From assembly GCA_002173095.1 (NCBI GenBank), contig NHBK01000014.1, forward strand, positions 62,001 through 126,000: DNA of 64,000 nucleotides, read 5' to 3'. The position numbers and the translations under genes are program-made. Within the stretch, counting starts at the first letter, position 1. Each line of letters opens with the position of its first letter. Source of the DNA: Hyphomonadaceae bacterium TMED5 (lineage in GTDB: Bacteria; Pseudomonadota; Alphaproteobacteria; Caulobacterales; Hyphomonadaceae). Positions 1-64,000 of the stretch are shown here, in pieces. The notes beneath the pieces were generated by a model. It had not been told where the DNA came from, did not search any database, and saw only the letters and a program-made list of their open reading frames with translations.

Positions 1-496
1 CTTTCACCGTATGAAGCGCCGCCACGGGCAAAGTGCAGACCTCACTTGCCCGCAGACCGGCAGAATAGACCAGCTCCAACAGGCAAAGGTCACGCCTATC
101 CTTTGGGCCATCGCCCGCACACGCATTGAGGAGCTGTCCGACCTGTTCACGCGAGAGCACTTTTGGAACGCCGCGTTGGGCTTCAGGCGCGCTCAACCCC
201 TGAGCGGGATTAGTGTCCCGGCCGCCTTCTTCGATTTCAAATCGGTAAAACTGGCGGAGCGCCGAGAGACGCCGCGCAATCGTAGCAGGCGAGAACCCCT
301 CATCGGCAAGTGCGCGCTGATACGCTGTCAGGTCTTCACGGTCTGCACTGCCAAGGTCTGAGCCCTGCGTGGCCAGAAAGGCTGCTGCATCTTTGAGATC
401 GCGCCGATAAGCGGCCAGCGTATTGTCAGAGGCGGCCCGTTCGACCGCCTGCATTTCCAGATAAGCGTCTATGCGTTCGCGATCGCCCGGCGTCAC
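1..496 (-). CDS. xerD: Tyrosine recombinase XerD, 5' part only (runs off the left edge)
   Basis: Site-specific tyrosine recombinase of the XerC/XerD type, which resolves chromosome dimers at dif together with its partner and FtsK. The visible 165 codons contain the N-terminal SAM-like core-binding domain (about residues 8-90) and the start of the catalytic domain. The hallmark SAGLRASEV motif places the first catalytic arginine near residue 149. The C-terminal H-x-x-R and the nucleophilic tyrosine lie outside the window. The start is a GTG whose G is two bases past the TGA of the upstream secreted-protein gene, so the pair is probably translationally coupled. XerD rather than XerC is inferred from proximity to aroK/aroB, an arrangement known in Caulobacter-type genomes. 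Family assignment is firm; the XerD/XerC choice is less so. Confidence 0.88.
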   Translation of the reverse strand, partial: MTPGDRERIDAYLEMQAVERAASDNTLAAYRRDLKDAAAFLATQGSDLGSADREDLTAYQRALADEGFSPATIARRLSALRQFYRFEIEEGGRDTNPAQGLSAPEAQRGVPKVLSREQVGQLLNACAGDGPKDRRDLCLLELVYSAGLRASEVCTLPVAALHTVK

Positions 497-497
497 A

Positions 498-2189
498 TCA
501 ATCCCGTACCTGCTGATAATTCAGGGCTTCAATCGCGAGCGCTTCAGCGACATCAGTGAAACCTTCAGCCTCCAGCAATTGCAGCACATCGCCCAAATCC
601 TCAGGCGTGATCATATCCGGGCGAGCGCCCAGAATTGAGATCAGCTGGATCAGCGCTTCGCCGGTCGCCCCGGAGGTAAAGGCAGAGCGCAGAAGAATAC
701 GGCTTTGAATATCAACCGCATTGCCTTCGCTGAGCGTGCTGCCCGCATCACCTGTCAGGAAGTCGCGCGCAACCGGAGAAATCGGATGCTCCTGCAACAG
801 CATGGTGTAGAGCATCTCGCTCACCTGCGCCGCACGTGTGTCCTCTCCGACCTGCGCCAGACGCGTAGAGACCAGACGCGCGGACTCAGCTGACGTATCC
901 ATACCTGTCAGAATGCGCATGGCATCGAGCCAGGATTGAAGGAAAAGATCAGGCTGCGGACCGCCTTCGATTTCGACCACACGCTGGAAGCGCGAAGACT
1001 GGCGCGCATCACCGGCTGCAAATGCCGCCAGCGCGAAGAACTCACCATTATTGCTCAGCGCATCAAGGTCACGCAGGCGGGATAAGTGCTGCACCAGAAG
1101 CCCCGCATCGGCGGTATATTTCTCTGTGTCCGCACCTGAAAGCGTCAGCACACGGCGATAGATATCAACGCGATCCGCTTCTTCAGAACCGCGATCATTC
1201 GCCATTTGCAGCGCTTCATCCATCAGATTAACCGGCGCGTTGATGGTTTCATCGACCTCGCCCGGCGTACCGTCTTCGTTTGGCGGGACAGTTGGCACAG
1301 GGTCCGTGCGATAAGCCCGGCGACGCGCATCCACGCTCATCAGCCCGGCATAGGCTGCAATATCAGCTGAATTAATGCGAAGGGCGCGGCTGGTATCGCT
1401 GCGTTGCGCCAGCTCCAGAGCAATGCCCGGATTCATCGCTTCCAGCGTTGCATCGCTGACCGGAAAGCTACCCGCCAGAGACAGCGCCGTTGAAAGACCA
1501 GATGTGAAATTCGCAGACGGCAGACGTCGTAAATCGCGAGGCGTTGGTTCTGCCGGCAGTGTTTGCAGGGCGCCAATTGCGGTCACAACCCACGGGTCGA
1601 TATTCCCCATCTCTGCGCCGAGTTCCAGCGCGAGATTTGCAGAGGAGAAATTGCCTTCCAGCGCGAAACAGGTCGCGCGAGCTGCAAACATATAAGGTGT
1701 GCTCTGAGAGGCAGAACGCACAGATGAACAGGCCGAAGCCAGATTACCGCGAATGAGGGAAAGCTCTGTCTGCGCTTCCAGACTGGTCGGAATGCCATCG
1801 ATTTGCGGCAATTGGCGCGCAAGCTCCGCATAAGCATCAAGCTCGCCGAGTGCCCAGATCAGGCGTATACGTTGCGCGAGAAGCTGATCAGCGCCCTCAC
1901 CTTCCGGCGCACGCGAGGATGATAGAAGAACGCGGCGAAGAATATCACGCGAAACCGGCGTCAGGCTGCGCGCATCAATGCGCATGAGGACCGGAAGGAG
2001 ATCTTCGGCCTCACTGCCCTGCCAGAGCGTCAAAGGAAAGGCGCCATCCGCCTGAGACAGTGTGCCGACACCCCAGGGGTCGATATCGCCAAGGCCCGTG
2101 CTTTCAAACATGGCCTGAGAGGACGCCATTGGCGCCGCGACCATCAGGCCACCAAGCGCGGTGGCTGCGATGAGAGCGTGCTTAAACAT
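498..2189 (-). CDS. Large secreted protein of unknown function
   Basis: A 563-residue protein with a clear Sec signal peptide: a basic start, a hydrophobic core, and an Ala-x-Ala-like cleavage region ending SSQA near residue 26. The mature part is rich in Ala, Leu, Arg and Glu and reads as almost entirely helical, with short repeated helix pairs reminiscent of TPR-like solenoids. I cannot assign a family. Its ATG overlaps the stop codon of a 44-residue membrane peptide upstream by 8 bases, and its own stop lies next to the xerD start. The three therefore look like one transcript: peptide, secreted protein, recombinase. It could be a periplasmic scaffold. The existence of the gene is well supported by the signal peptide and tight packing; the function is unknown. 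Confidence 0.8.
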   Translation of the reverse strand: MFKHALIAATALGGLMVAAPMASSQAMFESTGLGDIDPWGVGTLSQADGAFPLTLWQGSEAEDLLPVLMRIDARSLTPVSRDILRRVLLSSSRAPEGEGADQLLAQRIRLIWALGELDAYAELARQLPQIDGIPTSLEAQTELSLIRGNLASACSSVRSASQSTPYMFAARATCFALEGNFSSANLALELGAEMGNIDPWVVTAIGALQTLPAEPTPRDLRRLPSANFTSGLSTALSLAGSFPVSDATLEAMNPGIALELAQRSDTSRALRINSADIAAYAGLMSVDARRRAYRTDPVPTVPPNEDGTPGEVDETINAPVNLMDEALQMANDRGSEEADRVDIYRRVLTLSGADTEKYTADAGLLVQHLSRLRDLDALSNNGEFFALAAFAAGDARQSSRFQRVVEIEGGPQPDLFLQSWLDAMRILTGMDTSAESARLVSTRLAQVGEDTRAAQVSEMLYTMLLQEHPISPVARDFLTGDAGSTLSEGNAVDIQSRILLRSAFTSGATGEALIQLISILGARPDMITPEDLGDVLQLLEAEGFTDVAEALAIEALNYQQVRD

Positions 2190-2316
2190 CCAGTTCCACC
2201 TCTATCCGCTGCTCACCGGAGTGTGGGGGATTGTTTTCTGCATAATTTGCGAGCCAGAAAATACCGCCACCAATCGCAATAATCGCCACGACCAGAATGA
2301 TGAGAAATCCGCGCAT
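2182..2316 (-). CDS. 44-residue single-pass membrane peptide, coupled to the secreted protein
   Basis: A short gene with a good ribosome binding site (AAAGGA, about 5 bases before the ATG). It encodes a peptide starting MRGFLIILVV, with one strongly hydrophobic segment (about residues 4-23), a Trp at the membrane edge and a polar acidic tail ending ELDV. Its stop codon overlaps the start of the following 563-residue secreted protein by 8 bases (ATGTTTAA), the classic layout of translational coupling. No family is recognisable. The topology suggests an inner-membrane anchor or a partner of the secreted protein. Support comes from the start signal, the coherent TM segment and the overlap, not from homology. 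Confidence 0.6.
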   Translation of the reverse strand: MRGFLIILVVAIIAIGGGIFWLANYAENNPPHSGEQRIEVELDV

Positions 2317-2414
2317 ATCAGTCCTTTATCGCCTTGCATGCCATTTGCTGCACCTCACCTTTATGTATAATCGCGAGTTTTGTGGAGGCGCAAAATCAGC
2401 TGCGTGTGTAATGA

Positions 2415-2966
2415 GTGACTACTGATACCAAAGAATCTGTCGCGAAAGTGGCAAATGGCAAAACAATTGCACTTGTCGGCCTTATGGGCGCAGGCAAATC
2501 ATCCGTCGGTCGGCGGGTGGCAGAGGCGCTGTCCCTGCCCTTCTATGATTCTGATGAACAGATCGAACAGGCCGCAGGCTTATCCGTCACTGATATTTTC
2601 TCAGTTCATGGCGAACCGGAATTCCGCCGCGGCGAACAGCGCGTAATTGAACGCCTTCTGGAAGGCCCGCAGCATGTGATGGCCACAGGTGGCGGCGCAT
2701 TCATGAACCCGGATATTCGCAAGGCCCTTAAGGAAAATGCCGTCACAATCTGGTTGAGGGCAGACCTTGAAACGCTCTGGCGCCGTGTAAGCCGCAAAGA
2801 AGGCCGCCCCCTTCTGAAGACCGAAAATCCGAAACAGAAACTGCGTGACCTTCTGGAACTCCGAAACCCTGTCTATGCAGAAGCCGATATCGTGATAGAC
2901 AGCCGCGACGGCCCGCACATCAATGCTGTGAGTGCGATTTTGGCCGCATTGAAGGAAGTTGCGTAG
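2415..2966 (+). CDS. aroK: Shikimate kinase
   Basis: Phosphorylates shikimate to shikimate-3-phosphate with ATP, the fifth step of the chorismate (aromatic amino acid) pathway, in the cytoplasm. The P-loop is GLMGAGKSSVG (about residues 22-32). The shikimate-binding Asp of the SDEQIE segment, the FRRGE motif and the GGGA motif follow in the usual order. A lid region with RPLL matches the ATP-contacting arginine segment. The length of 183 residues fits the family with a short N-terminal extension. The frame offers a GTG start; the overlapping ATG four bases earlier hits a stop at once. aroB begins 4 bases after the stop, giving the common aroK-aroB operon. Confidence 0.95.
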   Translation: MTTDTKESVAKVANGKTIALVGLMGAGKSSVGRRVAEALSLPFYDSDEQIEQAAGLSVTDIFSVHGEPEFRRGEQRVIERLLEGPQHVMATGGGAFMNPDIRKALKENAVTIWLRADLETLWRRVSRKEGRPLLKTENPKQKLRDLLELRNPVYAEADIVIDSRDGPHINAVSAILAALKEVA

Positions 2967-2970
2967 TCAG

Positions 2971-4089
2971 ATGTCGCAAACGAAAGTTCAAGTCGATCTC
3001 GGTGACCGGTCTTATGACATTGTCATTGGAGGAGATGTGCTCTCCAGTGTTGCCGAGCGCCTGCAAACCGTTCTGAAACCGGGCACGAAACGCGTTTTCA
3101 TTCTGACTGACCGCAATGTCTGGCGAAATCATGGTGAAGCGCTGACAACCTATCTGGCCGATGCTGACCTGAAAGCGATTACGCATATTCTGCCACCGGG
3201 CGAGGCAACCAAGTCCTTTGAAAATCTTCAGGACGTTCTGGAAACCCTGATCCGCCATGAAGCCGAACGCAGCGATGTGCTGCTAGCCTTTGGCGGCGGC
3301 GTAATCGGTGACCTTGCGGGCCTCGCGGCAGGCCTGATGAAGCGTGGCATGCCTTTTGTGCAGATCCCGACGACATTGCTGGCGCAGGTCGACTCTTCTG
3401 TTGGTGGTAAAACGGCCATCAACTCTTCCCACGGGAAGAATTTGATCGGCCTCTTTAATCAGCCGGCTATGGTGCTGGCGGATATCTCACTACTGTCCAC
3501 GCTTCCACCGCGCGAATGGCGTGCAGGCTATGCCGAAATCATCAAATATGGCCTGATCGACCGGCCTGACTTTTTTAATCATCTGGAAACGGCGACAGCT
3601 GACATTTTGGACGGAAATGTCGACGCGCTTTCATATGCGGTGAAAGTCTCCTGCGAATCCAAAGCAGATGTCGTTGCGGCCGACGAAACAGAGCGCGGTC
3701 GACGCGCATTGTTGAACCTTGGACATACATTCGGCCACGCTATCGAAAAAGCCCGCGGATTTGACGGACGCGTCCTGCATGGCGAAGGCGTCGCGGCGGG
3801 CATGTGTATGGCATACCGTTATTCCAAGCATTTGGGGCTATGCTCCGGTCAGGATGTTGTGCGCGTCGAGCGGCTCATTGAGGCCAGCGGCCTTGCGCCT
3901 ACACTTTCCGCCCTGAAAACGGGCGATTTCAAAGCCGAAGAGCTGCTCCACCACATGTTTCAGGATAAAAAAGTGGAATCCGGCTCACTTACGCTTATTC
4001 TTGCAGAAGGGATTGGTAAGTCCTTTGTGCAAAAAGGGGCTGACGTCGCGCCGCTGCGCGAATTTCTGGAGGTTGAGACGAAACTCTGA
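2971..4089 (+). CDS. aroB: 3-dehydroquinate synthase
   Basis: Converts DAHP to 3-dehydroquinate, the second step of the shikimate pathway, using NAD and a divalent metal. The GGGVIGDLAG nucleotide-binding stretch, the PTTLLAQVDSSVGGKT motif and the metal-binding H of NLGHTFGHA are present. A second metal-site H lies in the VLHGEGVAAG segment. I chose the ATG (MSQTKVQV) rather than a TTG four codons upstream that would overlap the aroK stop. At 372 residues the protein is full length. Its TGA overlaps the ATG of the following CNNM-type gene by one base, so aroK, aroB and that gene are probably co-transcribed. Confidence 0.95.
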   Translation: MSQTKVQVDLGDRSYDIVIGGDVLSSVAERLQTVLKPGTKRVFILTDRNVWRNHGEALTTYLADADLKAITHILPPGEATKSFENLQDVLETLIRHEAERSDVLLAFGGGVIGDLAGLAAGLMKRGMPFVQIPTTLLAQVDSSVGGKTAINSSHGKNLIGLFNQPAMVLADISLLSTLPPREWRAGYAEIIKYGLIDRPDFFNHLETATADILDGNVDALSYAVKVSCESKADVVAADETERGRRALLNLGHTFGHAIEKARGFDGRVLHGEGVAAGMCMAYRYSKHLGLCSGQDVVRVERLIEASGLAPTLSALKTGDFKAEELLHHMFQDKKVESGSLTLILAEGIGKSFVQKGADVAPLREFLEVETKL

Positions 4090-5348
4090 TGACCACCATG
4101 TGGCCATTCTTCGCCGTACTTATTCTGCTCTGCATGTCCGGATTCTTTTCCGGTTCAGAGACAGCTCTCACTGCTGCGTCACGCGGCCGAATGCACAGTC
4201 TGGAAAAGGACGGCGATCCACGCGCTCTGCGTGTGAACAAGCTTTTGTCGAACAGAGAAAGCCTGATTGGCGCCATTCTGCTCGGCAACAACCTCGTCAA
4301 TATTCTGGCTTCGTCCATCGCAACGGCCATGTTCCTGAAATGGTTCGGCGATGCGGGCGTGCCGATAGCGACCGCCGTTATGACGGTACTCGTTCTGGTC
4401 TTCGCTGAAGTCCTGCCGAAAACCTACGCCATTTCAAACTCTGACAATATGGCCATGGCGGTCTCTCGCCCGATCATGTTGCTTGTCAAAACGCTGTCCT
4501 GGATCGTGGCGATCATTCAGTTCATCGTTTCAATGACATTGCGTGCCTTTGGCATCCGCACCGATGAAGGCATGGTCTCTGCCGAAGAAGAAATTCGCGG
4601 CGCGATTGACCTGCACCATTCAGAAGGCGGTGTAGCGGCCCATGACCGTCATATGCTGGTCGGCGCGCTGGATCTGAAAGACCTGACGGTGGCGGATCTC
4701 ATGATCCACCGCAAAAACATCAATATGATTGATGCCGACCTTCCATCCCGCGACATCGTGATGACGGCGCTTTCAAGCCAGCATACGCGTATCCCGCTGT
4801 ATCGGGGCACACCGGACGAAGTAATCGGCGTATTGCACGCTAAAGACCTTTTGCGCGCAGTTGCGCCAATGCGCGGCGATCTTTCAAAGCTCGATATCGG
4901 CCAGATCATGCGTGAGCCATGGTTTGTGCCAGAAACCCTCACCGTTCAGGAACAGCTCGATGCTTTCCTGAAAAAGCGCAATCACTTCGCTCTGGTGGTG
5001 GATGAATATGGCGCACTAGAGGGCCTGATCACGCTGGAAGACATTCTGGAAGAAATCGTCGGCGATATTCGCGATGAGCATGACATTCCAGTCCAGGGTG
5101 TACGCCCGCAACCAGATGGCTCAGTCAATATTGATGGCGTCGTGACCATTCGCGATGTGAACCGTGCGCTTGGCTGGAATCTTCCGGACGAAGAAGCGGT
5201 TACCGTTGCTGGTCTGGTTATTCATGAGGCGCAGATGATCCCTGAACCGGGCCAGCGCTTCTCTTTCCATGGTTATCGCTTCGATATTCTGCGCAAATCC
5301 CGCAATCAGATCACAGCCCTCCGCGTCAAAAAGGACGAAGAGGTTTAG
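4089..5348 (+). CDS. CNNM/CBS-domain membrane protein of the HlyC/CorC family
   Basis: Membrane protein of the UPF0053/CNNM class, proposed to transport Mg or other divalent cations. The order is typical: an N-terminal CNNM transmembrane domain (about residues 1-170) with the SGFFSGSETALTA signature and several hydrophobic segments, then a CBS pair (about 195-320) with the VVDEYGALEGLITLEDI motif, then a C-terminal CorC_HlyC/TerC-associated domain (about 340-415). It starts on the last base of the aroB stop and is translationally coupled to the aromatic pathway genes. This neighbourhood is also found in other alphaproteobacteria. The transport substrate cannot be read from the sequence. Confidence 0.88.
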   Translation: MTTMWPFFAVLILLCMSGFFSGSETALTAASRGRMHSLEKDGDPRALRVNKLLSNRESLIGAILLGNNLVNILASSIATAMFLKWFGDAGVPIATAVMTVLVLVFAEVLPKTYAISNSDNMAMAVSRPIMLLVKTLSWIVAIIQFIVSMTLRAFGIRTDEGMVSAEEEIRGAIDLHHSEGGVAAHDRHMLVGALDLKDLTVADLMIHRKNINMIDADLPSRDIVMTALSSQHTRIPLYRGTPDEVIGVLHAKDLLRAVAPMRGDLSKLDIGQIMREPWFVPETLTVQEQLDAFLKKRNHFALVVDEYGALEGLITLEDILEEIVGDIRDEHDIPVQGVRPQPDGSVNIDGVVTIRDVNRALGWNLPDEEAVTVAGLVIHEAQMIPEPGQRFSFHGYRFDILRKSRNQITALRVKKDEEV

Positions 5349-5355
5349 ACGGAAT

Positions 5356-6573
5356 TTAACGGGTTGATGTTCGTCGCGCTTGACAGGCCTTGATCGCGTC
5401 AATTGTTCTTAGAGCAACCGCATCAATGGAAATGTTGTCCTCTGCGAATTGTCTCGCAGCCGCGGACATTTCTCGCCTTTGCTCCGCAGACATGGACAAA
5501 ACCATCCTCATCTTCTCTAGAAACGCTGCCGGCGTACACTCTTTGACGAGATAACCGTTAAGCCCGTCTTCGACGACCTCTTCCACTCCACTGGCGGCAA
5601 ACACAATCGGAATGAGGCCAATGGACATTGCCTCCAACAGCGCATTCGACTGCCCTTCGCGCCTCGAAGCACAAACAAAGAAATCGGCTTGTTTATATGC
5701 CTCGTAAATGTCGGTAGCAAATCCAGGTAAATTGATGCACGCAGAAATCTCTGTGCCTTGAATTTCGGCTTCTATCCGGTCTTTTTCCGCGCCCGTTCCA
5801 ATCAGTTCCAGTTTAAAGTCGGTTTCACCCGAATTAAACAAGAGACATGCTGCGTCATAAAGAACATCAACGCTTTTATCAGTGATCAGGCGCCCTGCAT
5901 AAGAGAAAGCATTTCCTATTCTGAGACTCATTGCTTCCGATAACGCGTCTTCCCCAGGTAACGCTACGCCGTTTGGAAATTCAGCTATTTTCTCTTCAGA
6001 AATGCCTAGATCACGCAATTCTAGTGCAATTTCTTGACTGTTCGCGACAAACGCATCGACACGCTTTCTCAGGAATCTCTCTACCCAACGACCGTAAAAA
6101 AATTTCTTAGTTCTCAAAGCATCGAATTCAGAAGCCTCTCCGCCACCGCCGAGCTTGATTAAAAGAGGGGATCCAAGCTTTTCCGCACAAAGCGCTGGAC
6201 CAAGCGCATGCAGACGAGAGTGGAAACAATATATCGGGACACCCCTCCACTCTGCGCTAGCAAACCGTTTTGGAAACCAGTACGTCCAACGGAGAAACGA
6301 TAACATGTGTTTCCCGCCAAAATTCGGATATGCAGCAAGCCGTTTTCTTATGATGCGCCCGAAATCAGTTTGTTCATTTAAAGCAACATCAGGATCGATG
6401 GTTGGAGCCACCAAGGTAACGTCAATACCTTTGCGACCCAGTGCCTCTGCAAGAATTTTAGCCTGACGCTCTGCACCGCCGTAACTGTCCGGAAAATAGG
6501 CAGCGAGTGTGAGTATCAAACGACCTTCAAAAGCATGAGCCTCAGTAGCGCTTTCAATGCATTTTTGTATCAT
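5356..6573 (-). CDS. Glycosyltransferase family 4-type enzyme
   Basis: A 405-residue GT-B fold glycosyltransferase of the GT1/GT4 superfamily, acting at the cytoplasmic face on surface polysaccharide. The N-terminal half carries the YGGAERQA motif typical of retaining GT4 enzymes. The C-terminal half has FSYAGRLITDKSVDVL and the E-x7-E sugar-nucleotide motif in the SRREGQSNALLEAM region. It starts 5 bases after the stop of the flippase gene, so the two form an operon. Base use is visibly more AT-rich than in flanking housekeeping genes, which suggests transfer. Donor and acceptor sugars are unknown. Confidence 0.85.
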   Translation of the reverse strand: MIQKCIESATEAHAFEGRLILTLAAYFPDSYGGAERQAKILAEALGRKGIDVTLVAPTIDPDVALNEQTDFGRIIRKRLAAYPNFGGKHMLSFLRWTYWFPKRFASAEWRGVPIYCFHSRLHALGPALCAEKLGSPLLIKLGGGGEASEFDALRTKKFFYGRWVERFLRKRVDAFVANSQEIALELRDLGISEEKIAEFPNGVALPGEDALSEAMSLRIGNAFSYAGRLITDKSVDVLYDAACLLFNSGETDFKLELIGTGAEKDRIEAEIQGTEISACINLPGFATDIYEAYKQADFFVCASRREGQSNALLEAMSIGLIPIVFAASGVEEVVEDGLNGYLVKECTPAAFLEKMRMVLSMSAEQRREMSAAARQFAEDNISIDAVALRTIDAIKACQARRTSTR

Positions 6574-6578
6574 GCCGT

Positions 6579-8081
6579 TTAACTTCTGCTCTTTAAAAAT
6601 TTTGCCCTAAACGTCCCCACTCCTCGGTCTAGTATCCACGAAGCACTTACTCCAAAAATATTGCGCAAGAACGGAAACGTTACTCCGATAAACAATAGAG
6701 TAACTATTGCATTCATAGCCAACCGGAATACTAAGGGCAGTTGCTCAAACCAGATGACGCAAGATAACGAGTAAAGAAAAATGGATAGCGCCGAGGCCAA
6801 GACAAATACTTTTATGAGAATCAAAGCTTCCGATAAAAGCGGAAGAGGAAAGACCAGTTTTACAAAGGTTATGTTCAAAAAATAACCTAAAATCATGGCC
6901 CCTGTTACGAATGCCGCCACGCCATTGAGACCGTACCGAGCACCATAAAAAGCCCCTGCAATTATCAGAACAGCATAACAAAATTGCCAAAGTGCGAGCA
7001 TGTAAACAGCACCACTAGCTTTTATGACCGTATTTCCAATTTTATATGCGATACGAAAAGGAAGGCCGATCAGCAAAATTTGAAAAGGCAAAACTAAAGA
7101 AGTCCATTGTTCCCCCAAAAGAAGTAAAACAATTTCTTTTGCGGAGAAAAAAAGAAGAACACTTCCAAGTCCGGAGCTCAAAAAGACCAAGAACACACCT
7201 CCTTGGTAGATTCGAATAACTCTTTCGATATCACTCTTTATGACCGACAGAATCGGGAAGAGAACGTTATTTACAATTTGTCCAATCAAATTGGCTGGCT
7301 GCTGGATCAAAAAGTAAGCTCTAGTATAAAGTCCTAGATAATCCACACCCAAAGTTCGCCCCACCACAAGGTAGTCGCCATTAGCCGCAAAATAATTAAA
7401 TATTCTGGCGAGGGTCGCACCAACTCCAAAGTTTAACAAACTTCTGGCCGAATCCACATCAAAGTGAAAACTCAAAGAATGCTTACTTGCGACAAACAAA
7501 AGAAAATTTCGTAAAACAAATTGCGCCACCTGACCGACAATAAGCGCCCAGAATCCCCATTGGGCAAGGGCGAGAGAAACGCTCACTAGACCGTAGCCGA
7601 ATGCGTAGCTCGAGACCTCGATCATCGCGATCAATTTAAACTTCAAATTTCTCTGCAAGAGCGCGCCGCTGACGGTCCCGAGAGCGATGAGCGGAAATGT
7701 CAAAGCAACAACCTGGAAGGGAGCTTGAAGGTCAGGAAATGAGAAAAAGCTCGCTAAATCCGGTGATAGCCAAAATACTCCGCCTGCGAATAATACAGAC
7801 AAGCTTACTGTTATCAGCAATCCAGTGTGAATATCCTGTTCTGACAAATTTTCTTTCTGGACCAATGCCGGAGCAACCCCGAGCTGCATGAACACCTCTG
7901 TAAATGCGAACAATGTCATACAAGCACCCAGCACCCCAAAGTCAGCAGGCGTTAGTATGCGAGCCAAAATCGCTAAAACAACTGTCTTAATTATAACTCG
8001 TGTAATACCGCCAGAAAGCAGCCAAACGGCGCCGCCAAATGCCTTTCCAAAAAACGAATTTTCAACGTTAGACTTCGGCAT
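6579..8081 (-). CDS. Wzx-type polysaccharide flippase (MOP superfamily, lipopolysaccharide biosynthesis type)
   Basis: A 500-residue protein with about 12-14 hydrophobic segments and the N-terminal pattern of the polysaccharide-transport (PST)/Wzx group of the MOP superfamily: GGITRVIIKTVVLAILARIL, then DFG. Such proteins flip undecaprenyl-linked oligosaccharides across the inner membrane. I chose the ATG giving MPKSN, preceded by a GGGGGGAT ribosome site, over an upstream ATG ten codons earlier. It is the first gene of a two-gene operon with the GT4 enzyme. The region is the most AT-rich coding stretch in the window (many AAA, TTT and ATA codons) and is a good candidate for horizontal acquisition. 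No polymerase or ligase gene is adjacent. Confidence 0.85.
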   Translation of the reverse strand: MPKSNVENSFFGKAFGGAVWLLSGGITRVIIKTVVLAILARILTPADFGVLGACMTLFAFTEVFMQLGVAPALVQKENLSEQDIHTGLLITVSLSVLFAGGVFWLSPDLASFFSFPDLQAPFQVVALTFPLIALGTVSGALLQRNLKFKLIAMIEVSSYAFGYGLVSVSLALAQWGFWALIVGQVAQFVLRNFLLFVASKHSLSFHFDVDSARSLLNFGVGATLARIFNYFAANGDYLVVGRTLGVDYLGLYTRAYFLIQQPANLIGQIVNNVLFPILSVIKSDIERVIRIYQGGVFLVFLSSGLGSVLLFFSAKEIVLLLLGEQWTSLVLPFQILLIGLPFRIAYKIGNTVIKASGAVYMLALWQFCYAVLIIAGAFYGARYGLNGVAAFVTGAMILGYFLNITFVKLVFPLPLLSEALILIKVFVLASALSIFLYSLSCVIWFEQLPLVFRLAMNAIVTLLFIGVTFPFLRNIFGVSASWILDRGVGTFRAKFLKSRS

Positions 8082-8203
8082 TTGCGCTAATCCCCCCATG
8101 CGCCTTGCCACATTGAAATTGTAACCGCAATCGTAAAGCTTACTACAATCCCCATCTCTCTAGTATGTGCACAAATATCCGCACCAAATTAAATATATCA
8201 GAA

Positions 8204-8232
8204 CAAAAAAAGCCCCGGTCTGTGCCGGGGCT
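8204..8232 (-). terminator. Rho-independent terminator of the TonB receptor gene
   Basis: An 8-bp perfect stem, AGCCCCGG/CCGGGGCT, with a 6-base loop is followed on the minus strand by a run of T residues. It lies about 40 bases past the receptor stop codon and insulates it from the flippase operon. Confidence 0.9.
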
Positions 8233-8274
8233 TTGAGTTTTGGGACAAAGTGTCTTTGTCTCAAGGGGAAGGGA

Positions 8275-10623
8275 TCAGAACCGGGCTGTCAGGGTAGCCT
8301 GTACAGTGCGAGGGTTCAGTGGGCGGTAGAATGCAGCGCCCGCAAAAATGAACTGCGTCTCGACGCGCTCATCAAAGATGTTGTTCACGTTGAGGCGCAG
8401 AGAGATATTTTCCGGCAGGCCGAAATCATTCGGGCCACCAATATCTACATACCCATCAAACACGGTGAAGGAATCGACGGGTGAACCTTCAGAGAAGGTC
8501 GAGAAACGCTCACCAGTGTATTTGCCGGAAAGGTTCGCCACGAACCATTCAGAAGGCTCATAGGTCACACCGCCAACGATGATCCACTCTGGGCTGTCCG
8601 CCAGCGCATAGCCTGAAGATTCCTGCTCTGTGCTGTTATAGGTGACCTGACCGTTGAAATAGAGCATGTCGTTGAAATAGTTCGGCTGGTAAACACCGGA
8701 AACTTCAACACCATAGGCCGTAACTTCGCCGCCATTGATATAGACTGTCTCAGGTTGCTGTGTGTTCGGATTGATCACACTATTTGTCAGCAGCTGATTA
8801 TCAAACGCCGTGTAGTAAATGGTCGCCGCACCGAAGAATTCCGGACGGTTGGTACGAATACCAAGTTCGAAGTTTTCTGCTTCCTCACCCTCTGGCGGAT
8901 CAGCAAGGTCAGAACCGGTATTGTCGAAAATATCGTCTGCGCCACGTGGCATGGCATAGTTCTGAGACCATGAACCGAAGATCTGATCGGTTTCATTCAG
9001 GTCATAAACTACACCAATCATCGGCATGACGTTGTCTTCGAACTCTGCCTCAATGAATTGCGGGCCATAACCCGGCGTACCGTCTGAGAAGGCATAGTCG
9101 TTAAAATCACGATAGCCATCGAGGGTGTAGTCTACGGACAGACTCTTCACCGCCACTTCCACATTCAGACGGTCATCCATGAAGCTCATCACATCAGAGA
9201 GATAAAGCTGCGTGGTTTCGCGCGTCGTCGTGTAATTCCGGCGAAAGTAAGCCACCTCATCGAAGAGCACCGCGCCGTCCTGGCTGCCGCCAACCTTGTT
9301 CAGGCGAAGCTGCGTACGGTTATAGGTCTCATCTTCGATCCAGAAGCCCGCAGACACTGTGTGGTTGGCAATACGCCATTCACCGCCAGCAACAAAGCCT
9401 TCACGATCGCCACCAACTTCAGACAGGCCATATTGGACACCACGCGGGAAAACCACGTCGAGGCCAGCTGCCTCCTGCTGCAGATAGCGGGTGAGCGTGC
9501 TATCGAAGCCATCCGGAGATACACCGAAGCCGTCTTTTTCCTCATAATAATATGTGGCGTGGACATCGATGTCTTCAGTCACATCGGTTTCAAACGTCAG
9601 ATGATAAAGAGAGTCCTGACGGATGTTGATGTGGTCGCCCATATAGCTGGTACAATTGCTGCCGATAAAGGTCGGCGAGAAATCATTGCTATCAGCAACC
9701 CCGTCACCGTTATAGTCATACGGGTAGATCAGGTCGCCATTCGTGTCGGTATATGGCTGGATACAGCCATCCGGAATGGTTTCGGAATATCCGTAGAAAT
9801 AGTCTCTCTCGAATGTATCAGCCGTATCTGACGGGTTATCGAAATCGAAGAATTCATTGGCAACATAACCTGCCGTGATGGAGGTGTTGTCGTCCCACTC
9901 ATAGACGATTTTGCCTTCAATATGCTCACGGTCGATCGTGCCACCGCCGCGCCAGAGATCAGAATCCGTCTTTGAACGACTGATATAAGCCGAAAGACCG
10001 TTCCAATTGCCCGAGTCGAGGCGAATGAAGCTACGCTCAAGGTTATCATCACCCAGCGTGTAGGAAACCATGCCCCCAAATTCATCAGCCGGGTCGGTTG
10101 TGTTGTAGGACACAATCGGACCAAGGGATGAATAGCTCGGTAGAGATACATCACCCGCGCCCGGAGACGCGACCACAGAGCCAAGGTTCTCATTATCTAC
10201 ATAACGGAAGATCGGGCTGCCACCGAACGCATCCGATCTACCCATCGGAACGCCATCCAGCACGAAACCAATCTGCTGCAGGTTAAAGGAACGCACGGTT
10301 ACTGAGTTACCAAACTCATAGAGCCCCAGTGCGCCATCTGTCTGGACGTTAAACCCTGGAAGAGATTCAAGCATTTTCAGGCCAGAAATACCTGATGGTG
10401 CAGAGAGCAGCTCTTCACGCGTTACCGCGACAGTATTCGTAGCTTCATTCAGACCGATAGCATCGTCGGTCGTAGAAATACGGCGCCCCTCAACTGTAAC
10501 AGTTGTCAGGCGGCTTTCATCATCAGGAGCTTCCTGCGCAAAGGCGGAAAAGCCCGTCATACCCAGCATAGTAGCAAGCGCTACAGTGCCGGTTGTTTTC
10601 TTTAAAAGAGATAGTCTGTTCAT
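8275..10623 (-). CDS. TonB-dependent outer-membrane receptor
   Basis: A 782-residue protein with a signal peptide ending AFAQ near residue 30, a short linker, an N-terminal plug domain (about residues 55-170; segments such as LLSAPSGISGLKMLESLPG and VLDGVPMGR) and a C-terminal 22-strand beta-barrel. It ends in the aromatic signature ARF required for outer-membrane assembly. Such receptors import siderophores, cobalamin or carbohydrates using TonB-ExbBD energy. The barrel is rich in Asp/Asn/Gly/Tyr as usual. No siderophore or sugar gene is adjacent; the divergent neighbour is a dipeptidase lipoprotein, so a peptide or oligomer ligand is possible but unproven. Confidence 0.93.
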   Translation of the reverse strand: MNRLSLLKKTTGTVALATMLGMTGFSAFAQEAPDDESRLTTVTVEGRRISTTDDAIGLNEATNTVAVTREELLSAPSGISGLKMLESLPGFNVQTDGALGLYEFGNSVTVRSFNLQQIGFVLDGVPMGRSDAFGGSPIFRYVDNENLGSVVASPGAGDVSLPSYSSLGPIVSYNTTDPADEFGGMVSYTLGDDNLERSFIRLDSGNWNGLSAYISRSKTDSDLWRGGGTIDREHIEGKIVYEWDDNTSITAGYVANEFFDFDNPSDTADTFERDYFYGYSETIPDGCIQPYTDTNGDLIYPYDYNGDGVADSNDFSPTFIGSNCTSYMGDHINIRQDSLYHLTFETDVTEDIDVHATYYYEEKDGFGVSPDGFDSTLTRYLQQEAAGLDVVFPRGVQYGLSEVGGDREGFVAGGEWRIANHTVSAGFWIEDETYNRTQLRLNKVGGSQDGAVLFDEVAYFRRNYTTTRETTQLYLSDVMSFMDDRLNVEVAVKSLSVDYTLDGYRDFNDYAFSDGTPGYGPQFIEAEFEDNVMPMIGVVYDLNETDQIFGSWSQNYAMPRGADDIFDNTGSDLADPPEGEEAENFELGIRTNRPEFFGAATIYYTAFDNQLLTNSVINPNTQQPETVYINGGEVTAYGVEVSGVYQPNYFNDMLYFNGQVTYNSTEQESSGYALADSPEWIIVGGVTYEPSEWFVANLSGKYTGERFSTFSEGSPVDSFTVFDGYVDIGGPNDFGLPENISLRLNVNNIFDERVETQFIFAGAAFYRPLNPRTVQATLTARF

Positions 10624-11024
10624 ACGATTTCCCCATGCTGAACCTAGTCAGGAAAGAAATCGTTTGCTCAAAAGTCCATGAATTCAACTAAATATCGACT
10701 AAATAATCATACACGTTAACATGTATTCAATACGTGCTCAAAATTCGAACAAACTGTTCTATATTCAGTGGTTTCTATGCTTCTCACGCGAACGTGATTT
10801 TCAGCATTCACCTGCACAATTTACGAACATACAGAATTAAAAACCAGTCATGACTTGGCTGCAATCGCATATCGCTTTCGAATTTTTCATCTACTGAATA
10901 GTTCTCCTGAAAACGAACCCCTATCTGCCCCTGAAGTCTGTTTCACAACCCTCTGGACCACTGGCCAAAGGCGTTTTAGCGTGAACGACATAGCGAGACA
11001 CGATCAGCAAAGAGGGCAGATCAC
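10624..11024. promoter_or_regulatory. Divergent promoter region between TonB receptor and dipeptidase
   Basis: A 400-base AT-rich non-coding stretch. It contains two direct copies of ACTAAATA exactly 11 bases apart (10687-10694 and 10698-10705), on the same face of the helix, followed by an imperfect dyad CACGTT...AATACGTG (about 10713-10737). These sit 60-115 bases upstream of the receptor ATG and may be regulator sites. I find no supported small gene here. A ribosome site AGAGGG precedes the dipeptidase start. Confidence 0.4.
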
Positions 11025-12302
11025 ATGGTGAATAAATCAATGCTGCGGGCGACAGGCCTGGCAACCATTCTGGCAATTGCAGCCTGCCAGACGGCGCCGG
11101 CGCAGGAAGCCGACACTCCTGAAACCGCGGCCGACTTTATGGAACACCATCAGGCGCTCACCATTCTGGATACGCACCTCGATACACCGGCCATGCTTAT
11201 TCGCCCGGGCTTTGACATTATGGAACGTCATGATGCGGCAACCGACTATTCTCAGGTCGACGTGCCGCGCATGGATGAAGGCGGCCTGGATGGCGGCTGG
11301 TGGGTGATCTACACGCCACAAGGCCCGCTCGATGAGCGCTCTTACGAACTGACCCGCGACATTGCCGTTATGCGTGCCGTCGCTGTACGCGAAATGGTCG
11401 CTGCGAACCCGGAGACCTTCGAAATTGCTGAGACCGCAGCAGATGCGCAGCGCATTGCGGACGAAGGCAAGAAGGTCGTCATGATGAGCATTGAGAACAG
11501 CTATCCGCTGGGCACTGATGTCTCGCTTCTGGAAACCTTCTACCATCTCGGCGTTCGCATGGTTGGCCCGGTACACTTCCGCAATAACCAGTTCGCAGAC
11601 AGCGGCACAGACATTGTTGAAGAATTTGGCGGCCTCTCTCCACTCGGCGAAGAACTGGTTGTCGAAGCAAACCGTCTGGGCATGGTTCTGGACGCCTCAC
11701 ACGCCAGTGACGGTGTGTTTGACGATCTTATCCGCCTGTCCGGCGCGCCAATCATCCTGTCGCACTCCGGTACGAGCGCAATTTATGACCACCCGCGGAA
11801 CATCGATGACGATCGCCTGCGCACGCTCGCAGAGCATGGCGGCGTAATTCAGATCAACGCGCTTGGCAGCTATCTGAAGCAATTCCCGGCAAATCCGGAA
11901 CGCGATGCAGCCTTCCAGGAATTGCGCACGCAGTTCAGCAATCCGGCAGATATGTCCGAAGAAGACTATGCTGAATATCTGACCGCCCGTAACGCGATTG
12001 ATGCTCAATTCCCGCCAGCTATGGCGAGCTTTGAAGACTTCATGGAGCAGCTTCTCCACGCTCTTCGCGTCATGGGACCAGAACATGTGGGTATTGGCCC
12101 GGACTGGGATGGCGGCGGCGGTGTAATCGGCCTTGAAGATGTCAGCGACTACCCGGCCATCACCTCACGCCTGCTGGCAGAGGGCTACACCTGGGAAGAT
12201 ATGGAAAACATTATGGGCGGCAACTCACTGCGTGTCCTTCAGGCCGCAGAAGACTACGCGGCTGAACTGGCCGCTGCAGAAGCAGAAGCTGCCGCCGAAT
12301 AA
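11025..12302 (+). CDS. Membrane dipeptidase, peptidase family M19, lipoprotein
   Basis: A zinc dipeptidase of the renal-dipeptidase (M19) family, probably cleaving dipeptides in the periplasm. The N-terminus is a lipoprotein signal with lipobox AIAAC (Cys about residue 21), so it is predicted to be membrane anchored. The metal-binding DTHLDTP motif (His51, Asp53), the LSHSGTSA region and the GIGPDWDGGG stretch near the end fit the family order. The length of 425 residues is normal. The C-terminus is an Ala/Glu-rich tail. Its TAA abuts the stop codon of the convergent bolA gene with no base between them. It stands alone downstream of a long regulatory gap. Confidence 0.92.
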   Translation: MVNKSMLRATGLATILAIAACQTAPAQEADTPETAADFMEHHQALTILDTHLDTPAMLIRPGFDIMERHDAATDYSQVDVPRMDEGGLDGGWWVIYTPQGPLDERSYELTRDIAVMRAVAVREMVAANPETFEIAETAADAQRIADEGKKVVMMSIENSYPLGTDVSLLETFYHLGVRMVGPVHFRNNQFADSGTDIVEEFGGLSPLGEELVVEANRLGMVLDASHASDGVFDDLIRLSGAPIILSHSGTSAIYDHPRNIDDDRLRTLAEHGGVIQINALGSYLKQFPANPERDAAFQELRTQFSNPADMSEEDYAEYLTARNAIDAQFPPAMASFEDFMEQLLHALRVMGPEHVGIGPDWDGGGGVIGLEDVSDYPAITSRLLAEGYTWEDMENIMGGNSLRVLQAAEDYAAELAAAEAEAAAE

Positions 12303-12566
12303 TCAGACGGCTTTCGTCTTCAATCTCAACGCATGGAGCCCTGAAGCAAATTCCGCTTTCAGGGCTTCATTTACTAAGCGCTGCATGTCGACGCGGGATT
12401 TTCCAGAAAATGCTGAAGACGTGATCTCAACAAAAAAATGCGACTCACCCTCTTCACTTGCGCCCGCATGACCGGCATGAAGACGCGATTCATCCACTAC
12501 TGAGAGCTCATCAGGCGAAAATTCTTCACGAAGTCGCGCCTCTATGCGATTTTGCCTGCTTGTCAA
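12303..12566 (-). CDS. bolA: BolA-family protein
   Basis: A small BolA-like protein; the family partners monothiol glutaredoxins in [2Fe-2S] handling and stress-related regulation. The conserved RIEARLREEF start helix, the VVDESRLHAGHAG segment with the conserved histidine, and the RVDMQRLVNEALKAEF helix with a following hydrophobic end are visible. I prefer a TTG start (giving MTSRQNRIEARL) with AGAGG at good distance, because it matches family length (87 residues). An ATG 15 codons upstream (12611) would overlap the start of the divergent J-domain gene. bolA beside a J-domain gene and cobS is a layout known from other alphaproteobacteria. Confidence 0.88.
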   Translation of the reverse strand: MTSRQNRIEARLREEFSPDELSVVDESRLHAGHAGASEEGESHFFVEITSSAFSGKSRVDMQRLVNEALKAEFASGLHALRLKTKAV

Positions 12567-12604
12567 TTCTTGCCTCTTTCTTCGTATAGGACCATTATCT
12601 GTCC

Positions 12605-13234
12605 ATGACATCTGCGTATGAATACCGACCGAAGTTCAAAGACATCTCTATCGGCGCCTCGAAGAAACGTCGAGGCAAGTCAGGTACGTCTGCACCTGAA
12701 CCGGAAACAGAGGTGGTAACCTGCGAACATAAAGGTTGCGATGAAACTGGTGAATTCAAGTCTCCCAAGCACGGGGGCGGTCACCATAATTTCTGCCAGC
12801 GCCATGCCGCCGAGTATAACAAGAAGTGGAACTTCTTCGACGGTATGACGGACGCAGAGGCAAAAGCCTTCTCCGCAAAGGCGGCCTATGGCCACCGCAA
12901 AACGTGGAAGTTCGGCACCGGCCCTGTCGGCGAGAAGTCGAAGCTACGCTCGGGTGACCCGCGCATGTGGGCTGCTGCTCATGGTGTCGATGAGGATGCT
13001 CTGCGCGCCTCCCGCAAAACCACGGGCCGTACGCGCCTTCAGGTGCGCGCACTTGCCGACCTCGACCTTCCAGAGGATGCAGGTCCGGCGCAGATCCGCG
13101 AACGCTATTCAGAGTATGTGAAGAAATTTCACCCCGATGCGAATGGCGGCGACCGCTCGTCTGAGCACAAACTGGCGCGCGTGATCAAAGCCTTTAAAAC
13201 CCTCAAGGCCGCAGGTCTGACCGAGGGCGGTTAA
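12605..13234 (+). CDS. DnaJ-like J-domain protein
   Basis: A 209-residue protein with a C-terminal J domain (about residues 148-205) containing the HPD tripeptide at 176-178 that stimulates DnaK. The N-terminal part has a possible zinc-binding set (Cys40, Cys45, Cys64, His67) rather than the Gly/Phe region and zinc fingers of true DnaJ. It is therefore a specialised co-chaperone with its own client. It lies divergent from bolA and directly upstream of cobS, separated from it by a terminator-like hairpin. The CobS AAA+ protein next door is a plausible client, but this is inference from position. Confidence 0.88.
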   Translation: MTSAYEYRPKFKDISIGASKKRRGKSGTSAPEPETEVVTCEHKGCDETGEFKSPKHGGGHHNFCQRHAAEYNKKWNFFDGMTDAEAKAFSAKAAYGHRKTWKFGTGPVGEKSKLRSGDPRMWAAAHGVDEDALRASRKTTGRTRLQVRALADLDLPEDAGPAQIRERYSEYVKKFHPDANGGDRSSEHKLARVIKAFKTLKAAGLTEGG

Positions 13235-13245
13235 TCGCACCCGAC

Positions 13246-13290
13246 AAGACCGCGACTTTCAGTCCGCGGTCTTTCCTTCCTATTTTTATC
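13246..13290 (+). terminator. Rho-independent terminator after the J-domain gene
   Basis: A stem of about 12 bp (AAGACCGCGACT paired with AGTCCGCGGTCTT, one bulged C, 3-base loop) starts 12 bases after the stop and is followed by a pyrimidine-rich tail ending in TATTTTT. It separates the J-domain gene from cobS. Confidence 0.7.
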
Positions 13291-13356
13291 GTTCGGAATG
13301 GACATTCCCTGTCTGCGGGCTAGAACAGCTTGGAATGTATCTGAGGAATTTTTTGC

Positions 13357-14340
13357 ATGTCTGTCATCAGCGATACGCCTGAACTTGAAACGCTCGTCCC
13401 GGACCAGAAGGTCAGCGTGCGCGACGTGTTCGGCATTGACAGCGACCTCATGGTCGACGCGTTTTCCAAGCGTACTGAGTACGTTCCAGAGCCTGACGAG
13501 AACTACCGGTTTGACCCGCAAACCACGATGGCGATCCTTGCTGGTTTCCAGCACAATCGACGCGTCATGGTTCAGGGCTATCACGGCACGGGTAAATCCA
13601 CCCATATCGAGCAAGTCGCTGCGCGCCTGAACTGGCCGCTGATCCGCGTAAACCTCGACAGCCACGTGTCCCGTATCGACCTTGTCGGCAAAGACGCGAT
13701 CGTCCTGAAAGACGGTCAGCAGGTTACTGAATTCCGTGAAGGCATTCTGCCATGGGCTCTTCAACGCCCTGTCGCGATTGTATTCGACGAGTATGACGCG
13801 GGTCGCCCGGACGTTATGTTCGTGATCCAGCGTATTCTGGAAGCGTCTGGTCGCCTGACCCTGCTCGACCAGAACCGCGTTATCGCGCCAAACCCGTTTT
13901 TCCGCCTGTTCGCGACGACCAACACAGTCGGCCTCGGCGATACGACTGGCCTCTATCACGGTACACAACAGCTGAACCAGGGCCAGATGGACCGCTGGTC
14001 CATCGTGACCACGCTGAACTATCTCGACCATGATTCAGAAGTCAGCATTGTTGGCTCTAAACTGCCGGACTTCGACAAAGATACGCTCGATAAAATGGTC
14101 CGCCTCGCAGACATGACCCGTAACGCCTTCATGAATGGCGATCTGTCTACGGTTATGAGCCCGCGTACCGTTATCACCTGGGCAGAAAACGCCTCTATCT
14201 TCGGTGATGTCGGCCAGTCTTTCCGCATGAGCTTCCTCAATAAGTGTGATGAGCTTGAGCGCCCGACAGTTGCCGAATTCTATCAGCGCTGCTTTGGCGA
14301 AGAATTGCCGGAAAGCGCCGTTATGATTCAGGTCGCTTAA
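13357..14340 (+). CDS. cobS: Cobaltochelatase-type AAA+ ATPase CobS
   Basis: The AAA+ subunit of the aerobic (CobNST) cobaltochelatase family, which powers metal insertion into hydrogenobyrinate a,c-diamide. The Walker [10 protein letters not shown] (Lys80), the Walker B in [11 protein letters not shown] and sensor residues downstream (LFATTNTVG) are intact. The length of 327 residues fits the family. The partner cobT lies 2.2 kb downstream, separated by an enoyl-CoA hydratase and an acyltransferase on opposite strands. No cobN or other cobalamin gene is in this window, so a role outside B12 synthesis cannot be excluded. Confidence 0.93.
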
Positions 14341-14472
14341 GCGACTTCGAATTGAAATTTCACGCGGCCCCGCGAAAGGGCCGCAAAAAACTGTTCAGGT
14401 CGACGTAACGTCACTGATTGTCAGCCCCAGATCACCATGGTCCACTGCCTGAAAAAAACAGGGAGAGACGCC

Positions 14473-15297
14473 ATGAGCGATACACAGACAGAGGCAAAAA
14501 CCCTCTTTTCGGTGGATGAGGCCAGCATAGCCACGCTGACACTCAACAATCCAAAAACACTGAATGCGCTAAGCCCACAAATGCTCGAAGAGCTGAACGC
14601 GCATCTGAATGATTCCGCGCTGAACCCCGATATTCGTGTGCTTGTTCTAACCGGCGCCGGGCGTGGGTTCTGTTCTGGCGCTGATCTTTCCCCGCAACCG
14701 GGCGCACGCAAGCCTGAGACACCCGAAGAACGCGGCGAACAAACACGCCAACGCATGCATAATGGCTTTAATCTGGTCGCCAAACGGCTGATCAATCTGC
14801 CCTTCCCCACGATTGCGCGGGTAAATGGCGTAGCTGCAGGCGCCGGCTATGGTCTTGCGCTTGCCGCCGACCTCACCATTGCAGCAGAAAGCGCGAAATT
14901 CTTTCTCGTCTTCACCAACCAGCTGGGCCTGGTACCGGATGTTGGGGCAAGCTGGCACGCCCCAAGGGCGCTTGGCCGGTCCAGAGCCATGGCGGCTGCA
15001 TTCTTTGGTGAGAAAATGAGTGCTGAAGACGCGGAAAAGTACGGGCTCATCTGGCAGTGCGTCGCCGATGATGCGCTGGACGATACAGTGAATGAGGTCG
15101 CGACCCGTCTTGCGAATGGTCCGACCAAAGCCTATCCGCAAGTTCGCAAACTCTTCGATATGGCGAGCACGCAGGACATTCACGCTCAACTGGATCTGGA
15201 AGCGGAAATCCAGCCAAGGCTGGCCGCAACCGAAGACTATGTTGAAGGCGTCCGCGCCTTTCTTCAGAAGCGAAAGCCCGAATTCAAAGGCCGCTAA
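14473..15297 (+). CDS. Enoyl-CoA hydratase/isomerase family protein (PaaG-like)
   Basis: A crotonase-fold enzyme acting on acyl-CoA thioesters in the cytoplasm. The oxyanion-hole segments are GRGFCSGADL and the Gly-rich VNGVAAGAGYGLALAADL. At the position of the second catalytic residue it has GLVPDVGASW; this Asp pattern is typical of PaaG-type isomerases rather than of classic hydratases with Glu there. The start is the ATG preceded by GGGAGAG (MSDTQTEAKTL); an ATG 12 codons upstream lacks a ribosome site. At 274 residues it is full length. Its stop is one base from that of the convergent acyltransferase gene. The exact substrate is unknown. Confidence 0.88.
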   Translation: MSDTQTEAKTLFSVDEASIATLTLNNPKTLNALSPQMLEELNAHLNDSALNPDIRVLVLTGAGRGFCSGADLSPQPGARKPETPEERGEQTRQRMHNGFNLVAKRLINLPFPTIARVNGVAAGAGYGLALAADLTIAAESAKFFLVFTNQLGLVPDVGASWHAPRALGRSRAMAAAFFGEKMSAEDAEKYGLIWQCVADDALDDTVNEVATRLANGPTKAYPQVRKLFDMASTQDIHAQLDLEAEIQPRLAATEDYVEGVRAFLQKRKPEFKGR

Positions 15298-15298
15298 A

Positions 15299-16345
15299 CT
15301 AGCCAGATTGCCGGCGATACCAGTTCGATCTGGCAAGGAATGGCTTTTCTACAAAGTTCCAGCAGAAAACCGCAATGATAAAGGTGGCGATCACTGCAAT
15401 CGCCGCCGCACCAAAAGGCGTAACCTGAAAAAGACCCAGCGCGATGACCAATTGGATGATCGGGAAATGGGCGCTGTAAATGCCGTAAGAGAAATCCCCA
15501 AATCTGGCAGCATTCAGTTCCGGCCCCGGTGAGAAGGCAATTCCACCGATTAGCGCCGCCCAGCCTGCTGCGCATAGTGGCTCACCATATGGCAGGAAGG
15601 ATGCCGAAGTCAGCGTCAGCCCGGCCAGACTAAACATCCACCATTTCTCACGCATGAGCGCGCGAAATTCCCACATGAAAATTCCGGCGACGAAAAAGCT
15701 CATCTGACCCGGCAGTTGGCGGGATAGCTGAATAAGAAGTCCGGAATTCTGTTCCGCCCCGATATGGCCAAACCCAGCGCGCCAGACTTCTGCTGCGATA
15801 TAAATCAGCACTAACAATGCGAATTTAAACCGGCCGAACAGTCCCATCATCCAGACAAGGATCGGCACGGCGATATAGAACATGACCTCAATTTTGATCG
15901 TCCAGAGCGCGCCATTCACTTCGGAAAACCGATTGCCCTCAAAAACGCCGGGAAGATCCGGGTGGAGGAAGTTCAGGAATACCAGATTAGCGAGTAGATA
16001 CTTGCCGACCGCGCCAAGATCAGCACGCGCTTCGGGCGCAAATATCAGCGCAGCAATCGCGCAGGCGATTACGATCGCCGAATAGACGGGATAAAGCCGA
16101 CGCACACGCTTAGCCGCATACTGACCAACAGAGCGGCTGCGCAGCCATGAGGCGTAAACCAGCCCGCCCGACAGAATGAAAAAGCCGCGAATGCTCAACT
16201 CGGCAAATATGCCAGACATCTGCTGATAAGGCCTGGACCCAGGCAGATCAGACAACATGAAAATATGGGCCACCATCACGGCGATCGCGAACACCAGACG
16301 CATCGTATCAAAGCGATTGCTCCGTGCCTGATCTGAAGATGACAT
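15299..16345 (-). CDS. Acyltransferase 3 family membrane protein (OafA/YrhL type)
   Basis: An integral membrane acyltransferase with about ten transmembrane segments, of the family that O-acetylates surface glycans or lipids. The N-terminal RFDTMRLVFAIAVMVAHIF segment includes the early His of the first membrane helix typical of the family. The later RGFFILSGGLVYASWLRSRS stretch, with a conserved Ser-Gly and Arg, also fits. The start MSSSDQ was chosen over an ATG nine codons upstream. It is inserted between cobS and cobT on the opposite strand. Its target may be the surface polysaccharide made elsewhere; nothing adjacent specifies it. Confidence 0.87.
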   Translation of the reverse strand: MSSSDQARSNRFDTMRLVFAIAVMVAHIFMLSDLPGSRPYQQMSGIFAELSIRGFFILSGGLVYASWLRSRSVGQYAAKRVRRLYPVYSAIVIACAIAALIFAPEARADLGAVGKYLLANLVFLNFLHPDLPGVFEGNRFSEVNGALWTIKIEVMFYIAVPILVWMMGLFGRFKFALLVLIYIAAEVWRAGFGHIGAEQNSGLLIQLSRQLPGQMSFFVAGIFMWEFRALMREKWWMFSLAGLTLTSASFLPYGEPLCAAGWAALIGGIAFSPGPELNAARFGDFSYGIYSAHFPIIQLVIALGLFQVTPFGAAAIAVIATFIIAVFCWNFVEKPFLARSNWYRRQSG

Positions 16346-16513
16346 GCCCACTCCGATACAAAATCCCGGCATCTATCTGTATAGGGCTAAACGTCCGCAA
16401 CAAGCCCTGAAACGCATTTGAATCAGCGGATTGCCTCTTCAGGAGACGAGAAATTCCACTCGTCTCGAAACTTGTCCTTCGCAACACGTTTCAACATGTC
16501 TATATCTCCAAGA

Positions 16514-18469
16514 ATGGCCAAGAAAGAAACGCAAGCAGACGAGCTCTTCAAAGAAGCTCTGGGCATCACCACCAAGGCGATGAGCGCGACCGACGAAGTC
16601 GAAGTCAGCTTTTCACCCGATGGCACCGCCCAGCAAGGCAAGAAGATCGTCCTCAGAACACCGCCAAAGACAATCGATCCGGCGGTGGCTGCGCGTATTC
16701 GCGGCGAAGCCGATGCCGCAGCCCTGCATCTGGCGCACCATGATGCTGCCAAACACCTTCGCAATGCGCCGAAATCACCTGAAGCGCGCGCCGTTTTTGA
16801 GGCTGCTGAGCGCGCACGCGTGGAATCCATTGGTGCCGCGCACATGGCCGGTGTTGCCGCCAATCTGGATGCCACCCTTGTAGACCGCTGCGAAAAGCAG
16901 GGCCTGTCTAAGCTTTCCAGCCGGGAAATGGCCCCGCTCTCTGACGCTGTGGAATTCATCCTGCGCGAAAAGCTGACCGGCCGCGACCTGCCACCCGTCG
17001 CGAAATTCATCGCCGACCTGTATCGCCAGGACATTGAAAATGCACTTGGCGACCGCCTCACCGGCCTGACTGAGAATATGGACGATCAGAATGCGTTTGC
17101 CCGCATTGTGAAAGATCTGATCCGCGACCTCACGGAGGGCGAAATTCAGGACGGCGAAGAGATGGAAGACGCCGAGGAAGAAAGTACAGAAGACGACGAC
17201 GCCAAAGCACAACAGGGCGAAGAAGACACTGAAGATTCTTCTGAAACCATGGGCTCTTCAATGGAAGAGATCGACTCTTCCGACATGGATTCTGACCAGG
17301 AAGAAGATTCCAATGTCACCATGGAAGCCGATGTCGATATGGAAGCTGGTGAAGAGCCAGAAGATGTCGAAGATGGCTCCCAGCCTATGCGTCCGAACTT
17401 CCAGTCCAGCGATGCGCGAAACGAGCTTCGCTATAAAGTCTTCACCAATGCGCATGATGAGGTCGTTCAGGCCGATACACTTTGCGACCCGGAAGAACTC
17501 ACGCGCCTGCGGTCTTATCTGGACCAGCAGCTTTCAGGCCTTCAGGGCGCAGTGTCTCGCCTCGCCAACAAGCTGCAACGCCGGCTTATGGCGCAGCAGA
17601 ACCGTTCATGGACGTTCGACCTTGAAGAAGGTGTGCTCGATACAGCCCGCCTGACGCGCGTCATTACCGACCCCACCTCGCCGCTCTCCTTTAAACAGGA
17701 AGACGATTCCAATTTCCGGGATACGGTCGTGACGCTGCTCATGGATAATTCCGGCTCCATGCGGGGCCGTCCTATCATGGTGGCCGCCCTATGTGCCGAT
17801 ATTCTCGCGCGCACACTGGAACGGTGCGGCGTCAAAACAGAAATTCTCGGCTTTACGACGCGCGCCTGGAAGGGCGGGCTGTCACGTGAGGACTGGGTTC
17901 AGTCGGGCAAACCCGCAGCGCCGGGTCGCCTGAACGACCTTCGTCACATCGTCTATAAGCCTGCAGATAACCCATGGCGCCGGTCACGCCGAAATCTCGG
18001 CCTGATGATGCGCGAAGGCCTTCTGAAAGAGAATATCGACGGCGAAGCGCTGATCTGGGCACATGAGCGCCTGCTAGCGCGGCCTGAACAACGCCGCATT
18101 CTGATGGTGATTTCTGACGGCGCGCCCGTGGACGATTCCACATTGTCGGTAAATGTCGGCAATTATCTGGAACGACACCTGCGTGAAGTGATCGATTATA
18201 TCGAGAACAAATCCGACGTTGAATTGATCGCCATCGGCATCGGGCATGATGTGACGCGCTATTACAAACGCGCTGTCACCATTGTTGATGCGGAACAACT
18301 TGGCGGCGCAATGACCGAACAATTAGCATCTCTGTTTGATGAAGACGGTAAACCGGGCGCTTCTGATAAAGTGTCTAAGAAAAGTCGTGATGACGGACTA
18401 GGCGTCGCATCCATTAGCGTTACAAAACGTGCGGATGTGAAGGAGCTTTCCCGTGCGCTCAAAACTTAG
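16514..18469 (+). CDS. cobT: Cobaltochelatase-type subunit CobT (VWA domain)
   Basis: Partner of CobS in the CobNST-type metal chelatase. It has a helical N-terminal CobT domain (about residues 1-220), a long highly acidic Glu/Asp linker (about 220-300) and a C-terminal von Willebrand A domain with the MIDAS motif DNSGSMRG. The start is uncertain: I use [10 protein letters not shown], but an ATG six codons earlier (16496) is equally lacking a ribosome site. The length of about 650 residues fits the family. The phytase-like esterase gene overlaps its last 17 bases. cobS is upstream but interrupted by two unrelated genes. Confidence 0.92.
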
Positions 18470-19553
18470 CGGCATTTCGTTTTTAGCGGCAGCTGCCCTA
18501 CTGGCAGCCTGCGCGTCTCAGGACACAACGGCCACACCGACCTCACCTTTCGGCCCATTGGTGCCTATCACTGAAATTGCAGAGATTTCATGCCCGGAAG
18601 GCGTGGAATTTGTTCTGCCGCAGCGCATTGAGCTGGAGTATGAACCTGTCGCCTGGCTGCGCGATGAGGACGCTCTGCCCGCAGAGTATTTCGCGCCGCT
18701 CACGCCCCGCGGCATTTATCACCTGACCAGCTCCGACCCACGTTTTGGCGGCCTGTCCGGGATCGATTCTTTGGACGAAGACACTGCCATTCTGGTTTCT
18801 GATAATGGCAATCTTCTCTGGATGGATGTGTCGCCGGAAACCATCGCTCCCACCGGAACAGCCTTCATGACAGCTCTTCGTGGTTCAGAAGGCCAGTCTC
18901 TGGATGGACGGCTCTTCCGCGATGCCGAAGGTATTGCGTGGACCGAAGACGCTCTGTTTGTAAGTTTTGAACGGGGCCACCGGGTTCTGGGATACGACAT
19001 TGAAGCCTGCGGCGCTTATGCGCGCGGTGCGCTCGTCATCGATTATTCCCATGGCCGGTTTGGCCTGAACCGCACCGTCGGCGAAAACGAAGGCATGGAA
19101 GCGCTCGCAGCCCGAGGCAATGCAGAACTGATTGTCGGTGTGGAGTCGCGATCTTTTGCGGGGGCGAGCGCAGGCGTGTTCTCTGGCCCGCGCGCGCCTT
19201 TTAACCTGACCTTCCCTGCCCCTGAGATCACTATGCTAGTGGGTATGGATCTGGTTGAAGTCGAAGACGCACCAGACCGTCTCTACACACTGTTCCGGTC
19301 TTACGACCCGCTGCGCGGCAATCGCATCGCTATAGCTGTCACGCCGCTGAATGAAGACGGGTCCATTGGTGAAATGGAGCAGCTGACCTTTATCGACAGC
19401 AATGCAGCTGTCGATAATTTTGAAGGGATCACGGCGCAGGCGATCAATGAGACCACCGACCGGATCATGATTATCTCTGACAATAACTTCTCAGACCGTC
19501 AGCGAACGCTTCTGGCGATCTTCGATTATGAGCACCATTGGGAAGAGGACTAA
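18453..19553 (+). CDS. Phytase-like esterase family lipoprotein
   Basis: A 366-residue lipoprotein whose lipobox LLAAC gives Cys20. The rest matches the esterase-like/phytase-like beta-propeller family (Pfam PF13449): GGLSGIDSL near residue 105, then a DAEGIAW segment and a downstream NEGMEAL segment in the usual order. The family members are secreted, and their phosphoester substrate is mostly unproven. It starts inside the last 17 bases of cobT, an overlap that implies coupled translation. The pairing of cobT with this family recurs in alphaproteobacteria, though no mechanism is known. Its 3' end takes part in a palindrome with the convergent amidohydrolase gene. Confidence 0.85.
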
Positions 19554-19566
19554 AACCTAGTCCTCT
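19544..19566. terminator. Palindrome made of the two convergent stop regions
   Basis: AGAGGACTA, a 5-base loop AAACC and TAGTCCTCT form a perfect 9-bp stem. Both stop codons lie within it (TAA of the esterase on plus, TAG of the amidohydrolase on minus), so both proteins end in Glu-Asp. There is no T tract. It may act as a weak bidirectional terminator or 3' end stabiliser. Confidence 0.5.
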
Positions 19567-21239
19567 GCGCTCCAGACAATTTCTCCGTCGACAATAGTCA
19601 GCAGAGGCTTTGTTGCCAGAATGTCTTCATCTGCAATCGTCATAAGGTCCTGATCGAAGACAGAGAAATCACCATGTTTACCAACTTCAATCGTGCCGAG
19701 CTCATCCTCAGCGAATGAGGCATAGGCTGCATTGCGGGTGAACAGGCCCAGCGCATCAAAGCGGGAAAGCGCCTGCTCCGGGTGCCAGCCCTCGCCGGTG
19801 AACCCCTGAAGGTCACGGCGGACTGTCGCCGCATAAAACTCAATGATCGGATCACCCACCTCAACAGGCGCATCAGACCCACCCGTGATCAGAACGCCCT
19901 GATCCATCAAATCCTGCCAGGCATAAGCCGTTGAAAGCCGCGCCATACCAAGGCGGCTCGGTGCAAAATGCAGGTCACCAATCGCGTGAGATGGCTGCAT
20001 GCTGGCAATGACACCAAGGTCAGCAAACATGGCCTGATCCTCACCCCGCACAATCTGGGAATGCTCAATGCGCCAGCGCGGATCAAGGTCAATCGGCTCG
20101 CCATCCTCATCCAGCATTTCAGGAACCGCCTCGAACGCCTCTTCCATCCAGGTCAGCGCATTATAATTGGCAAGGTCACCAATCGCATGGATTGCGATCT
20201 GAACATCATTTTCAAGCGCGTAGGTGAAGAATTCTACCGTTTCATCATGCTCTCGAAGCGGAAGGCCAGTTGTATCCGGCGCATCGGAATACGGCTGGAA
20301 AAGCAGCGCCCCACGAGAGCCAAGCGCACCGTCCATAAAGAGCTTCACTGCACGTGTGGTAACGCGCGAACCGGAAGGAGACCGGTTGATCGCCATTTCG
20401 ATCTGATCTGGTGTCACGGCATTATAAGTGCGCAGCGGGATATCGCCCTCAATCGAAAGCGCATCAATCGCGGCGAGCTCTCCAGCATTCACAGATACAT
20501 TGTGCAGCCCGGTCCAGCCTCTGGAGGCGTAGACATCATAACCTGTGCGCACAAAACGCAGCATGTCGTCTGGCGTAGGCTCGCCAAACAGACCCGATAC
20601 AAGCCCCATGGCGTTGTCGATGAGCATGCCGTTCGGCGTGCCGTCTTCAGCTTTCAGAATATCGCCGCCGGATGGAGGCTCTGTCTCGGCTGTCACACCG
20701 GAAACGTCCAGTGCGGCGGAATTTGCGACCAGCGCATGGCCATCGGCGCGAACCAGTACCACCGGAATATCGGCCACCACGGCATCAATATCTGATGCCA
20801 TAGGGAAGCGTCCTTCCGGCCAATGGGTTTCGATCCAGCCTCGGCCAATAATCGTCTCTACGTCCGGAAAGGCTTCGCGATAGGCCAGTACTTCAGCCTG
20901 AAGCTGCTCTACGGACAAAACCTGATCAAGATTGAGCGAAAGCTCACGCTCACCAACGCCGGACAAATGCACGTGGGAATCGGTAAAGCCCGGAAACATG
21001 ACGGCATTATCAGGAAGACGAACAATGCGCGCGCCGGTCGCCGAAGAGGTAATCGCGCCATCCATTGGGCCGGTATAGACGATGAGCCCGTCACCCACAG
21101 CGACGGCTTCAACCGTCTCGCCATCTTCAACGCCGGTATAGATTGTGCCGCCCGTATAGATCACATCTGCACGGATCGGGACCTCGCGGTTACAAGCCGC
21201 CATAAGGATGAGAGCTGATATGACAGCGAGATTGCGCAT
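19557..21239 (-). CDS. Amidohydrolase family protein (YtcJ-like), lipoprotein
   Basis: A 560-residue metal-dependent hydrolase of the amidohydrolase-3/YtcJ group. The signal has a lipobox LMAAC (Cys16), predicting a lipid-anchored periplasmic enzyme. Metal-site motifs appear in order: FPGFTDSHVHL (first His pair, near residue 90), a central IHAIGD His, and the late SDAPVEV Asp. The C-terminal strand with VGKHGDFSVFD closes the usual beta-sandwich. Related enzymes hydrolyse exocyclic amides and N-substituted formamides; the substrate here is unknown. It is monocistronic, convergent with the phytase-like gene, and followed upstream by the L28 gene and its terminator. Confidence 0.88.
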   Translation of the reverse strand: MRNLAVISALILMAACNREVPIRADVIYTGGTIYTGVEDGETVEAVAVGDGLIVYTGPMDGAITSSATGARIVRLPDNAVMFPGFTDSHVHLSGVGERELSLNLDQVLSVEQLQAEVLAYREAFPDVETIIGRGWIETHWPEGRFPMASDIDAVVADIPVVLVRADGHALVANSAALDVSGVTAETEPPSGGDILKAEDGTPNGMLIDNAMGLVSGLFGEPTPDDMLRFVRTGYDVYASRGWTGLHNVSVNAGELAAIDALSIEGDIPLRTYNAVTPDQIEMAINRSPSGSRVTTRAVKLFMDGALGSRGALLFQPYSDAPDTTGLPLREHDETVEFFTYALENDVQIAIHAIGDLANYNALTWMEEAFEAVPEMLDEDGEPIDLDPRWRIEHSQIVRGEDQAMFADLGVIASMQPSHAIGDLHFAPSRLGMARLSTAYAWQDLMDQGVLITGGSDAPVEVGDPIIEFYAATVRRDLQGFTGEGWHPEQALSRFDALGLFTRNAAYASFAEDELGTIEVGKHGDFSVFDQDLMTIADEDILATKPLLTIVDGEIVWSAED

Positions 21240-21280
21240 GTTTCTTCCCCGTTTCAGATTCTACTGAACAGGTTTGCGCA

Positions 21281-21305
21281 TAAAAAAAGCGCCTCGCAAG
21301 GCGCT
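21281..21305 (-). terminator. Rho-independent terminator of rpmB
   Basis: The stem AGCGCCT/AGGCGCT is followed on the minus strand by seven T residues. It lies about 30 bases after the rpmB stop. Confidence 0.9.
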
Positions 21306-21333
21306 CTTTCAAACTTAGAGGCAGAAACTCAGC

Positions 21334-21627
21334 TTACGCTGCAGCTTCAGCCTGCTTTTTCTCGATGTCAGCAAGAATTTTCTGGCCACGATCGTTAAGC
21401 GCAGACTTCTTGGTTTTCATCAGATAGCCGTCGAGGCCGCCATGCTTGTCAACGGTACGCAGCGTGCTTGCAGCGATACGCATTTTGAAGTTGCGGTCGA
21501 GGATTTCAGAATGAAGAGTCACGTTCACCAGGTTCGGAAGGAACCGGCGCTTGGACTTAATGTTTGAGTGGCTCACCCGGTTACCAACCATTGGGGATTT
21601 GCCTGAAAGTTCACATTCGCGCGACAT
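21334..21627 (-). CDS. rpmB: Ribosomal protein L28
   Basis: A 97-residue 50S subunit protein. It starts MSRECELSGKSPMVGNRVSH, the L28 N-terminal signature, and has the SKRRFLPNL core and the STLRTVDKHGGLDGYL segment. The C-terminal extension (KTKKSALNDRGQKILADIE) is normal for alphaproteobacterial L28. It is a single-gene unit with its own strong terminator. The first cysteine position of zinc-binding L28 forms is present, but the full four-Cys set is not, so this is the zinc-independent type. Confidence 0.97.
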   Translation of the reverse strand: MSRECELSGKSPMVGNRVSHSNIKSKRRFLPNLVNVTLHSEILDRNFKMRIAASTLRTVDKHGGLDGYLMKTKKSALNDRGQKILADIEKKQAEAAA

Positions 21628-21864
21628 GGCTGCGCCTCTTAATCATCGTGTAAGAAAACTGGAAGCGCGGGCTTTACGCATTTCAGAGCTAAAGGTCAAC
21701 AGTGATTCGCCAGAGTCATGCGATTCTCCTGCTGTGGTTTTATCCATGACAGGGAAAATATGGAGATTCTGTGATTAGGCTGTTCATATTCGCGTCGAAT
21801 TGGTTGTGTTATGCGTTTTCAAGCTCGGGGTGGGCGTAGAGTTTTTTACAGAGGTATTCCACGC

Positions 21865-22734
21865 ATGAAAGCGAAATTATTGGCCGGTCTGGCTCTGGCA
21901 ACAACAGCGCTGGCTACCCCAGCTGTGACGAGCCAGGAAGCTGATCTTGCTTCCTTTGGACCGGACACCAATCCAGTTCTGGTGGATGTGCGCGACGGAA
22001 ACCCTCGCCGCTTCATTTATGAGCTGGAAGCGACGGCTTATCTTCTTTTCATTCCAATCACCGCGCGTGCCAGTTTCGATGTGAATTTGCACGGCGACAC
22101 TTATGACATGACCTCACAGGTGCGCACGACAGGCGTTGCCGACATCTTCGTCGACTATGACATGCAGCTCGCTGCCAGCGGTTATGTGAATGATGATGGC
22201 CTGCGGACCTATAATTACATCAGTCAGAACCATGACGGCAAAAAGAACCGCCGTGTGGAGATGACCTATCACCCGGATTCCTTCGACATGGTGGCAACAC
22301 CTGCCTTCGGCGATCTGGGCCACCCACCGGCCACCACCGAACAGGCACTCGCAGCGCTGGACCCGATCACGGCGCTGATCAATGTCTCATTCCAGCCGCG
22401 CGACCCGGATGAACCTTGCGGCGGTCCGATCCGCACATTTGATGGTCGTCAGCTGACAGAGCTTACTCTGGAATACATTCAGGAAGCTGACATTCGCACA
22501 CGTGCATGGCGCGGCCACGGCATTGAATGCCATGTCACGCTGAACCGGGTTGCGGGCTATAATGAAGGTGAAACCGGCTCAAACCTTTCAGGTATTGATG
22601 GCCCGATGCGCATTTTCTTTGCCGAGGCCATTCCGGGCATGATGATCCCGGTCAAAATCGTGGTCGATTCTGAAGACATTGGCCGCATCACACTTCAGAC
22701 CCGCCGTCTTGAATTGCTCGACGCGGAGTCCTGA
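21865..22734 (+). CDS. DUF3108 family exported protein
   Basis: A 289-residue exported protein that begins MKAKLLAGLALATTALATPA, a clear Sec signal, with GAGGT upstream of the ATG. An in-frame ATG 18 codons earlier lacks a signal-like start. The mature part is beta-rich and matches the DUF3108 pattern, with the YELEATAYLLFIPITARASF start and pairs of strands such as RRVEMTYHPDSFDM. Two cysteines (in EPCGGPI and GIECHV) may form a disulfide. The family is periplasmic or outer-membrane linked and has no settled function. It is followed by a strong terminator. Confidence 0.8.
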   Translation: MKAKLLAGLALATTALATPAVTSQEADLASFGPDTNPVLVDVRDGNPRRFIYELEATAYLLFIPITARASFDVNLHGDTYDMTSQVRTTGVADIFVDYDMQLAASGYVNDDGLRTYNYISQNHDGKKNRRVEMTYHPDSFDMVATPAFGDLGHPPATTEQALAALDPITALINVSFQPRDPDEPCGGPIRTFDGRQLTELTLEYIQEADIRTRAWRGHGIECHVTLNRVAGYNEGETGSNLSGIDGPMRIFFAEAIPGMMIPVKIVVDSEDIGRITLQTRRLELLDAES

Positions 22735-22751
22735 GGCTCCAGGTGGAGACG

Positions 22752-22782
22752 AAAAAGCCGCCCCGTCCGGGCGGCTTTTTTA
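22752..22782. terminator. Strong bidirectional terminator
   Basis: AAAAAGCCGCCC, loop CGTCC, GGGCGGCTTTTTT: a GC-rich 7-bp core with A/T flanks on both sides. It serves the DUF3108 gene on plus and the oxygenase gene on minus. Confidence 0.95.
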
Positions 22783-22791
22783 TATCTGTTC

Positions 22792-23511
22792 TCAACTCGC
22801 ATCATGGAAGATCAGCCCAAGCGTATGCCGCACCCCGGCCCACACCTCGCTGACGCCATGACGAAGCTTCACCCGATAGTCTCCCCGGCTGCCTTCGACC
22901 GGGCGCTCATTCACGGCAAAAATTACGGCGTCACCCTGTTTCAATGGAATAAGGTGCGGGCGACTTTGCATTCGGGGACGCTGTTCTGTGAGAATAAGCC
23001 CGCCGCCCTGAAACTCTTCGCCCGGCCGCGATAGCAAGACCGCCATCTGCAACGGAAAATTCAGCGCGCCATAAAGGTCCTGATGAAGGCAATTATAGTC
23101 ACCAGCCTCATACTTTAACAGAAGAGGGGTCGGGCGGGTCTGTCCCGCCTCGTAGCAGATTTTCAGATAGTCCTGATGGATCGCCGGATATGTCCAATTG
23201 TGCCCGAGACGCCCGGCCCAGGCATTCGCGATTGGCGCGAGACGCGCATATAAAGTTGCACGTAGGCCGGATAAGTCATCCGGCAGTGGATAGCTGAAAT
23301 ACTTGTATTCACCGCGTCCAAAGCCGTGCCTCTGCATAATGACCCGACTTCTAAAGTGCTCATCACCCTCATCATATAATGATCGGATGGCTCGGCAGTC
23401 ATGTTCTGCGAACAGCTCAGGCAAAAGTGCCCAGCCCCGCGCATTCAGGTCGGCCGCAATATCTGCCCAGTTATAGCGATTGAGAATGGTTTGGGATGTT
23501 TCAGTGCTCAT
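22792..23511 (-). CDS. 2-oxoglutarate/Fe(II)-dependent oxygenase
   Basis: A 239-residue cytoplasmic protein of the prolyl-hydroxylase-like 2OG oxygenase superfamily (COG3826-like). The iron ligands are HQD in NCLHQDLYG and the distal His in RVKLRHGVSEV. The Arg of GVRHTLGLIFHDA near the C-terminus is the likely 2OG ligand, or close to it. The C-terminus ends shortly after. I chose the ATG giving MSTETSQTIL; a longer reading of 28 residues upstream has no family-like features. The substrate is unknown; relatives hydroxylate protein or small-molecule targets. Its gene diverges from an exported protein gene. Confidence 0.85.
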   Translation of the reverse strand: MSTETSQTILNRYNWADIAADLNARGWALLPELFAEHDCRAIRSLYDEGDEHFRSRVIMQRHGFGRGEYKYFSYPLPDDLSGLRATLYARLAPIANAWAGRLGHNWTYPAIHQDYLKICYEAGQTRPTPLLLKYEAGDYNCLHQDLYGALNFPLQMAVLLSRPGEEFQGGGLILTEQRPRMQSRPHLIPLKQGDAVIFAVNERPVEGSRGDYRVKLRHGVSEVWAGVRHTLGLIFHDAS

Positions 23512-23686
23512 TGCTGCAGGTAAACACAGCGGGACGAGCACGCATTCCGGTTCTTGCGGTTCGCATGGATCATTTCTTCCACGCAATACACGCAAAATTA
23601 TTGTGACATGCTTTTCCCAGTTGGCAGAAAATTTGGCTCAGTCATACTCGCCTTGTGATCTGGCCATCTGGCTGAGGAGACTTTCT

Positions 23687-24622
23687 ATGAAATTGCTGAT
23701 CAAAGCTGCATGCCTTGTCTCTTGCCTCGCTGGAAGCGCTTATGCGGCGCCGCCGCCCCCACCGCGTCCACCCGCAATGGAATTGCCAGATGAGTATCGC
23801 GGGTTCCGCCCGGCAATGGTCTACACCCAGTATGATAGCTGGCTGAAATACCATATCGCTGACGCTGTTGAGATCGCACTTCAGGACCTTGAGCGCTCAG
23901 GCCTTTCAGACGGATATGTGGCGGGCGCCGACCGGTATGTAAACGCAACGCCTATCCGTATCACCGGCATTCCGGACTGGCCCGTGCATGCATCTGAAAG
24001 CGTGATTGAACAGGTCTGCCTGAAAGACCCTGAAGACGATCAACAGGCCTTTCATGCCCGCTTCAGCGCCGCCATTCAGGCGGGCAGTGATGAGGCAACA
24101 ACCATTCTGGACGAACGTAATAATCCGGAATGTTACTGGCAGTATCGCATTTCTCGGTTTGCGCCAGCAGGCACCAATCCAGATATGCTCGTCCGCACGA
24201 TTGTTGAAGAGACATATCAATATGAAACCTTCATTGATGGGCTGATTGATACAGGGTTTTCTGCCGGTCAGGCGCTGACACGCGAAGACGATCTGTCAGG
24301 CATTGTTCCAGAGGCTTTGCCCAGTCTGATTGATGGCACTTATGTTCGCGTCTTCGATGAACAGAGCTGCCCGGGCCTTCTGGAAGCGCTCACCGCAATT
24401 GAAGCCCTGGATCTTGGCACACTTGATATTGGTGGTTTTGGTGAGGACACTGAAATTCAGCCTGCCATGCCACATTCCGGCGCTGTCCGAGTGGAAATCA
24501 CTGGGCCACAGGCCGGGACTGACGCTGTCATGCAGTTTCAGACCAGAAGCGGCGGCATAGCCGCTGACATCACCAGCGCGCTCTGGACCGGAATTGAAGA
24601 CTGCACGCCGGAGATTTTCTGA
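23687..24622 (+). CDS. Exported protein of unknown function
   Basis: A 311-residue protein with a Sec signal peptide (MKLLIKAACLVSCLAGSAYA) followed at once by a proline run (APPPPPRPP), a pattern of periplasmic or surface proteins. GAGGAGA precedes the ATG at good distance; the frame is open further upstream, but no signal-like start exists there. Five cysteines in the mature part could make disulfides. I recognise no family. It sits alone between the divergent oxygenase and the aldehyde dehydrogenase. The gene call rests on the signal peptide and ribosome site. Confidence 0.75.
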   Translation: MKLLIKAACLVSCLAGSAYAAPPPPPRPPAMELPDEYRGFRPAMVYTQYDSWLKYHIADAVEIALQDLERSGLSDGYVAGADRYVNATPIRITGIPDWPVHASESVIEQVCLKDPEDDQQAFHARFSAAIQAGSDEATTILDERNNPECYWQYRISRFAPAGTNPDMLVRTIVEETYQYETFIDGLIDTGFSAGQALTREDDLSGIVPEALPSLIDGTYVRVFDEQSCPGLLEALTAIEALDLGTLDIGGFGEDTEIQPAMPHSGAVRVEITGPQAGTDAVMQFQTRSGGIAADITSALWTGIEDCTPEIF

Positions 24623-24709
24623 GACACCGGTTTCCTTCACGTTACCCCGCGACAAACGCGGATGCCCGTCTTATATGTTGTGCAGCAGACAAAATAAGGG
24701 AGAAACATA

Positions 24710-26131
24710 ATGCAGGAATACCTGAAATTTTACATCAATGGCGAATGGGTGGACCCGGTTGAACCGCGCACCATCGACGTTGAAAATCCTGCCACTGAAG
24801 AGCCTTTCGCGCGCATTTCACTCGGCTCTGCGGCTGATGTCGACAAAGCCGTAGCTGCTGCGAAAGCTGCTTTTGAAACCTTCTCCCAGACATCGGTAGA
24901 GTATCGCGCTGACCTTCTCGAAAAAATCGCTGCGATCTATCAGGAACGCATGGCTGAAATCGGTCAGGCGATTGAAAACGAAATGGGTGCGCCAACCTGG
25001 CTGGCGCAGGCTGTTCAGGCCCCGACCGGTCTTGGCCATTACATGACCGCCGCAAAAGTGCTGCGCGGTTATGAATTCGAAGAGATGAAAGGCACGACCA
25101 TGGTTCGCAAAGAACCAATCGGTGTGTGCGGCTTCATCACGCCGTGGAACTGGCCTGCAAACCAAATTGCCTGCAAAGTCGCTCCGGCGATCGCGACAGG
25201 CTGTACTATGGTGCTCAAACCATCCGAAATCGCACCAATTGATGCGATGATTCTGGCTGAAGTCATGCATGATGCGGGCGTACCAGCAGGCGTGTTCAAC
25301 CTTGTAAACGGCGATGGACCGGGCGTTGGCCAGGCTATGTCCGGTCATAAAGACATCGATATGATGTCCTTTACGGGTTCGACCCGCGCAGGCGTTCTCG
25401 TGTCTCAGGCGGCCGCGCCAACGGTGAAACGTGTTGCTCTGGAGCTTGGCGGCAAGTCGCCAAACATCATTCTGCCAGATGCAGACCTGGAGGCAGCCGT
25501 TAAAGGCGGTGTCATTGGTATGATGAACAATACCGGACAATCCTGTAATGCCCCGTCGCGTATGCTGGTACACAAAGACCAGCATGATCAGGCTGCTGGC
25601 ATCGCAAAAGCGGTTGCAGAAGCCATTCAGGTTGGCACAGGCGAAAAGCGCTCACTCGGCCCGATTTCGAATGCGAACCAGTACAATAAAGTACAGGAAC
25701 TCATTCAGAAGGGTATTGATGAAGGCGCGACATTGGTTGCAGGCGGCCTTGGGCGTCCCGATGGGCTCAATCAGGGCTATTACGCGAAGCCGACCGTTTT
25801 TTCGAACGTCTCCAACGACATGACCATCGCGCAAGAAGAAATCTTCGGCCCTGTGCTTTGCATGATCCCTTATGAAGACGAGGATGACGCCATTCGCATC
25901 GCCAACGACACGGTTTATGGCCTGTCGAGCTATGTGTCTGCCGGTACGGTTGGGAAGGCCGCTGATGTGGCGAAAAAGATCCGCGCAGGCATGGCTCACC
26001 TTAATGGTGCAGGCCCAGACCTGATGGCGCCATTTGGCGGCTATAAGCAGTCCGGCAATGGCCGTGAGTGGGGTCCGGTTGCGTTTGAGGAGTTCCTCGA
26101 ACTTAAAGCCATGATGGGCGCTGGCGCCTGA
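24710..26131 (+). CDS. NAD(P)-dependent aldehyde dehydrogenase
   Basis: A 473-residue ALDH superfamily enzyme oxidising an aldehyde to the acid. Key residues are Asn147 in PWNWPA, the cofactor motif FTGSTRAG (221-228), Glu245 in ELGGKSP and the nucleophile Cys279 in NNTGQSCNAPSR. The C-terminal FGGYKQSGNGREWG motif is intact. A strong GGGAG ribosome site precedes the start. It is monocistronic with a clear terminator after it. The family resembles broad-specificity ALDHs; the substrate cannot be told from sequence. Confidence 0.95.
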   Translation: MQEYLKFYINGEWVDPVEPRTIDVENPATEEPFARISLGSAADVDKAVAAAKAAFETFSQTSVEYRADLLEKIAAIYQERMAEIGQAIENEMGAPTWLAQAVQAPTGLGHYMTAAKVLRGYEFEEMKGTTMVRKEPIGVCGFITPWNWPANQIACKVAPAIATGCTMVLKPSEIAPIDAMILAEVMHDAGVPAGVFNLVNGDGPGVGQAMSGHKDIDMMSFTGSTRAGVLVSQAAAPTVKRVALELGGKSPNIILPDADLEAAVKGGVIGMMNNTGQSCNAPSRMLVHKDQHDQAAGIAKAVAEAIQVGTGEKRSLGPISNANQYNKVQELIQKGIDEGATLVAGGLGRPDGLNQGYYAKPTVFSNVSNDMTIAQEEIFGPVLCMIPYEDEDDAIRIANDTVYGLSSYVSAGTVGKAADVAKKIRAGMAHLNGAGPDLMAPFGGYKQSGNGREWGPVAFEEFLELKAMMGAGA

Positions 26132-26159
26132 TCACGGCCTCTTCTCTGAATTATGATTA

Positions 26160-26187
26160 AAGCGGCGCCGGAAAGCGCCGCTTTTTT
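26160..26187 (+). terminator. Rho-independent terminator of the aldehyde dehydrogenase gene
   Basis: AGCGGCGC, loop CGGAAA, GCGCCGCT, then a T run. Confidence 0.93.
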
Positions 26188-26262
26188 CGTATGAAAAGCA
26201 GTGACGCGCTTTCCAAAGTGTCTGGGCGCGTTACATTATAATCAGACAATGGAGGCTCCCCC

Positions 26263-26784
26263 GTGCGTACACGTTTATCTCTCGCCAGCCTGGCCTGCGC
26301 CGCTCTTCTGTCTGCTTGCGCCTCTTCGACAGCTTATGGTCCTGCAGCGGAAACCGGTTATGGCTTTAACGAAACCCGTATTGAACAGAACCGATATCAG
26401 GTTTCTTTCTCGGGGAATTCACTGACAGACCTTCAAACGGTTGAGCGCTATCTGCTTTACCGCGCAGCCGAACTGACCGTGCAAAACGACTATGATTATT
26501 TCATCATGGTGAACCGCCAGACGGATGAGGATTCCTCTTACCGCTCCACAGGCTTTGCGCAGCCGAACTTTGCCTTGCAGTATTACAGCCCGTCATGGGG
26601 CTGGAGACACTCATACTCGCCATTCTATAATGACGTTGATATGCGTGAAGTCTCTCGCTTTGAAGCACTTGCAGAGGTCCTGATGGGCAGCGGCACCAAG
26701 CCTGCAGATGTGAATGCATATGGCGCGGAAGATGTGCTGGCCAATATGGCACCATCTGTTCAACGCGCTGGCCAGCCGCTCTAA
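26263..26784 (+). CDS. CC0125/CC1285 family lipoprotein
   Basis: A 173-residue lipoprotein starting at GTG with GGAGG 8 bases upstream. The lipobox LLSAC gives Cys19. After it come YGPAAETGYGFNETRIEQNRY and the GNSLTDLQTVERYLLYRAAE segment, which are diagnostic of the CC0125/CC1285 lipoprotein group found mainly in Caulobacterales and relatives. The ALTVQNDYDYF-type stretch and a Tyr/Ser-rich middle follow. Members are thought to be outer-membrane or periplasmic; no function is established. It supports the taxonomic placement of the window. Confidence 0.85.
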   Translation: MRTRLSLASLACAALLSACASSTAYGPAAETGYGFNETRIEQNRYQVSFSGNSLTDLQTVERYLLYRAAELTVQNDYDYFIMVNRQTDEDSSYRSTGFAQPNFALQYYSPSWGWRHSYSPFYNDVDMREVSRFEALAEVLMGSGTKPADVNAYGAEDVLANMAPSVQRAGQPL

Positions 26785-26835
26785 TCTGCGGCTGACACAT
26801 TATAGGTTTTCGTCAGACGGTATGCGCTGGGCCTG

Positions 26836-27615
26836 CTAGCGCATACCCATGCGGATCGCACCATCAAGGCGTACGTCTTCACCGTTGAAATAAGCGTTCT
26901 CAATCATCTGAAGCGCAAGAGACGCATATTCCGGCGGATTACCGAGGCGCGCCGGGTTTGGCACAGACGCCGCCAGAGCCTGTTTCACATTCTCAGGTGC
27001 GCCATTCATCAGAGGCGTATTGAAAATACCCGGCAAAATCGTGTTTACGCGGATCAGCTCACGCGCCAGATCGCGTGCAATCGGAAGGGTCATACCCACA
27101 ACGCCGCCCTTGGACGCGGAATACGCCGCCTGCCCCATCTGACCGTCTTCAGCGGCAACGGACGCAGTGTTCACAATAGCCCCGCGTTCGCCCTCAATCG
27201 GGTCGAGTGTCATCATGCCAGCCGCTGATTTCGCAATGCAACGGAATGTGCCGACCAGGTTGATCTGAACGATCATATTGAAAGCGTCGAGAGGGAAGTG
27301 TTTGATTTCCCCTGTGGTTTTGTCGCGCGACGCCGTTTTGTGGGCGTTGCCTGTCCCGGCGCAGTTGACCAGAATACGCTCCTGACCAATCGCAGCGCGG
27401 ACTTTCGCAAAGCCAGCATCAACATCCTCTTCAGAGGTTACATTCACCTTCGCGAACGCACCGCCCAGCTCTTTAGCCAGAGCTTCACCGCGCTCCTCAT
27501 TCAGGTCAAAAATGCCAACGCTCACGCCTTTAGCTGCCAGCGCGCGTGCCGTCGCTTCGCCAAGGCCCGACGCACCGCCTGTCACGACCGCAGAAATGCC
27601 AGATTTGAGTTCCAT
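26836..27615 (-). CDS. Short-chain dehydrogenase/reductase (3-hydroxyacyl-CoA dehydrogenase type II-like)
   Basis: A 259-residue SDR with the classical cofactor motif TGGASGLG (TGxxxGxG), the NCAG stabilising motif and the catalytic Ser...Tyr-x3-Lys (NTASVAA, then YSASKGG). Asp in the GIFDLN segment after strand 2 implies NAD preference. The overall pattern matches HSD17B10-like 3-hydroxyacyl-CoA dehydrogenases in fatty-acid oxidation. The start is the ATG with GGAAGGA upstream (MELKSG), not the one five codons earlier. Its stop lies inside a 9-bp palindrome shared with the space after the convergent lipoprotein gene. Confidence 0.92.
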   Translation of the reverse strand: MELKSGISAVVTGGASGLGEATARALAAKGVSVGIFDLNEERGEALAKELGGAFAKVNVTSEEDVDAGFAKVRAAIGQERILVNCAGTGNAHKTASRDKTTGEIKHFPLDAFNMIVQINLVGTFRCIAKSAAGMMTLDPIEGERGAIVNTASVAAEDGQMGQAAYSASKGGVVGMTLPIARDLARELIRVNTILPGIFNTPLMNGAPENVKQALAASVPNPARLGNPPEYASLALQMIENAYFNGEDVRLDGAIRMGMR

Positions 27616-27672
27616 GATATTCCTTCCCATATGTTCTGGGATGAAGACTGAACGATTAGACAGGACAAGCCA

Positions 27673-28116
27673 ATGACTGACGTTAGGTCACTTAAGCAGA
27701 TTGCTTCGGGACGTTCGCCAGACGATATGGAAATGGAAGTTGAGCGCGCCCGAAAGCTTTCAAAAGAACGTCTGGTGCCGAAACTTCTGAAGTTCGCAGG
27801 TAAAATTCCCTTTGCCGACGATCTGGCTGCGGCCTGGTATTGCGCGCTGGACGACAAAACGCCCACCCATGTGAAGGCGGTGCTATTTGCCGCAGCCGGC
27901 TACTTCGTCATTCCGACAGACATGATCCCGGATGTGATAGCAGGGCTGGGCTTTACCGATGACGCAACGGTTTTTGCGACCGCGATGAGCATTGTCGGCG
28001 GCGCAATCGGCGACAGCCATAAGCAAAAGGCCCGGCAACTGCTTCAGAAGCCGGATGCTGAAGTCGAAGCTGACGCACCAGATGCTCAGTCAGGTGACAC
28101 AACCAACGCCCGATAA
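27673..28116 (+). CDS. YkvA family protein (DUF1232)
   Basis: A 147-residue protein with the DUF1232 core in the middle, YFVIPTDMIPDVIAGLGFTDD, preceded by a hydrophobic helix, HVKAVLFAAAG. The family is membrane-associated and mostly of unknown function. The N-terminal third is charged and helical; the C-terminus is a low-complexity acidic tail. It is divergent from the SDR gene by 57 bases, and its last 31 bases overlap the 3' end of the DUF2189 gene on the other strand. Confidence 0.87.
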   Translation: MTDVRSLKQIASGRSPDDMEMEVERARKLSKERLVPKLLKFAGKIPFADDLAAAWYCALDDKTPTHVKAVLFAAAGYFVIPTDMIPDVIAGLGFTDDATVFATAMSIVGGAIGDSHKQKARQLLQKPDAEVEADAPDAQSGDTTNAR

Positions 28117-28865
28117 GCGCGCCAGCTGGACAGGCCGATTACGGGGAATACGACCACCAGACCAATAAAGGCCGTCACAAGCCCAATCGCTGTCAGTACC
28201 GCAATCATGACCGCCCATAAGAGCATGGGGCCGGGATTTTTTGCCACGGATCGAACACTCGTCACCGTCGCGATGAAGACATCCGTTTTTCGGTCCAGCA
28301 ACATAGGCGCAGACACAACAACGAGGCTGAAAGCAATAAATGCGATGATGCCGCCAACCACAGTGCCCGTCATGGCCATGGATTGGCCAGCTGACGTCGT
28401 GAACATAAATGTCAGGAATTCACCCACGCTTTCATGCAGCGTGTATGTGGAAAGCGCATAAATAAGCTGCGCCATTCGCGTCCAGAAAAAATAGACAATC
28501 AGCAGCGCCAGACCGAGATAGGCGAGATTCTGAGCGGATGCGGTTTTTACCACCAGCATTTCTCTCAATGTCGGCGTTTGTCCCAATTCCAGCTGGCGTC
28601 CGGCCTCGTATAAGCCCATCGCAATCATGGGTGCGATGAATAAAAACCCTCCAGCAAACACCATGATCCAGCTGGCTTGCCCGGAAAACAAAAGCCCGGT
28701 CGCAAACATCGCACTGACCAGCGCCAGGGCGGCGCCGTAAAAAATGCACGGCCCAAAGGCCTTCCCAAAATCAGAAAAGCCGCCCTTCAGCCATTCAATC
28801 GGGGCGTTCAGCCCAATCTCTCTTACACCCGGCAGACTTGATCGGGGTCTTTCTGCTTCGTCCAT
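28086..28865 (-). CDS. DUF2189-type integral membrane protein
   Basis: A 259-residue inner-membrane protein with about six hydrophobic segments. The N-terminal ...IEWLKGGFSDFGKAFGPCIFYG entry into the first helix fits the DUF2189 family (cytochrome c oxidase-like subunit I fold, unknown role). The GPMLLWAVMIAVLTAIGL segment near the end and the C-terminal SSWRAYRAL motif also fit. It ends within the last 31 bases of the convergent DUF1232 gene. No operon partner is evident. Confidence 0.82.
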   Translation of the reverse strand: MDEAERPRSSLPGVREIGLNAPIEWLKGGFSDFGKAFGPCIFYGAALALVSAMFATGLLFSGQASWIMVFAGGFLFIAPMIAMGLYEAGRQLELGQTPTLREMLVVKTASAQNLAYLGLALLIVYFFWTRMAQLIYALSTYTLHESVGEFLTFMFTTSAGQSMAMTGTVVGGIIAFIAFSLVVVSAPMLLDRKTDVFIATVTSVRSVAKNPGPMLLWAVMIAVLTAIGLVTAFIGLVVVFPVIGLSSWRAYRALVVSPD

Positions 28866-29092
28866 GAGTGCCTCCCCAGGCGATTATGCTTATTAATTAT
28901 GTGGTTTATTCTCTTGCCAAACAACTAAAATGCAAAGCCCCAAAAATACGCGGAACTCGAATGCGTCCTCCCAAGCCGCGTTTCGGCAAAGGTGAATAAA
29001 ATTCCCATAAAAATTAACGCTCTACTGGTCTCAGATTTGCAGCGGCAAAGAGAAGTTTACGGAAATGCACTTAACTGAAGCATATTGGGTGA

Positions 29093-29728
29093 GTGGGACA
29101 CATGCTGCAACAGACACGCGAAACACAAATTCTGGACGCTGCTGAAGCGCTTTTTCTTCAGTCCGGACTGAAGCGAATCACGATGGATGACATCGCCGAA
29201 CTGGTCGGCGTATCGCGTCCGGCCATCTATCAGTATTTCAGCTCCAAATCAGATATCGCCTCCATGGCGCTGAAACGCATGCACCAGCGAAGTCTTGATA
29301 GTGTCTGGGCAGCAATTCGTCAGGCACGCGGACTGAAGAGCCAGCTAAAGGCGGCTATTGAAGCGCGCGATGGGGTGTTTCTGGACCAACGCCTCTCTGC
29401 GCCGGTGCCGCTTTGGTATCTGGATATGCAGAACTCATGGGCTGCAACGGAATTTGAGAAAAGTCAGGCTGGCTATCAGAACATTCTGCGCCTTCAGCTA
29501 ATCCGTTCGCGCGTTCATGGCGATGAAGCTGCTATCATAGCTCGGCTTCTGGTTATGTCCGCCATGAGCCTTCGCGAGATCGCCACCGATCCAGAAGAGT
29601 TTTCAAGCGAGCTTGGCAGCTTCTTATCCATCATCCTGGAGAAGCATTTACCGGCTGGCTCTCAGACAGATTCCGATGGCGGGGGCGCAGCTGGTTTCGC
29701 CGACGCCGCCTCACGGATTGTGATGTAG
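29093..29728 (+). CDS. TetR/AcrR family transcriptional regulator
   Basis: An N-terminal TetR helix-turn-helix (about residues 8-55) with ILDAAEALFLQSGLKRITMDD followed by VSRPAIYQYFSSKSDI, then a helical ligand domain. The start may be the GTG or the ATG three codons later; neither has a strong ribosome site. The last 67 bases overlap the 3' end of the convergent DMT transporter gene, which lies on the other strand and is a candidate target. The C-terminal tail after HLPAG is low complexity and may be a late extension past the usual end of the fold. Confidence 0.88.
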   Translation: MGHMLQQTRETQILDAAEALFLQSGLKRITMDDIAELVGVSRPAIYQYFSSKSDIASMALKRMHQRSLDSVWAAIRQARGLKSQLKAAIEARDGVFLDQRLSAPVPLWYLDMQNSWAATEFEKSQAGYQNILRLQLIRSRVHGDEAAIIARLLVMSAMSLREIATDPEEFSSELGSFLSIILEKHLPAGSQTDSDGGGAAGFADAASRIVM

Positions 29729-30588
29729 AGGGTCGATCCCACAATAATGGCCGCGCCAAGCCAGATCAGCGGGCCCGGGAACTCCTGAAAGATCAACCAG
29801 TCCACCATAGCGGTCATGGGCAGGCGCAGATAATCAATTGTCGACAGGAAAGACGCATCGCCCTTACTCATACCGGTAATGTAACAGGACTGCGCGAGCA
29901 CGCCCGCCAGCGCCATCAATGCAATCAGGCTGATGTCCTGAAAATTATCGGGCGTTTTCCATTGAACAATGGCCACCGGCAGGGTGAGCACTGCTGAAAG
30001 CAGATTGGCGTAGGTGAGCAGCACAAGCGGCGAATGAAACCGCGATAAGGTCTTCACCAGAATAATCGCACCGCCAAAGCACAGTGCGGAACCCAGCGCC
30101 AGGACACTTCCAAGCTCAATACCCGAACTCGGGCGCACCATCACGATAACGCCAATAAAGCCGATCGCCGTCGCAATCCAGCGGCGGGGACCCACAGTCT
30201 CTTTCAACAAAGTTGCGGCAAGAATGACGATGAAGAGAGATCGCGAAAACGAAATCGCGTTGAACTGCGACAATGGAATGCCGAATTCTGCTGAATAGGA
30301 ATAGAAGGCGAGCAAAAATCCAGCCGTACCGAACAGGCTGCGCGTGATGATAAGGCCCATATGATCTGTCTTGAACTGAGACAGCTTCATGCGCATCAGG
30401 AAGGGCGCCACCCAGACAAGCGCAATGATGGAACGGAAAAAGGCCAGCAAGCCCGGCTCATAATTATTGCTCAGAAACTTACCAAGTGCGACATGTGCGG
30501 TGAACAACGCGCCTGAGGCCAGCATCCACAAAACGGCATCAAACTGACTTGATGTGGACTTCAGGAAAGTGAATGGTGACCAGGTCAT
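29662..30588 (-). CDS. DMT-superfamily transporter (EamA type)
   Basis: A 308-residue inner-membrane permease with ten hydrophobic segments arranged as two EamA repeats (about residues 20-150 and 160-295). The first repeat begins LWMLASGALFTAHVALGKF. Such proteins export metabolites. The predicted ATG shares the palindrome CATG with the ATG of the small gene on the other strand, so its promoter must lie inside that gene, or the true start is downstream. It is convergent with and overlaps a TetR gene. The substrate is unknown. Confidence 0.88.
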   Translation of the reverse strand: MTWSPFTFLKSTSSQFDAVLWMLASGALFTAHVALGKFLSNNYEPGLLAFFRSIIALVWVAPFLMRMKLSQFKTDHMGLIITRSLFGTAGFLLAFYSYSAEFGIPLSQFNAISFSRSLFIVILAATLLKETVGPRRWIATAIGFIGVIVMVRPSSGIELGSVLALGSALCFGGAIILVKTLSRFHSPLVLLTYANLLSAVLTLPVAIVQWKTPDNFQDISLIALMALAGVLAQSCYITGMSKGDASFLSTIDYLRLPMTAMVDWLIFQEFPGPLIWLGAAIIVGSTLYITIREAASAKPAAPPPSESV

Positions 30589-30874
30589 GATCGTCTTTAC
30601 CTCATCCGAACTCGAGCAGATAGATGCTCTTTGGCGATCCTGCCCAATTGACCATGTATGGTCTGGGTGGGCATTTCCCGGTCATACCGATGATGAGGTC
30701 TGGATTTTCAGAAATAAAGCCAACTGGCGCCGCTTCACTCTGTGCAAATCTCGCACGGCATATTTCCTCTATGATGAGAAACGTCGCATCGTTGCCAAGG
30801 CCGGTTCGCTGGATGATCTCCTGTCGAATGTAGATGCCATTCCGGGCATTAATGAGCCGTTGGAACAGATCTGA
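30587..30874 (+). CDS. Small conserved-looking protein of unknown function
   Basis: A 95-residue soluble protein rich in Trp, Arg and Asp. It has no signal peptide or membrane segment and contains WSGWAFPGHTDDEVWIFRNK, a run with unusual aromatic density that argues against a chance reading frame. The ATG shares CATG with the divergent transporter start; a GTG 11 codons upstream is possible. No family is recognised. It is followed by the terminator of the convergent repeat-protein gene. Confidence 0.5.
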   Translation: MIVFTSSELEQIDALWRSCPIDHVWSGWAFPGHTDDEVWIFRNKANWRRFTLCKSRTAYFLYDEKRRIVAKAGSLDDLLSNVDAIPGINEPLEQI

Positions 30875-30916
30875 CCCCCTAACCATCCTGCGATACCAAT
30901 TCCGCGAGATCACAAG

Positions 30917-30950
30917 ACAAAAAAAGAGCGCCCCAAAATGGAGCGCTCTT
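30917..30950 (-). terminator. Rho-independent terminator of the repeat-protein gene
   Basis: AAGAGCGC and GCGCTCTT form an 8-bp stem with an 11-base loop, followed on the minus strand by a long T run. Confidence 0.88.
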
Positions 30951-30974
30951 CTTTGATTTGGGTGTCGACCGGGC

Positions 30975-32387
30975 TTAGAAGCCGCCCGGTGCGCAGACGC
31001 AGCCGCCGCCAACATTCAGAACAACCTGGTTTGCACGGATCGTCTCGTACTGAACCGGAGCAGTAACCGTTTCGGTGACTGGGTTGTAGCGAACGACCTG
31101 GATCGGCTGAACGCGGGTTGTAACAACCGGCTGGATAACTTCGCGGTGTGTTACAGCGTTGAAGTAGGTTTCACGAACGTCCTGAACCGCAACTTCGTTG
31201 ACCTGTGGAATGTAGTTCACACGGGTTTGCGGGATGTTCGCTTCGATCACACGGCCCGGCAGAGTTTGTGTCTCATAACGGGTTGCCGCTGTTACTGTTT
31301 CAGAACGGCCACGGATCACCTGACGCTGAACCGGCTGGATAACCGTAACTTCAACCGGCTGGGTGATGTTGCGTGTTACGCGGTCAACATAAACGTCTTC
31401 GACTTCAACAACCGTACGGTCAGTGTATTGCGGAATAACGTTCTCACGAACCTGTGGACGCGCATCATATTCAACCTGACCCGGCAGAATTTCTTCATTG
31501 TACTGAACCGGAGCCGTTACGGTTTCGGTCTGAGCACGCAGGATACGGCGTTCGATAGGCTGAACGATTGTGCGCTCGATTGGCTGGATCACGTCACGCT
31601 GAGTAACAACGTCGATATATTCGTCGGTTACGTCTTCGCGAACGATCTCAGTGACGTCCATCGTGGTGTATTCGTTCACAACAGGCGGTGGCGCAGGGAT
31701 AACCTGAACTGGCGCTGTACGTGTTTCAAACTGTGCCGGAGCCGTTTCGTTTACAACAACCGGACGGTCAATGCGGCGCTGAACCGGAACAACTGTCGTG
31801 CGAACGATTGGCTGAATGATGTCACGCTGAGCAACAGCGTCTTCATAGCGCTCGGTCACTTCTTCACGGGTCTGGTAAGTGACCTGTGGGATGAATTCTT
31901 CTGTTACAGCTGGAACAGTATCCTCATCAACGATGACTGGAAGAACTTCTTCTTCATAGCGCGTTGCTTCGGTAACAGTTTCCGTACGGCCCTGAATGAC
32001 CTGACGGGTAACAGGCTGGATGAGCGTGCGCTCTACCGGCTGAATAATTTCGCGGTCGGTAACAGCGTCGATATACGTCTCGGTTTCTTCAACCTGCGTA
32101 CGTTCTGTCACGACTTCATTGACGTTTTCACAGCAGAGTTCGCTAGAGATCGCGATTTCGCTCTCAGCGCCCATATACTGAATGTCGACGTCATTTGGAT
32201 TGATTTGCGCGCTGGCTTCACCAGAGCGCGCGAGTAGATCCAGAATTTCCTGTTCGCTAAGAACACGAGCTTCTCCGGACATCGCAGTGTAATCTACGCC
32301 GCCAACGCCGCCGTCATTGCCGGCCCAAGCCGGGATAGCGGTCATAGCAAGCGTGCCTGCGATCATCAGACCATTTGCCAGTTTCAT
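30975..32387 (-). CDS. Exported protein built of five 75-76-residue Val/Gln/Pro-rich repeats
   Basis: A 470-residue protein from the ATG with AGGGGA upstream. Residues 1-22 form a signal peptide ending PAWA. Residues 23-95 are a unique acidic head containing a Cys-Cys pair (85-86). The remainder is five repeats whose core, such as IIQPVERTLIQPV, recurs at 114, 190, 266, 341 and 417, i.e. every 75-76 residues. Within each unit the order is Tyr-rich turn, (I/V)xQPVxRTxxQP, then GRTETVTxxTRYE and a LP... IPQV segment. The protein ends GGGCVCAPGGF, a second Cys pair. It is rich in Val, Thr, Glu, Arg and Gln and probably beta-structured. The valine-proline periodicity recalls cytoskeletal alveolin/articulin repeats in style only. 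It may be a surface or periplasmic fibre. The function is unknown. Confidence 0.85.
   Translation of the reverse strand: MKLANGLMIAGTLAMTAIPAWAGNDGGVGGVDYTAMSGEARVLSEQEILDLLARSGEASAQINPNDVDIQYMGAESEIAISSELCCENVNEVVTERTQVEETETYIDAVTDREIIQPVERTLIQPVTRQVIQGRTETVTEATRYEEEVLPVIVDEDTVPAVTEEFIPQVTYQTREEVTERYEDAVAQRDIIQPIVRTTVVPVQRRIDRPVVVNETAPAQFETRTAPVQVIPAPPPVVNEYTTMDVTEIVREDVTDEYIDVVTQRDVIQPIERTIVQPIERRILRAQTETVTAPVQYNEEILPGQVEYDARPQVRENVIPQYTDRTVVEVEDVYVDRVTRNITQPVEVTVIQPVQRQVIRGRSETVTAATRYETQTLPGRVIEANIPQTRVNYIPQVNEVAVQDVRETYFNAVTHREVIQPVVTTRVQPIQVVRYNPVTETVTAPVQYETIRANQVVLNVGGGCVCAPGGF
30978..32102 (-). repeat. Five tandem ~228-bp coding repeats in the exported protein gene
   Basis: Units cover residues 96-171, 172-247, 248-322, 323-398 and 399-470 of the protein. 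At the protein level the spacing is nearly invariant while the sequences have diverged. This indicates old duplications held to a fixed length, not a recent slippage array. Confidence 0.85.
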
Positions 32388-32835
32388 TTCTAATCCCCTT
32401 TGACCCAAACCAGGCCATGCCATCACTAAATTGCTTCACTGTGCCACTATGGCTCAGGCAATGCCGTCATTGCAGGTCTCATGCCCTCAAGACCAAGTTT
32501 TAGAACAGCAAAACCCTCGTTCCAAAAGCTTTCCCCAAATGCGAGAGTTTTCAGCCTAGTACTTCTTTGTAACACCTATAAGGCGATATGAATTACTCTG
32601 CAGAGCCCCCCGGCAATGCTCTGGAATTAACGAATATAAACAAATTTGACTACGAATTACCGGTGGAACGACGGCGATTCAGGCAGTTTTTTAAGAGTCT
32701 GTTCAATTCTGCTACAGCAAATGGCAGGAATCCGAACCTGAACGTGTTCCAAAATCAGAACAACCTCCCGTCCAGATGGAGGGAGGCTGCTATAGATGAT
32801 TTAAAGTGTATATCTGTGATCAGAGATCAGGAAAT
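32388..32835. other. Non-coding stretch between repeat-protein gene and ahpF
   Basis: 450 bases, AT-rich in its middle. The first part (minus strand) must hold the repeat-protein promoter. A 6-bp hairpin CCTCCC...GGGAGG (32764-32786) with TTGTTCTG after it on the minus strand lies about 50 bases past the ahpF stop and is a weak terminator candidate. An open frame of 97 codons (32588-32881, plus strand) runs into the ahpF 3' end, but it has no coding character that I trust. Confidence 0.45.
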
Positions 32836-34431
32836 TTATGCAACTTCCACTTCTGCCGGTGCAGGTGACCGGATCAGGTGATCAAAGGCAGACAGCGCCG
32901 CTTTGGACCCTTCGCCCATCGCGATAACGATCTGCTTATATGGTACGGTCGTGCAATCACCGGCCGCCATAACACCTGGCACATTGGTTTCGCCCTTGGC
33001 GTTGACTTCAATCTCTCCACGCTCAGACAGCGCGACAGAGCCTTTCAGCCATTCCGTGTTCGGGACGAGACCGATCTGCACGAAGATGCCTTCCAGATCT
33101 ATTGTGATCTCTTCGTCCGTCGTGCGGTCTTTGCACACAAGGCCTGTAACCTTCGCACCATCACCAACGACTTCCGTCGTCTGAGTGTTCAGCAGCACTT
33201 TAACATTAGGCAGGCTACGCAGCTTGTTCTGAAGAACAGCATCCGCACGCATTTCCGGCATGAACTCGATCAGAGTAACCTCGGCGACAATACCAGCCAG
33301 GTCGATCGCGGCCTCAACACCAGAGTTACCACCGCCGATTACCGCAACGCGCTTACCTTTAAAGAGTGGGCCGTCACAGTGCGGGCAGTACGCGACGCCT
33401 TTATTGGCATACTCGTTTTCACCCGGAACGTTCATCTTCCTCCAGCGAGCACCAGTGGACAGAATGACGGAGCGAGATTTCACAGTCGCACCATTTTCCA
33501 GTTCAACTTCGATAAGGCCGCCAACGTCCTTCGCAGGGGTCAGCTTTTTGGCCTTCTGCAGATCCATAATGTCGACGCCGTTTTCTTTGACGTGATTTTC
33601 CAGAGCAGCGCCAAGCTTCGGACCTTCCGTATAAGGCACAGAGATGAAGTTCTCGATACCCATCGTGTCCATGACCTGACCGCCAAAGCGCTCAGCTATG
33701 ACGCCCGTCTTAATACCTTTGCGCGCCGCATAGATTGCAGAGGCAGCTCCTGCAGGGCCGCCACCGACGACGAGCACATCAAACGCATCTTTCCTGCCGA
33801 TTTTCTCAGCTTCACGCTTGCTTGCACCTGTGTCGATTTTTGCGAGCAATTCCTTCAGATCCATACGGCCAGAGCCGAATGCTTGTCCGTTCAGAAGAAC
33901 CGTAGGCACAGCCATAACCTCGCGACGCTCCATCTCTTCTTTGAAGAGCGCACCGTCAATAGAAGTGTGACGGATGTTCGGATTCAGCACGGCGAGCATG
34001 TTCAACGCCTGAACCACGTCCGGACAGTTATGGCAGCTCAGAGAGAAGAAGGTCGTGAATTCCTGCACTTCGTCAAACTCAAGTGCCTGAATCTGAGCTT
34101 TCATCTCATCATCAATCTTAGGCGGGTGACCACCGACATGCAGCAGGCCCAGCACCAGAGATGTGAATTCGTGGCCCAGCGGAAGACCGCCGAAGGTCAC
34201 GCGCGTCTCTGGTTCTGAAGAGCGCACAATATCAAAACTTGGCACCCATTCGCGCTGACTATCAGCCACAAGGTTCATGGAGACCATGGAAGACTGTTCA
34301 ACGATGTCTTCCAACAGCTCTACCATTTCAGCAGATTTAGGGCTGTCATTTGTATAGGCCACCAGCTCAATCGGCGTACGCAGATTTTGCAGATAGGTCT
34401 TCAGTTGGGTCTTCATTCCAGCATCGAGCAT
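32836..34431 (-). CDS. ahpF: Alkyl hydroperoxide reductase subunit F
   Basis: Flavoenzyme that passes electrons from NADH to AhpC for peroxide reduction in the cytoplasm. It has an N-terminal double thioredoxin-like domain with the SCHNCPD CxxC (Cys133, Cys136). This is followed by an FAD-binding [10 protein letters not shown] motif (about 223-232), the NAD-binding [10 protein letters not shown] and the thioredoxin-reductase-type active site CPHC (Cys349, Cys352). The length of 531 residues is normal. It lies 160 bases downstream of ahpC on the same strand, with a strong intercistronic stem-loop between them. Confidence 0.97.
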
Positions 34432-34537
34432 TGTGGAACTCCTTAAGTTAGAAGAGCCGAAACCCCGTAAGGTCGTCTCAAAAATTCATTGTCCATTGGC
34501 CAGAGATACAGCCTCTTGGCGGGCCGCATTTCAGGCC

Positions 34538-34575
34538 AATGGCAGCTGGCGCGCGATATACGCGCCAGCGCCATT
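34538..34575. other. Intercistronic stem-loop between ahpC and ahpF
   Basis: AATGGCAGCTGGCGCG and CGCGCCAGCGCCATT pair over 15 bp with one bulged base and a 7-base loop (CGATATA). There is no T run, so it is unlikely to be a complete terminator. Placed 17 bases past the ahpC stop, it could protect or cleave the message so that ahpC is made in excess of ahpF. Confidence 0.65.
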
Positions 34576-34591
34576 GAGGGAAGAAAATCGC

Positions 34592-35155
34592 TTAGATTTT
34601 GCCGACGAGGTCGAGGGAAGGAGCAAGCGTTGTTTCGCCTTCTTCCCATTTCGCTGGGCAAACTTCGCCTGGGTTCGCACGAACGTACTGAGCAGCTTTC
34701 GTCTTGCGGAGAAGCTCAGAAGCGTTACGGCCAACGCCTTCAGACGTGATTTCCATGAACTGGATGATGCCGTCTGGGTCGACGAGGAAAGTTGCGCGGT
34801 CAGCAAGACCAACGCCTGGACGCATAACTTCGAAGTTGTTCGTGATCGTGCCAGACTGGTCACCGAGCATAGCGTACTGGATTTTGCCAATAGCTGGTGA
34901 AGAGTCGTGCCAAGCTTTGTGAGAGAAGTGCGTGTCTGTAGAAACAGAGTAGATCTCAACGCCGAGCTTCTGGAAATCGCCATACAGGTTAGCGAGGTCT
35001 TCGAGTTCTGTCGGGCAAACGAATGTGAAGTCAGCCGGGTAGAAGAAGAAGATCGCCCATTTGCCTTTTACGTCGGAGTCAGAAACTTCGATGAACTCAC
35101 CGTTTTTAAAAGCGGTGGCTTTGAATGGTTTGATCTCAGTATTGATAAGCGCCAT
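34592..35155 (-). CDS. ahpC: Alkyl hydroperoxide reductase subunit C (typical 2-Cys peroxiredoxin)
   Basis: Peroxiredoxin that reduces H2O2, organic hydroperoxides and peroxynitrite. The peroxidatic cysteine is Cys47 in FTFVCPTE and the resolving one is Cys166 in EVCPAKW, as in the enterobacterial enzyme. The helix after Cys166 and the C-terminal YF-less tail ending LVGKI suggest the robust type rather than the hyperoxidation-sensitive one. It is the first gene of the ahpC-ahpF operon and divergent from oxyR by 186 bases. Confidence 0.97.
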
Positions 35156-35235
35156 TTTTGATCCCTTTCATGAATGGTCTTTCTCAATATGCGGATTTCA
35201 TCGCAGAAAACAAATTTATAATTTTTATAATTATG

Positions 35236-35272
35236 ATAGATTTGTTTTATTGAAACATGGTTAGTTAGACCA
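35236..35272. promoter_or_regulatory. Candidate OxyR operator between ahpC and oxyR
   Basis: Two dyads whose centres lie 22 bp apart: ATAG-N7-TTAT (35236-35250), one mismatch from an OxyR half-operator (ATAG-N7-CTAT), and TGGT-N7-ACCA (35258-35272). The spacing matches the tetrameric OxyR footprint of four half-sites. The site is in the shared regulatory region, 80-115 bases before the ahpC ATG. Confidence 0.45.
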
Positions 35273-35341
35273 ATATGTCCTTAAGCGGCGCACCTGTGCG
35301 CGCTCATTTCTTTCAATATGTTTTTGCGATAGATTTTTTCT

Positions 35342-36250
35342 ATGAATTTGCCTTCACTCAGACAGCTCCAGTTTCTTGACGCACTCGCGCGGGAGAAATC
35401 CTTTTCCAGGGCGGCGGAAAGCATGCACGTCACCCAGCCAACGCTTTCAACTGCAATACGCGAACTGGAAGGTCTGCTTGGCGTCCAACTGGTTGAACGT
35501 GAAGCCCGCGGTGCAACGCTCACGGCGACCGGCAATGAGGTGGTAACACGCGCACGCGCTCTGCTGTCTGATGCCGAAGATCTGGTTCTGGCCGCGCGCG
35601 GCGCAGGCGAACCCCTGTTCGGCACATTCCGGCTCGGCGCAATTCCTACAATCGCGCCCTTTATTCTGCCGCGTGTGATGAAGCATCTGAAAGCTCATTA
35701 TCCAGACCTCACACTGTATCTGCGCGAAGATCAGACCGCGCGCCTGCTGGAAGATTTGCGCGCGCGTCGCCTTGATGCAGCGCTCATCGCTCTACCCTAT
35801 GAAGCGTCAGGCATTGAGTCCGTCACCGTGTTTGAAGACGAATTCCTGCTGGCCGCACCGAAGGGCCACCCGCTTGGAAAAGAAGGCCGTTTACAGCCGG
35901 AGGACCTTGCCCCACACGATGTGCTTCTTCTGGAGGATGGTCACTGTCTTCGCGACCATGCTTTGTCGGTCTGCCAAATGCCGACCGTCCGCGAAGGCGG
36001 AGAAGTCAGCGCAACCAGCCTCCACACCCTCATTCAAATGGTAGATGGCGGTCTCGGCGTGTCTCTGATCCCGAAAATTGCCGCCGATTCCGGCCTCGGC
36101 AAAGGACTGGATGTTTCCATCCGTCCATTCTCTCCACCCGCAATTGGCCGGTCGATTGGCGTTGCATGGCGATCTGGCTCATCACGTGAGTCTGATGCCC
36201 GGATTGTTGCGGAAGAGTTGAAAAAGATTTTCAGCGAGCCGGCCGCCTGA
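35342..36250 (+). CDS. oxyR: Hydrogen-peroxide sensor/regulator OxyR (LysR family)
   Basis: An N-terminal winged HTH (residues 1-60, FSRAAESMHVTQPTLSTAIR) and a LysR substrate domain. The redox pair is Cys202 and Cys211 in GHCLRDHALSVC, nine residues apart as in E. coli OxyR (Cys199/Cys208), which supports true OxyR rather than another LysR member. It diverges from ahpC-ahpF, its expected target. The last 20 bases overlap the 3' end of a small membrane protein gene on the other strand. Confidence 0.95.
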   Translation: MNLPSLRQLQFLDALAREKSFSRAAESMHVTQPTLSTAIRELEGLLGVQLVEREARGATLTATGNEVVTRARALLSDAEDLVLAARGAGEPLFGTFRLGAIPTIAPFILPRVMKHLKAHYPDLTLYLREDQTARLLEDLRARRLDAALIALPYEASGIESVTVFEDEFLLAAPKGHPLGKEGRLQPEDLAPHDVLLLEDGHCLRDHALSVCQMPTVREGGEVSATSLHTLIQMVDGGLGVSLIPKIAADSGLGKGLDVSIRPFSPPAIGRSIGVAWRSGSSRESDARIVAEELKKIFSEPAA

Positions 36251-36542
36251 GGCGTATCCAGATATCGGGCAGCCGCCAGGCCAGCCAGAGCGCACCAATA
36301 ATATTACCCAGAATGATCAGGGCGAGAATGAGCGGCGCGCTGTATTTCAACGGTTCAAACGCCGCGATGACCAGCCCAATCAGTAAAAATCCGAGATACA
36401 AATCCACCAGCGAGACCTTACCCCACACATAAGCAGAGATCATACCGAACTCATTAGCGAAATGACCTGCTCCGCTCGCCCAGATGCACATGGCGGCAAG
36501 CGCAAACGCCAGAAGTACCAATCCAAATCGTAACAGCAACAT
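36231..36542 (-). CDS. Small integral membrane protein of unknown function
   Basis: A 103-residue protein with three to four hydrophobic segments. It starts MLLLRFGLVLLAFALAAMCIW and ends with a basic tail (RLRRPAR), positive-inside. I chose the ATG at the beginning of the first helix; the frame extends 11 codons further up. No family is assigned with confidence. Its 3' end overlaps oxyR by 20 bases. It could be a bystander gene of the peroxide locus. Confidence 0.65.
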   Translation of the reverse strand: MLLLRFGLVLLAFALAAMCIWASGAGHFANEFGMISAYVWGKVSLVDLYLGFLLIGLVIAAFEPLKYSAPLILALIILGNIIGALWLAWRLPDIWIRLRRPAR

Positions 36543-36670
36543 AAGCTCAGGCCTTTCAGCAGGTAATCTTTCCACTCTGTACGCAGGAAAAGCCGATCTG
36601 GTTTGCGATCTTGCCCACGCCCTGAAAGACCGTTAGCGCATAAAGCCCGGTTTCAACTTGGTTTCACGCA

Positions 36671-39121
36671 TTGCCTCAGTCGTTCGCCTTACCCATTGAT
36701 GATGTGCTGGATGAAATTGCGTCCACGCTCAGCCAGTCGAATCGACTGGTGCTGGCGGCCCCACCGGGTGCGGGTAAAACAACCAAAGTTCCTCTTCATC
36801 TGTTGAACTCGGATTGGCTGGGCGATCAGAAAATCATCATGCTGGAACCCCGGCGTATCGCAGCGAGGCGCGCCGCAGAACGTATGGCCAGCATGCTGGG
36901 CGAAAAGGTCGGTGAAACGATTGGCGTGCGTTCACGCCTTGATACCCGCATCGGCCCGAAAACGCGCATAGAAGTCGTCACAGAAGGCGTGTTCACCAAT
37001 CTGGTCACCCGCGACCCTGAATTGACGGGTATTGGCGCGGTTCTATTCGATGAATTCCATGAACGCTCTATCGACGCCGACCTCGGCCTCGGCATGGCGC
37101 GCCAGACCCAGCTCTATCTGAATGAAGACCTTCGAATTCTGGTCATGTCCGCGACACTGGACACAGGCCGGGTGACCGAAAGCCTCGATGCGCCTCTTGT
37201 TCAGTCCGAGGGTCGCGCTTTCCCGGTCGACACACGATATCTTGGTCGAACACAGGATCGACTCGAAGACCAAATGGCGCGTGCAATCCGAAAGGCCATC
37301 AGCGCTGAGACCGGATCTATTCTGGCGTTTTTGCCAGGTGCCGGCGAAATCAACCGGACAGCAGAGCGCCTCTCAGACCTCTCTGAGGACATAACGATCT
37401 GTCCGCTCTACGGCGCGCTCTCTCCAAAGGAACAGGACGACGCCATTCGCCCCGCCCCAGACGGCCAGCGTAAGATCGTCCTGGCCACCGATATCGCGGA
37501 AAGCTCTCTTACGATTGAAGGCGTACGGATTGTCGTAGATGCCGGATTTGCGCGTGTGCCCGTGTATTCGCCGGGCTCACTTGGCGCTTCGCTCGCCACC
37601 ATCAAAGCCTCAATAGCCAATGTTGACCAGCGCCGTGGCCGGGCTGGTCGGACAGAGCCCGGTGTTTGTTATCGGCTTTGGCATGAAGAAGAAAATCGAG
37701 GCCTTCCAAAAGCCCCGCAGCCGGAAATCCTGAACACAGACCTGACATCAGCTCTGTTACAGCTCGCAGAATGGGGCGATGCCAACATCTTTGACCTGCC
37801 GCTGCTCGATTACCCACCCCGTGGTCATGTGAATGCCGCGCGCTCGGCGCTCTCTGCGCTGGAGTTTCTGGATGACGATACTCAGCAGCTGAAAGACCTT
37901 GGCCGTAAGGCCGCCCGCCTGCCCGTCCACCCAAGACTGGCAAGCCTCATCCTGCATGCCGAAAATGAGGGCGAGCGCGCACTGGGCGCTCAGCTGGCTG
38001 CGCTCTTTTCAGAGCAAGGTCTCGGCGGGCGATCCATTGATCTCGCCGACCGGTTTGCCTCCTTTCAGCGGGATACGTCCCGCCGTGCAAACAGCCTTAA
38101 AGAGCAGGCTCGAAAATGGGCGGGGACGAAATCGCCTCCATCTGGCGATCCGGCCATACTGCTGGCGCGTGCATGGCCCGACCGGATCACAAGGGTCCGG
38201 CCTAATGATGCCAAACGCTATCAACTGGCAGGTGGCGGCGGCGCGCGCCTGCCAGACCAGTCGCAACTCGAAGGCACAGACTGGCTCATTATCTGTGAAA
38301 CAGGCGGCCAGTCTGGCAATGAGCCAATCATTCGGCTCGCAGAGCGTCTGGATGAGAGAACCGCCCGCCGCGTACTGAAAGAAGCTGAGCACGACTTTGC
38401 TGATTATGACGCAAAAGCAGGAACGGTCCGCGCGCGGCGTCAGAAAACACTGGGCGAGATCGTTCTTTCAGAAACGCCGCTGGCCAAGCCAGACAAGCTT
38501 ACAGTCTCAAAGGCCGTCATGCGCGCCGTTGAAGCCGATGGCCTTCAGATTTTACCCGGCTTTTCCGGCCTGACTGAGCATTTATCCCGCCTTTCATTTT
38601 ATTATTCGGCCTTCCCCGATGCCGCGCCTGAAGGCTCGATCAGCCTCGAAGACCAACTGAAGGCGCTGGAAACCACGCTCGGCGAGTGGCTGGAGCCGGA
38701 AATAGAAAACCATGGGCTATCAGCGCTTGAACGCGGCGCGCTGAAGCGAACACTCGAACACCGGCTCGATTGGAATGAGAAACAGGCGCTCGATCAGAAT
38801 ACACCTCTTCACTGGACCGCGCCTTCTGGCCGGAAAGTATCAATCGATTATACCGATGAGAAAGCACCGCTCATCTCTCTGCGCGTACAGGATGTTTATG
38901 GGCTAACCCAACATCCAATGATCTGTTCAGGCCGGATACCTCTCACCCTGTCGCTCCTCTCCCCGGCACAGCGCCCCGTCGCCATCACAAAGGATTTGCC
39001 GGGCTTCTGGCAAGGCGGATATTCAGATATGCGCAAAGACATGAAGGGCCGATATCCCAAGCACAATTGGCCGGAAGACCCGGCCAGCGCCAGCCCGCCT
39101 CCTCCAAGAAAACCACGCTGA
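36671..39121 (+). CDS. hrpB: ATP-dependent RNA helicase HrpB
   Basis: A DEAH/DEAD-box-type helicase of 816 residues, the normal length for HrpB. Motif I is APPGAGKTTKVP, motif II DEFH (in VLFDEFHERS), motif III SAT, and motif VI QRRGRAGRTEPG. The HrpB-specific C-terminal domain ends in a segment containing WPEDPASASPPPPRKPR. The best start is a TTG, because ATG codons lie too far inside. HrpB proteins are RNA-dependent ATPases of unsettled role. It is monocistronic, with the aldo/keto reductase gene following on the same strand. Confidence 0.93.
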   Translation: MPQSFALPIDDVLDEIASTLSQSNRLVLAAPPGAGKTTKVPLHLLNSDWLGDQKIIMLEPRRIAARRAAERMASMLGEKVGETIGVRSRLDTRIGPKTRIEVVTEGVFTNLVTRDPELTGIGAVLFDEFHERSIDADLGLGMARQTQLYLNEDLRILVMSATLDTGRVTESLDAPLVQSEGRAFPVDTRYLGRTQDRLEDQMARAIRKAISAETGSILAFLPGAGEINRTAERLSDLSEDITICPLYGALSPKEQDDAIRPAPDGQRKIVLATDIAESSLTIEGVRIVVDAGFARVPVYSPGSLGASLATIKASIANVDQRRGRAGRTEPGVCYRLWHEEENRGLPKAPQPEILNTDLTSALLQLAEWGDANIFDLPLLDYPPRGHVNAARSALSALEFLDDDTQQLKDLGRKAARLPVHPRLASLILHAENEGERALGAQLAALFSEQGLGGRSIDLADRFASFQRDTSRRANSLKEQARKWAGTKSPPSGDPAILLARAWPDRITRVRPNDAKRYQLAGGGGARLPDQSQLEGTDWLIICETGGQSGNEPIIRLAERLDERTARRVLKEAEHDFADYDAKAGTVRARRQKTLGEIVLSETPLAKPDKLTVSKAVMRAVEADGLQILPGFSGLTEHLSRLSFYYSAFPDAAPEGSISLEDQLKALETTLGEWLEPEIENHGLSALERGALKRTLEHRLDWNEKQALDQNTPLHWTAPSGRKVSIDYTDEKAPLISLRVQDVYGLTQHPMICSGRIPLTLSLLSPAQRPVAITKDLPGFWQGGYSDMRKDMKGRYPKHNWPEDPASASPPPPRKPR

Positions 39122-39184
39122 AGACCTTGAGATTTCAAGCCGGCATTGCCAGTTTCAGTGCTGACGAGTTGGGAGACTATCGAC

Positions 39185-40234
39185 ATGGAAAAAAGAAAGC
39201 TCGGCCGCACGGGTCTTGAGGTTACGACCTGCTGTCTTGGTACAATGACATGGGGCCAGCAGAACACAGAGGCCGAAGGTCATGAGCAGATGGATTACGC
39301 GCTCGACCGCGGCATCAACTTCTTCGACACAGCAGAACTTTATTCCATTCCGCGAGACGAAAAGACCCAGGGCTCAACCGAGCGCATTATCGGCAGCTGG
39401 TTCAAAGACCGTGGCGCACGTGACAAAGTTATTCTGGCCTCCAAAATTGTCGGCCGTACCGATGCCACCTGGTATCGCGACCGCGATGACCTCACAGAAT
39501 GCCGGATGACAAAAGATCAGGTCGACGAAGCCGTCGAGAAAAGCCTGACCCGTCTTCAGACCGATTATATCGACCTGTATCAGCTACACTGGCCAGATCG
39601 CGTTGCGCCAATTTTTGGCGGCAAAATGCGCAAAGAGCACTACGCAGCGGACTATGAGCCATTTGAGGAAATCCTCTCTCACCTGAACGATCACGTGAAA
39701 AAGGGAAATATCCTTCATATTGGCCTCTCTAATGAGACCGCTTTCGGTGTGATGCGCTTCCTTGCAGAAAGCGACAAGCATGATCTGCCACGCGTTCAGT
39801 CCATCCAGAATGCCTACAGCCTTGTGAACCGCACTTTTGAAGAAGCGCTGGAAGAGGTCTGCGTCCATGAAGAGGTGAGCCTGCTGGCCTATTCGCCACT
39901 CGCGCAGGGCTATCTGACCGGCAAATATCGCAATGGCGCCGAACCGGAAAGCTCGCGTAAGAAACTGTTCCATATGCTCGGCCGCTATGAGAAGCCGCAC
40001 GCAGAAGACGCGATTAACAGCTATGTTGATCTTGCAGCCGAGAAAGGCCTCGATCCAGCCAAGCTCGCGATTAAGTTCTGTGACACGCGCCATTTCGTGA
40101 CCTCCACCATTATCGGCGCCACGACAATGGATCAGCTGAAAACCTGTCTCGATGCCTTCGATATGGAATGGAGTGATGAACTGGAAAAAGAGGTGAACAA
40201 GCTTCACGCACGCCAGCCAAATCCGTGCCCTTAA
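39185..40234 (+). CDS. Aldo/keto reductase (Tas-like)
   Basis: A 349-residue NADPH-dependent oxidoreductase of the AKR superfamily. The start region MEKRKLGRTGLEVTTCCLGT and the GTMTWGQQNTEAEGHEQMDY and FFDTAELYSIP segments match the Tas branch. The catalytic Tyr is in AELYS, with Asp in DTAE, Lys in VILASKI and His in LYQLHWPD. GGGAG precedes the chosen ATG. The substrate is unknown. It ends just before the structured leader of the DUF2853 gene. Confidence 0.92.
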   Translation: MEKRKLGRTGLEVTTCCLGTMTWGQQNTEAEGHEQMDYALDRGINFFDTAELYSIPRDEKTQGSTERIIGSWFKDRGARDKVILASKIVGRTDATWYRDRDDLTECRMTKDQVDEAVEKSLTRLQTDYIDLYQLHWPDRVAPIFGGKMRKEHYAADYEPFEEILSHLNDHVKKGNILHIGLSNETAFGVMRFLAESDKHDLPRVQSIQNAYSLVNRTFEEALEEVCVHEEVSLLAYSPLAQGYLTGKYRNGAEPESSRKKLFHMLGRYEKPHAEDAINSYVDLAAEKGLDPAKLAIKFCDTRHFVTSTIIGATTMDQLKTCLDAFDMEWSDELEKEVNKLHARQPNPCP

Positions 40235-40265
40235 ATCTCAGTTAAAGCCTTGCCCCAATTGAGAC

Positions 40266-40309
40266 GCCCGCTAAGGTGAATATGAGCATTCGCTCATTCT
40301 TTAGCGGGC
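40266..40309 (+). promoter_or_regulatory. Long stem-loop in the leader of the DUF2853 gene
   Basis: GCCCGCTAA pairs perfectly with TTAGCGGGC over 9 bp. Inside it a second stem (TGAGC/GCTCA plus GAA/TTC with small bulges) closes on a 4-base loop ATTC. No T run follows, so it is not a normal terminator for the upstream reductase. It lies 20 bases upstream of the DUF2853 ATG and covers most of the leader. Confidence 0.6.
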
Positions 40310-40328
40310 AAGATGGGGAGATTTCCAA

Positions 40329-40655
40329 ATGGCCGACATCGCACCTTATGTAGACAATGTGAAAAAGTACGCTTCCAACTATGATGAAGCGACGCTGCAG
40401 AAGATTGTAAATCACCTCGGGATCGCACTTCAGAGCCGTGATGCGTCTCTGGTTTCCTGCTCTGACCCTTCTGAGCTGGAGCGCGTTAAAGAAAAATGGC
40501 TCAAGAAGAAATTCGAACTGACTGATTCTGATGCTGATCTGGATGCGGCGATCGAAGAAGTCTGCACAACCATGAAAGACGAGAAGAGCAATAAGTCCCG
40601 CGTGACCTTCTATTACCTTCTCGCAGAGAAATACGGTAAAGTCGGCGCGCTCTAA
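40329..40655 (+). CDS. DUF2853 family protein
   Basis: A 108-residue soluble, helical, charged protein. The pattern VKKYASNYDEATLQKIVNHLG and the C-terminal KSRVTFYYLLAEKYGKVGAL are diagnostic of DUF2853, a small family of unknown function found in proteobacteria and Bacteroidetes. GGGGAG sits before the ATG. It is monocistronic, with a strong terminator after it and a structured leader before it, which suggests high or regulated expression. Confidence 0.87.
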   Translation: MADIAPYVDNVKKYASNYDEATLQKIVNHLGIALQSRDASLVSCSDPSELERVKEKWLKKKFELTDSDADLDAAIEEVCTTMKDEKSNKSRVTFYYLLAEKYGKVGAL

Positions 40656-40678
40656 GCGACCGGTTTATCCGCAAAAAG

Positions 40679-40706
40679 AAACCCCCGCCTGCGCGGGGGT
40701 TTTTTC
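40679..40706. terminator. Bidirectional terminator between DUF2853 and wecG
   Basis: ACCCCCGC, 4-base loop, GCGGGGGT, then seven T on plus and TTTCTTTTT on minus. It serves both convergent genes. Confidence 0.95.
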
Positions 40707-40709
40707 TTA

Positions 40710-41477
40710 TCAGCGATAACGCATCCAGATTTTCAGAATTCGAGGGCCATCAATCAGATAACGCTTCCACATTCGGCCCGGCTCGCTCAGCAAACGATGA
40801 AGCCATTCGAGGCGCGCATTGCGCATCCAAAGGGGCGCGCGTGCGGTCTTACCGGACAGAAAATCGAGACTGGCCCCACAGCACAGCGCCATCCCCCTGC
40901 CGCGGCCGATTTCTTTTGCGGCCTTCGCAATCATTTCCTGCTGGGGCGAGCCCACACACAGAAATGCGAAGCGTTCATTTTCCCGAACAAGGAATTCAGC
41001 AGCCTCACGAACGGCGTCCGGCTTGTGTCGCAATCCCATAGGCGGATTGTGCCAGGCAATATTGGTGATGGCATAATCGCGAGCGAGCGCTTCCAACATT
41101 GCATCATCACCACCAATGATCACAATCTTCTCGTCCGGCTGAATATGGCGCTGAATAAGGCTCGCCACGACATCTGCGCCCGGAGCTGCTGGCAGGGTTT
41201 TGCCTTCAAACCTGGCGAAGATTTCCAGAATACGGCTGTCACAAACCAGCATACCAGCTGCTTCATACAGCGGACGAAGATCTGGTTCAGCCTCCAGACG
41301 CACAATATGATCGACATTTGGCGTGACCAGATAGTCAAATGCCAATCCCCGATCTGCACGATCAAGCAGCGCTTCTACCGTCGCATCGGTATCGAATGGA
41401 TCGAACTCCATACCCATGAATGACACATGTGGCATCTCAGGCACGAAATCAGGGGCAGAAACAGTCGTGTAACTCAT
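40710..41477 (-). CDS. WecG/TagA/CpsF family glycosyltransferase
   Basis: A 255-residue GT26 enzyme that adds a ManNAc-type sugar to an undecaprenyl-linked acceptor in surface polysaccharide synthesis. The VTPNVDHIVRLE segment, the ICDSRIL-type stretch and the AFLCVGSPQQEMIAK motif with GGASLDFLSG-like end are the family marks. The C-terminal basic helix LEWLHRLLSEPGRMWKRYL is the peripheral membrane anchor typical of WecG/TagA. It is convergent with DUF2853 and has no other glycan gene beside it. The AT-rich GT4-flippase pair is 33 kb away. Confidence 0.93.
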   Translation of the reverse strand: MSYTTVSAPDFVPEMPHVSFMGMEFDPFDTDATVEALLDRADRGLAFDYLVTPNVDHIVRLEAEPDLRPLYEAAGMLVCDSRILEIFARFEGKTLPAAPGADVVASLIQRHIQPDEKIVIIGGDDAMLEALARDYAITNIAWHNPPMGLRHKPDAVREAAEFLVRENERFAFLCVGSPQQEMIAKAAKEIGRGRGMALCCGASLDFLSGKTARAPLWMRNARLEWLHRLLSEPGRMWKRYLIDGPRILKIWMRYR

Positions 41478-41606
41478 GTCTGCAGCTATCGCAGAAATGG
41501 CGGAAATTAGCGTTTCAAACGCTCGAAGAATTTAGATGAAATTCAGATGATCTTGTCTGAAGGAACAGGGCTTTCGGGCTCATATTTTCCGGAGAATGAC
41601 TGAGGT

Positions 41607-42692
41607 TCACATACCACGAATGGGCGTGCGCGCTGGAGGATCATCAGCTTCGCCGCGCTTTTTCTTATTATCCATATCGTGCTTGCGCAACAGACCACGC
41701 AGCTGGTGATAGGTGAGATCAAGAAACTCAGCCGCCTTACCCTGATGACCCTCAGCATATTTGAGCGCCATTTCCAGCAGCCGCACTTCATAGAGACGAG
41801 TTTCCGCTTCGAAATCGAGGCCCTGATCATCCACCGGCGGTACATCCAATCGGAATTCCTGAGGCGCAGCAGGCTTAGCCTCAACCTTTTTCCTCGGCGC
41901 TTGCGGCCTGAATGGCGAATTGAACGGATCGATGGCGCCGTCTACAAACTCGATAGGGTCAGAAGGCGAGCGTTGCAGCGCAAAATGCGTCAGGCGCTCG
42001 GCAACGTTTTTAAGCTCACGCACATTGCCCGGCCAATCATGCGCTTCCAGGGCCAGAATGGCCGAAGCCGAAAAGCCCGGAAAGGAAAACCCTAATTCGC
42101 GCGCCAGCCGAGACCCAAAATGGTCAGCCAGAAGCGATATATCTTCAATACGCACCCGCAGCGGCGGCAGGGTAATCACATCAAATGCAAGACGGTCCAA
42201 CAGGTCGGCGCGAAACTTGCCGTCTTCCACGGCGTTAGGCAGATCGATATTGGTTGCCGCCGACACCCGCACATCACAGCGGTGAAGATTCTCGCCGCCC
42301 AGACGCTGAAATTCCCCATACTCAATAACGCGCAGCAGTTTTTCCTGCACACGCTGGGAGGCTGTTGCGATCTCATCCAGAAAAATCGTTCCGCCATCTG
42401 CCTGTTCGAACCGGCCAATGCGGCGGCTGGTTGCTCCGGTGAACGCGCCCTGTTCATGCCCGAACAACTCTGAATCGAGCAACTCTTCAGACAAAGCCGC
42501 ACAGTTCACCTTGATGAAAGGGCCATTCCATCGGCGCGACAAGAAGTGAAGGCGCTCGCCAATAAGCTCTTTGCCGGTACCGCGCTCCCCTATGACAAGA
42601 ATGGGTCGGTCGAGCGGCGCAACAAAAGAGGCCTTCTCTAGAGCTTCCAGCCATTCCGGACTTTCGCCAATGGGTGATACAGGTTCAATCAT
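41607..42692 (-). CDS. pspF: Sigma-54 activator of the phage-shock operon, PspF
   Basis: A 361-residue bacterial enhancer-binding protein without a receiver domain, the PspF architecture. It has an AAA+ domain with Walker A GERGTGKE (residues 35-42), the sigma-54-contact loop GAFTGA (82-87) and Walker B in GTIFLDEI. This is followed by a linker and a C-terminal Fis-type HTH (about 325-350). In other bacteria PspA binds and inhibits it until envelope stress. It diverges from the psp operon. Its start has no ribosome site and is preceded, 4 bases away, by a perfect palindrome. Confidence 0.95.
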   Translation of the reverse strand: MIEPVSPIGESPEWLEALEKASFVAPLDRPILVIGERGTGKELIGERLHFLSRRWNGPFIKVNCAALSEELLDSELFGHEQGAFTGATSRRIGRFEQADGGTIFLDEIATASQRVQEKLLRVIEYGEFQRLGGENLHRCDVRVSAATNIDLPNAVEDGKFRADLLDRLAFDVITLPPLRVRIEDISLLADHFGSRLARELGFSFPGFSASAILALEAHDWPGNVRELKNVAERLTHFALQRSPSDPIEFVDGAIDPFNSPFRPQAPRKKVEAKPAAPQEFRLDVPPVDDQGLDFEAETRLYEVRLLEMALKYAEGHQGKAAEFLDLTYHQLRGLLRKHDMDNKKKRGEADDPPARTPIRGM

Positions 42693-42695
42693 TCG

Positions 42696-42714
42696 TCAGT
42701 TATACGATAACTGA
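42696..42714. promoter_or_regulatory. Perfect palindrome at the pspF start
   Basis: TCAGTTATACGATAACTGA: two 8-base arms around ACG. It occupies the position where the pspF ribosome site should be. It may be a protein operator (possibly autoregulation) or an RNA hairpin controlling translation. Confidence 0.6.
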
Positions 42715-42745
42715 TTAGTTTTTTCACTAAAATTATTCGTCAATA

Positions 42746-42776
42746 TAGCTAATTTTATTTTGCACGGATTAGCTAA
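42746..42776. promoter_or_regulatory. Candidate PspF upstream activator boxes
   Basis: Two TAGCTAA boxes (42746-42752 and 42770-42776) 24 bases apart, in an AT-rich tract. Their centres are about -100 and -78 from the expected start of the sigma-54 promoter, the range used by PspF-type enhancers. Confidence 0.5.
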
Positions 42777-42825
42777 AATCTTTTTTCTTGCATTAAAACA
42801 AGGCTCTTTAACATTAACTCCAAAC

Positions 42826-42841
42826 TGGCACGGCCTTTGCT
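42826..42841 (+). promoter_or_regulatory. Sigma-54 promoter of the psp operon
   Basis: TGGCACGGCCTTTGCT matches the -24/-12 consensus TGGCAC-N5-TTGCW exactly, with the conserved GG and GC dinucleotides at correct spacing. It lies 51 bases upstream of the first operon ATG and is divergent from pspF. Confidence 0.93.
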
Positions 42842-42891
42842 TTTACTAAATCAGCTCAGCGGCTTAGGGGGCCGCCAAACGGAGAATGCGA

Positions 42892-43041
42892 ATGAGAGAG
42901 TATGAGACACATGGACGGCCCGAACGGGAAGAATCGGTAGGAGATCGCTTCTACAGATTCACCCGCTGGCTGTCACGCCGCCCGATGGAAAGCTGGGGCT
43001 TCTTCATCGCCGGTCTGATCATCGCACGCATTCTTTTTTAA
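42892..43041 (+). CDS. 49-residue membrane peptide, first gene of the psp operon
   Basis: A short gene with GGAG 7 bases upstream of the ATG. It encodes a charged N-terminus (MREYETHGRPEREESVGDRF), a basic stretch and one transmembrane helix (about residues 34-49: WGFFIAGLIIARILF). It is the first gene after the sigma-54 promoter and 28 bases before pspA. I recognise no family; the topology resembles small envelope-stress peptides. A second in-frame ATG sits two codons up but is too close to the ribosome site. Support is from its position, ribosome site and TM helix. Confidence 0.7.
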   Translation: MREYETHGRPEREESVGDRFYRFTRWLSRRPMESWGFFIAGLIIARILF

Positions 43042-43069
43042 ACGAACACTACTGACAGGAGACCGATAA

Positions 43070-43771
43070 ATGGGACTGTTTTCCCGCTTCGGCGACATCG
43101 TAAACTCAAACATCAACGCCATGCTGGATAAGGCAGAAGATCCGGAAAAGATCGCCCGCCTGATGATCCAGGAAATGGAAGACACGCTAATCGAAGTTCG
43201 CACAGGCGCAGCCCGCGCTATGGCTGATAAAAAAGAGATGGAACGCGAAATCGTACATTTCGAAAAAATCGCCGGCGAATGGGATGCTAAGGCCGAACTG
43301 GCACTTGATAAGGGCCGTGAAGATCTGGCGCGTGGCGCGCTTCAGGCAAAACAAAAAGCCAATACCGAAATTGCTGCACGCAAAGATGGTCTGGCTGCCG
43401 CCGAAGAAGCTTTCGCACGCCGCTCTGACGATCTTGAAAAACTGCAGGCAAAGCTCGACGAAGCGAAAGCCAAGCACCGCGCTCTCATGATGCGCCGTGA
43501 GGCAGCTGAACACCGCATTCGCGCGCGTTCACGGACATATGACAGCCGCGTTGATGATGCACTGGCTCGTTATTCTGCGGTTGAGCGCAAGGTCGATGAA
43601 ATGGAAGCCTATGCTGACACGATCAAAGGCCATGAGCCGACGCTCGAACAGGAATTTGCAGATCTGGCCCGTTCAGACGAAGTCGAAAAAGAACTGGCTG
43701 AGCTGAAGCGTCGCAAAGGCATGCAAACCACCGCAACGCCAACAACTTCAACCACGACTTCAGAGGAGTAA
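43070..43771 (+). CDS. pspA: Phage shock protein A
   Basis: A 233-residue PspA/IM30 (ESCRT-III-like) protein that binds stressed inner membrane and represses PspF. It starts MGLFSRFGDIVNSNINAMLDKAEDPEK, with the amphipathic membrane-binding helix 0-1 and the conserved DPEK. Long coiled-coil heptads follow through about residue 200. The Ser/Thr/Pro-rich C-terminal tail (ATPTTSTTTSEE) is low complexity, as in other alphaproteobacterial PspA. It is the second gene in the operon; a small gene and pspB follow. Confidence 0.95.
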   Translation: MGLFSRFGDIVNSNINAMLDKAEDPEKIARLMIQEMEDTLIEVRTGAARAMADKKEMEREIVHFEKIAGEWDAKAELALDKGREDLARGALQAKQKANTEIAARKDGLAAAEEAFARRSDDLEKLQAKLDEAKAKHRALMMRREAAEHRIRARSRTYDSRVDDALARYSAVERKVDEMEAYADTIKGHEPTLEQEFADLARSDEVEKELAELKRRKGMQTTATPTTSTTTSEE

Positions 43772-43777
43772 GGTCAC

Positions 43778-43909
43778 ATGGGAATCCCAGTTCTTGTTCT
43801 TGCAGGCATTATGGCGGTCATCACCGCCCCTGGCCTGATCGCTCAACACCTCGAAGCTCGTCGTAAAAAAGCGAGCGAAGGACTTCAGGAAGGTGAGCTC
43901 AATGCCTGA
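43778..43909 (+). CDS. 43-residue membrane peptide between pspA and pspB
   Basis: A short gene 6 bases after the pspA stop, encoding MGIPVLVLAGIMAVITAPGL, a single transmembrane segment, followed by a charged helical tail with Arg-Arg-Lys-Lys. Its stop overlaps the pspB ATG by 8 bases, so pspB translation is likely coupled to it. AGGAG lies within the end of pspA at the right distance. There is no recognisable family, although size and layout recall small PspB-like peptides. Confidence 0.65.
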   Translation: MGIPVLVLAGIMAVITAPGLIAQHLEARRKKASEGLQEGELNA

Positions 43910-44159
43910 GGAAATCGTAGCCATAGTGATCGTCAGCATCGTTTTCGTGGCCTTTCCAGCGACCATTTTCCACTACGTTACACAGTGGCGGAAACAACGG
44001 ACGCTGCAGCCAGACGATGAGCGGATGCTTGAAGATCTCTGGCGATCAGCCCGCGCAATGGAGCGCCGGATTGAGAGCCTGGAAGCCATTATTGAAGGTG
44101 AACCGGAGCGGTCTTCCCGCTCCGACAACCACCGCGACGACATTTACAGGAAAAACTGA
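43902..44159 (+). CDS. pspB: Phage shock protein B
   Basis: An 85-residue inner-membrane protein with an N-terminal transmembrane helix (about residues 4-25: IVAIVIVSIVFVAFPATIF). A cytoplasmic charged segment, RMLEDLWRSARAMERRIESLEAII, the PspB leucine-zipper-like coil, follows. With PspC it releases PspF from PspA. It starts inside the end of the preceding peptide gene, and its TGA overlaps the pspC ATG. The acidic/basic tail is longer than in E. coli PspB. Confidence 0.88.
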   Translation: MPEEIVAIVIVSIVFVAFPATIFHYVTQWRKQRTLQPDDERMLEDLWRSARAMERRIESLEAIIEGEPERSSRSDNHRDDIYRKN

Positions 44160-44644
44160 TGCCACATCACAACCACTCAAACGAAGACGACTACAGAAAG
44201 TGGAAAAACGAATTCCACCGTCGTCCTTCAGATGAAGAGTATGACTATGGCGGCTCACCCAACCCGAAACGCCTTTATCGCTCTACAACCGAGCGCGTGA
44301 TTAGCGGGGTTTGCGGAGGCATTGCCGAGCGGTTCGGCTGGGAACCTACCCTGGTCCGTATCGCCACCGTCGCTGCAGTCCTGTTCGGTTTCGGTCCATT
44401 TGCCATCATCGGATATCTGGTGATGTGGATCGTAACCCCAAAAAAGCCTCGTACAGCACGCCATCTCAGCCCGGACGAGGATCAGTTCTGGCGCGGTGTG
44501 TCAGACCGACCAACGATCACCTTCTCCAATCTGCGATACAAATTCATGGATCTGGAAGACCGGCTGCAATCAATGGAACGGTCCGTCACGTCTGAAGACT
44601 GGCGCCTGCGCAAGCAATTTCGTGACCTGGAACGGGGTCAATAA
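44159..44644 (+). CDS. pspC: Phage shock protein C
   Basis: A 161-residue PspC-domain membrane protein. The N-terminal His/charged cytoplasmic part is followed by the core RVISGVCGGIAERFGWEPTL and the hydrophobic IATVAAVLFGFGPFAIIGYLVMWIV segment. A C-terminal coiled region (LRYKFMDLEDRLQSMERSV) then follows. It receives the signal with PspB. The start overlaps the pspB stop (TGATG). Confidence 0.93.
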   Translation: MPHHNHSNEDDYRKWKNEFHRRPSDEEYDYGGSPNPKRLYRSTTERVISGVCGGIAERFGWEPTLVRIATVAAVLFGFGPFAIIGYLVMWIVTPKKPRTARHLSPDEDQFWRGVSDRPTITFSNLRYKFMDLEDRLQSMERSVTSEDWRLRKQFRDLERGQ

Positions 44645-44680
44645 CCACTCAATCGCCGTTTGTACGGAAGGGACAAACAA

Positions 44681-44920
44681 ATGACTAAGGGAAGCATTCA
44701 ATCGGGACTCATGATCGGCGCATTCGCCGGCGCTGCACTCCTCACAGCAACAGCAGCGACTGTCGTAACGGGTGATCTGAACATTCAGGCAGCGGGTCTG
44801 AACGTCACAATGGGCGCCCGCACTGAAACGGGTTTTGTCGTCAACATTGATGGCATTGATTGCCCGGGATCAGACTGTCCTGCGTTCGCGCTGAACTGGA
44901 CACTCAACCGTAATAGCTGA
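44681..44920 (+). CDS. 79-residue exported/membrane protein, last gene of the psp operon
   Basis: A small protein starting MTKGSIQSGLMIGAFAGAALLTATAATVVTG, a hydrophobic segment that may be a signal or an anchor. A short beta-like region and two cysteines five residues apart (DCPGSDCP) come near the end. GAAGGGA precedes the ATG. No family is recognised. It directly follows pspC in the operon, 36 bases on. Its stop codon abuts that of the convergent mnmC with no spacer. Confidence 0.65.
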   Translation: MTKGSIQSGLMIGAFAGAALLTATAATVVTGDLNIQAAGLNVTMGARTETGFVVNIDGIDCPGSDCPAFALNWTLNRNS

Positions 44921-46807
44921 TCAGCGCTGACCTTTACGCATCGCCCGGATAAGAAACCGGACAGGAGACACGATCTCCTGTTCAGACCGGGCGAGAGGCA
45001 AAGGTGACCCCATCGTCTGAGAGACGATCAGATCGGCCAGTAGCGGCGCAAAGGTAAACCCCCTGGCGCCGAGGCCCGTCATCACAAACACCGATGACAC
45101 CTCAGGACACTCTCCCGTCACACGCGCACCATTCCGTATCGGGCTGAGCAGATCCTCCATCACATCTTCATCAAACAGAGCGCCCGCAATCGGCATACGG
45201 TCTGGCGTAGTCACACGTATTGAGGCTCTGGATTCAAGTTTTGCCGGGTCTATATGGGCAATCCAGCCGGGTGACAGTTTCTGCGCTTCTGTCAGATTGT
45301 GCGTGCGCGCCTCATCACTGATTTGCGCCTTGGCGCTCAGCTCAATGGGCTCGAAGGTTGCACCGAAGACCAGTTCATCATCAAGACGCAGCGCGTAAGA
45401 GCCGGATGCTTCGGCGGCAGGTCGCTCCATCCGCTCCATACCGCACACATATTCGATTTGCCCCTGTTTTCCGGCGAGCGGCAGGCCAAGGTCTGCGGTC
45501 AGTTGGTCTGCGCCTGACGAAATGATGAAGAGAGTCAGCTCGCCATATTCGGCTTTCAGATCGCTGACCGACTGAACATTCTGACCGTATTTGCAGCTGA
45601 TCTTCGAATGATGCGTGAGCGCCTCTACCAGTCGAGCCGGTGAAATGAGAAATGCACCTTTGTGAAAAAGTGCGGTCAGACCAGATTCGCTACCGTCTTC
45701 CAGCCAATCAGCATTCAGCGGTGGATCATCTAACAGTTTGGAAAACCTCAACATTTCCGCATCTGATTGCGGCCTTTGATGAACCGTAACTTCGTGGAAG
45801 GTATGCGGCGCAAATCGCGCATAGAATTTCAGGGCATAAAGATAAGACTGAATCAGAAACCGGGCTTGCGGCGTGTCAGCTGCATCAAGCCGAGGCATAA
45901 CAAGGCCATACGGATTGCCGCTCGCCCCACTTACCGGGCCATCCGCGCCATCAATCAGGGTTACGGACTTACCGCGCTCTGCAAAACTTCGGGCCAGAGA
46001 CGCCCCCGCAATGCCCGCACCAACAATCACAACCTTTTCAAAGTCTGGCGCACATGTCCGGGACAGATAAATATCCGCCTCACCGCGCTCCGGTGAACTA
46101 TTATCCGGCCAGATCGCTTCCAGTCGTTCGCGCTTACGCCCAAAGCCCGGCTGTTTTGAAACTTCAAAACCAGCAGCCTGAAGCCCGCGCCTTACATACC
46201 CCGCAACAGTATAGGTCCCAACGAGACACCCGGATGCCGCATGCGTACCAAGACCGTTCAGCACCTCATCTGACCACATGGCGTCATTCTTTGACGGGGC
46301 AAATCCATCCAGGAACCAGGCATCGGCTTTGAAATCCGTGGATGAAAGCCAGTCACTCGCATCGCCAATATAAACGGTCAGCGAAACCCGCCAGTCCGGA
46401 AAGATAATGCGCTGAAGTCCCGCCGTCTGTTCCGGCCAGTTTGCGACCAGTTCAGACGCAAGCGGTACCAGATCCGGCCAGCGAGACAAGGCCTGCGCGG
46501 CGTCGGCCGATCGCATAGGGTGTTTTTCCACCGTCATGAAGTCGAGCCATGCGGTGTCTGTCTTTTCGCTTGCGAGCCACAATTCAACGAGTGCCAGAAA
46601 ATTTAGCCCCGTCCCAAATCCAAGCTCGCCAATGCAGAAGCTTTCCCGGGTCTTCCAGCGGTCCGGCAGCCCACAAGCCTGAAAGAAGACGGCCCGCGTT
46701 TCTTCCAGCCCATCACTTCGGGAAAAATAGATATCATCAAAGGCCGAAGCGACGGGCGTACCGTCCTCTTTCCATTCAAGGTCAGGGCGTTGTGGAAGGC
46801 GAGTCAT
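44921..46807 (-). CDS. mnmC: Bifunctional tRNA 5-methylaminomethyl-2-thiouridine biosynthesis protein MnmC
   Basis: A 628-residue two-domain enzyme that finishes the mnm5 side chain at the wobble uridine. The C-terminal FAD domain (VIVGAGIAGASLARSF, about residues 263-278) removes the carboxymethyl group. The N-terminal SAM-methyltransferase domain (GELGFGTGLNFLAL motif, about 62-75) then methylates. The DAWFLDGFAPSKNDAMW segment of the methyltransferase is intact. Full fused length is retained. mnmG, an earlier enzyme of the same modification, is at the right edge of the window. Confidence 0.95.
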   Translation of the reverse strand: MTRLPQRPDLEWKEDGTPVASAFDDIYFSRSDGLEETRAVFFQACGLPDRWKTRESFCIGELGFGTGLNFLALVELWLASEKTDTAWLDFMTVEKHPMRSADAAQALSRWPDLVPLASELVANWPEQTAGLQRIIFPDWRVSLTVYIGDASDWLSSTDFKADAWFLDGFAPSKNDAMWSDEVLNGLGTHAASGCLVGTYTVAGYVRRGLQAAGFEVSKQPGFGRKRERLEAIWPDNSSPERGEADIYLSRTCAPDFEKVVIVGAGIAGASLARSFAERGKSVTLIDGADGPVSGASGNPYGLVMPRLDAADTPQARFLIQSYLYALKFYARFAPHTFHEVTVHQRPQSDAEMLRFSKLLDDPPLNADWLEDGSESGLTALFHKGAFLISPARLVEALTHHSKISCKYGQNVQSVSDLKAEYGELTLFIISSGADQLTADLGLPLAGKQGQIEYVCGMERMERPAAEASGSYALRLDDELVFGATFEPIELSAKAQISDEARTHNLTEAQKLSPGWIAHIDPAKLESRASIRVTTPDRMPIAGALFDEDVMEDLLSPIRNGARVTGECPEVSSVFVMTGLGARGFTFAPLLADLIVSQTMGSPLPLARSEQEIVSPVRFLIRAMRKGQR

Positions 46808-46850
46808 GCGCCTGCATATCAGAGAATATCGAGGCGCGGAATGCGGCGAA

Positions 46851-47495
46851 TTACGGCCTCAGCGACGCAAATACAGCCTGTGCGGATTTCATCGCCAGCA
46901 CCTGAGGAACAGGTCCGCGCATCACGATAAGCCGGTGCCAGATTGGACCAAACAACATCTCGCAAACCGTGTCGAAGTCATAATCCCGGCGGATCATGCC
47001 GCGGTTTGACGCCTGAGCGAGCACATTCTTCATCGGTCGACGCAGGCTTTCATTGAACCAGGCGCGAAACGCTTCACCGGCATGTGCATCATCTGCAGCC
47101 GCAAGCAGCGCACTGCGCAAAAGATGCGCGCCGTCGCCTACGCGGGCCAGTTCTGCAATAGGGTCAATAAATGCCGCCAATTGCACATCCAGCGGCTGTT
47201 CACTCTTCACAATCGGGTCTTCAATCAGCGTGGTAGCCGCCTCTACCGCGATCACCGCAACAGAAGGCCACCAACGATAGATGGTCTGTTTGCTGGCGCG
47301 AGCGCGCCGGGCCAGTCGGTCCGGACTGAAATTGCGCCATCCATTTTCAATAAGCTCTTCGCGAGCCGCCGACAGAATAGCCATGCGCGACGCTTCGCTG
47401 CGTTTTGGACCTTCACGCCGGATCGGCGTTGCTTCGGATTGCGTCTCGGTTTTCACGAAATCCCCACCTGCATCAGTCATCTGAAGACATTGCAT
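46851..47495 (-). CDS. TetR/AcrR family transcriptional regulator
   Basis: A 214-residue repressor with an N-terminal HTH (about residues 33-85; FSPDRLARRARASKQTIYRWWPS). It has an extended N-terminus, so the start may be five codons later (MTDAGGDF). Neither start has a clear ribosome site. The C-terminal domain belongs to the TetR class with a TetR_C-like helix bundle. A dyad 50 bases upstream of the gene is a candidate operator. The LysE-type exporter gene lies upstream on the same strand. Confidence 0.87.
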   Translation of the reverse strand: MQCLQMTDAGGDFVKTETQSEATPIRREGPKRSEASRMAILSAAREELIENGWRNFSPDRLARRARASKQTIYRWWPSVAVIAVEAATTLIEDPIVKSEQPLDVQLAAFIDPIAELARVGDGAHLLRSALLAAADDAHAGEAFRAWFNESLRRPMKNVLAQASNRGMIRRDYDFDTVCEMLFGPIWHRLIVMRGPVPQVLAMKSAQAVFASLRP

Positions 47496-47546
47496 TCTAG
47501 CATAGATTTCTAGTCTTAACTGATTGTGACAAGGTCTGAGAATTCA

Positions 47547-47567
47547 GCTGCTAATTTAAATAGCAGC
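47547..47567. promoter_or_regulatory. Palindrome upstream of the TetR gene
   Basis: GCTGCTA-N7-TAGCAGC, perfect 7-base arms, 50-70 bases before the regulator start and 10 bases after the stop of the upstream exporter. It could be the regulator's operator or the exporter's terminator. The lack of a T run favours an operator. Confidence 0.45.
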
Positions 47568-47576
47568 CTGCCTTAC

Positions 47577-48233
47577 TCACAAATATTGCGTAATCAGTGC
47601 CCAGGCGACCGAACCCACCATTAACAGTGCCGCACAAACGTAGAAAATACGGGCAAATCGAGGCTCTGAGAATTTGTGGGACAAGAGCTGCGCAGCAAAT
47701 GCATAGACCGTAAGTCCGAACAATTCTGTGGCAGTCACAGTGATGATCATCACAACCACCTGAACCACAATCGGGCTCGACACATCAAAAAAGGCCGGCA
47801 AAAGTCCGCCAAAGAAAACAAGCGCGTTCGGGTTTGCGAGTTGCAGCCCAAAGCCTTTCAGGAATAGACCCCCTGCTCGTTTCAACTGGCCGATCTGGCG
47901 ACGCGGACCAGAGAGGACCTCAGCAACATCCTCCTCGAAATGGGTGGATACCGGCTGAACCGCCATGGAAAATGCCAGCCAGAGCACAAAACCCAGACCA
48001 ATGAGCTTCAGGATAAAAAAGGCGGTTGGAAACTGACTGGCAAGCGTCCCGGCGCCGGCGGCAGCGAGGGATATCCAGACAACATTTGCCGCGCAAATGC
48101 CAAGCCCGGCAATCAAAGCCATGCACGCGCCATTGCGCAAGGACGAGGCGATTACAAGCATTACGGCCGGTCCAGGTGTTAACCCGCCGGCCGCAAAAAG
48201 AATAACTAAGGAAAGCCAGAGCTCGATCTGCAT
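47577..48233 (-). CDS. LysE/RhtB family exporter
   Basis: A 218-residue inner-membrane protein with about six hydrophobic segments. The start LVILFAAGGLTPGPAVMLVI is the LysE/RhtB signature (GxxTPGP), a family that exports amino acids or homoserine lactones. The downstream FLKGFGLQLANPNALVFFGGLLPAFF region is typical. The exported compound is unknown. It is directly upstream of the TetR gene on the same strand, which may be its regulator. Confidence 0.93.
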   Translation of the reverse strand: MQIELWLSLVILFAAGGLTPGPAVMLVIASSLRNGACMALIAGLGICAANVVWISLAAAGAGTLASQFPTAFFILKLIGLGFVLWLAFSMAVQPVSTHFEEDVAEVLSGPRRQIGQLKRAGGLFLKGFGLQLANPNALVFFGGLLPAFFDVSSPIVVQVVVMIITVTATELFGLTVYAFAAQLLSHKFSEPRFARIFYVCAALLMVGSVAWALITQYL

Positions 48234-48278
48234 CCCGCCGCACTATTCAAGGCCGGGATGCAAAGCAAGCAGGTTTGC

Positions 48279-48812
48279 TTATTTGGTTTCGTTATAGCGC
48301 TTGATCGATGCTTCGATCAGCTCATGGGCTTTGTCAGCGCCATAAATGCCGTCAACTTTGACCCATTTGTTTGGCTCAAGATCTTTATAGTGCTCAAAGA
48401 AATGCTTGATGCGCTCGAGCAGCAGGTCTGGAAGATCGTCCAGAGTTTTGATCTTGTCGTAATAGCTGGTCAGCTTCTGGTGTGGCACGGCGAGAATTTT
48501 CTCATCCTGACCGCCATCATCTTCCATCATGAGAACGCCAACCGGACGTGCTTTCAGAACGGAACCCGGAACCAGAGCGCGCTGACCGACGCACATAACG
48601 TCAATCGGATCACCATCAAGGCTCAAAGTGTGAGGGACGAAGCCATAGTTACAAGGGTATCGCATGCTCGTGTACAGAAAACGGTCGACAAACATAGCGC
48701 CAGAAGCTTTGTCGATTTCGTATTTGATTGGTTCGCCGCCCAGTGGCACTTCGATTACAACATTGACGTCGTCTGGCGGATTATCCCCACAGGAAATCTT
48801 GGAAAGATCCAT
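48279..48812 (-). CDS. ppa: Inorganic pyrophosphatase
   Basis: Family I soluble pyrophosphatase of 177 residues, hydrolysing PPi to phosphate to drive biosynthesis. The Mg-binding aspartates are in [13 protein letters not shown] (DGDPxDV) and near DDGGQDEKI. The KYEIDK segment and the YGFVPHTL motif are intact. GGAAAG lies upstream of the start. It is a single gene between the exporter and the channel gene. Confidence 0.97.
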
Positions 48813-48993
48813 AATAAGTGTGTCCCTCTAAGTGTACGCTTTACTCGCTGGGTTTCGTCTAGCTCTGCACCGAACCCCGCGCAAGCGCAACAAAAGTAGA
48901 TTCATACCTTTTTCCGATGCGCATGACACCCGGTCGCACTCTGCCCGGAATTTGCGCGAGTTTTTCTATGGCTGCCGTTTGAGTTGAGAAAAC

Positions 48994-49602
48994 TCAGATA
49001 CGCGGCTTGGGAAGCTTCAGATTAAAGACGATGGCCAGCGCACGAAGCGCAAATGCCGCTACAAATCCGCAAGCAAATGCAATGCCCTCGCCGACACCAA
49101 AATAAACCAGTCCGGCATACACAATCGCGCCTAAAAGCGCGGCCGTCGCATAGATGTCTTCCTGAAACAGGAAAGATTCCCGGTTTGCCACCAGATCACG
49201 GATCACACCGCCAGCGGTCGCAGTCATGACGCCCATTATGATGATAATCATTGAGCCAAAACCGAGTTCTGCCGCCTTGGCCGCGCCCGTCATCGCAAAG
49301 AGCGCCAGCCCACAGGCATCTGCCCAGCGTAGCGGTTTGAAATCTTCAATAAATCGGGTGAAGAAAAAGGCGGCTAAACCACCTGCAATCGCACACCAGA
49401 GCGACATGACATCTTCCAGCCAGAAGACCGGCGCATCCAGAAGTATATCGCGAAGCGTGCCGCCACCCACTGCAGGAAAGAATGCCAGCGTAATGACGCC
49501 GAACAAATCCATATCCTTGCGGACAGCGGCAATGCCCCCGGAAAGTGCGAACACACACACACCAATCCGATCTGCGAGAAGAAGGATCAGCTCGGGGGAC
49601 AT
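48994..49602 (-). CDS. TRIC/UPF0126 family membrane protein
   Basis: A 202-residue integral membrane protein with seven hydrophobic segments. Two internal repeats, each with a Gly-rich pore-lining helix start (FALSGGIAAVRKDMDLFGV, later MTGAAKAAELGFGSM), and the GGGTLRDIL and GGVIRDL motifs mark the prokaryotic TRIC (trimeric intracellular cation channel) family. In bacteria these conduct K or glycine; here the ion is undetermined. It is downstream of argG by 16 bases, so the two are co-transcribed. Confidence 0.9.
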   Translation of the reverse strand: MSPELILLLADRIGVCVFALSGGIAAVRKDMDLFGVITLAFFPAVGGGTLRDILLDAPVFWLEDVMSLWCAIAGGLAAFFFTRFIEDFKPLRWADACGLALFAMTGAAKAAELGFGSMIIIIMGVMTATAGGVIRDLVANRESFLFQEDIYATAALLGAIVYAGLVYFGVGEGIAFACGFVAAFALRALAIVFNLKLPKPRI

Positions 49603-49618
49603 TGCTTAAAGCCGCAAA

Positions 49619-50848
49619 TTAGCTGCGACGGTCGCGCGCGGCGAGCGTGCGAAGGCGCAGAGCGTTCAGACGAATAAAGCCTTCAGCGTCTTTCTGGTCA
49701 TACGCGCCGCCATCATCCTCGAATGTGACGAGCAGATCGTCATAGAGAGAATATGGAGACTGACGACCAGACACGATGCAATTGCCTTTATAAAGCGTGA
49801 GGCGAACTTCGCCTGTCACTTTTTCCTGGCTCTTATCGATCAGCGCCTGAAGCATTTCACGCTCTGGCGCGAACCAGAAGCCGTTATAGATCAGCTCAGC
49901 ATAGCGCGGCATAAGGTCATCTTTCAGATGGCCCGCATTACGGTCGAGCGTGATGGATTCCATTGCGCGGTGCGCATGCAGCAGAATTGTGCCGCCCGGT
50001 GTTTCATAAACGCCGCGGGATTTCATGCCGACAAAGCGGTTTTCAACCAGGTCGATGCGGCCAATGCCGTTATCATGGCCAAGCTTGTTCAGCGCCGTAA
50101 GCATTTCTGCAGGCGAAAGCTTCTCGCCATTCAGCGTGACAGCATCGCCTTTTTCAAAGCCAATGGTGATTTCGGTTGTTTCGTCCGGTGCATCCATCGG
50201 GCTGATAGTGCGCTGGTGAACATATTCCGGCGCCTCAACCCATGGGTCTTCCAGAACCTTACCTTCTGAAGAAGAGTGCAGCAGGTTCGCGTCGACAGAG
50301 AATGGCGCTTCACCGCGCTTGTCTTTTGCGATCGGGATCTGGTGAGATTCAGCAAATTCCAGCAGCGCTTCACGGCTTTTGAAAGACCATTCACGCCAGG
50401 GTGCAACCACGCGGATATCCGGGTTCAGCGCATAAGCAGACAACTCAAAGCGGACCTGGTCATTACCTTTGCCCGTTGCGCCGTGCGCAATCGCATCCGC
50501 GCCGGTCTCTTCAGCGATCTCGATCAGACGTTTAGTGATGAGTGGGCGCGCAATAGATGTGCCCAGCAGATAAGTGCCCTCATAAAGCGCGTTTGCGCGG
50601 AACATTGGGAAGACGAAGTCACGGACGAACTCTTCGCGCAGATCGTCGATATAGATGTTGTCTTCTTTAATGCCCATCAGGCGAGCTTTGTCTCGCGCCG
50701 GGCCAAGCTCTTCGCCCTGACCAAGGTCTGCGGTGAAGGTCACGACTTCGCATCCAAATTCCGTCTGCAACCATTTCAGAATGATGGAGGTATCAAGCCC
50801 CCCTGAATAGGCGAGGACGACTTTCTTCGGAACGACACGGTTGGACAT
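49619..50848 (-). CDS. argG: Argininosuccinate synthase
   Basis: Condenses citrulline and aspartate with ATP in arginine synthesis. It starts [22 protein letters not shown], with the SGGLDTS ATP-pyrophosphatase motif (about residues 15-21) and the [14 protein letters not shown] and [21 protein letters not shown] segments. The length of 409 residues is normal for the type-I enzyme. An upstream in-frame ATG would add 24 atypical residues. The UPF0126 gene follows at 16 bases, giving an argG-channel pair. It is divergent from the VWA protein gene. Confidence 0.96.
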
Positions 50849-51015
50849 TGGCTGGAACTTCTCGGTTTGGTGATGGCGACAGCGCCAAAATTTTGCGCGC
50901 ACCATATCCATCGGCCACAATCACGCAAGAGAATTGCCCCTTATAGGCCCGTCTTAGGCCACATTTTTCGTGAAACCTGTCCTCATTCCAGTTTCAAGGG
51001 CTGTCGGAGGACCCA

Positions 51016-51753
51016 ATGAACATCATAAAAGTACTTTTGGGGGCTGCGTTTATTGCCAGCGCCACCAGCCAGGCTGGCGCCGATATACCTGAAGACAAGT
51101 CAGTTCAGCTCAATTCTTACATTCTACTCGACCGTACGGGCTCCATGTCGTCCATCTGGGACGAGGCGCTTGGGTCTGTGAACGCCTATGTGGATAGCGT
51201 CGTCACGCCAGATGACGGTCCGGATGTTGCCAACGACATTACGCTTTCGGTTTTTGACGCTCAGGATGGCCTGCAATTCGATACGCTCCGCCGCAATGTG
51301 GCAGGCGATGACTGGAGCGAGATTACCAATGATGAGGTCACACCGCGCGGTATGACCCCACTCTTTGACGCCATTGGTCGAATGATCTCACTCGCCGAAG
51401 CAGATGACCCGGAAAAAGCCGTTATCGTGATCATGACGGACGGCCATGAGAATGCGAGCCGCGAGTTTACGCATGAGGGTGTACGCGAAGCGCTGGACCG
51501 CGCTGAAGAGCGCGGATGGGCTGTTGTGTTCTTGGGTGCAGAGTTTGCGAGCTTTAGCGACGCAGATGCGGTGGGCGTAAATCGCAGCAGCCAGATGGCG
51601 GTTTCCAGCGACCGGCTCAGCGCAACCATGTCCAACCTCGCCCAGCGAAATCGCGGCTATGCGCAAGGCATTTATGACGATGTCGAGTTTTCAGAAGAAG
51701 ACCGCGCCATCGCTCAAGAAAATGAAGTGATTGAACGTCGGGGTCGAGACTAA
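51016..51753 (+). CDS. Exported VWA-domain protein
   Basis: A 245-residue protein with a Sec signal (MNIIKVLLGAAFIASATSQAGA) and one von Willebrand A domain whose MIDAS motif is DRTGSMSS (about residues 39-46). A downstream MTPLFDA Thr and MTDGHENAS complete the metal site. VWA proteins of this kind bind partners in the periplasm or outside; none is adjacent. GGAGG precedes the start. The C-terminus is charged and helical. A strong terminator follows. Confidence 0.85.
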   Translation: MNIIKVLLGAAFIASATSQAGADIPEDKSVQLNSYILLDRTGSMSSIWDEALGSVNAYVDSVVTPDDGPDVANDITLSVFDAQDGLQFDTLRRNVAGDDWSEITNDEVTPRGMTPLFDAIGRMISLAEADDPEKAVIVIMTDGHENASREFTHEGVREALDRAEERGWAVVFLGAEFASFSDADAVGVNRSSQMAVSSDRLSATMSNLAQRNRGYAQGIYDDVEFSEEDRAIAQENEVIERRGRD

Positions 51754-51792
51754 CCCCAATCGAGCCTCCCCAAAGGTTTCCCGACGCACTTT

Positions 51793-51824
51793 ACGGGCAG
51801 AGCATCCAGGCTCTGCCCGTTTTT
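51793..51824 (+). terminator. Rho-independent terminator of the VWA gene
   Basis: ACGGGCAGAGC, 6-base loop, GCTCTGCCCGT (11 bp), then TTTTT. Confidence 0.95.
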
Positions 51825-51916
51825 CTTTGCCCCGCAATAGGGAATAATACACTCAGACAGGTGACAAGGCGGGCAATTTTCAGACAATTGCTATCCGACG
51901 GGTGCAGGGGATAGCG

Positions 51917-52804
51917 ATGCTCGAACGACTGAAACGCTTATATCACGGCTCACTCATTGAGCATGTGATGGAAGGCTATTCAGAAAACGACGTTCCGACG
52001 CGCGCTGCTGCCCTCGCCTTTTATTCTTTTTTGTCGGTTTTCCCATTCGTCGCGCTGCTGGTCTGGATCAGCACCGCCTCAGGCTCCATCGAGACCGCCA
52101 AGGTTATCCCGTCGAGATTTTCCGCATTCCTGCCACCGGATTTTATCGATCTGATCAGGGACGAAATTGACCACCGCCTGTCGCTTTCCGGACGTATGTC
52201 CTTATCGCTGGCCATTTTTCATATCGTGCTCTTATTGCTCAGCTCCGGTGCAGCGCTACGGTCTATGTTGTTCAGCTTCAGGCAGATTTCAGACGCCGAA
52301 GAAGTGATCGGGATTTTCGGAATCGTCTGGCGATCCTTCCTCTTCGTCATCCCGGTTCTGATCTTCGTTGTCGTTGCATCCTCTCTGGTCGCGATCATCA
52401 CCTATGTGGTCGTCACTCTCACCTCCACATTGCAGACCGCATGGCTGGTGACGCCGCTTTTATGGCTCGTCGTAACGGCCATGCTGATTGGGTTTTTGAA
52501 TGCAATTTATGCTTCCGGCCTGATCGGGCGGCAAAACCTCGCCATTCATGGCTGGCTAGGCTCATCCATAGCGGCAAGCTGTATTTCGGTCGTCACGATT
52601 GCGCTGACAATCTATTTTCAGATCAACCCGGTGAACCGTGAATGGTACGGATCGCCGGGCTTTTTGATCAATGTATTGCTTTGGTTTTACGCCTGTTCGC
52701 TATGTCTTCTCATGGGCGCGCAGATCAATGCAGCCCTGCATGGACGCAAGCGAAAGGCTATCGAGAGCGGCTCCCCAGAATCCCTCGCAGCACATAGCGG
52801 GTGA
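51917..52804 (+). CDS. YihY/BrkB family inner-membrane protein
   Basis: A 295-residue protein with about six transmembrane segments, of the YihY/virulence-factor BrkB family (formerly annotated as RNase BN). The start [11 protein letters not shown] and the first part [21 protein letters not shown] are typical, as is the [16 protein letters not shown] segment. I chose the second ATG, with GGGGAT upstream. The role is unclear in any organism. Its 3' end overlaps the HerA-like ATPase gene by 47 bases on the opposite strand. Confidence 0.88.
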
Positions 52805-54251
52805 GCTCACGGGCAGCGAACCGCATTCCGGATTTCAGAGCCGCCTCGCCTACACCCTGACGGCGATAAGAAGACCGGCTGGAAGACCGCTTCTTTTTCG
52901 CCTTTTCCTTCTCTTCCTCACGCTCAAGACGTTCGGCTTCCTTTGCCGCCTCATCTTCACGCTTTTCAAGAATTTCGTAGGCTGACTCCCGATCGACCGC
53001 TTCGTCATACTGACCGCCAACCGGACTGGCAGACATGACAGCCGTTCGCTCCGCCGGAGTTGCGGGGCCAAGCCGTGAAGATGGCGGACGAATGAGCGTG
53101 CGGGCGACAATGCTTGGCACACCCTTACGGTCGAGCGTCGAAACAAGCGCCTCGCCTGTACCAAGGTCGGTGATCACGTCTTCAGTATCAAACAGCTCAT
53201 TTTCGCGGAAACTCTCAGCAGCTGCTTTTACGGCGCGACGTTCAGCCGGCGTGTAGGCGCGCAATGCGTGTTGAATTCGGTTGCCGAGCTGCGCGAGCAC
53301 GCTGTCTGGGATATCGCGCGGATTCTGGGTGACAAAAAACACGCCCACGCCCTTAGACCGGATCAGTTTGACCACCTGTTCGATCTTCTCCAATAGGGCT
53401 TTCGGCGCGCTTTTGAACAGAAGATGGGCTTCATCAAAAAAGAAAACGAGCTTCGGCTTATCCGGATCACCTACCTCAGGAAGCTGTTCGAAGAGTTCTG
53501 ACAACAGCCAGAGCAGGAAGGTGCAGTACAGGCGCGGACTATTGATCAGCCTGGTCGAGTCCAGAATGTTCACATAGCCTTTGCCACTCAGGTCAGTGCG
53601 CAACAGGTCTTCCAGTCGGAGCGCGGGCTCACCAAAGAAAGCTTCCGCGCCCTCACGCTCAAGAAGCAGAAGACGTCGCTGGATTGCACCCACACTCGCA
53701 GGAGACACGTTCCCGTATTCGCGACCGATCTCGTCTCGGATATCAGAAATGTGGATGAGAAGCTTTCGAAGATCTTTCAGGTCCAACAGCAGAAGATTGT
53801 TGTCGTCCGCATATTCGAACGCAATCGTCAGAACGCCTTCCTGAGTTTCATTCAGCTCCATGAGCTGGGACAGAAGCGTTGGGCCCATTTCTGAGATCGT
53901 CGTGCGCACCGGGTGGCCAGCCTCACCAAATACATCCCAGAAAATCGTCGGCGCAGCATTATAGTCATAAGGCGCGAGCCCAATTGTCTGCGCGCGGCTA
54001 TGCAGAGCATCATGCAGTTTATGATCAGCGCTCCCCGACTGACTGACGCCTGACAAATCGCCCTTCACATCGGCGCAGAACACAGGAACGCCTGCATCCG
54101 CGAAACCCTGCGCAAGAATTTGAAGCGTTACGGTCTTACCTGTGCCGGTAGCACCCGCAATCAGACCGTGACGATTGGCACGACTGAGCAGCAAGCTCTG
54201 TGCTTCATTATGCTCCGGTCCGCCCCCGCCGAGAAAAATCGTTTCGCTCAT
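52758..54251 (-). CDS. HerA-like ATPase (DUF853, helicase HerA-like domain)
   Basis: A 497-residue P-loop ATPase. It starts [18 protein letters not shown] and has Walker [11 protein letters not shown] (about residues 33-42) and Walker B in [12 protein letters not shown] (about 265-276). The bacterial DUF853 group lacks the archaeal HAS-barrel form. A C-terminal charged coiled segment ([20 protein letters not shown]) leads to a basic tail. It is a possible DNA pump or helicase of unknown function. It overlaps the YihY gene tail to tail. Confidence 0.92.
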
Positions 54252-54771
54252 ACCCGCCCCTCCTGAACAGACCGAGGTTTTATCCGTAGCCGCGAGATTT
54301 TCAAAGGCTCAAAGACAATCGGAACGGCGCAACAGCTCAGGCTGCGAAACGCCCAATTTTCGACGAGACTCGCTGAAATTCGGCAAAAATATTCCGATAT
54401 TTGAGATATTCCTGTGGAAAGCCCAAATTTTTTACCTGACTCTCTCACTTTTTGGGTATTGATATATTTGAAGAATTAAAAACTGAACACGATAATTTTC
54501 ATTCAGGGCGTGCATAGGTCCTTGGCAAATCCAGCTTTCGCCTACATATAGCGGGCAAGGATTGCGAAAATTTCGTGACATACGAGATGGACCTCCGCGT
54601 GCGTCCCCCACCCAGCCTGCGGATTGAGGTCCTTAGGACCCGTCAGACACGTCCCCGTCTGACGGGTCCGTCCCTCCCTTCGAATTCAGAAAAATTTCTC
54701 ATTATTTAAAGCTGTTCGTAGTAAGATTCAGTCTTAAATAGCGTTTGAGTCTTTTTTTGATTGGAACCGAG
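54252..54771 (+). other. Non-coding leader and promoter region of gdhZ
   Basis: 520 bases without a supported gene, in two parts: an AT-rich stretch (54300-54500) and a GC-rich segment with hairpins (54600-54670). The regulatory signals of the large dehydrogenase gene must lie here. I find no consensus CtrA site (TTAA-N7-TTAA) that I would claim. Confidence 0.6.
54628..54669 (+). promoter_or_regulatory. Mutually exclusive hairpins in the gdhZ leader
   Basis: Hairpin A pairs GGTCC (54628-54632) with GGACC (54636-54640). Hairpin B is a perfect 13-bp stem, GGACCCGTCAGAC (54636-54648) with GTCTGACGGGTCC (54657-54669), loop ACGTCCCC. They share the GGACC strand, so only one can form. There is no T run after B. 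It may be an RNA switch or a small RNA end. Confidence 0.6.
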
Positions 54772-57700
54772 ATGCCTACAATCTCCACTTTAGAAGAGAT
54801 AAAGCTCAACGATCTGCTCGAAGCGGCCACATCCACCGAATGGGGTGTAGATGACGTCGCAGCTGATCCACTCGTCCGCAGCTTCATCACACAATGCCAC
54901 GTCTCGCTTGAAGATGATCTGGTAAAACGCGCCCCTCTGGCAGAGCTCGACAAAGTTATGGCGAGCTTCTGGAAATGGGGTGAAACGCGGATCGGCGAAA
55001 CATCGCTGGTTCGTACGCGAAACATTACAGCGAAGAACAGCTCTCTTCCGACCTTCACCGTTCTTGAGGTAGTGGGCGAAGATATGCCCTTCCTGGTTGG
55101 CTCTATTCTGGGCGCATGTCGTGAATCCAATCTTCACGCCGAAATGGTTCTGCACCCCATTATCGACCATAGCCGGGATGAAAAAGGCCATCGCGTCCAA
55201 CTGACAGGCGATACGCGCGAATCTTATATTCAGGTCTTCCTGCAGCTACTCGATGATGAGAGCCGGGTTGAGCTTGAGGCCGAAGTCGAAAAAACCCTGT
55301 CCGACATCCGAAACTGCGTAGCAGATTTTGCGACACTTCAGGCCCGCATGCGTGACAGCGCGTCCATCGTTGGCATGAATTCGTTTCTGGACAATCAGCG
55401 GGCCAAGGAGGCTGAGGATTTCCTCACCTGGCTGGCTAATGATCATTTCACGTTTCTGGGCAGCCGTCGTTACACCTTCGCGCGCGATGAAAATGGCGAG
55501 CTAAAGCCGGAAGAGCCGGAAATCGTGCCGGGGTCCAGCCTTGGTATTCTGCGCAATGAATCGAATTTTATTCTGAAGCGCGGTAGCGAACCGACCATTA
55601 TCACGGGCCGTATTTCTGAATTCCTGAATGAACCAGACCCACTGATCGTGGCGAAAGCTACACTGAAATCCCGCGTTCACCGCCGGGTCAGCGCAGATTA
55701 TGTGGGCATTAAACAGTATGACGACACCGGCAAAGTTGTCGGTGAAACACGGTTTGTCGGCCTGTTCACAGCAGATGCCTACAATGCGATGACCAAGGAT
55801 GTGCCTCTTATTCGTGAGAAGGTCCGCCGTGTGCTGATTGCGGCCGGCAAACGTCCAAACAGCCATGATTCCAATGCATTGCGCCACATTCTGGAAACCT
55901 ATCCCCGTGATGAACTTTTCCAGATCGAAGATGGCGAATTGCTGGCAAATGCCAATGGCATTCTGAAGCTTCAGAACCAGACAGAGACCCGCATTTTCGT
56001 ACGCAAAGACCGGTTCGACCGATATCTTTCTGCGCTCGTCTACCTGCCAAAGGAATCTTTCCATTCCGAACTTCGTCAGAAAATCGGACATACATTGGAG
56101 ACAGCGTTTGGCGGCACGCTAACTGCTTTCTATCCGCATTACGGCGACGGACCGCTTGCGCGCGTCCACTTCATGCTCGACCTTGAACCGGGTCTTCCAG
56201 AGCCAGAAACCGATGCACTGGAAGCTGAAATCGCCGAGCTCGCGCGCAGCTGGAATGATGATCTTCGCGCCCTGATCCGCAGCCGTCGATCCGGCCTGCC
56301 AAAATGGATCCATCCGGAAGTCGTCGCGGGCGCATTTTCACCGGGCTATAAAGACATGTTCTCCGCCCATGAAGCCCTGACCGATCTCATGACGCTCGAT
56401 CACCTTCGTGATGGCCGCACCGTGTCGCTTCGCGCCTTGCGCAAAGTGGGTGACGGCCCGGATACAATTCGCGCAAAAATTTATACCAACGACATGCCCG
56501 TCCAGCTGTCGGAAAGTGTTCCAGTCTTTGAAAGTATGGGACTTTTTGTCGTTTCAGAGAGCAGTTTTGCCGTTCAGCCAAATACAGGAATGGGCGGAAA
56601 CTACTGGGTTCACTCGCTATCCATGCGCTCATCTGATGGCAAAGACATTGCCTTTGATGAGATCCGCAACAAATTCGAGGACGCGTTCGAAGCGGTCTGG
56701 ACACAGAAAACCGAAAGCGATGGCTTTAACAGGCTGGTTCTCGCTATCGGTGCGGACTGGCGCGAATCTGCCCTCTTCCGCACGCTATCGCGCTATCGCA
56801 AACAGACCGGCATGGATTTGGCTCAGTCAACGCAAATTCAGGCGCTGGCCAATAATCCGAAGATCGCAACTCTGCTGCTGGAATGTTTTGAAGCGCGGTT
56901 CAATCCAGAACTCGATCTGACGCTGGAAGAGCGCGCCGACAAATGCTCCGAGATCACAAAGAAAATCTCGGAAGCGCTTGAAGACGTGGATTCCCTTGAT
57001 GAAGACCGGGTCCTTCAACGCCTTTCGGAGCTTATTCACGCGATCAAGCGGACATCCTTCTACCAGAAGGGACCAGACGACCAACCGCTTGATTATATTG
57101 CAATTAAAATTGCAAGCCGCGAGATTGAGGCCCTGCCAGAGCCTCGCCCATTCCGCGAAATCTTCATGTGTGCCCCACATGTTGAAGGGGTTCACCTACG
57201 CTTTGGGCCTGTCGCACGCGGCGGGCTTCGCTGGTCTGATCGCCGCGATGATTTCCGCACCGAGGTGCTTGGTCTGGTAAAAGCCCAGCAGGTCAAAAAC
57301 TCAGTTATTGTTCCTGTAGGCTCCAAAGGTGGCTTCTTCCCGAAACAATTGCCGAAAAATGGCACGCGAGACGAAATCACAACCGAAGCCATCCGGTCCT
57401 ATAAGACCTTTATCCGCTCACTGCTTTCGCTCACGGACAATCTGATTGACGGTGAGCCACGTCATCCACGCAACACAGTGATCTGGGATGGTTCCGACCC
57501 ATATCTGGTGGTTGCGGCCGATAAGGGCACAGCAACCTTCTCTGACATCGCGAACGAAATCAGCGAGTCCTATGACTTCTGGCTGGGAGATGCCTTCGCC
57601 TCTGGCGGCTCTGCCGGGTATGACCACAAAAAGATGGGTATTACCGCGCGCGGCGCCTGGGTTGCGGTCCAGCGTCATTTCCGCGAGATCGATGTCGACA

Positions 57701-59646
57701 TTCAGTCAGAGCGCTTCTCTGTGATTGGCGTGGGCGACATGTCGGGCGATGTGTTTGGCAATGGCATGCTTCTTTCGAAGAAGATTATGCTGAAAGCCGC
57801 CTTCAACCATATGCATATCCTCATCGACCCTGCCCCACAGGATGTTGAAGCAGCATGGCATGAACGCAACCGAATGTTTGAACTGCCGCGCTCGACCTGG
57901 GATGATTATGATAAGAGCCTTATCTCGGAAGGCGGCGGTGTTTTCCCACGTTCGGCAAAGCGCATTGAACTGACGCCTCAGATCAAAGAGTTCCTCGGTA
58001 TTGAAGACGATGTTCTCACGCCAAACGAGCTCATTCAGGCTATTCTGAAAGCCGAAGCGGATCTTCTCTGGTTTGGTGGTATTGGCACTTATGTGAAATC
58101 TCACGCCGAAACGGATATGCAGGTTGGTGACAAAGCCAATGATGCGATCCGGATTTCCGCTGATGAGCTGAATGTCAAAGTCGTCGGCGAAGGCGCAAAC
58201 CTTGGCGTGACACAGGCCGGACGCATTGAGTTTGCCCGCAAAGGCGGTCGCATCAATACAGATGCGGTCGATAACTCCGCAGGCGTGGACAGCTCTGACC
58301 ATGAGGTGAATATCAAAATTCTCCTGCGCAATGCGATCGACTCAGGCGACCTGGCCGCTGAAGATCGCAATGAACTGCTCGCATCCATGACCAAAGAGGT
58401 CGCCAATAAAGTTCTGATCCATAACTATGATCAGGCGGGCGCGCTGAGTGTCGCCGAAGCGTCTGCAGCGCACGATCTGGATTCCCATGAACGGATGATG
58501 GAGCGTCTGGAAGCTGCGGGTCTTCTGAAACGAGCCGTAGAGGGCCTTCCAAAGGCCGAGGACATACGTTTGCTGCACGATCAGCATCAGGGTCTTACTC
58601 GTCCGGAACTTTCTGTCCTTCTGGCCTATGCCAAGATCACACTGTTTGATGAGCTGATCGACAGTAATGTCCCGGATGATGCATTCCTGTCAGATCAATT
58701 CCGTTCTTATTTCCCGGATGAATTGCTGCAATTTGAAAGCGCGATGGAAAATCACCGGCTGAAGCGCGAAATCATCGCAACCCAGCTGGCCAATGACATC
58801 ATCAACCTTGGCGGCATCACCTTTGTGCACCGTGTGAAAGAACGCGCAGGCGTTGAGACCGATCAGACCGCACGGGCCTTTATAGCGGCATTGTCCATCT
58901 TCTCTTTGCGTCCTCTGCTGAAACGCATTGATGAGCTGGATAATCAGGTGCCGGCTAATGTTCAGATCCGTCTTCGGGTTGATCTGATCAGCGCGCTGCG
59001 TCGCCAGGTCTTCTGGCTGGCCAAAACCCGCTCCATTAATGGTGAAATCGGAGACTTGGTGTCGGCTTATGAAGATGGTGTGACCCAGCTTGTCACGGCA
59101 AACACAGTCACACTTTCGCCATACGAAAATGGTCTTCTTGAAGAAACGAAGGCTGAATATCGCGATATTGGTGCGCCAAGCGATGTGTCTGACCGGGTTG
59201 CGGTCATACTTTCCATGACGTCGGCCACAGATATTGTAGACCTGTCTCATCGTACGGGTCGCGATGTTCCTAAAATGGCGACGCTCTTCAATGCGATTGG
59301 TGACAAGTTCGGTTATGAGCGTATCCGTCAGACAGCGTTGTCGCTAAAACTCGATCAGCACTGGGACAGACTTGCGGTTCGCGGTATTGTTGAAACCCTG
59401 GTTGATCAACAAATAGTACTTGCTGAGCGTATTTCGGCAAATTCCGAGCTTAAAGACTGGGATGACTTTGAGTCAGCCAGAAAAAGAGTTGATGGATTTG
59501 TAGCTATGCATGCGGAAGATCACGAGAGACTTGAATTAAACCTTGCAGAACTAGAGCACTCTGGTGCATGGACATTTGCAAAACTGGTTCTCTTCGCGAA
59601 TGCGATGCGTAGCTTTATTGATGATACCGACGTAGGGGCAACGTAG
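54772..59646 (+). CDS. gdhZ: NAD-specific glutamate dehydrogenase, large (GDH180) type
   Basis: A 1624-residue enzyme deaminating glutamate to 2-oxoglutarate. The ATG with GGAACCGAG upstream was chosen over a TTG nine codons earlier. The N-terminal third is the ACT-like and helical regulatory region. The catalytic core is around residues 800-1200, with the VIVPVGSKGGFFPKQLP segment and the dinucleotide site in GVGDMSGDVFGNGML. The C-terminal helical domain is complete. In Caulobacter crescentus the homologue GdhZ is cell-cycle regulated and, with KidO, affects FtsZ (established for that species only). The GNAT gene overlaps its stop by one base. Confidence 0.94.
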   Translation: MPTISTLEEIKLNDLLEAATSTEWGVDDVAADPLVRSFITQCHVSLEDDLVKRAPLAELDKVMASFWKWGETRIGETSLVRTRNITAKNSSLPTFTVLEVVGEDMPFLVGSILGACRESNLHAEMVLHPIIDHSRDEKGHRVQLTGDTRESYIQVFLQLLDDESRVELEAEVEKTLSDIRNCVADFATLQARMRDSASIVGMNSFLDNQRAKEAEDFLTWLANDHFTFLGSRRYTFARDENGELKPEEPEIVPGSSLGILRNESNFILKRGSEPTIITGRISEFLNEPDPLIVAKATLKSRVHRRVSADYVGIKQYDDTGKVVGETRFVGLFTADAYNAMTKDVPLIREKVRRVLIAAGKRPNSHDSNALRHILETYPRDELFQIEDGELLANANGILKLQNQTETRIFVRKDRFDRYLSALVYLPKESFHSELRQKIGHTLETAFGGTLTAFYPHYGDGPLARVHFMLDLEPGLPEPETDALEAEIAELARSWNDDLRALIRSRRSGLPKWIHPEVVAGAFSPGYKDMFSAHEALTDLMTLDHLRDGRTVSLRALRKVGDGPDTIRAKIYTNDMPVQLSESVPVFESMGLFVVSESSFAVQPNTGMGGNYWVHSLSMRSSDGKDIAFDEIRNKFEDAFEAVWTQKTESDGFNRLVLAIGADWRESALFRTLSRYRKQTGMDLAQSTQIQALANNPKIATLLLECFEARFNPELDLTLEERADKCSEITKKISEALEDVDSLDEDRVLQRLSELIHAIKRTSFYQKGPDDQPLDYIAIKIASREIEALPEPRPFREIFMCAPHVEGVHLRFGPVARGGLRWSDRRDDFRTEVLGLVKAQQVKNSVIVPVGSKGGFFPKQLPKNGTRDEITTEAIRSYKTFIRSLLSLTDNLIDGEPRHPRNTVIWDGSDPYLVVAADKGTATFSDIANEISESYDFWLGDAFASGGSAGYDHKKMGITARGAWVAVQRHFREIDVDIQSERFSVIGVGDMSGDVFGNGMLLSKKIMLKAAFNHMHILIDPAPQDVEAAWHERNRMFELPRSTWDDYDKSLISEGGGVFPRSAKRIELTPQIKEFLGIEDDVLTPNELIQAILKAEADLLWFGGIGTYVKSHAETDMQVGDKANDAIRISADELNVKVVGEGANLGVTQAGRIEFARKGGRINTDAVDNSAGVDSSDHEVNIKILLRNAIDSGDLAAEDRNELLASMTKEVANKVLIHNYDQAGALSVAEASAAHDLDSHERMMERLEAAGLLKRAVEGLPKAEDIRLLHDQHQGLTRPELSVLLAYAKITLFDELIDSNVPDDAFLSDQFRSYFPDELLQFESAMENHRLKREIIATQLANDIINLGGITFVHRVKERAGVETDQTARAFIAALSIFSLRPLLKRIDELDNQVPANVQIRLRVDLISALRRQVFWLAKTRSINGEIGDLVSAYEDGVTQLVTANTVTLSPYENGLLEETKAEYRDIGAPSDVSDRVAVILSMTSATDIVDLSHRTGRDVPKMATLFNAIGDKFGYERIRQTALSLKLDQHWDRLAVRGIVETLVDQQIVLAERISANSELKDWDDFESARKRVDGFVAMHAEDHERLELNLAELEHSGAWTFAKLVLFANAMRSFIDDTDVGAT

Positions 59647-60209
59647 TGGTTCAGGCACGCAATATAAATCTGCGATTCCGTGACGGAGTTGTTGAAGACG
59701 CAGAACGTGTTGCGGATCTGGGTCGGCTGACCTTTACCGAAAATTTCGGCTCTGTTTTCAAACGCTCAGATCTCGATCTGTATATGGATCGCTATTTCTC
59801 TTTAGAGAAAGTGAAAAAAGATCTGGAAGACACTGAGTGTGACTATCGCCTCGCAGAAGGCGGTATCACCTTGGTCGGGTATGCTAAGGTCAGCCCGGTC
59901 ACCCTGCCTATTCAGGACGACGGAAAAACCCGGCTACAGCTGCACCGGCTCTATGTGCGTGGTACACGCCAGGGCGTTGGTGTGGGCGGTATTCTTCTAA
60001 GCTGGGCCATTGAACGCGCGAAAGAACGCGGAGCAGATGAACTTTGCCTCGGCGTTTCGGCTGATAATCTGCGCGCGATCAATGTTTATGAGAGCCGTGG
60101 ATTTGTTGCATTCGGCAAACAAACCATCCATGTGGGCGACGCCACGGATGAAGAAGTTATGATGACCCTGCCTTTACAGGCAGAGGCCAAATCAAAACTA
60201 AGTGCTTGA
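59646..60209 (+). CDS. GNAT family N-acetyltransferase
   Basis: A 187-residue acetyl-CoA-dependent transferase starting at GTG on the last base of the gdhZ stop, hence translationally coupled. The core has the acetyl-CoA loop LYVRGTRQGVGVGGIL (Q/RxxGxG/A pattern, about residues 107-122) and the NLRAINVYESRGF motif near 145-157. The protein or small-molecule target is unknown. Its position behind a dehydrogenase raises the idea of lysine acetylation of the neighbour, which is conjecture. Confidence 0.9.
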   Translation: MVQARNINLRFRDGVVEDAERVADLGRLTFTENFGSVFKRSDLDLYMDRYFSLEKVKKDLEDTECDYRLAEGGITLVGYAKVSPVTLPIQDDGKTRLQLHRLYVRGTRQGVGVGGILLSWAIERAKERGADELCLGVSADNLRAINVYESRGFVAFGKQTIHVGDATDEEVMMTLPLQAEAKSKLSA

Positions 60210-60210
60210 A

Positions 60211-60227
60211 TTAATTTAGAAAATTAA
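60211..60227. other. AT-only inverted repeat between GNAT and parB ends
   Basis: TTAATTT, AGA, AAATTAA: perfect 7-base arms that include the parB stop. AT pairing only makes it a weak terminator or a simple feature of convergent ends. Confidence 0.4.
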
Positions 60228-61114
60228 CCTCGGCTGAGACGCCGGCAAAGATCGTCGAGCTGTTCCAGGTCGCGATATTTGATACGAAGCTCGCCGCCAC
60301 TGGCTTTCGCGCGAATGTCGACAATAAGCCCAAGCGCACGTGACAGATCGGCTTCTAAAGCCTCAGTATCGACGTCTTTTTCTTTAGACTCGGTGCGAGC
60401 GGATTTCATATCTCCACCAGCAGCCAGTCGACGAACCAGAGCTTCAGTGTCACGAACGGAAAGCTTTCGAGCAATTACCTGCTCAACAACAGCTTCAGGA
60501 TCATCAGCCGCAAGCGCCGCGCGCGCATGGCCAGCCGTAATGTCACCCGCACGCAGACTTTCACGTACAGCTTCCGGCAAATTCATCAGACGCAGCATGT
60601 TCGCGACATGCGCGCGGCTTTTACCAACCGCTTCAGCCAGCGCTTCCTGCGTTTTCCCAAAACGGTTCATCAGCGCCTGATAGCCCTCAGCCTCTTCCAT
60701 CGCATTCAGATCTTCGCGCTGAATATTCTCAATGAGGCCGATTTCCAGAAGCTCAACATCGTTGGTTTGCAGAATACGGGCTGGAATTTCCTTCAGACCC
60801 GCCGCCTTAGACGCGCGAAAACGGCGCTCACCGGCGATAATCTGGTAATCATGGTCGTCAGCCGTAACTTCTCGCACGAGAATCGGGGTCAAAACGCCGC
60901 GTACACGGACAGAAGCCGTCAATTCTTCGAGCTTTTTCGCGTCAAACTGCTTACGTGGCTGATTTGGGTTCGGCTTGACGCGTTTCATACGAAGCATCTG
61001 AACTTCCTTAGCGGAATCAGATGCACCATCGGCACCTTCAAACGTGTCGTATTCGCCGATTAGGGCTGAAAGCCCCTTCCCTAACCTGCTGTTTTTTTTA
61101 GGTTCTTCACTCAT
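60224..61114 (-). CDS. parB: Chromosome partitioning protein ParB
   Basis: A 296-residue CTP-dependent clamp that loads at parS. The N-terminal lysine-rich start and GKGLSALIG are followed by the NPNQPRKQF box (49-57). The GERRFR CTP-binding motif (95-100) and the central HTH (about 150-190) come next. The C-terminal dimerisation domain ends RLSRG. A charged linker (about 225-250) is normal. It is downstream of parA, 4 bases apart. Two perfect parS sites lie 1 kb upstream in rsmG. Confidence 0.97.
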   Translation of the reverse strand: MSEEPKKNSRLGKGLSALIGEYDTFEGADGASDSAKEVQMLRMKRVKPNPNQPRKQFDAKKLEELTASVRVRGVLTPILVREVTADDHDYQIIAGERRFRASKAAGLKEIPARILQTNDVELLEIGLIENIQREDLNAMEEAEGYQALMNRFGKTQEALAEAVGKSRAHVANMLRLMNLPEAVRESLRAGDITAGHARAALAADDPEAVVEQVIARKLSVRDTEALVRRLAAGGDMKSARTESKEKDVDTEALEADLSRALGLIVDIRAKASGGELRIKYRDLEQLDDLCRRLSRG

Positions 61115-61118
61115 AGTC

Positions 61119-61925
61119 TTACGCCATTACCAAAGAGCGCTCACGGTGAAGCAGCTCAGACGCCAGGCGGATATAAGCTTCGCTGCCCGGGCATTTATAA
61201 TCATAAAGAAGCGCTGGTTTGCCGTAACCCGGCGCCTCAGACAGCTTCACATTTCGCGGAATAACGGTGTCATAGATATACACCTTATCGCCGAGCTTTT
61301 CGCGGGCTTCCTGCTCAACCTCAGAAGACAAACGGTTACGCTTGTCGAACATGGTGAGAATGATGCCCTGAATATCGAGGTCCGGGTTCAGCCCGCTTTT
61401 TACGATCTGAACCGTGCGCAGAAGCTGAGACAGACCTTCCATCGCATAGAACTCACACTGCAGCGGCACGAGCAATGAATCGCTCGCGGTCATGGCATTG
61501 ATTGTGAGAGATGAAAGCGATGGCGGACAATCAATCAGGATAATGTCATATGCATCATCACCCGCACGTTTGCGATAATCGCGCAGCGCATCACGAAGTC
61601 GGAAAGAACGCTTAGGATCATCAGCCAGTGCGGTTTCCACGCCCGCAAGATTTTCATCACCCGGCACGAGATCCAGCCCCGGTACCAAGGTTGGAACAGC
61701 GGCTTCTTCCAGCGGAATACGATCGACGACCATATCAAAGCTGGTGAGCTTACGATCGCGAATACCCACGCCTACACCCGTAGATGCGTTACCCTGAGCA
61801 TCAAAATCCAGAATAAGAACTTTGCGACCAACCGCGGCTAACGCCGTGCCCAGGTTAATGGAGGTGGTCGTCTTACCAACGCCGCCCTTTTGGTTCACGA
61901 CAGCGAGAATACGAGACTTAGACAC
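61119..61925 (-). CDS. parA: Chromosome partitioning ATPase ParA
   Basis: A 268-residue Walker-type ATPase that positions the parS-ParB complex. The start is GTG with GGAGG 7 bases upstream ([12 protein letters not shown]); the frame extends 14 codons up but without a ribosome site. The deviant Walker A is KGGVGKT (13-19), followed by LDFDAQGN. It overlaps the end of rsmG by 8 bases, so rsmG, parA and parB are coupled. Confidence 0.97.
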   Translation of the reverse strand: MSKSRILAVVNQKGGVGKTTTSINLGTALAAVGRKVLILDFDAQGNASTGVGVGIRDRKLTSFDMVVDRIPLEEAAVPTLVPGLDLVPGDENLAGVETALADDPKRSFRLRDALRDYRKRAGDDAYDIILIDCPPSLSSLTINAMTASDSLLVPLQCEFYAMEGLSQLLRTVQIVKSGLNPDLDIQGIILTMFDKRNRLSSEVEQEAREKLGDKVYIYDTVIPRNVKLSEAPGYGKPALLYDYKCPGSEAYIRLASELLHRERSLVMA

Positions 61926-62538
61926 GAGAAACCTCCGAAATTCTGAGAATGACGCCCTCTGAGTCACTCAGACTCGGCGTGGTATCAGAGTTAAAATTCC
62001 AATAACCTTTAGCCTGCGTCAATTCCGTTTTCCAGTTTCTTCCCTTCAGAAACACCCCTATTGCGGAGTTATCCAACCATTTCTCACAATAGTGGATAAG
62101 TCCGGACAAATCTGTGACTGCGCGAGCGGTTATGAAGTCGACTGTTTCACGTGAAACATTCTCGATACGGGCGTTTTCGACCGTCACAGGGAGGTTCAGC
62201 TCCCGCGCTACAGTGCGAAGGAACACGCATCTCTTCTGCAAAGACTCTACGAGAACCAATTCGGTGTCTTCAGCTTCAGCGGCGCAACATGCCAGGATAA
62301 TGCCGGGCAAGCCCGCACCAGACCCAATATCCATGATGACTTTACCGCTAGAAACCAGCGGCCAGACCTGAAGGCAATCGAGAATATGACGTTCCCATAA
62401 TTCGTCGCGCTCTCTCGGGCCGATTAAATTATGAGTCTTGCTCCACTTCAGAAGGAGATCATGATAGCCGCTCAGGCGATCATATGTTTCACGTGAAACA
62501 TCAAAATCGAGCCGCGCGCATAGTTTTTCATATTTCAT
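61918..62538 (-). CDS. rsmG: 16S rRNA m7G527 methyltransferase RsmG
   Basis: A 206-residue SAM-dependent methyltransferase. The SAM-binding motif [10 protein letters not shown] lies at residues 70-79, and an N-terminal helical part precedes it. Two parS sites in the gene both encode Val-Ser-Arg-Glu-Thr, at residues 14-18 and 128-132, so the protein sequence carries the partition site. The gene start overlaps the mnmG stop by 4 bases, giving mnmG-rsmG-parA-parB. Confidence 0.95.
62143..62158. other. parS site 1
   Basis: TGTTTCACGTGAAACA, identical to the canonical 16-bp ParB-binding palindrome, inside rsmG codons 128-132. Confidence 0.96.
62485..62500. other. parS site 2
   Basis: TGTTTCACGTGAAACA again, inside rsmG codons 14-18, 342 bases from site 1. 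Both copies are perfect palindromes. Confidence 0.96.
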
Positions 62539-64000
62539 CCGGCTTCAGATGCCCTGCTCTCTTCGCCAAGTTTATCGCGCTTACGCATATGACTAAGAAC
62601 CGCCAGCACCGCACTCGGTGTCATGCCCTCAATACGTTGGGCTTGTGCGATGGTTTCCGGACGAATGCGCTCGAGCTTTTCACGGATCTCGTTGGATAAA
62701 GACCCAACCTCCGCATAATTCAAATCACGCGGAATATGGCGTTGTTCGTCCTTGCGGAGTGTCGCAATCTCAGAGGCCTGGCGTTCAAGATAGCTTGAAT
62801 AGCGCGCCTCGATTTCGACCTGCGCCAAAATAGCAGGTTCAATGTCTTTAAGCTCAGGCCAGCGCGGCAGCAGCGTTTCCAAAGTCACGCCTTGAAAGGT
62901 TAGAAGCTCAAAGGCTGTGCGACGGCGACCATCGAGTTTTATATCAATCCCTAGTTCACGCGCTTCATTCGGCGTAACAGTTCCGTCCTTTAGGACTGAA
63001 AGCGCAGTGTCTATTTTCGACGCTTTGTCAGAATACGATGACCAGCGCGCATCTTTAACTGCACCAAATTCCCGGCCCTTTGAGGTCAAACGCTGATCAG
63101 CATTATCTGCGCGCAAATGCAGACGATACTCCGCACGAGAGGTGAACATTCGATAAGGCTCTGTCACGCCGCGCGTTACAAGGTCATCGATCATCACGCC
63201 GATATAGGCTTCTGCCCGATCGAAAATAATCGGTTCAGCCCCCGGCGCCATGGATTGGCGCGCCGCATTAAAGCCCGCCATCATGCCTTGTGCGGCCGCT
63301 TCCTCATAACCGGTGGTGCCATTGATCTGCCCAGCGAGATACAATCCCGGCAGAACTTTCACTTCCAATGTCCGGTTCAGACTGCGCGGATCGACATAGT
63401 CATATTCAATCGCGTAACCCGGCTGCAGAATGACGACATTCTCAAGCCCCGGAATGGTTCGAATGAAAGCATCCTGAACATCGGCCGGTAGCGACGACGA
63501 AATGCCGTTCGGATATACCGTATCATCGTCCAGACCTTCAGGCTCCAGAAACACCTGATGTCTGTCCCGGTCTACAAACTTATGAACTTTGTCTTCAATG
63601 CTTGGGCAATAACGCGGTCCCCGGCCCTCAATGGCGCCGGAATAGACAGCGGACTTTGTGAGGTTTTCCTGAATGACTTTATGCGTTTCAGCATTCGTCC
63701 AGGTGATCCCGCACGCAATTTGCGGGACTGAAACCTTTTCCGTGAGGAATGAAAACGGCACAGGCTCATCATCAGCGGACTGCATTTCCAGTCGATCCCA
63801 CTCAATTGTCTTTCCATCAAGGCGCGCTGGTGTCCCGGTTTTCAAGCGTCCAAGCGGCAGATCAAGCGCGAGCAGCTTTTTAGACAATTCGTTGGATGGC
63901 GCCTCACCGACTCGTCCGGCAGGAATACGTTCTTCACCGCGATGAATAAGACCACGCAGAAAAGTGCCGGTTGTCAGAACAACCGCTTTGGCCCGAACAG
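62535..64000 (-). CDS. mnmG: tRNA uridine 5-carboxymethylaminomethyl modification enzyme MnmG, C-terminal part (runs off the right edge)
   Basis: FAD- and folate-dependent enzyme that with MnmE places the cmnm5/nm5 group on wobble uridine; MnmC, also in this window, acts later. The visible 487 codons hold the middle and C-terminus: [21 protein letters not shown], then [34 protein letters not shown], and the helical C-terminal domain with SGYIDRQ-like [10 protein letters not shown]. The N-terminal FAD GxGxxG lies outside the window. It is the first gene here of the origin-linked mnmG-rsmG-parA-parB unit. Confidence 0.97.

Follow-up and report, generated by a model that had tools for sequence, protein, structure and literature searches.

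The window, a stretch of 64,000 nucleotides, comes from a marine member of the genus Ponticaulis (Hyphomonadaceae) and carries on its reverse strand a gene for a repeat protein of 470 residues. A predicted Sec signal peptide and a short N-terminal region precede an array of five repeat units, which is bounded by a cysteine motif on each side; apart from the signal peptide, neither Pfam nor the alignment of homologues reveals a recognisable domain. The features of the locus are as follows.

30975–32387, reverse strand: gene for the predicted exported repeat protein (ATG at 32387, 470 residues plus stop; stop codon at 30975–30977).
32322–32387, reverse strand: predicted Sec signal peptide, residues 1–22 (MKLANGLMIAGTLAMTAIPAWA, followed by GND), lipobox absent; read from the sequence.
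32136–32321, reverse strand: N-terminal region, residues 23–84, with a conserved short helix (RVLSEQEILDLLARSG); from the alignment, with the helix predicted by AlphaFold2 (AF2) at residues 45–54.
32130–32135, reverse strand: Cys85-Cys86 pair before the array; kept in all 28 distinct members.
31002–32129, reverse strand: repeat array, residues 87–462, five units, about 47 octads of the V-I-Q-P-V-E-R-T type; from self-similarity and AF2.
30993–31001, reverse strand: Cys463-Val-Cys465 after the array; kept in all 28 distinct members.
30916–30958, reverse strand: terminator-like hairpin with T run (AGAGCGCTCC..GGGGCGCTCTTTTTTT), just 3' of the repeat gene; read from the sequence.
32836–36250: ahpF, ahpC and a divergent oxyR-like gene beside the repeat gene.

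The signal peptide ends in an AxA-type motif that most homologues share in the alignment. It would direct the protein into Sec export, in keeping with the exported protein of the preliminary description of this DNA, and it argues for a location beyond the inner membrane rather than on its submembranous cytoplasmic side. The cysteines, at residues 85, 86, 463 and 465 and nowhere else, lie where that description had put them: Cys-Cys before the array and Cys-Val-Cys after it. The hairpin and T run suggest a single-gene transcript; G+C-rich inverted repeats with T runs are also found 3' of the genes in loci L017, L021, L024 and L026.

The cores of the five units fall at residues 114, 190, 266, 341 and 417, spaced by 76, 76, 75 and 76 residues. 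This array, already described from the letters alone, stands far above chance: comparison of the protein with itself gives peaks at lags 76, 227 and 303, with mean BLOSUM62 scores of 0.91, 1.53 and 1.00, and 200 shuffles never exceed 0.61 at any lag. The units are only 25–47% identical to one another, so the array is old and shows no recent duplication. Within it we find a second, shorter period that adds to the preliminary description: a sub-repeat of eight residues, of the V-I-Q-P-V-E-R-T type. Its z-scores are 6.7 (lag 8) and 5.0 (lag 16); lag 12, the periodicity of alveolins, gives only 1.0.

The array is composed of 26.9% valine plus isoleucine, 25.8% charged residues, 13.0% threonine and 5.1% alanine; lysine is absent (0%), leucine (1.6%) and serine (0.3%) nearly so. 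Acid-base dyads, an excess of which marks epiplastin and articulin ABD domains (PMC6212826), number 17, against 11.7 (SD 3.0) in shuffles, and 68 of 1000 shuffles reach 17. An antisense frame of 363 codons (31146–32237, forward strand) lies open over the gene, and a matching one runs through the entire 381-codon array in most relatives. We rejected it as a gene: it is a by-product of the scarcity of leucine and serine, whose TTA, CTA and TCA codons read as stops in antisense. Gene calling that simply takes the longest ORF may miss the real gene beneath such a frame.

Both cysteine motifs are present in all 28 distinct homologues, of which 27 were counted without selecting on the motif and one, L053, separately; they are kept while the aligned sequences drop to about 50% identity. 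The middle residue of CxC varies among relatives (CIC, CPC, CNC, CDC, CGC, CTC and CYC), and a single extra cysteine, in L052, is the only one in the mature homologues beyond CC and CxC. The distance from CC to CxC is just as constant: 381 residues in 26 of the 28, 382 in one, and 305, exactly 76 fewer, in another. The residue inserted in the 382-residue member adjoins CxC, leaving the length inside the array unchanged in all five-unit members, and the 75-residue step is conserved across homologues as well. The short one, L053 (genome G097), is a natural four-unit variant in the order R1-R4-R2-R5 with both cysteine caps, unless the assembly is in error there; if it is not, one gene has undergone both loss and reordering of units. 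It is the sole change of repeat number seen in these sequences, and it spans a whole unit. With length constant or off by exactly one unit, the units appear as modular blocks of fixed length.

When the window protein is compared with five five-unit relatives from other genera, 22 of the 25 comparisons match a unit best with its positional counterpart; the other three, a tie and two exceptions, concern R2 or R3. In the array, dN/dS ranges from 0.03 to 0.23. Fixed lengths, positional matches and low dN/dS together indicate that the register is under selection, which bears out the earlier reading of diverged sequences held to one length by a structural register. The preliminary description had also named in advance what would speak against a fibre: homologues without the cysteines and with varying repeat spacing, or a match to a known enzyme family. 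All homologues keep the motifs, the unit length is constant and no enzyme family was found, so the idea survives.

The closest named relatives are in Ponticaulis koreensis (84% identity) and in Henriciella species (52–53%). A family profile matches 28 of 105 Hyphomonadaceae genomes: all seven from the genus of the window, 19 among at least 29 from the genus containing Henriciella, and a single genome from each of two further genera. The Henriciella-containing genus also includes at least 10 relatives without the gene, which is therefore not a general envelope component. A profile of the unit gave no further matches in 385 genomes of the class and nothing credible beyond Hyphomonadaceae in 348 genomes of the order; two long-frame matches outside the family Hyphomonadaceae read as peptidase-like and beta-lactamase-like genes, and most other weak ones are short frames with stops. 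No relatives were found on plasmids or viral contigs.

Sequence searches of Pfam, NCBIfam, PHROGs and the PDB returned no credible family match, in line with the initial impression of an unfamiliar family. We discarded two apparent hits as composition artefacts of the charge-rich array: WH_DRP (4 of 14 members, best 3.3e-6; 16.1 bits in the window protein against a cut-off of 27) and AceK (7 of 14 members, best 0.0057). Titles and abstracts of the Ponticaulis literature held nothing informative for the protein. Within the reach of these searches, the family is unnamed, unannotated and restricted to the Hyphomonadaceae lineage.

The codon adaptation index (CAI) was computed against the genome's own ribosomal-protein genes. 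The repeat gene reaches 0.73, equal to the ribosomal genes and second of 47 genes in the window, behind the peroxiredoxin gene ahpC (0.77). The same protein written in background codons would be expected at 0.54, and the maximum in 1000 draws was 0.605. The Henriciella-containing genus shows the same in two genomes, with a CAI of 0.785 (second of 41) in one and of 0.728 (against 0.577 expected) in the other. Codon adaptation at the ribosomal level suggests, indirectly, an abundant, bulk protein; it is also compatible with an abundant periplasmic protein that does not polymerise. Unannotated, lineage-restricted and, to judge by its codon usage, among the cell's more abundant proteins, it is probably a visible but still unnamed component of the envelope.

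We predicted the full-length structure with AlphaFold2 from 14 input sequences. The model contains five strands of 53–59 residues, one per unit, connected by short strands and turns; the array has no helix, and pLDDT lies between 70 and 86 over most of it. The long strands and the helix-free array would suit a fibre, the guess of the preliminary description; the overall confidence of the model is low (pTM 0.30). A two-unit fragment was predicted unpaired and structureless (pLDDT 55). Taken together, the low pTM and the structureless fragment mean that the fold may be a reflex of AF2 to a V/T-rich sequence. As a lead only, a need for more than two units or for partners would recall the alveolin domains, for which AlphaFold-Multimer predicts disorder in the single chain and a twisted beta-ribbon once a partner is present (PMC12465100).

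We propose, at about even probability, that the gene encodes an abundant exported structural protein of beta-strands, which assembles into fibres or sheets and whose oxidised terminal cysteines link or cap them. After Sec export and removal of the signal peptide, the V/T/P/charged octads would make up very long beta-strands, each taking about 54 of the 76 residues of a unit. Within one molecule or between several, these strands would pair to give an extended ribbon, fibre or sheet that lies in the periplasm or on the cell surface. Outside the cytoplasm, the cysteine motifs at both ends of the array would become oxidised and thereby fix the ends; in the simplest form, molecules would be linked end to end or side to side through them. 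The gene and the selection on it, the register of the repeats, the conserved cysteine motifs and the codon signature are observed, and the export signal is read from the sequence; strand pairing, assembly, disulfides and location are what we infer here. As to the preliminary description, its observations are confirmed and its interpretation is supported in part.

The array could instead be a disordered elastic spacer like titin PEVK, an entropic chain of set contour length whose cysteine ends serve only for attachment, to partners or between themselves. Proline recurs about every eight residues in part of each unit, charge is high and bulky hydrophobics other than V and I are few, all of which would suit such a chain, as would the unpaired two-unit fragment and the low pTM of the whole. 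However, disorder needs no residue-exact unit, and the five-unit arrays are invariant inside, with one member off by a whole unit; the strands that AF2 gives the full protein, at moderate confidence, also argue against it. We consider the spacer unlikely.

Still less probable is a giant beta-solenoid or an intertwined multimeric beta-prism, a stiff adhesin or needle in which the cysteines staple the ends of one molecule or trimer. Octad repeats are known from spikes of the phage T4 gp5 type, and the period of the array is likewise eight. The weak Foldseek matches of the model are mostly parallel beta-helices (FapC, CsgA, SufB/D, pectate lyases), yet all have E > 0.1 and TM of 0.02–0.08 by query length. 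The fold search of the PDB gave no match at E ≤ 0.001 (best E = 0.12, TM 0.03), and hence no solved beta-solenoid of the kind expected for a functional amyloid or adhesin. The VxGxxxxx glycine pattern is absent, the unit of 76 residues amounts to 9.5 octads and not to a whole number, and phage relatives were not found.

The neighbourhood bears on a third alternative, a redox or metal protein in which CC and CxC would serve to bind metal or to buffer oxidants. In Ponticaulis, the gene follows ahpC-ahpF, with the oxyR-like gene also near, and this linkage to peroxide genes is conserved in loci L017–L019 and L021. It is not conserved in Henriciella, where the gene lies between rplS and leuC and the listed neighbourhood holds no redox gene. 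In addition, 377 residues without a further cysteine separate the two motifs, and the fixed array of 380 residues would be left without explanation. A redox or metal role thus seems very unlikely.

The contents of the rplS-leuC interval vary among Henriciella and its relatives (L024, L135, L136): it holds the repeat gene, a methyltransferase-like gene (G040) or four other ORFs (G089), and looks like a variable insertion site. A homologue hidden there in G040, which lacks the gene, was sought and dismissed, the methyltransferase-like gene occupying its place. Since the gene has its own terminator and its neighbours differ between the two genera, it has no dedicated operon partner; together with the G040 locus, this marks a gene that stands by itself and that a genome either has in full or lacks altogether. 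Comparison of neighbours revealed no partner for secretion, anchoring or assembly.

Among known systems, the assembling beta-strand protein that we favour may first be set beside the G5-E repeat fibrils of staphylococcal SasG, long thin beta fibres built of proline- and charge-rich modules of about 78 residues with little hydrophobic core. SasG differs in being anchored to the cell wall and in having no cysteine caps, and G5, a Pfam family, is absent from the Pfam matches of the repeat protein. Euplotes plateins, likened by description only, share V/P-rich repeats and an export-type (ER) signal peptide and form plates inside alveoli, according to the account cited in PMC4303705; in contrast, they are eukaryotic and their repeats have 12 residues.

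A closer parallel is with alveolins. In Plasmodium IMC1a, the core of V/P and charged residues has a cysteine motif on either side, and the protein becomes less stable without these motifs (PMC5223771). Such terminal motifs flanking the repeat core, found in a subset of apicomplexan alveolins, are what all 28 distinct members of our family possess, although the alveolin pattern of single plus double cysteine (PMC5223771) is unlike CC/CxC in detail. In contrast to the repeat protein as we read it, alveolins are cytoplasmic (PMC5223771), have repeats of 12 residues (PMC4303705) and carry the IMCp domain, and their cysteines are probably palmitoylated rather than disulfide-bonded (PMC5223771). 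IMCp (Pfam PF12314) has no match at E ≤ 1 in 14 family members, nor any in the window's own genome.

Epiplastin and articulin ABDs are defined by localisation in a submembranous skeleton, by long beta-strands without helix, which the AF2 model contains at moderate confidence, and by a composition of about 33% V+I (SD 7), 35% charged residues (SD 6), 9% K, 1% A and 3% T (SD 2) (PMC6212826). The array lies within one SD for V+I (26.9%) and is off for charged residues (25.8%), lysine (0%), alanine (5.1%) and threonine (13.0%).

Nearer in lineage, articulin-like proteins are reported from Caulobacter (PMC4303705, PMC6212826), and the IMCp profile does recover Caulobacter proteins above its cut-off (L090–L106). 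Like ours, they are alphaproteobacterial, with a signal peptide (ending ADG), a V/P/charge array and, in most, CxC and CC. In L092, L093, L097, L098 and L102–L106, CxC (CDC/CGC) directly follows the array, and most of these also end in CC. A second type in the same genus (L090, L091, L096) has a proline-rich stretch after the array with several C-x3-C pairs; L090 and L091 end in CSGCGG. Cysteine motifs are not mentioned in the available excerpts of the Caulobacter articulin-like literature. These proteins differ from the repeat protein in array length, which is variable, in their mixed periods (strongest lags 4, 8, 10, 12, 18 or 22), in their lysine, VPV/VYV modules and long G/S/Y-rich tail, and in the order of the cysteine motifs. 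In hhalign, homology to the Caulobacter family found no support: the unit profile scored 0.1% probability, and the 19% of the whole protein came solely from aligning the signal peptides.

That the protein is a true bacterial alveolin or articulin, by descent or transfer, is thus already largely refuted and most improbable: for all the likeness in style of V/P/charge beta repeats between terminal cysteine motifs (PMC5223771, PMC6212826) and the IMCp matches in Caulobacter, IMCp is found in 0 of 14 members, the profiles do not align beyond the signal peptide, the period is 8 and not 12, lysine is absent and threonine abundant, and the protein is predicted to be exported. Where the preliminary description saw a resemblance in style to alveolins and articulins and claimed no homology, it holds on both counts, and the architecture is a close parallel all the same. 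IMCp, the 12-residue period, composition and profile comparison all fail; the protein would work like alveolins, articulins and the Caulobacter articulin-like proteins, with a common descent unsupported by these tests.

A broader reading, which we offer as a speculation, is that some Hyphomonadaceae, and separately Caulobacter, export a bulk network of beta-ribbons that is locked by disulfides through terminal CC/CxC motifs and supports the envelope from beyond the cytoplasm, in convergence with alveolins. If true, these bacteria would have evolved, in exported form, an equivalent of the membrane skeleton of protists, with disulfides where alveolins use lipid anchors. The predicted export signal, residue-exact beta repeats and conserved cysteine caps make the protein a candidate self-assembling, oxidation-locked biomaterial, open to direct testing in a marine strain that poses no hazard, such as Ponticaulis koreensis. 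With the Caulobacter proteins beside it, it can help to show whether skeleton proteins in the 'alveolin style' have arisen more than once.
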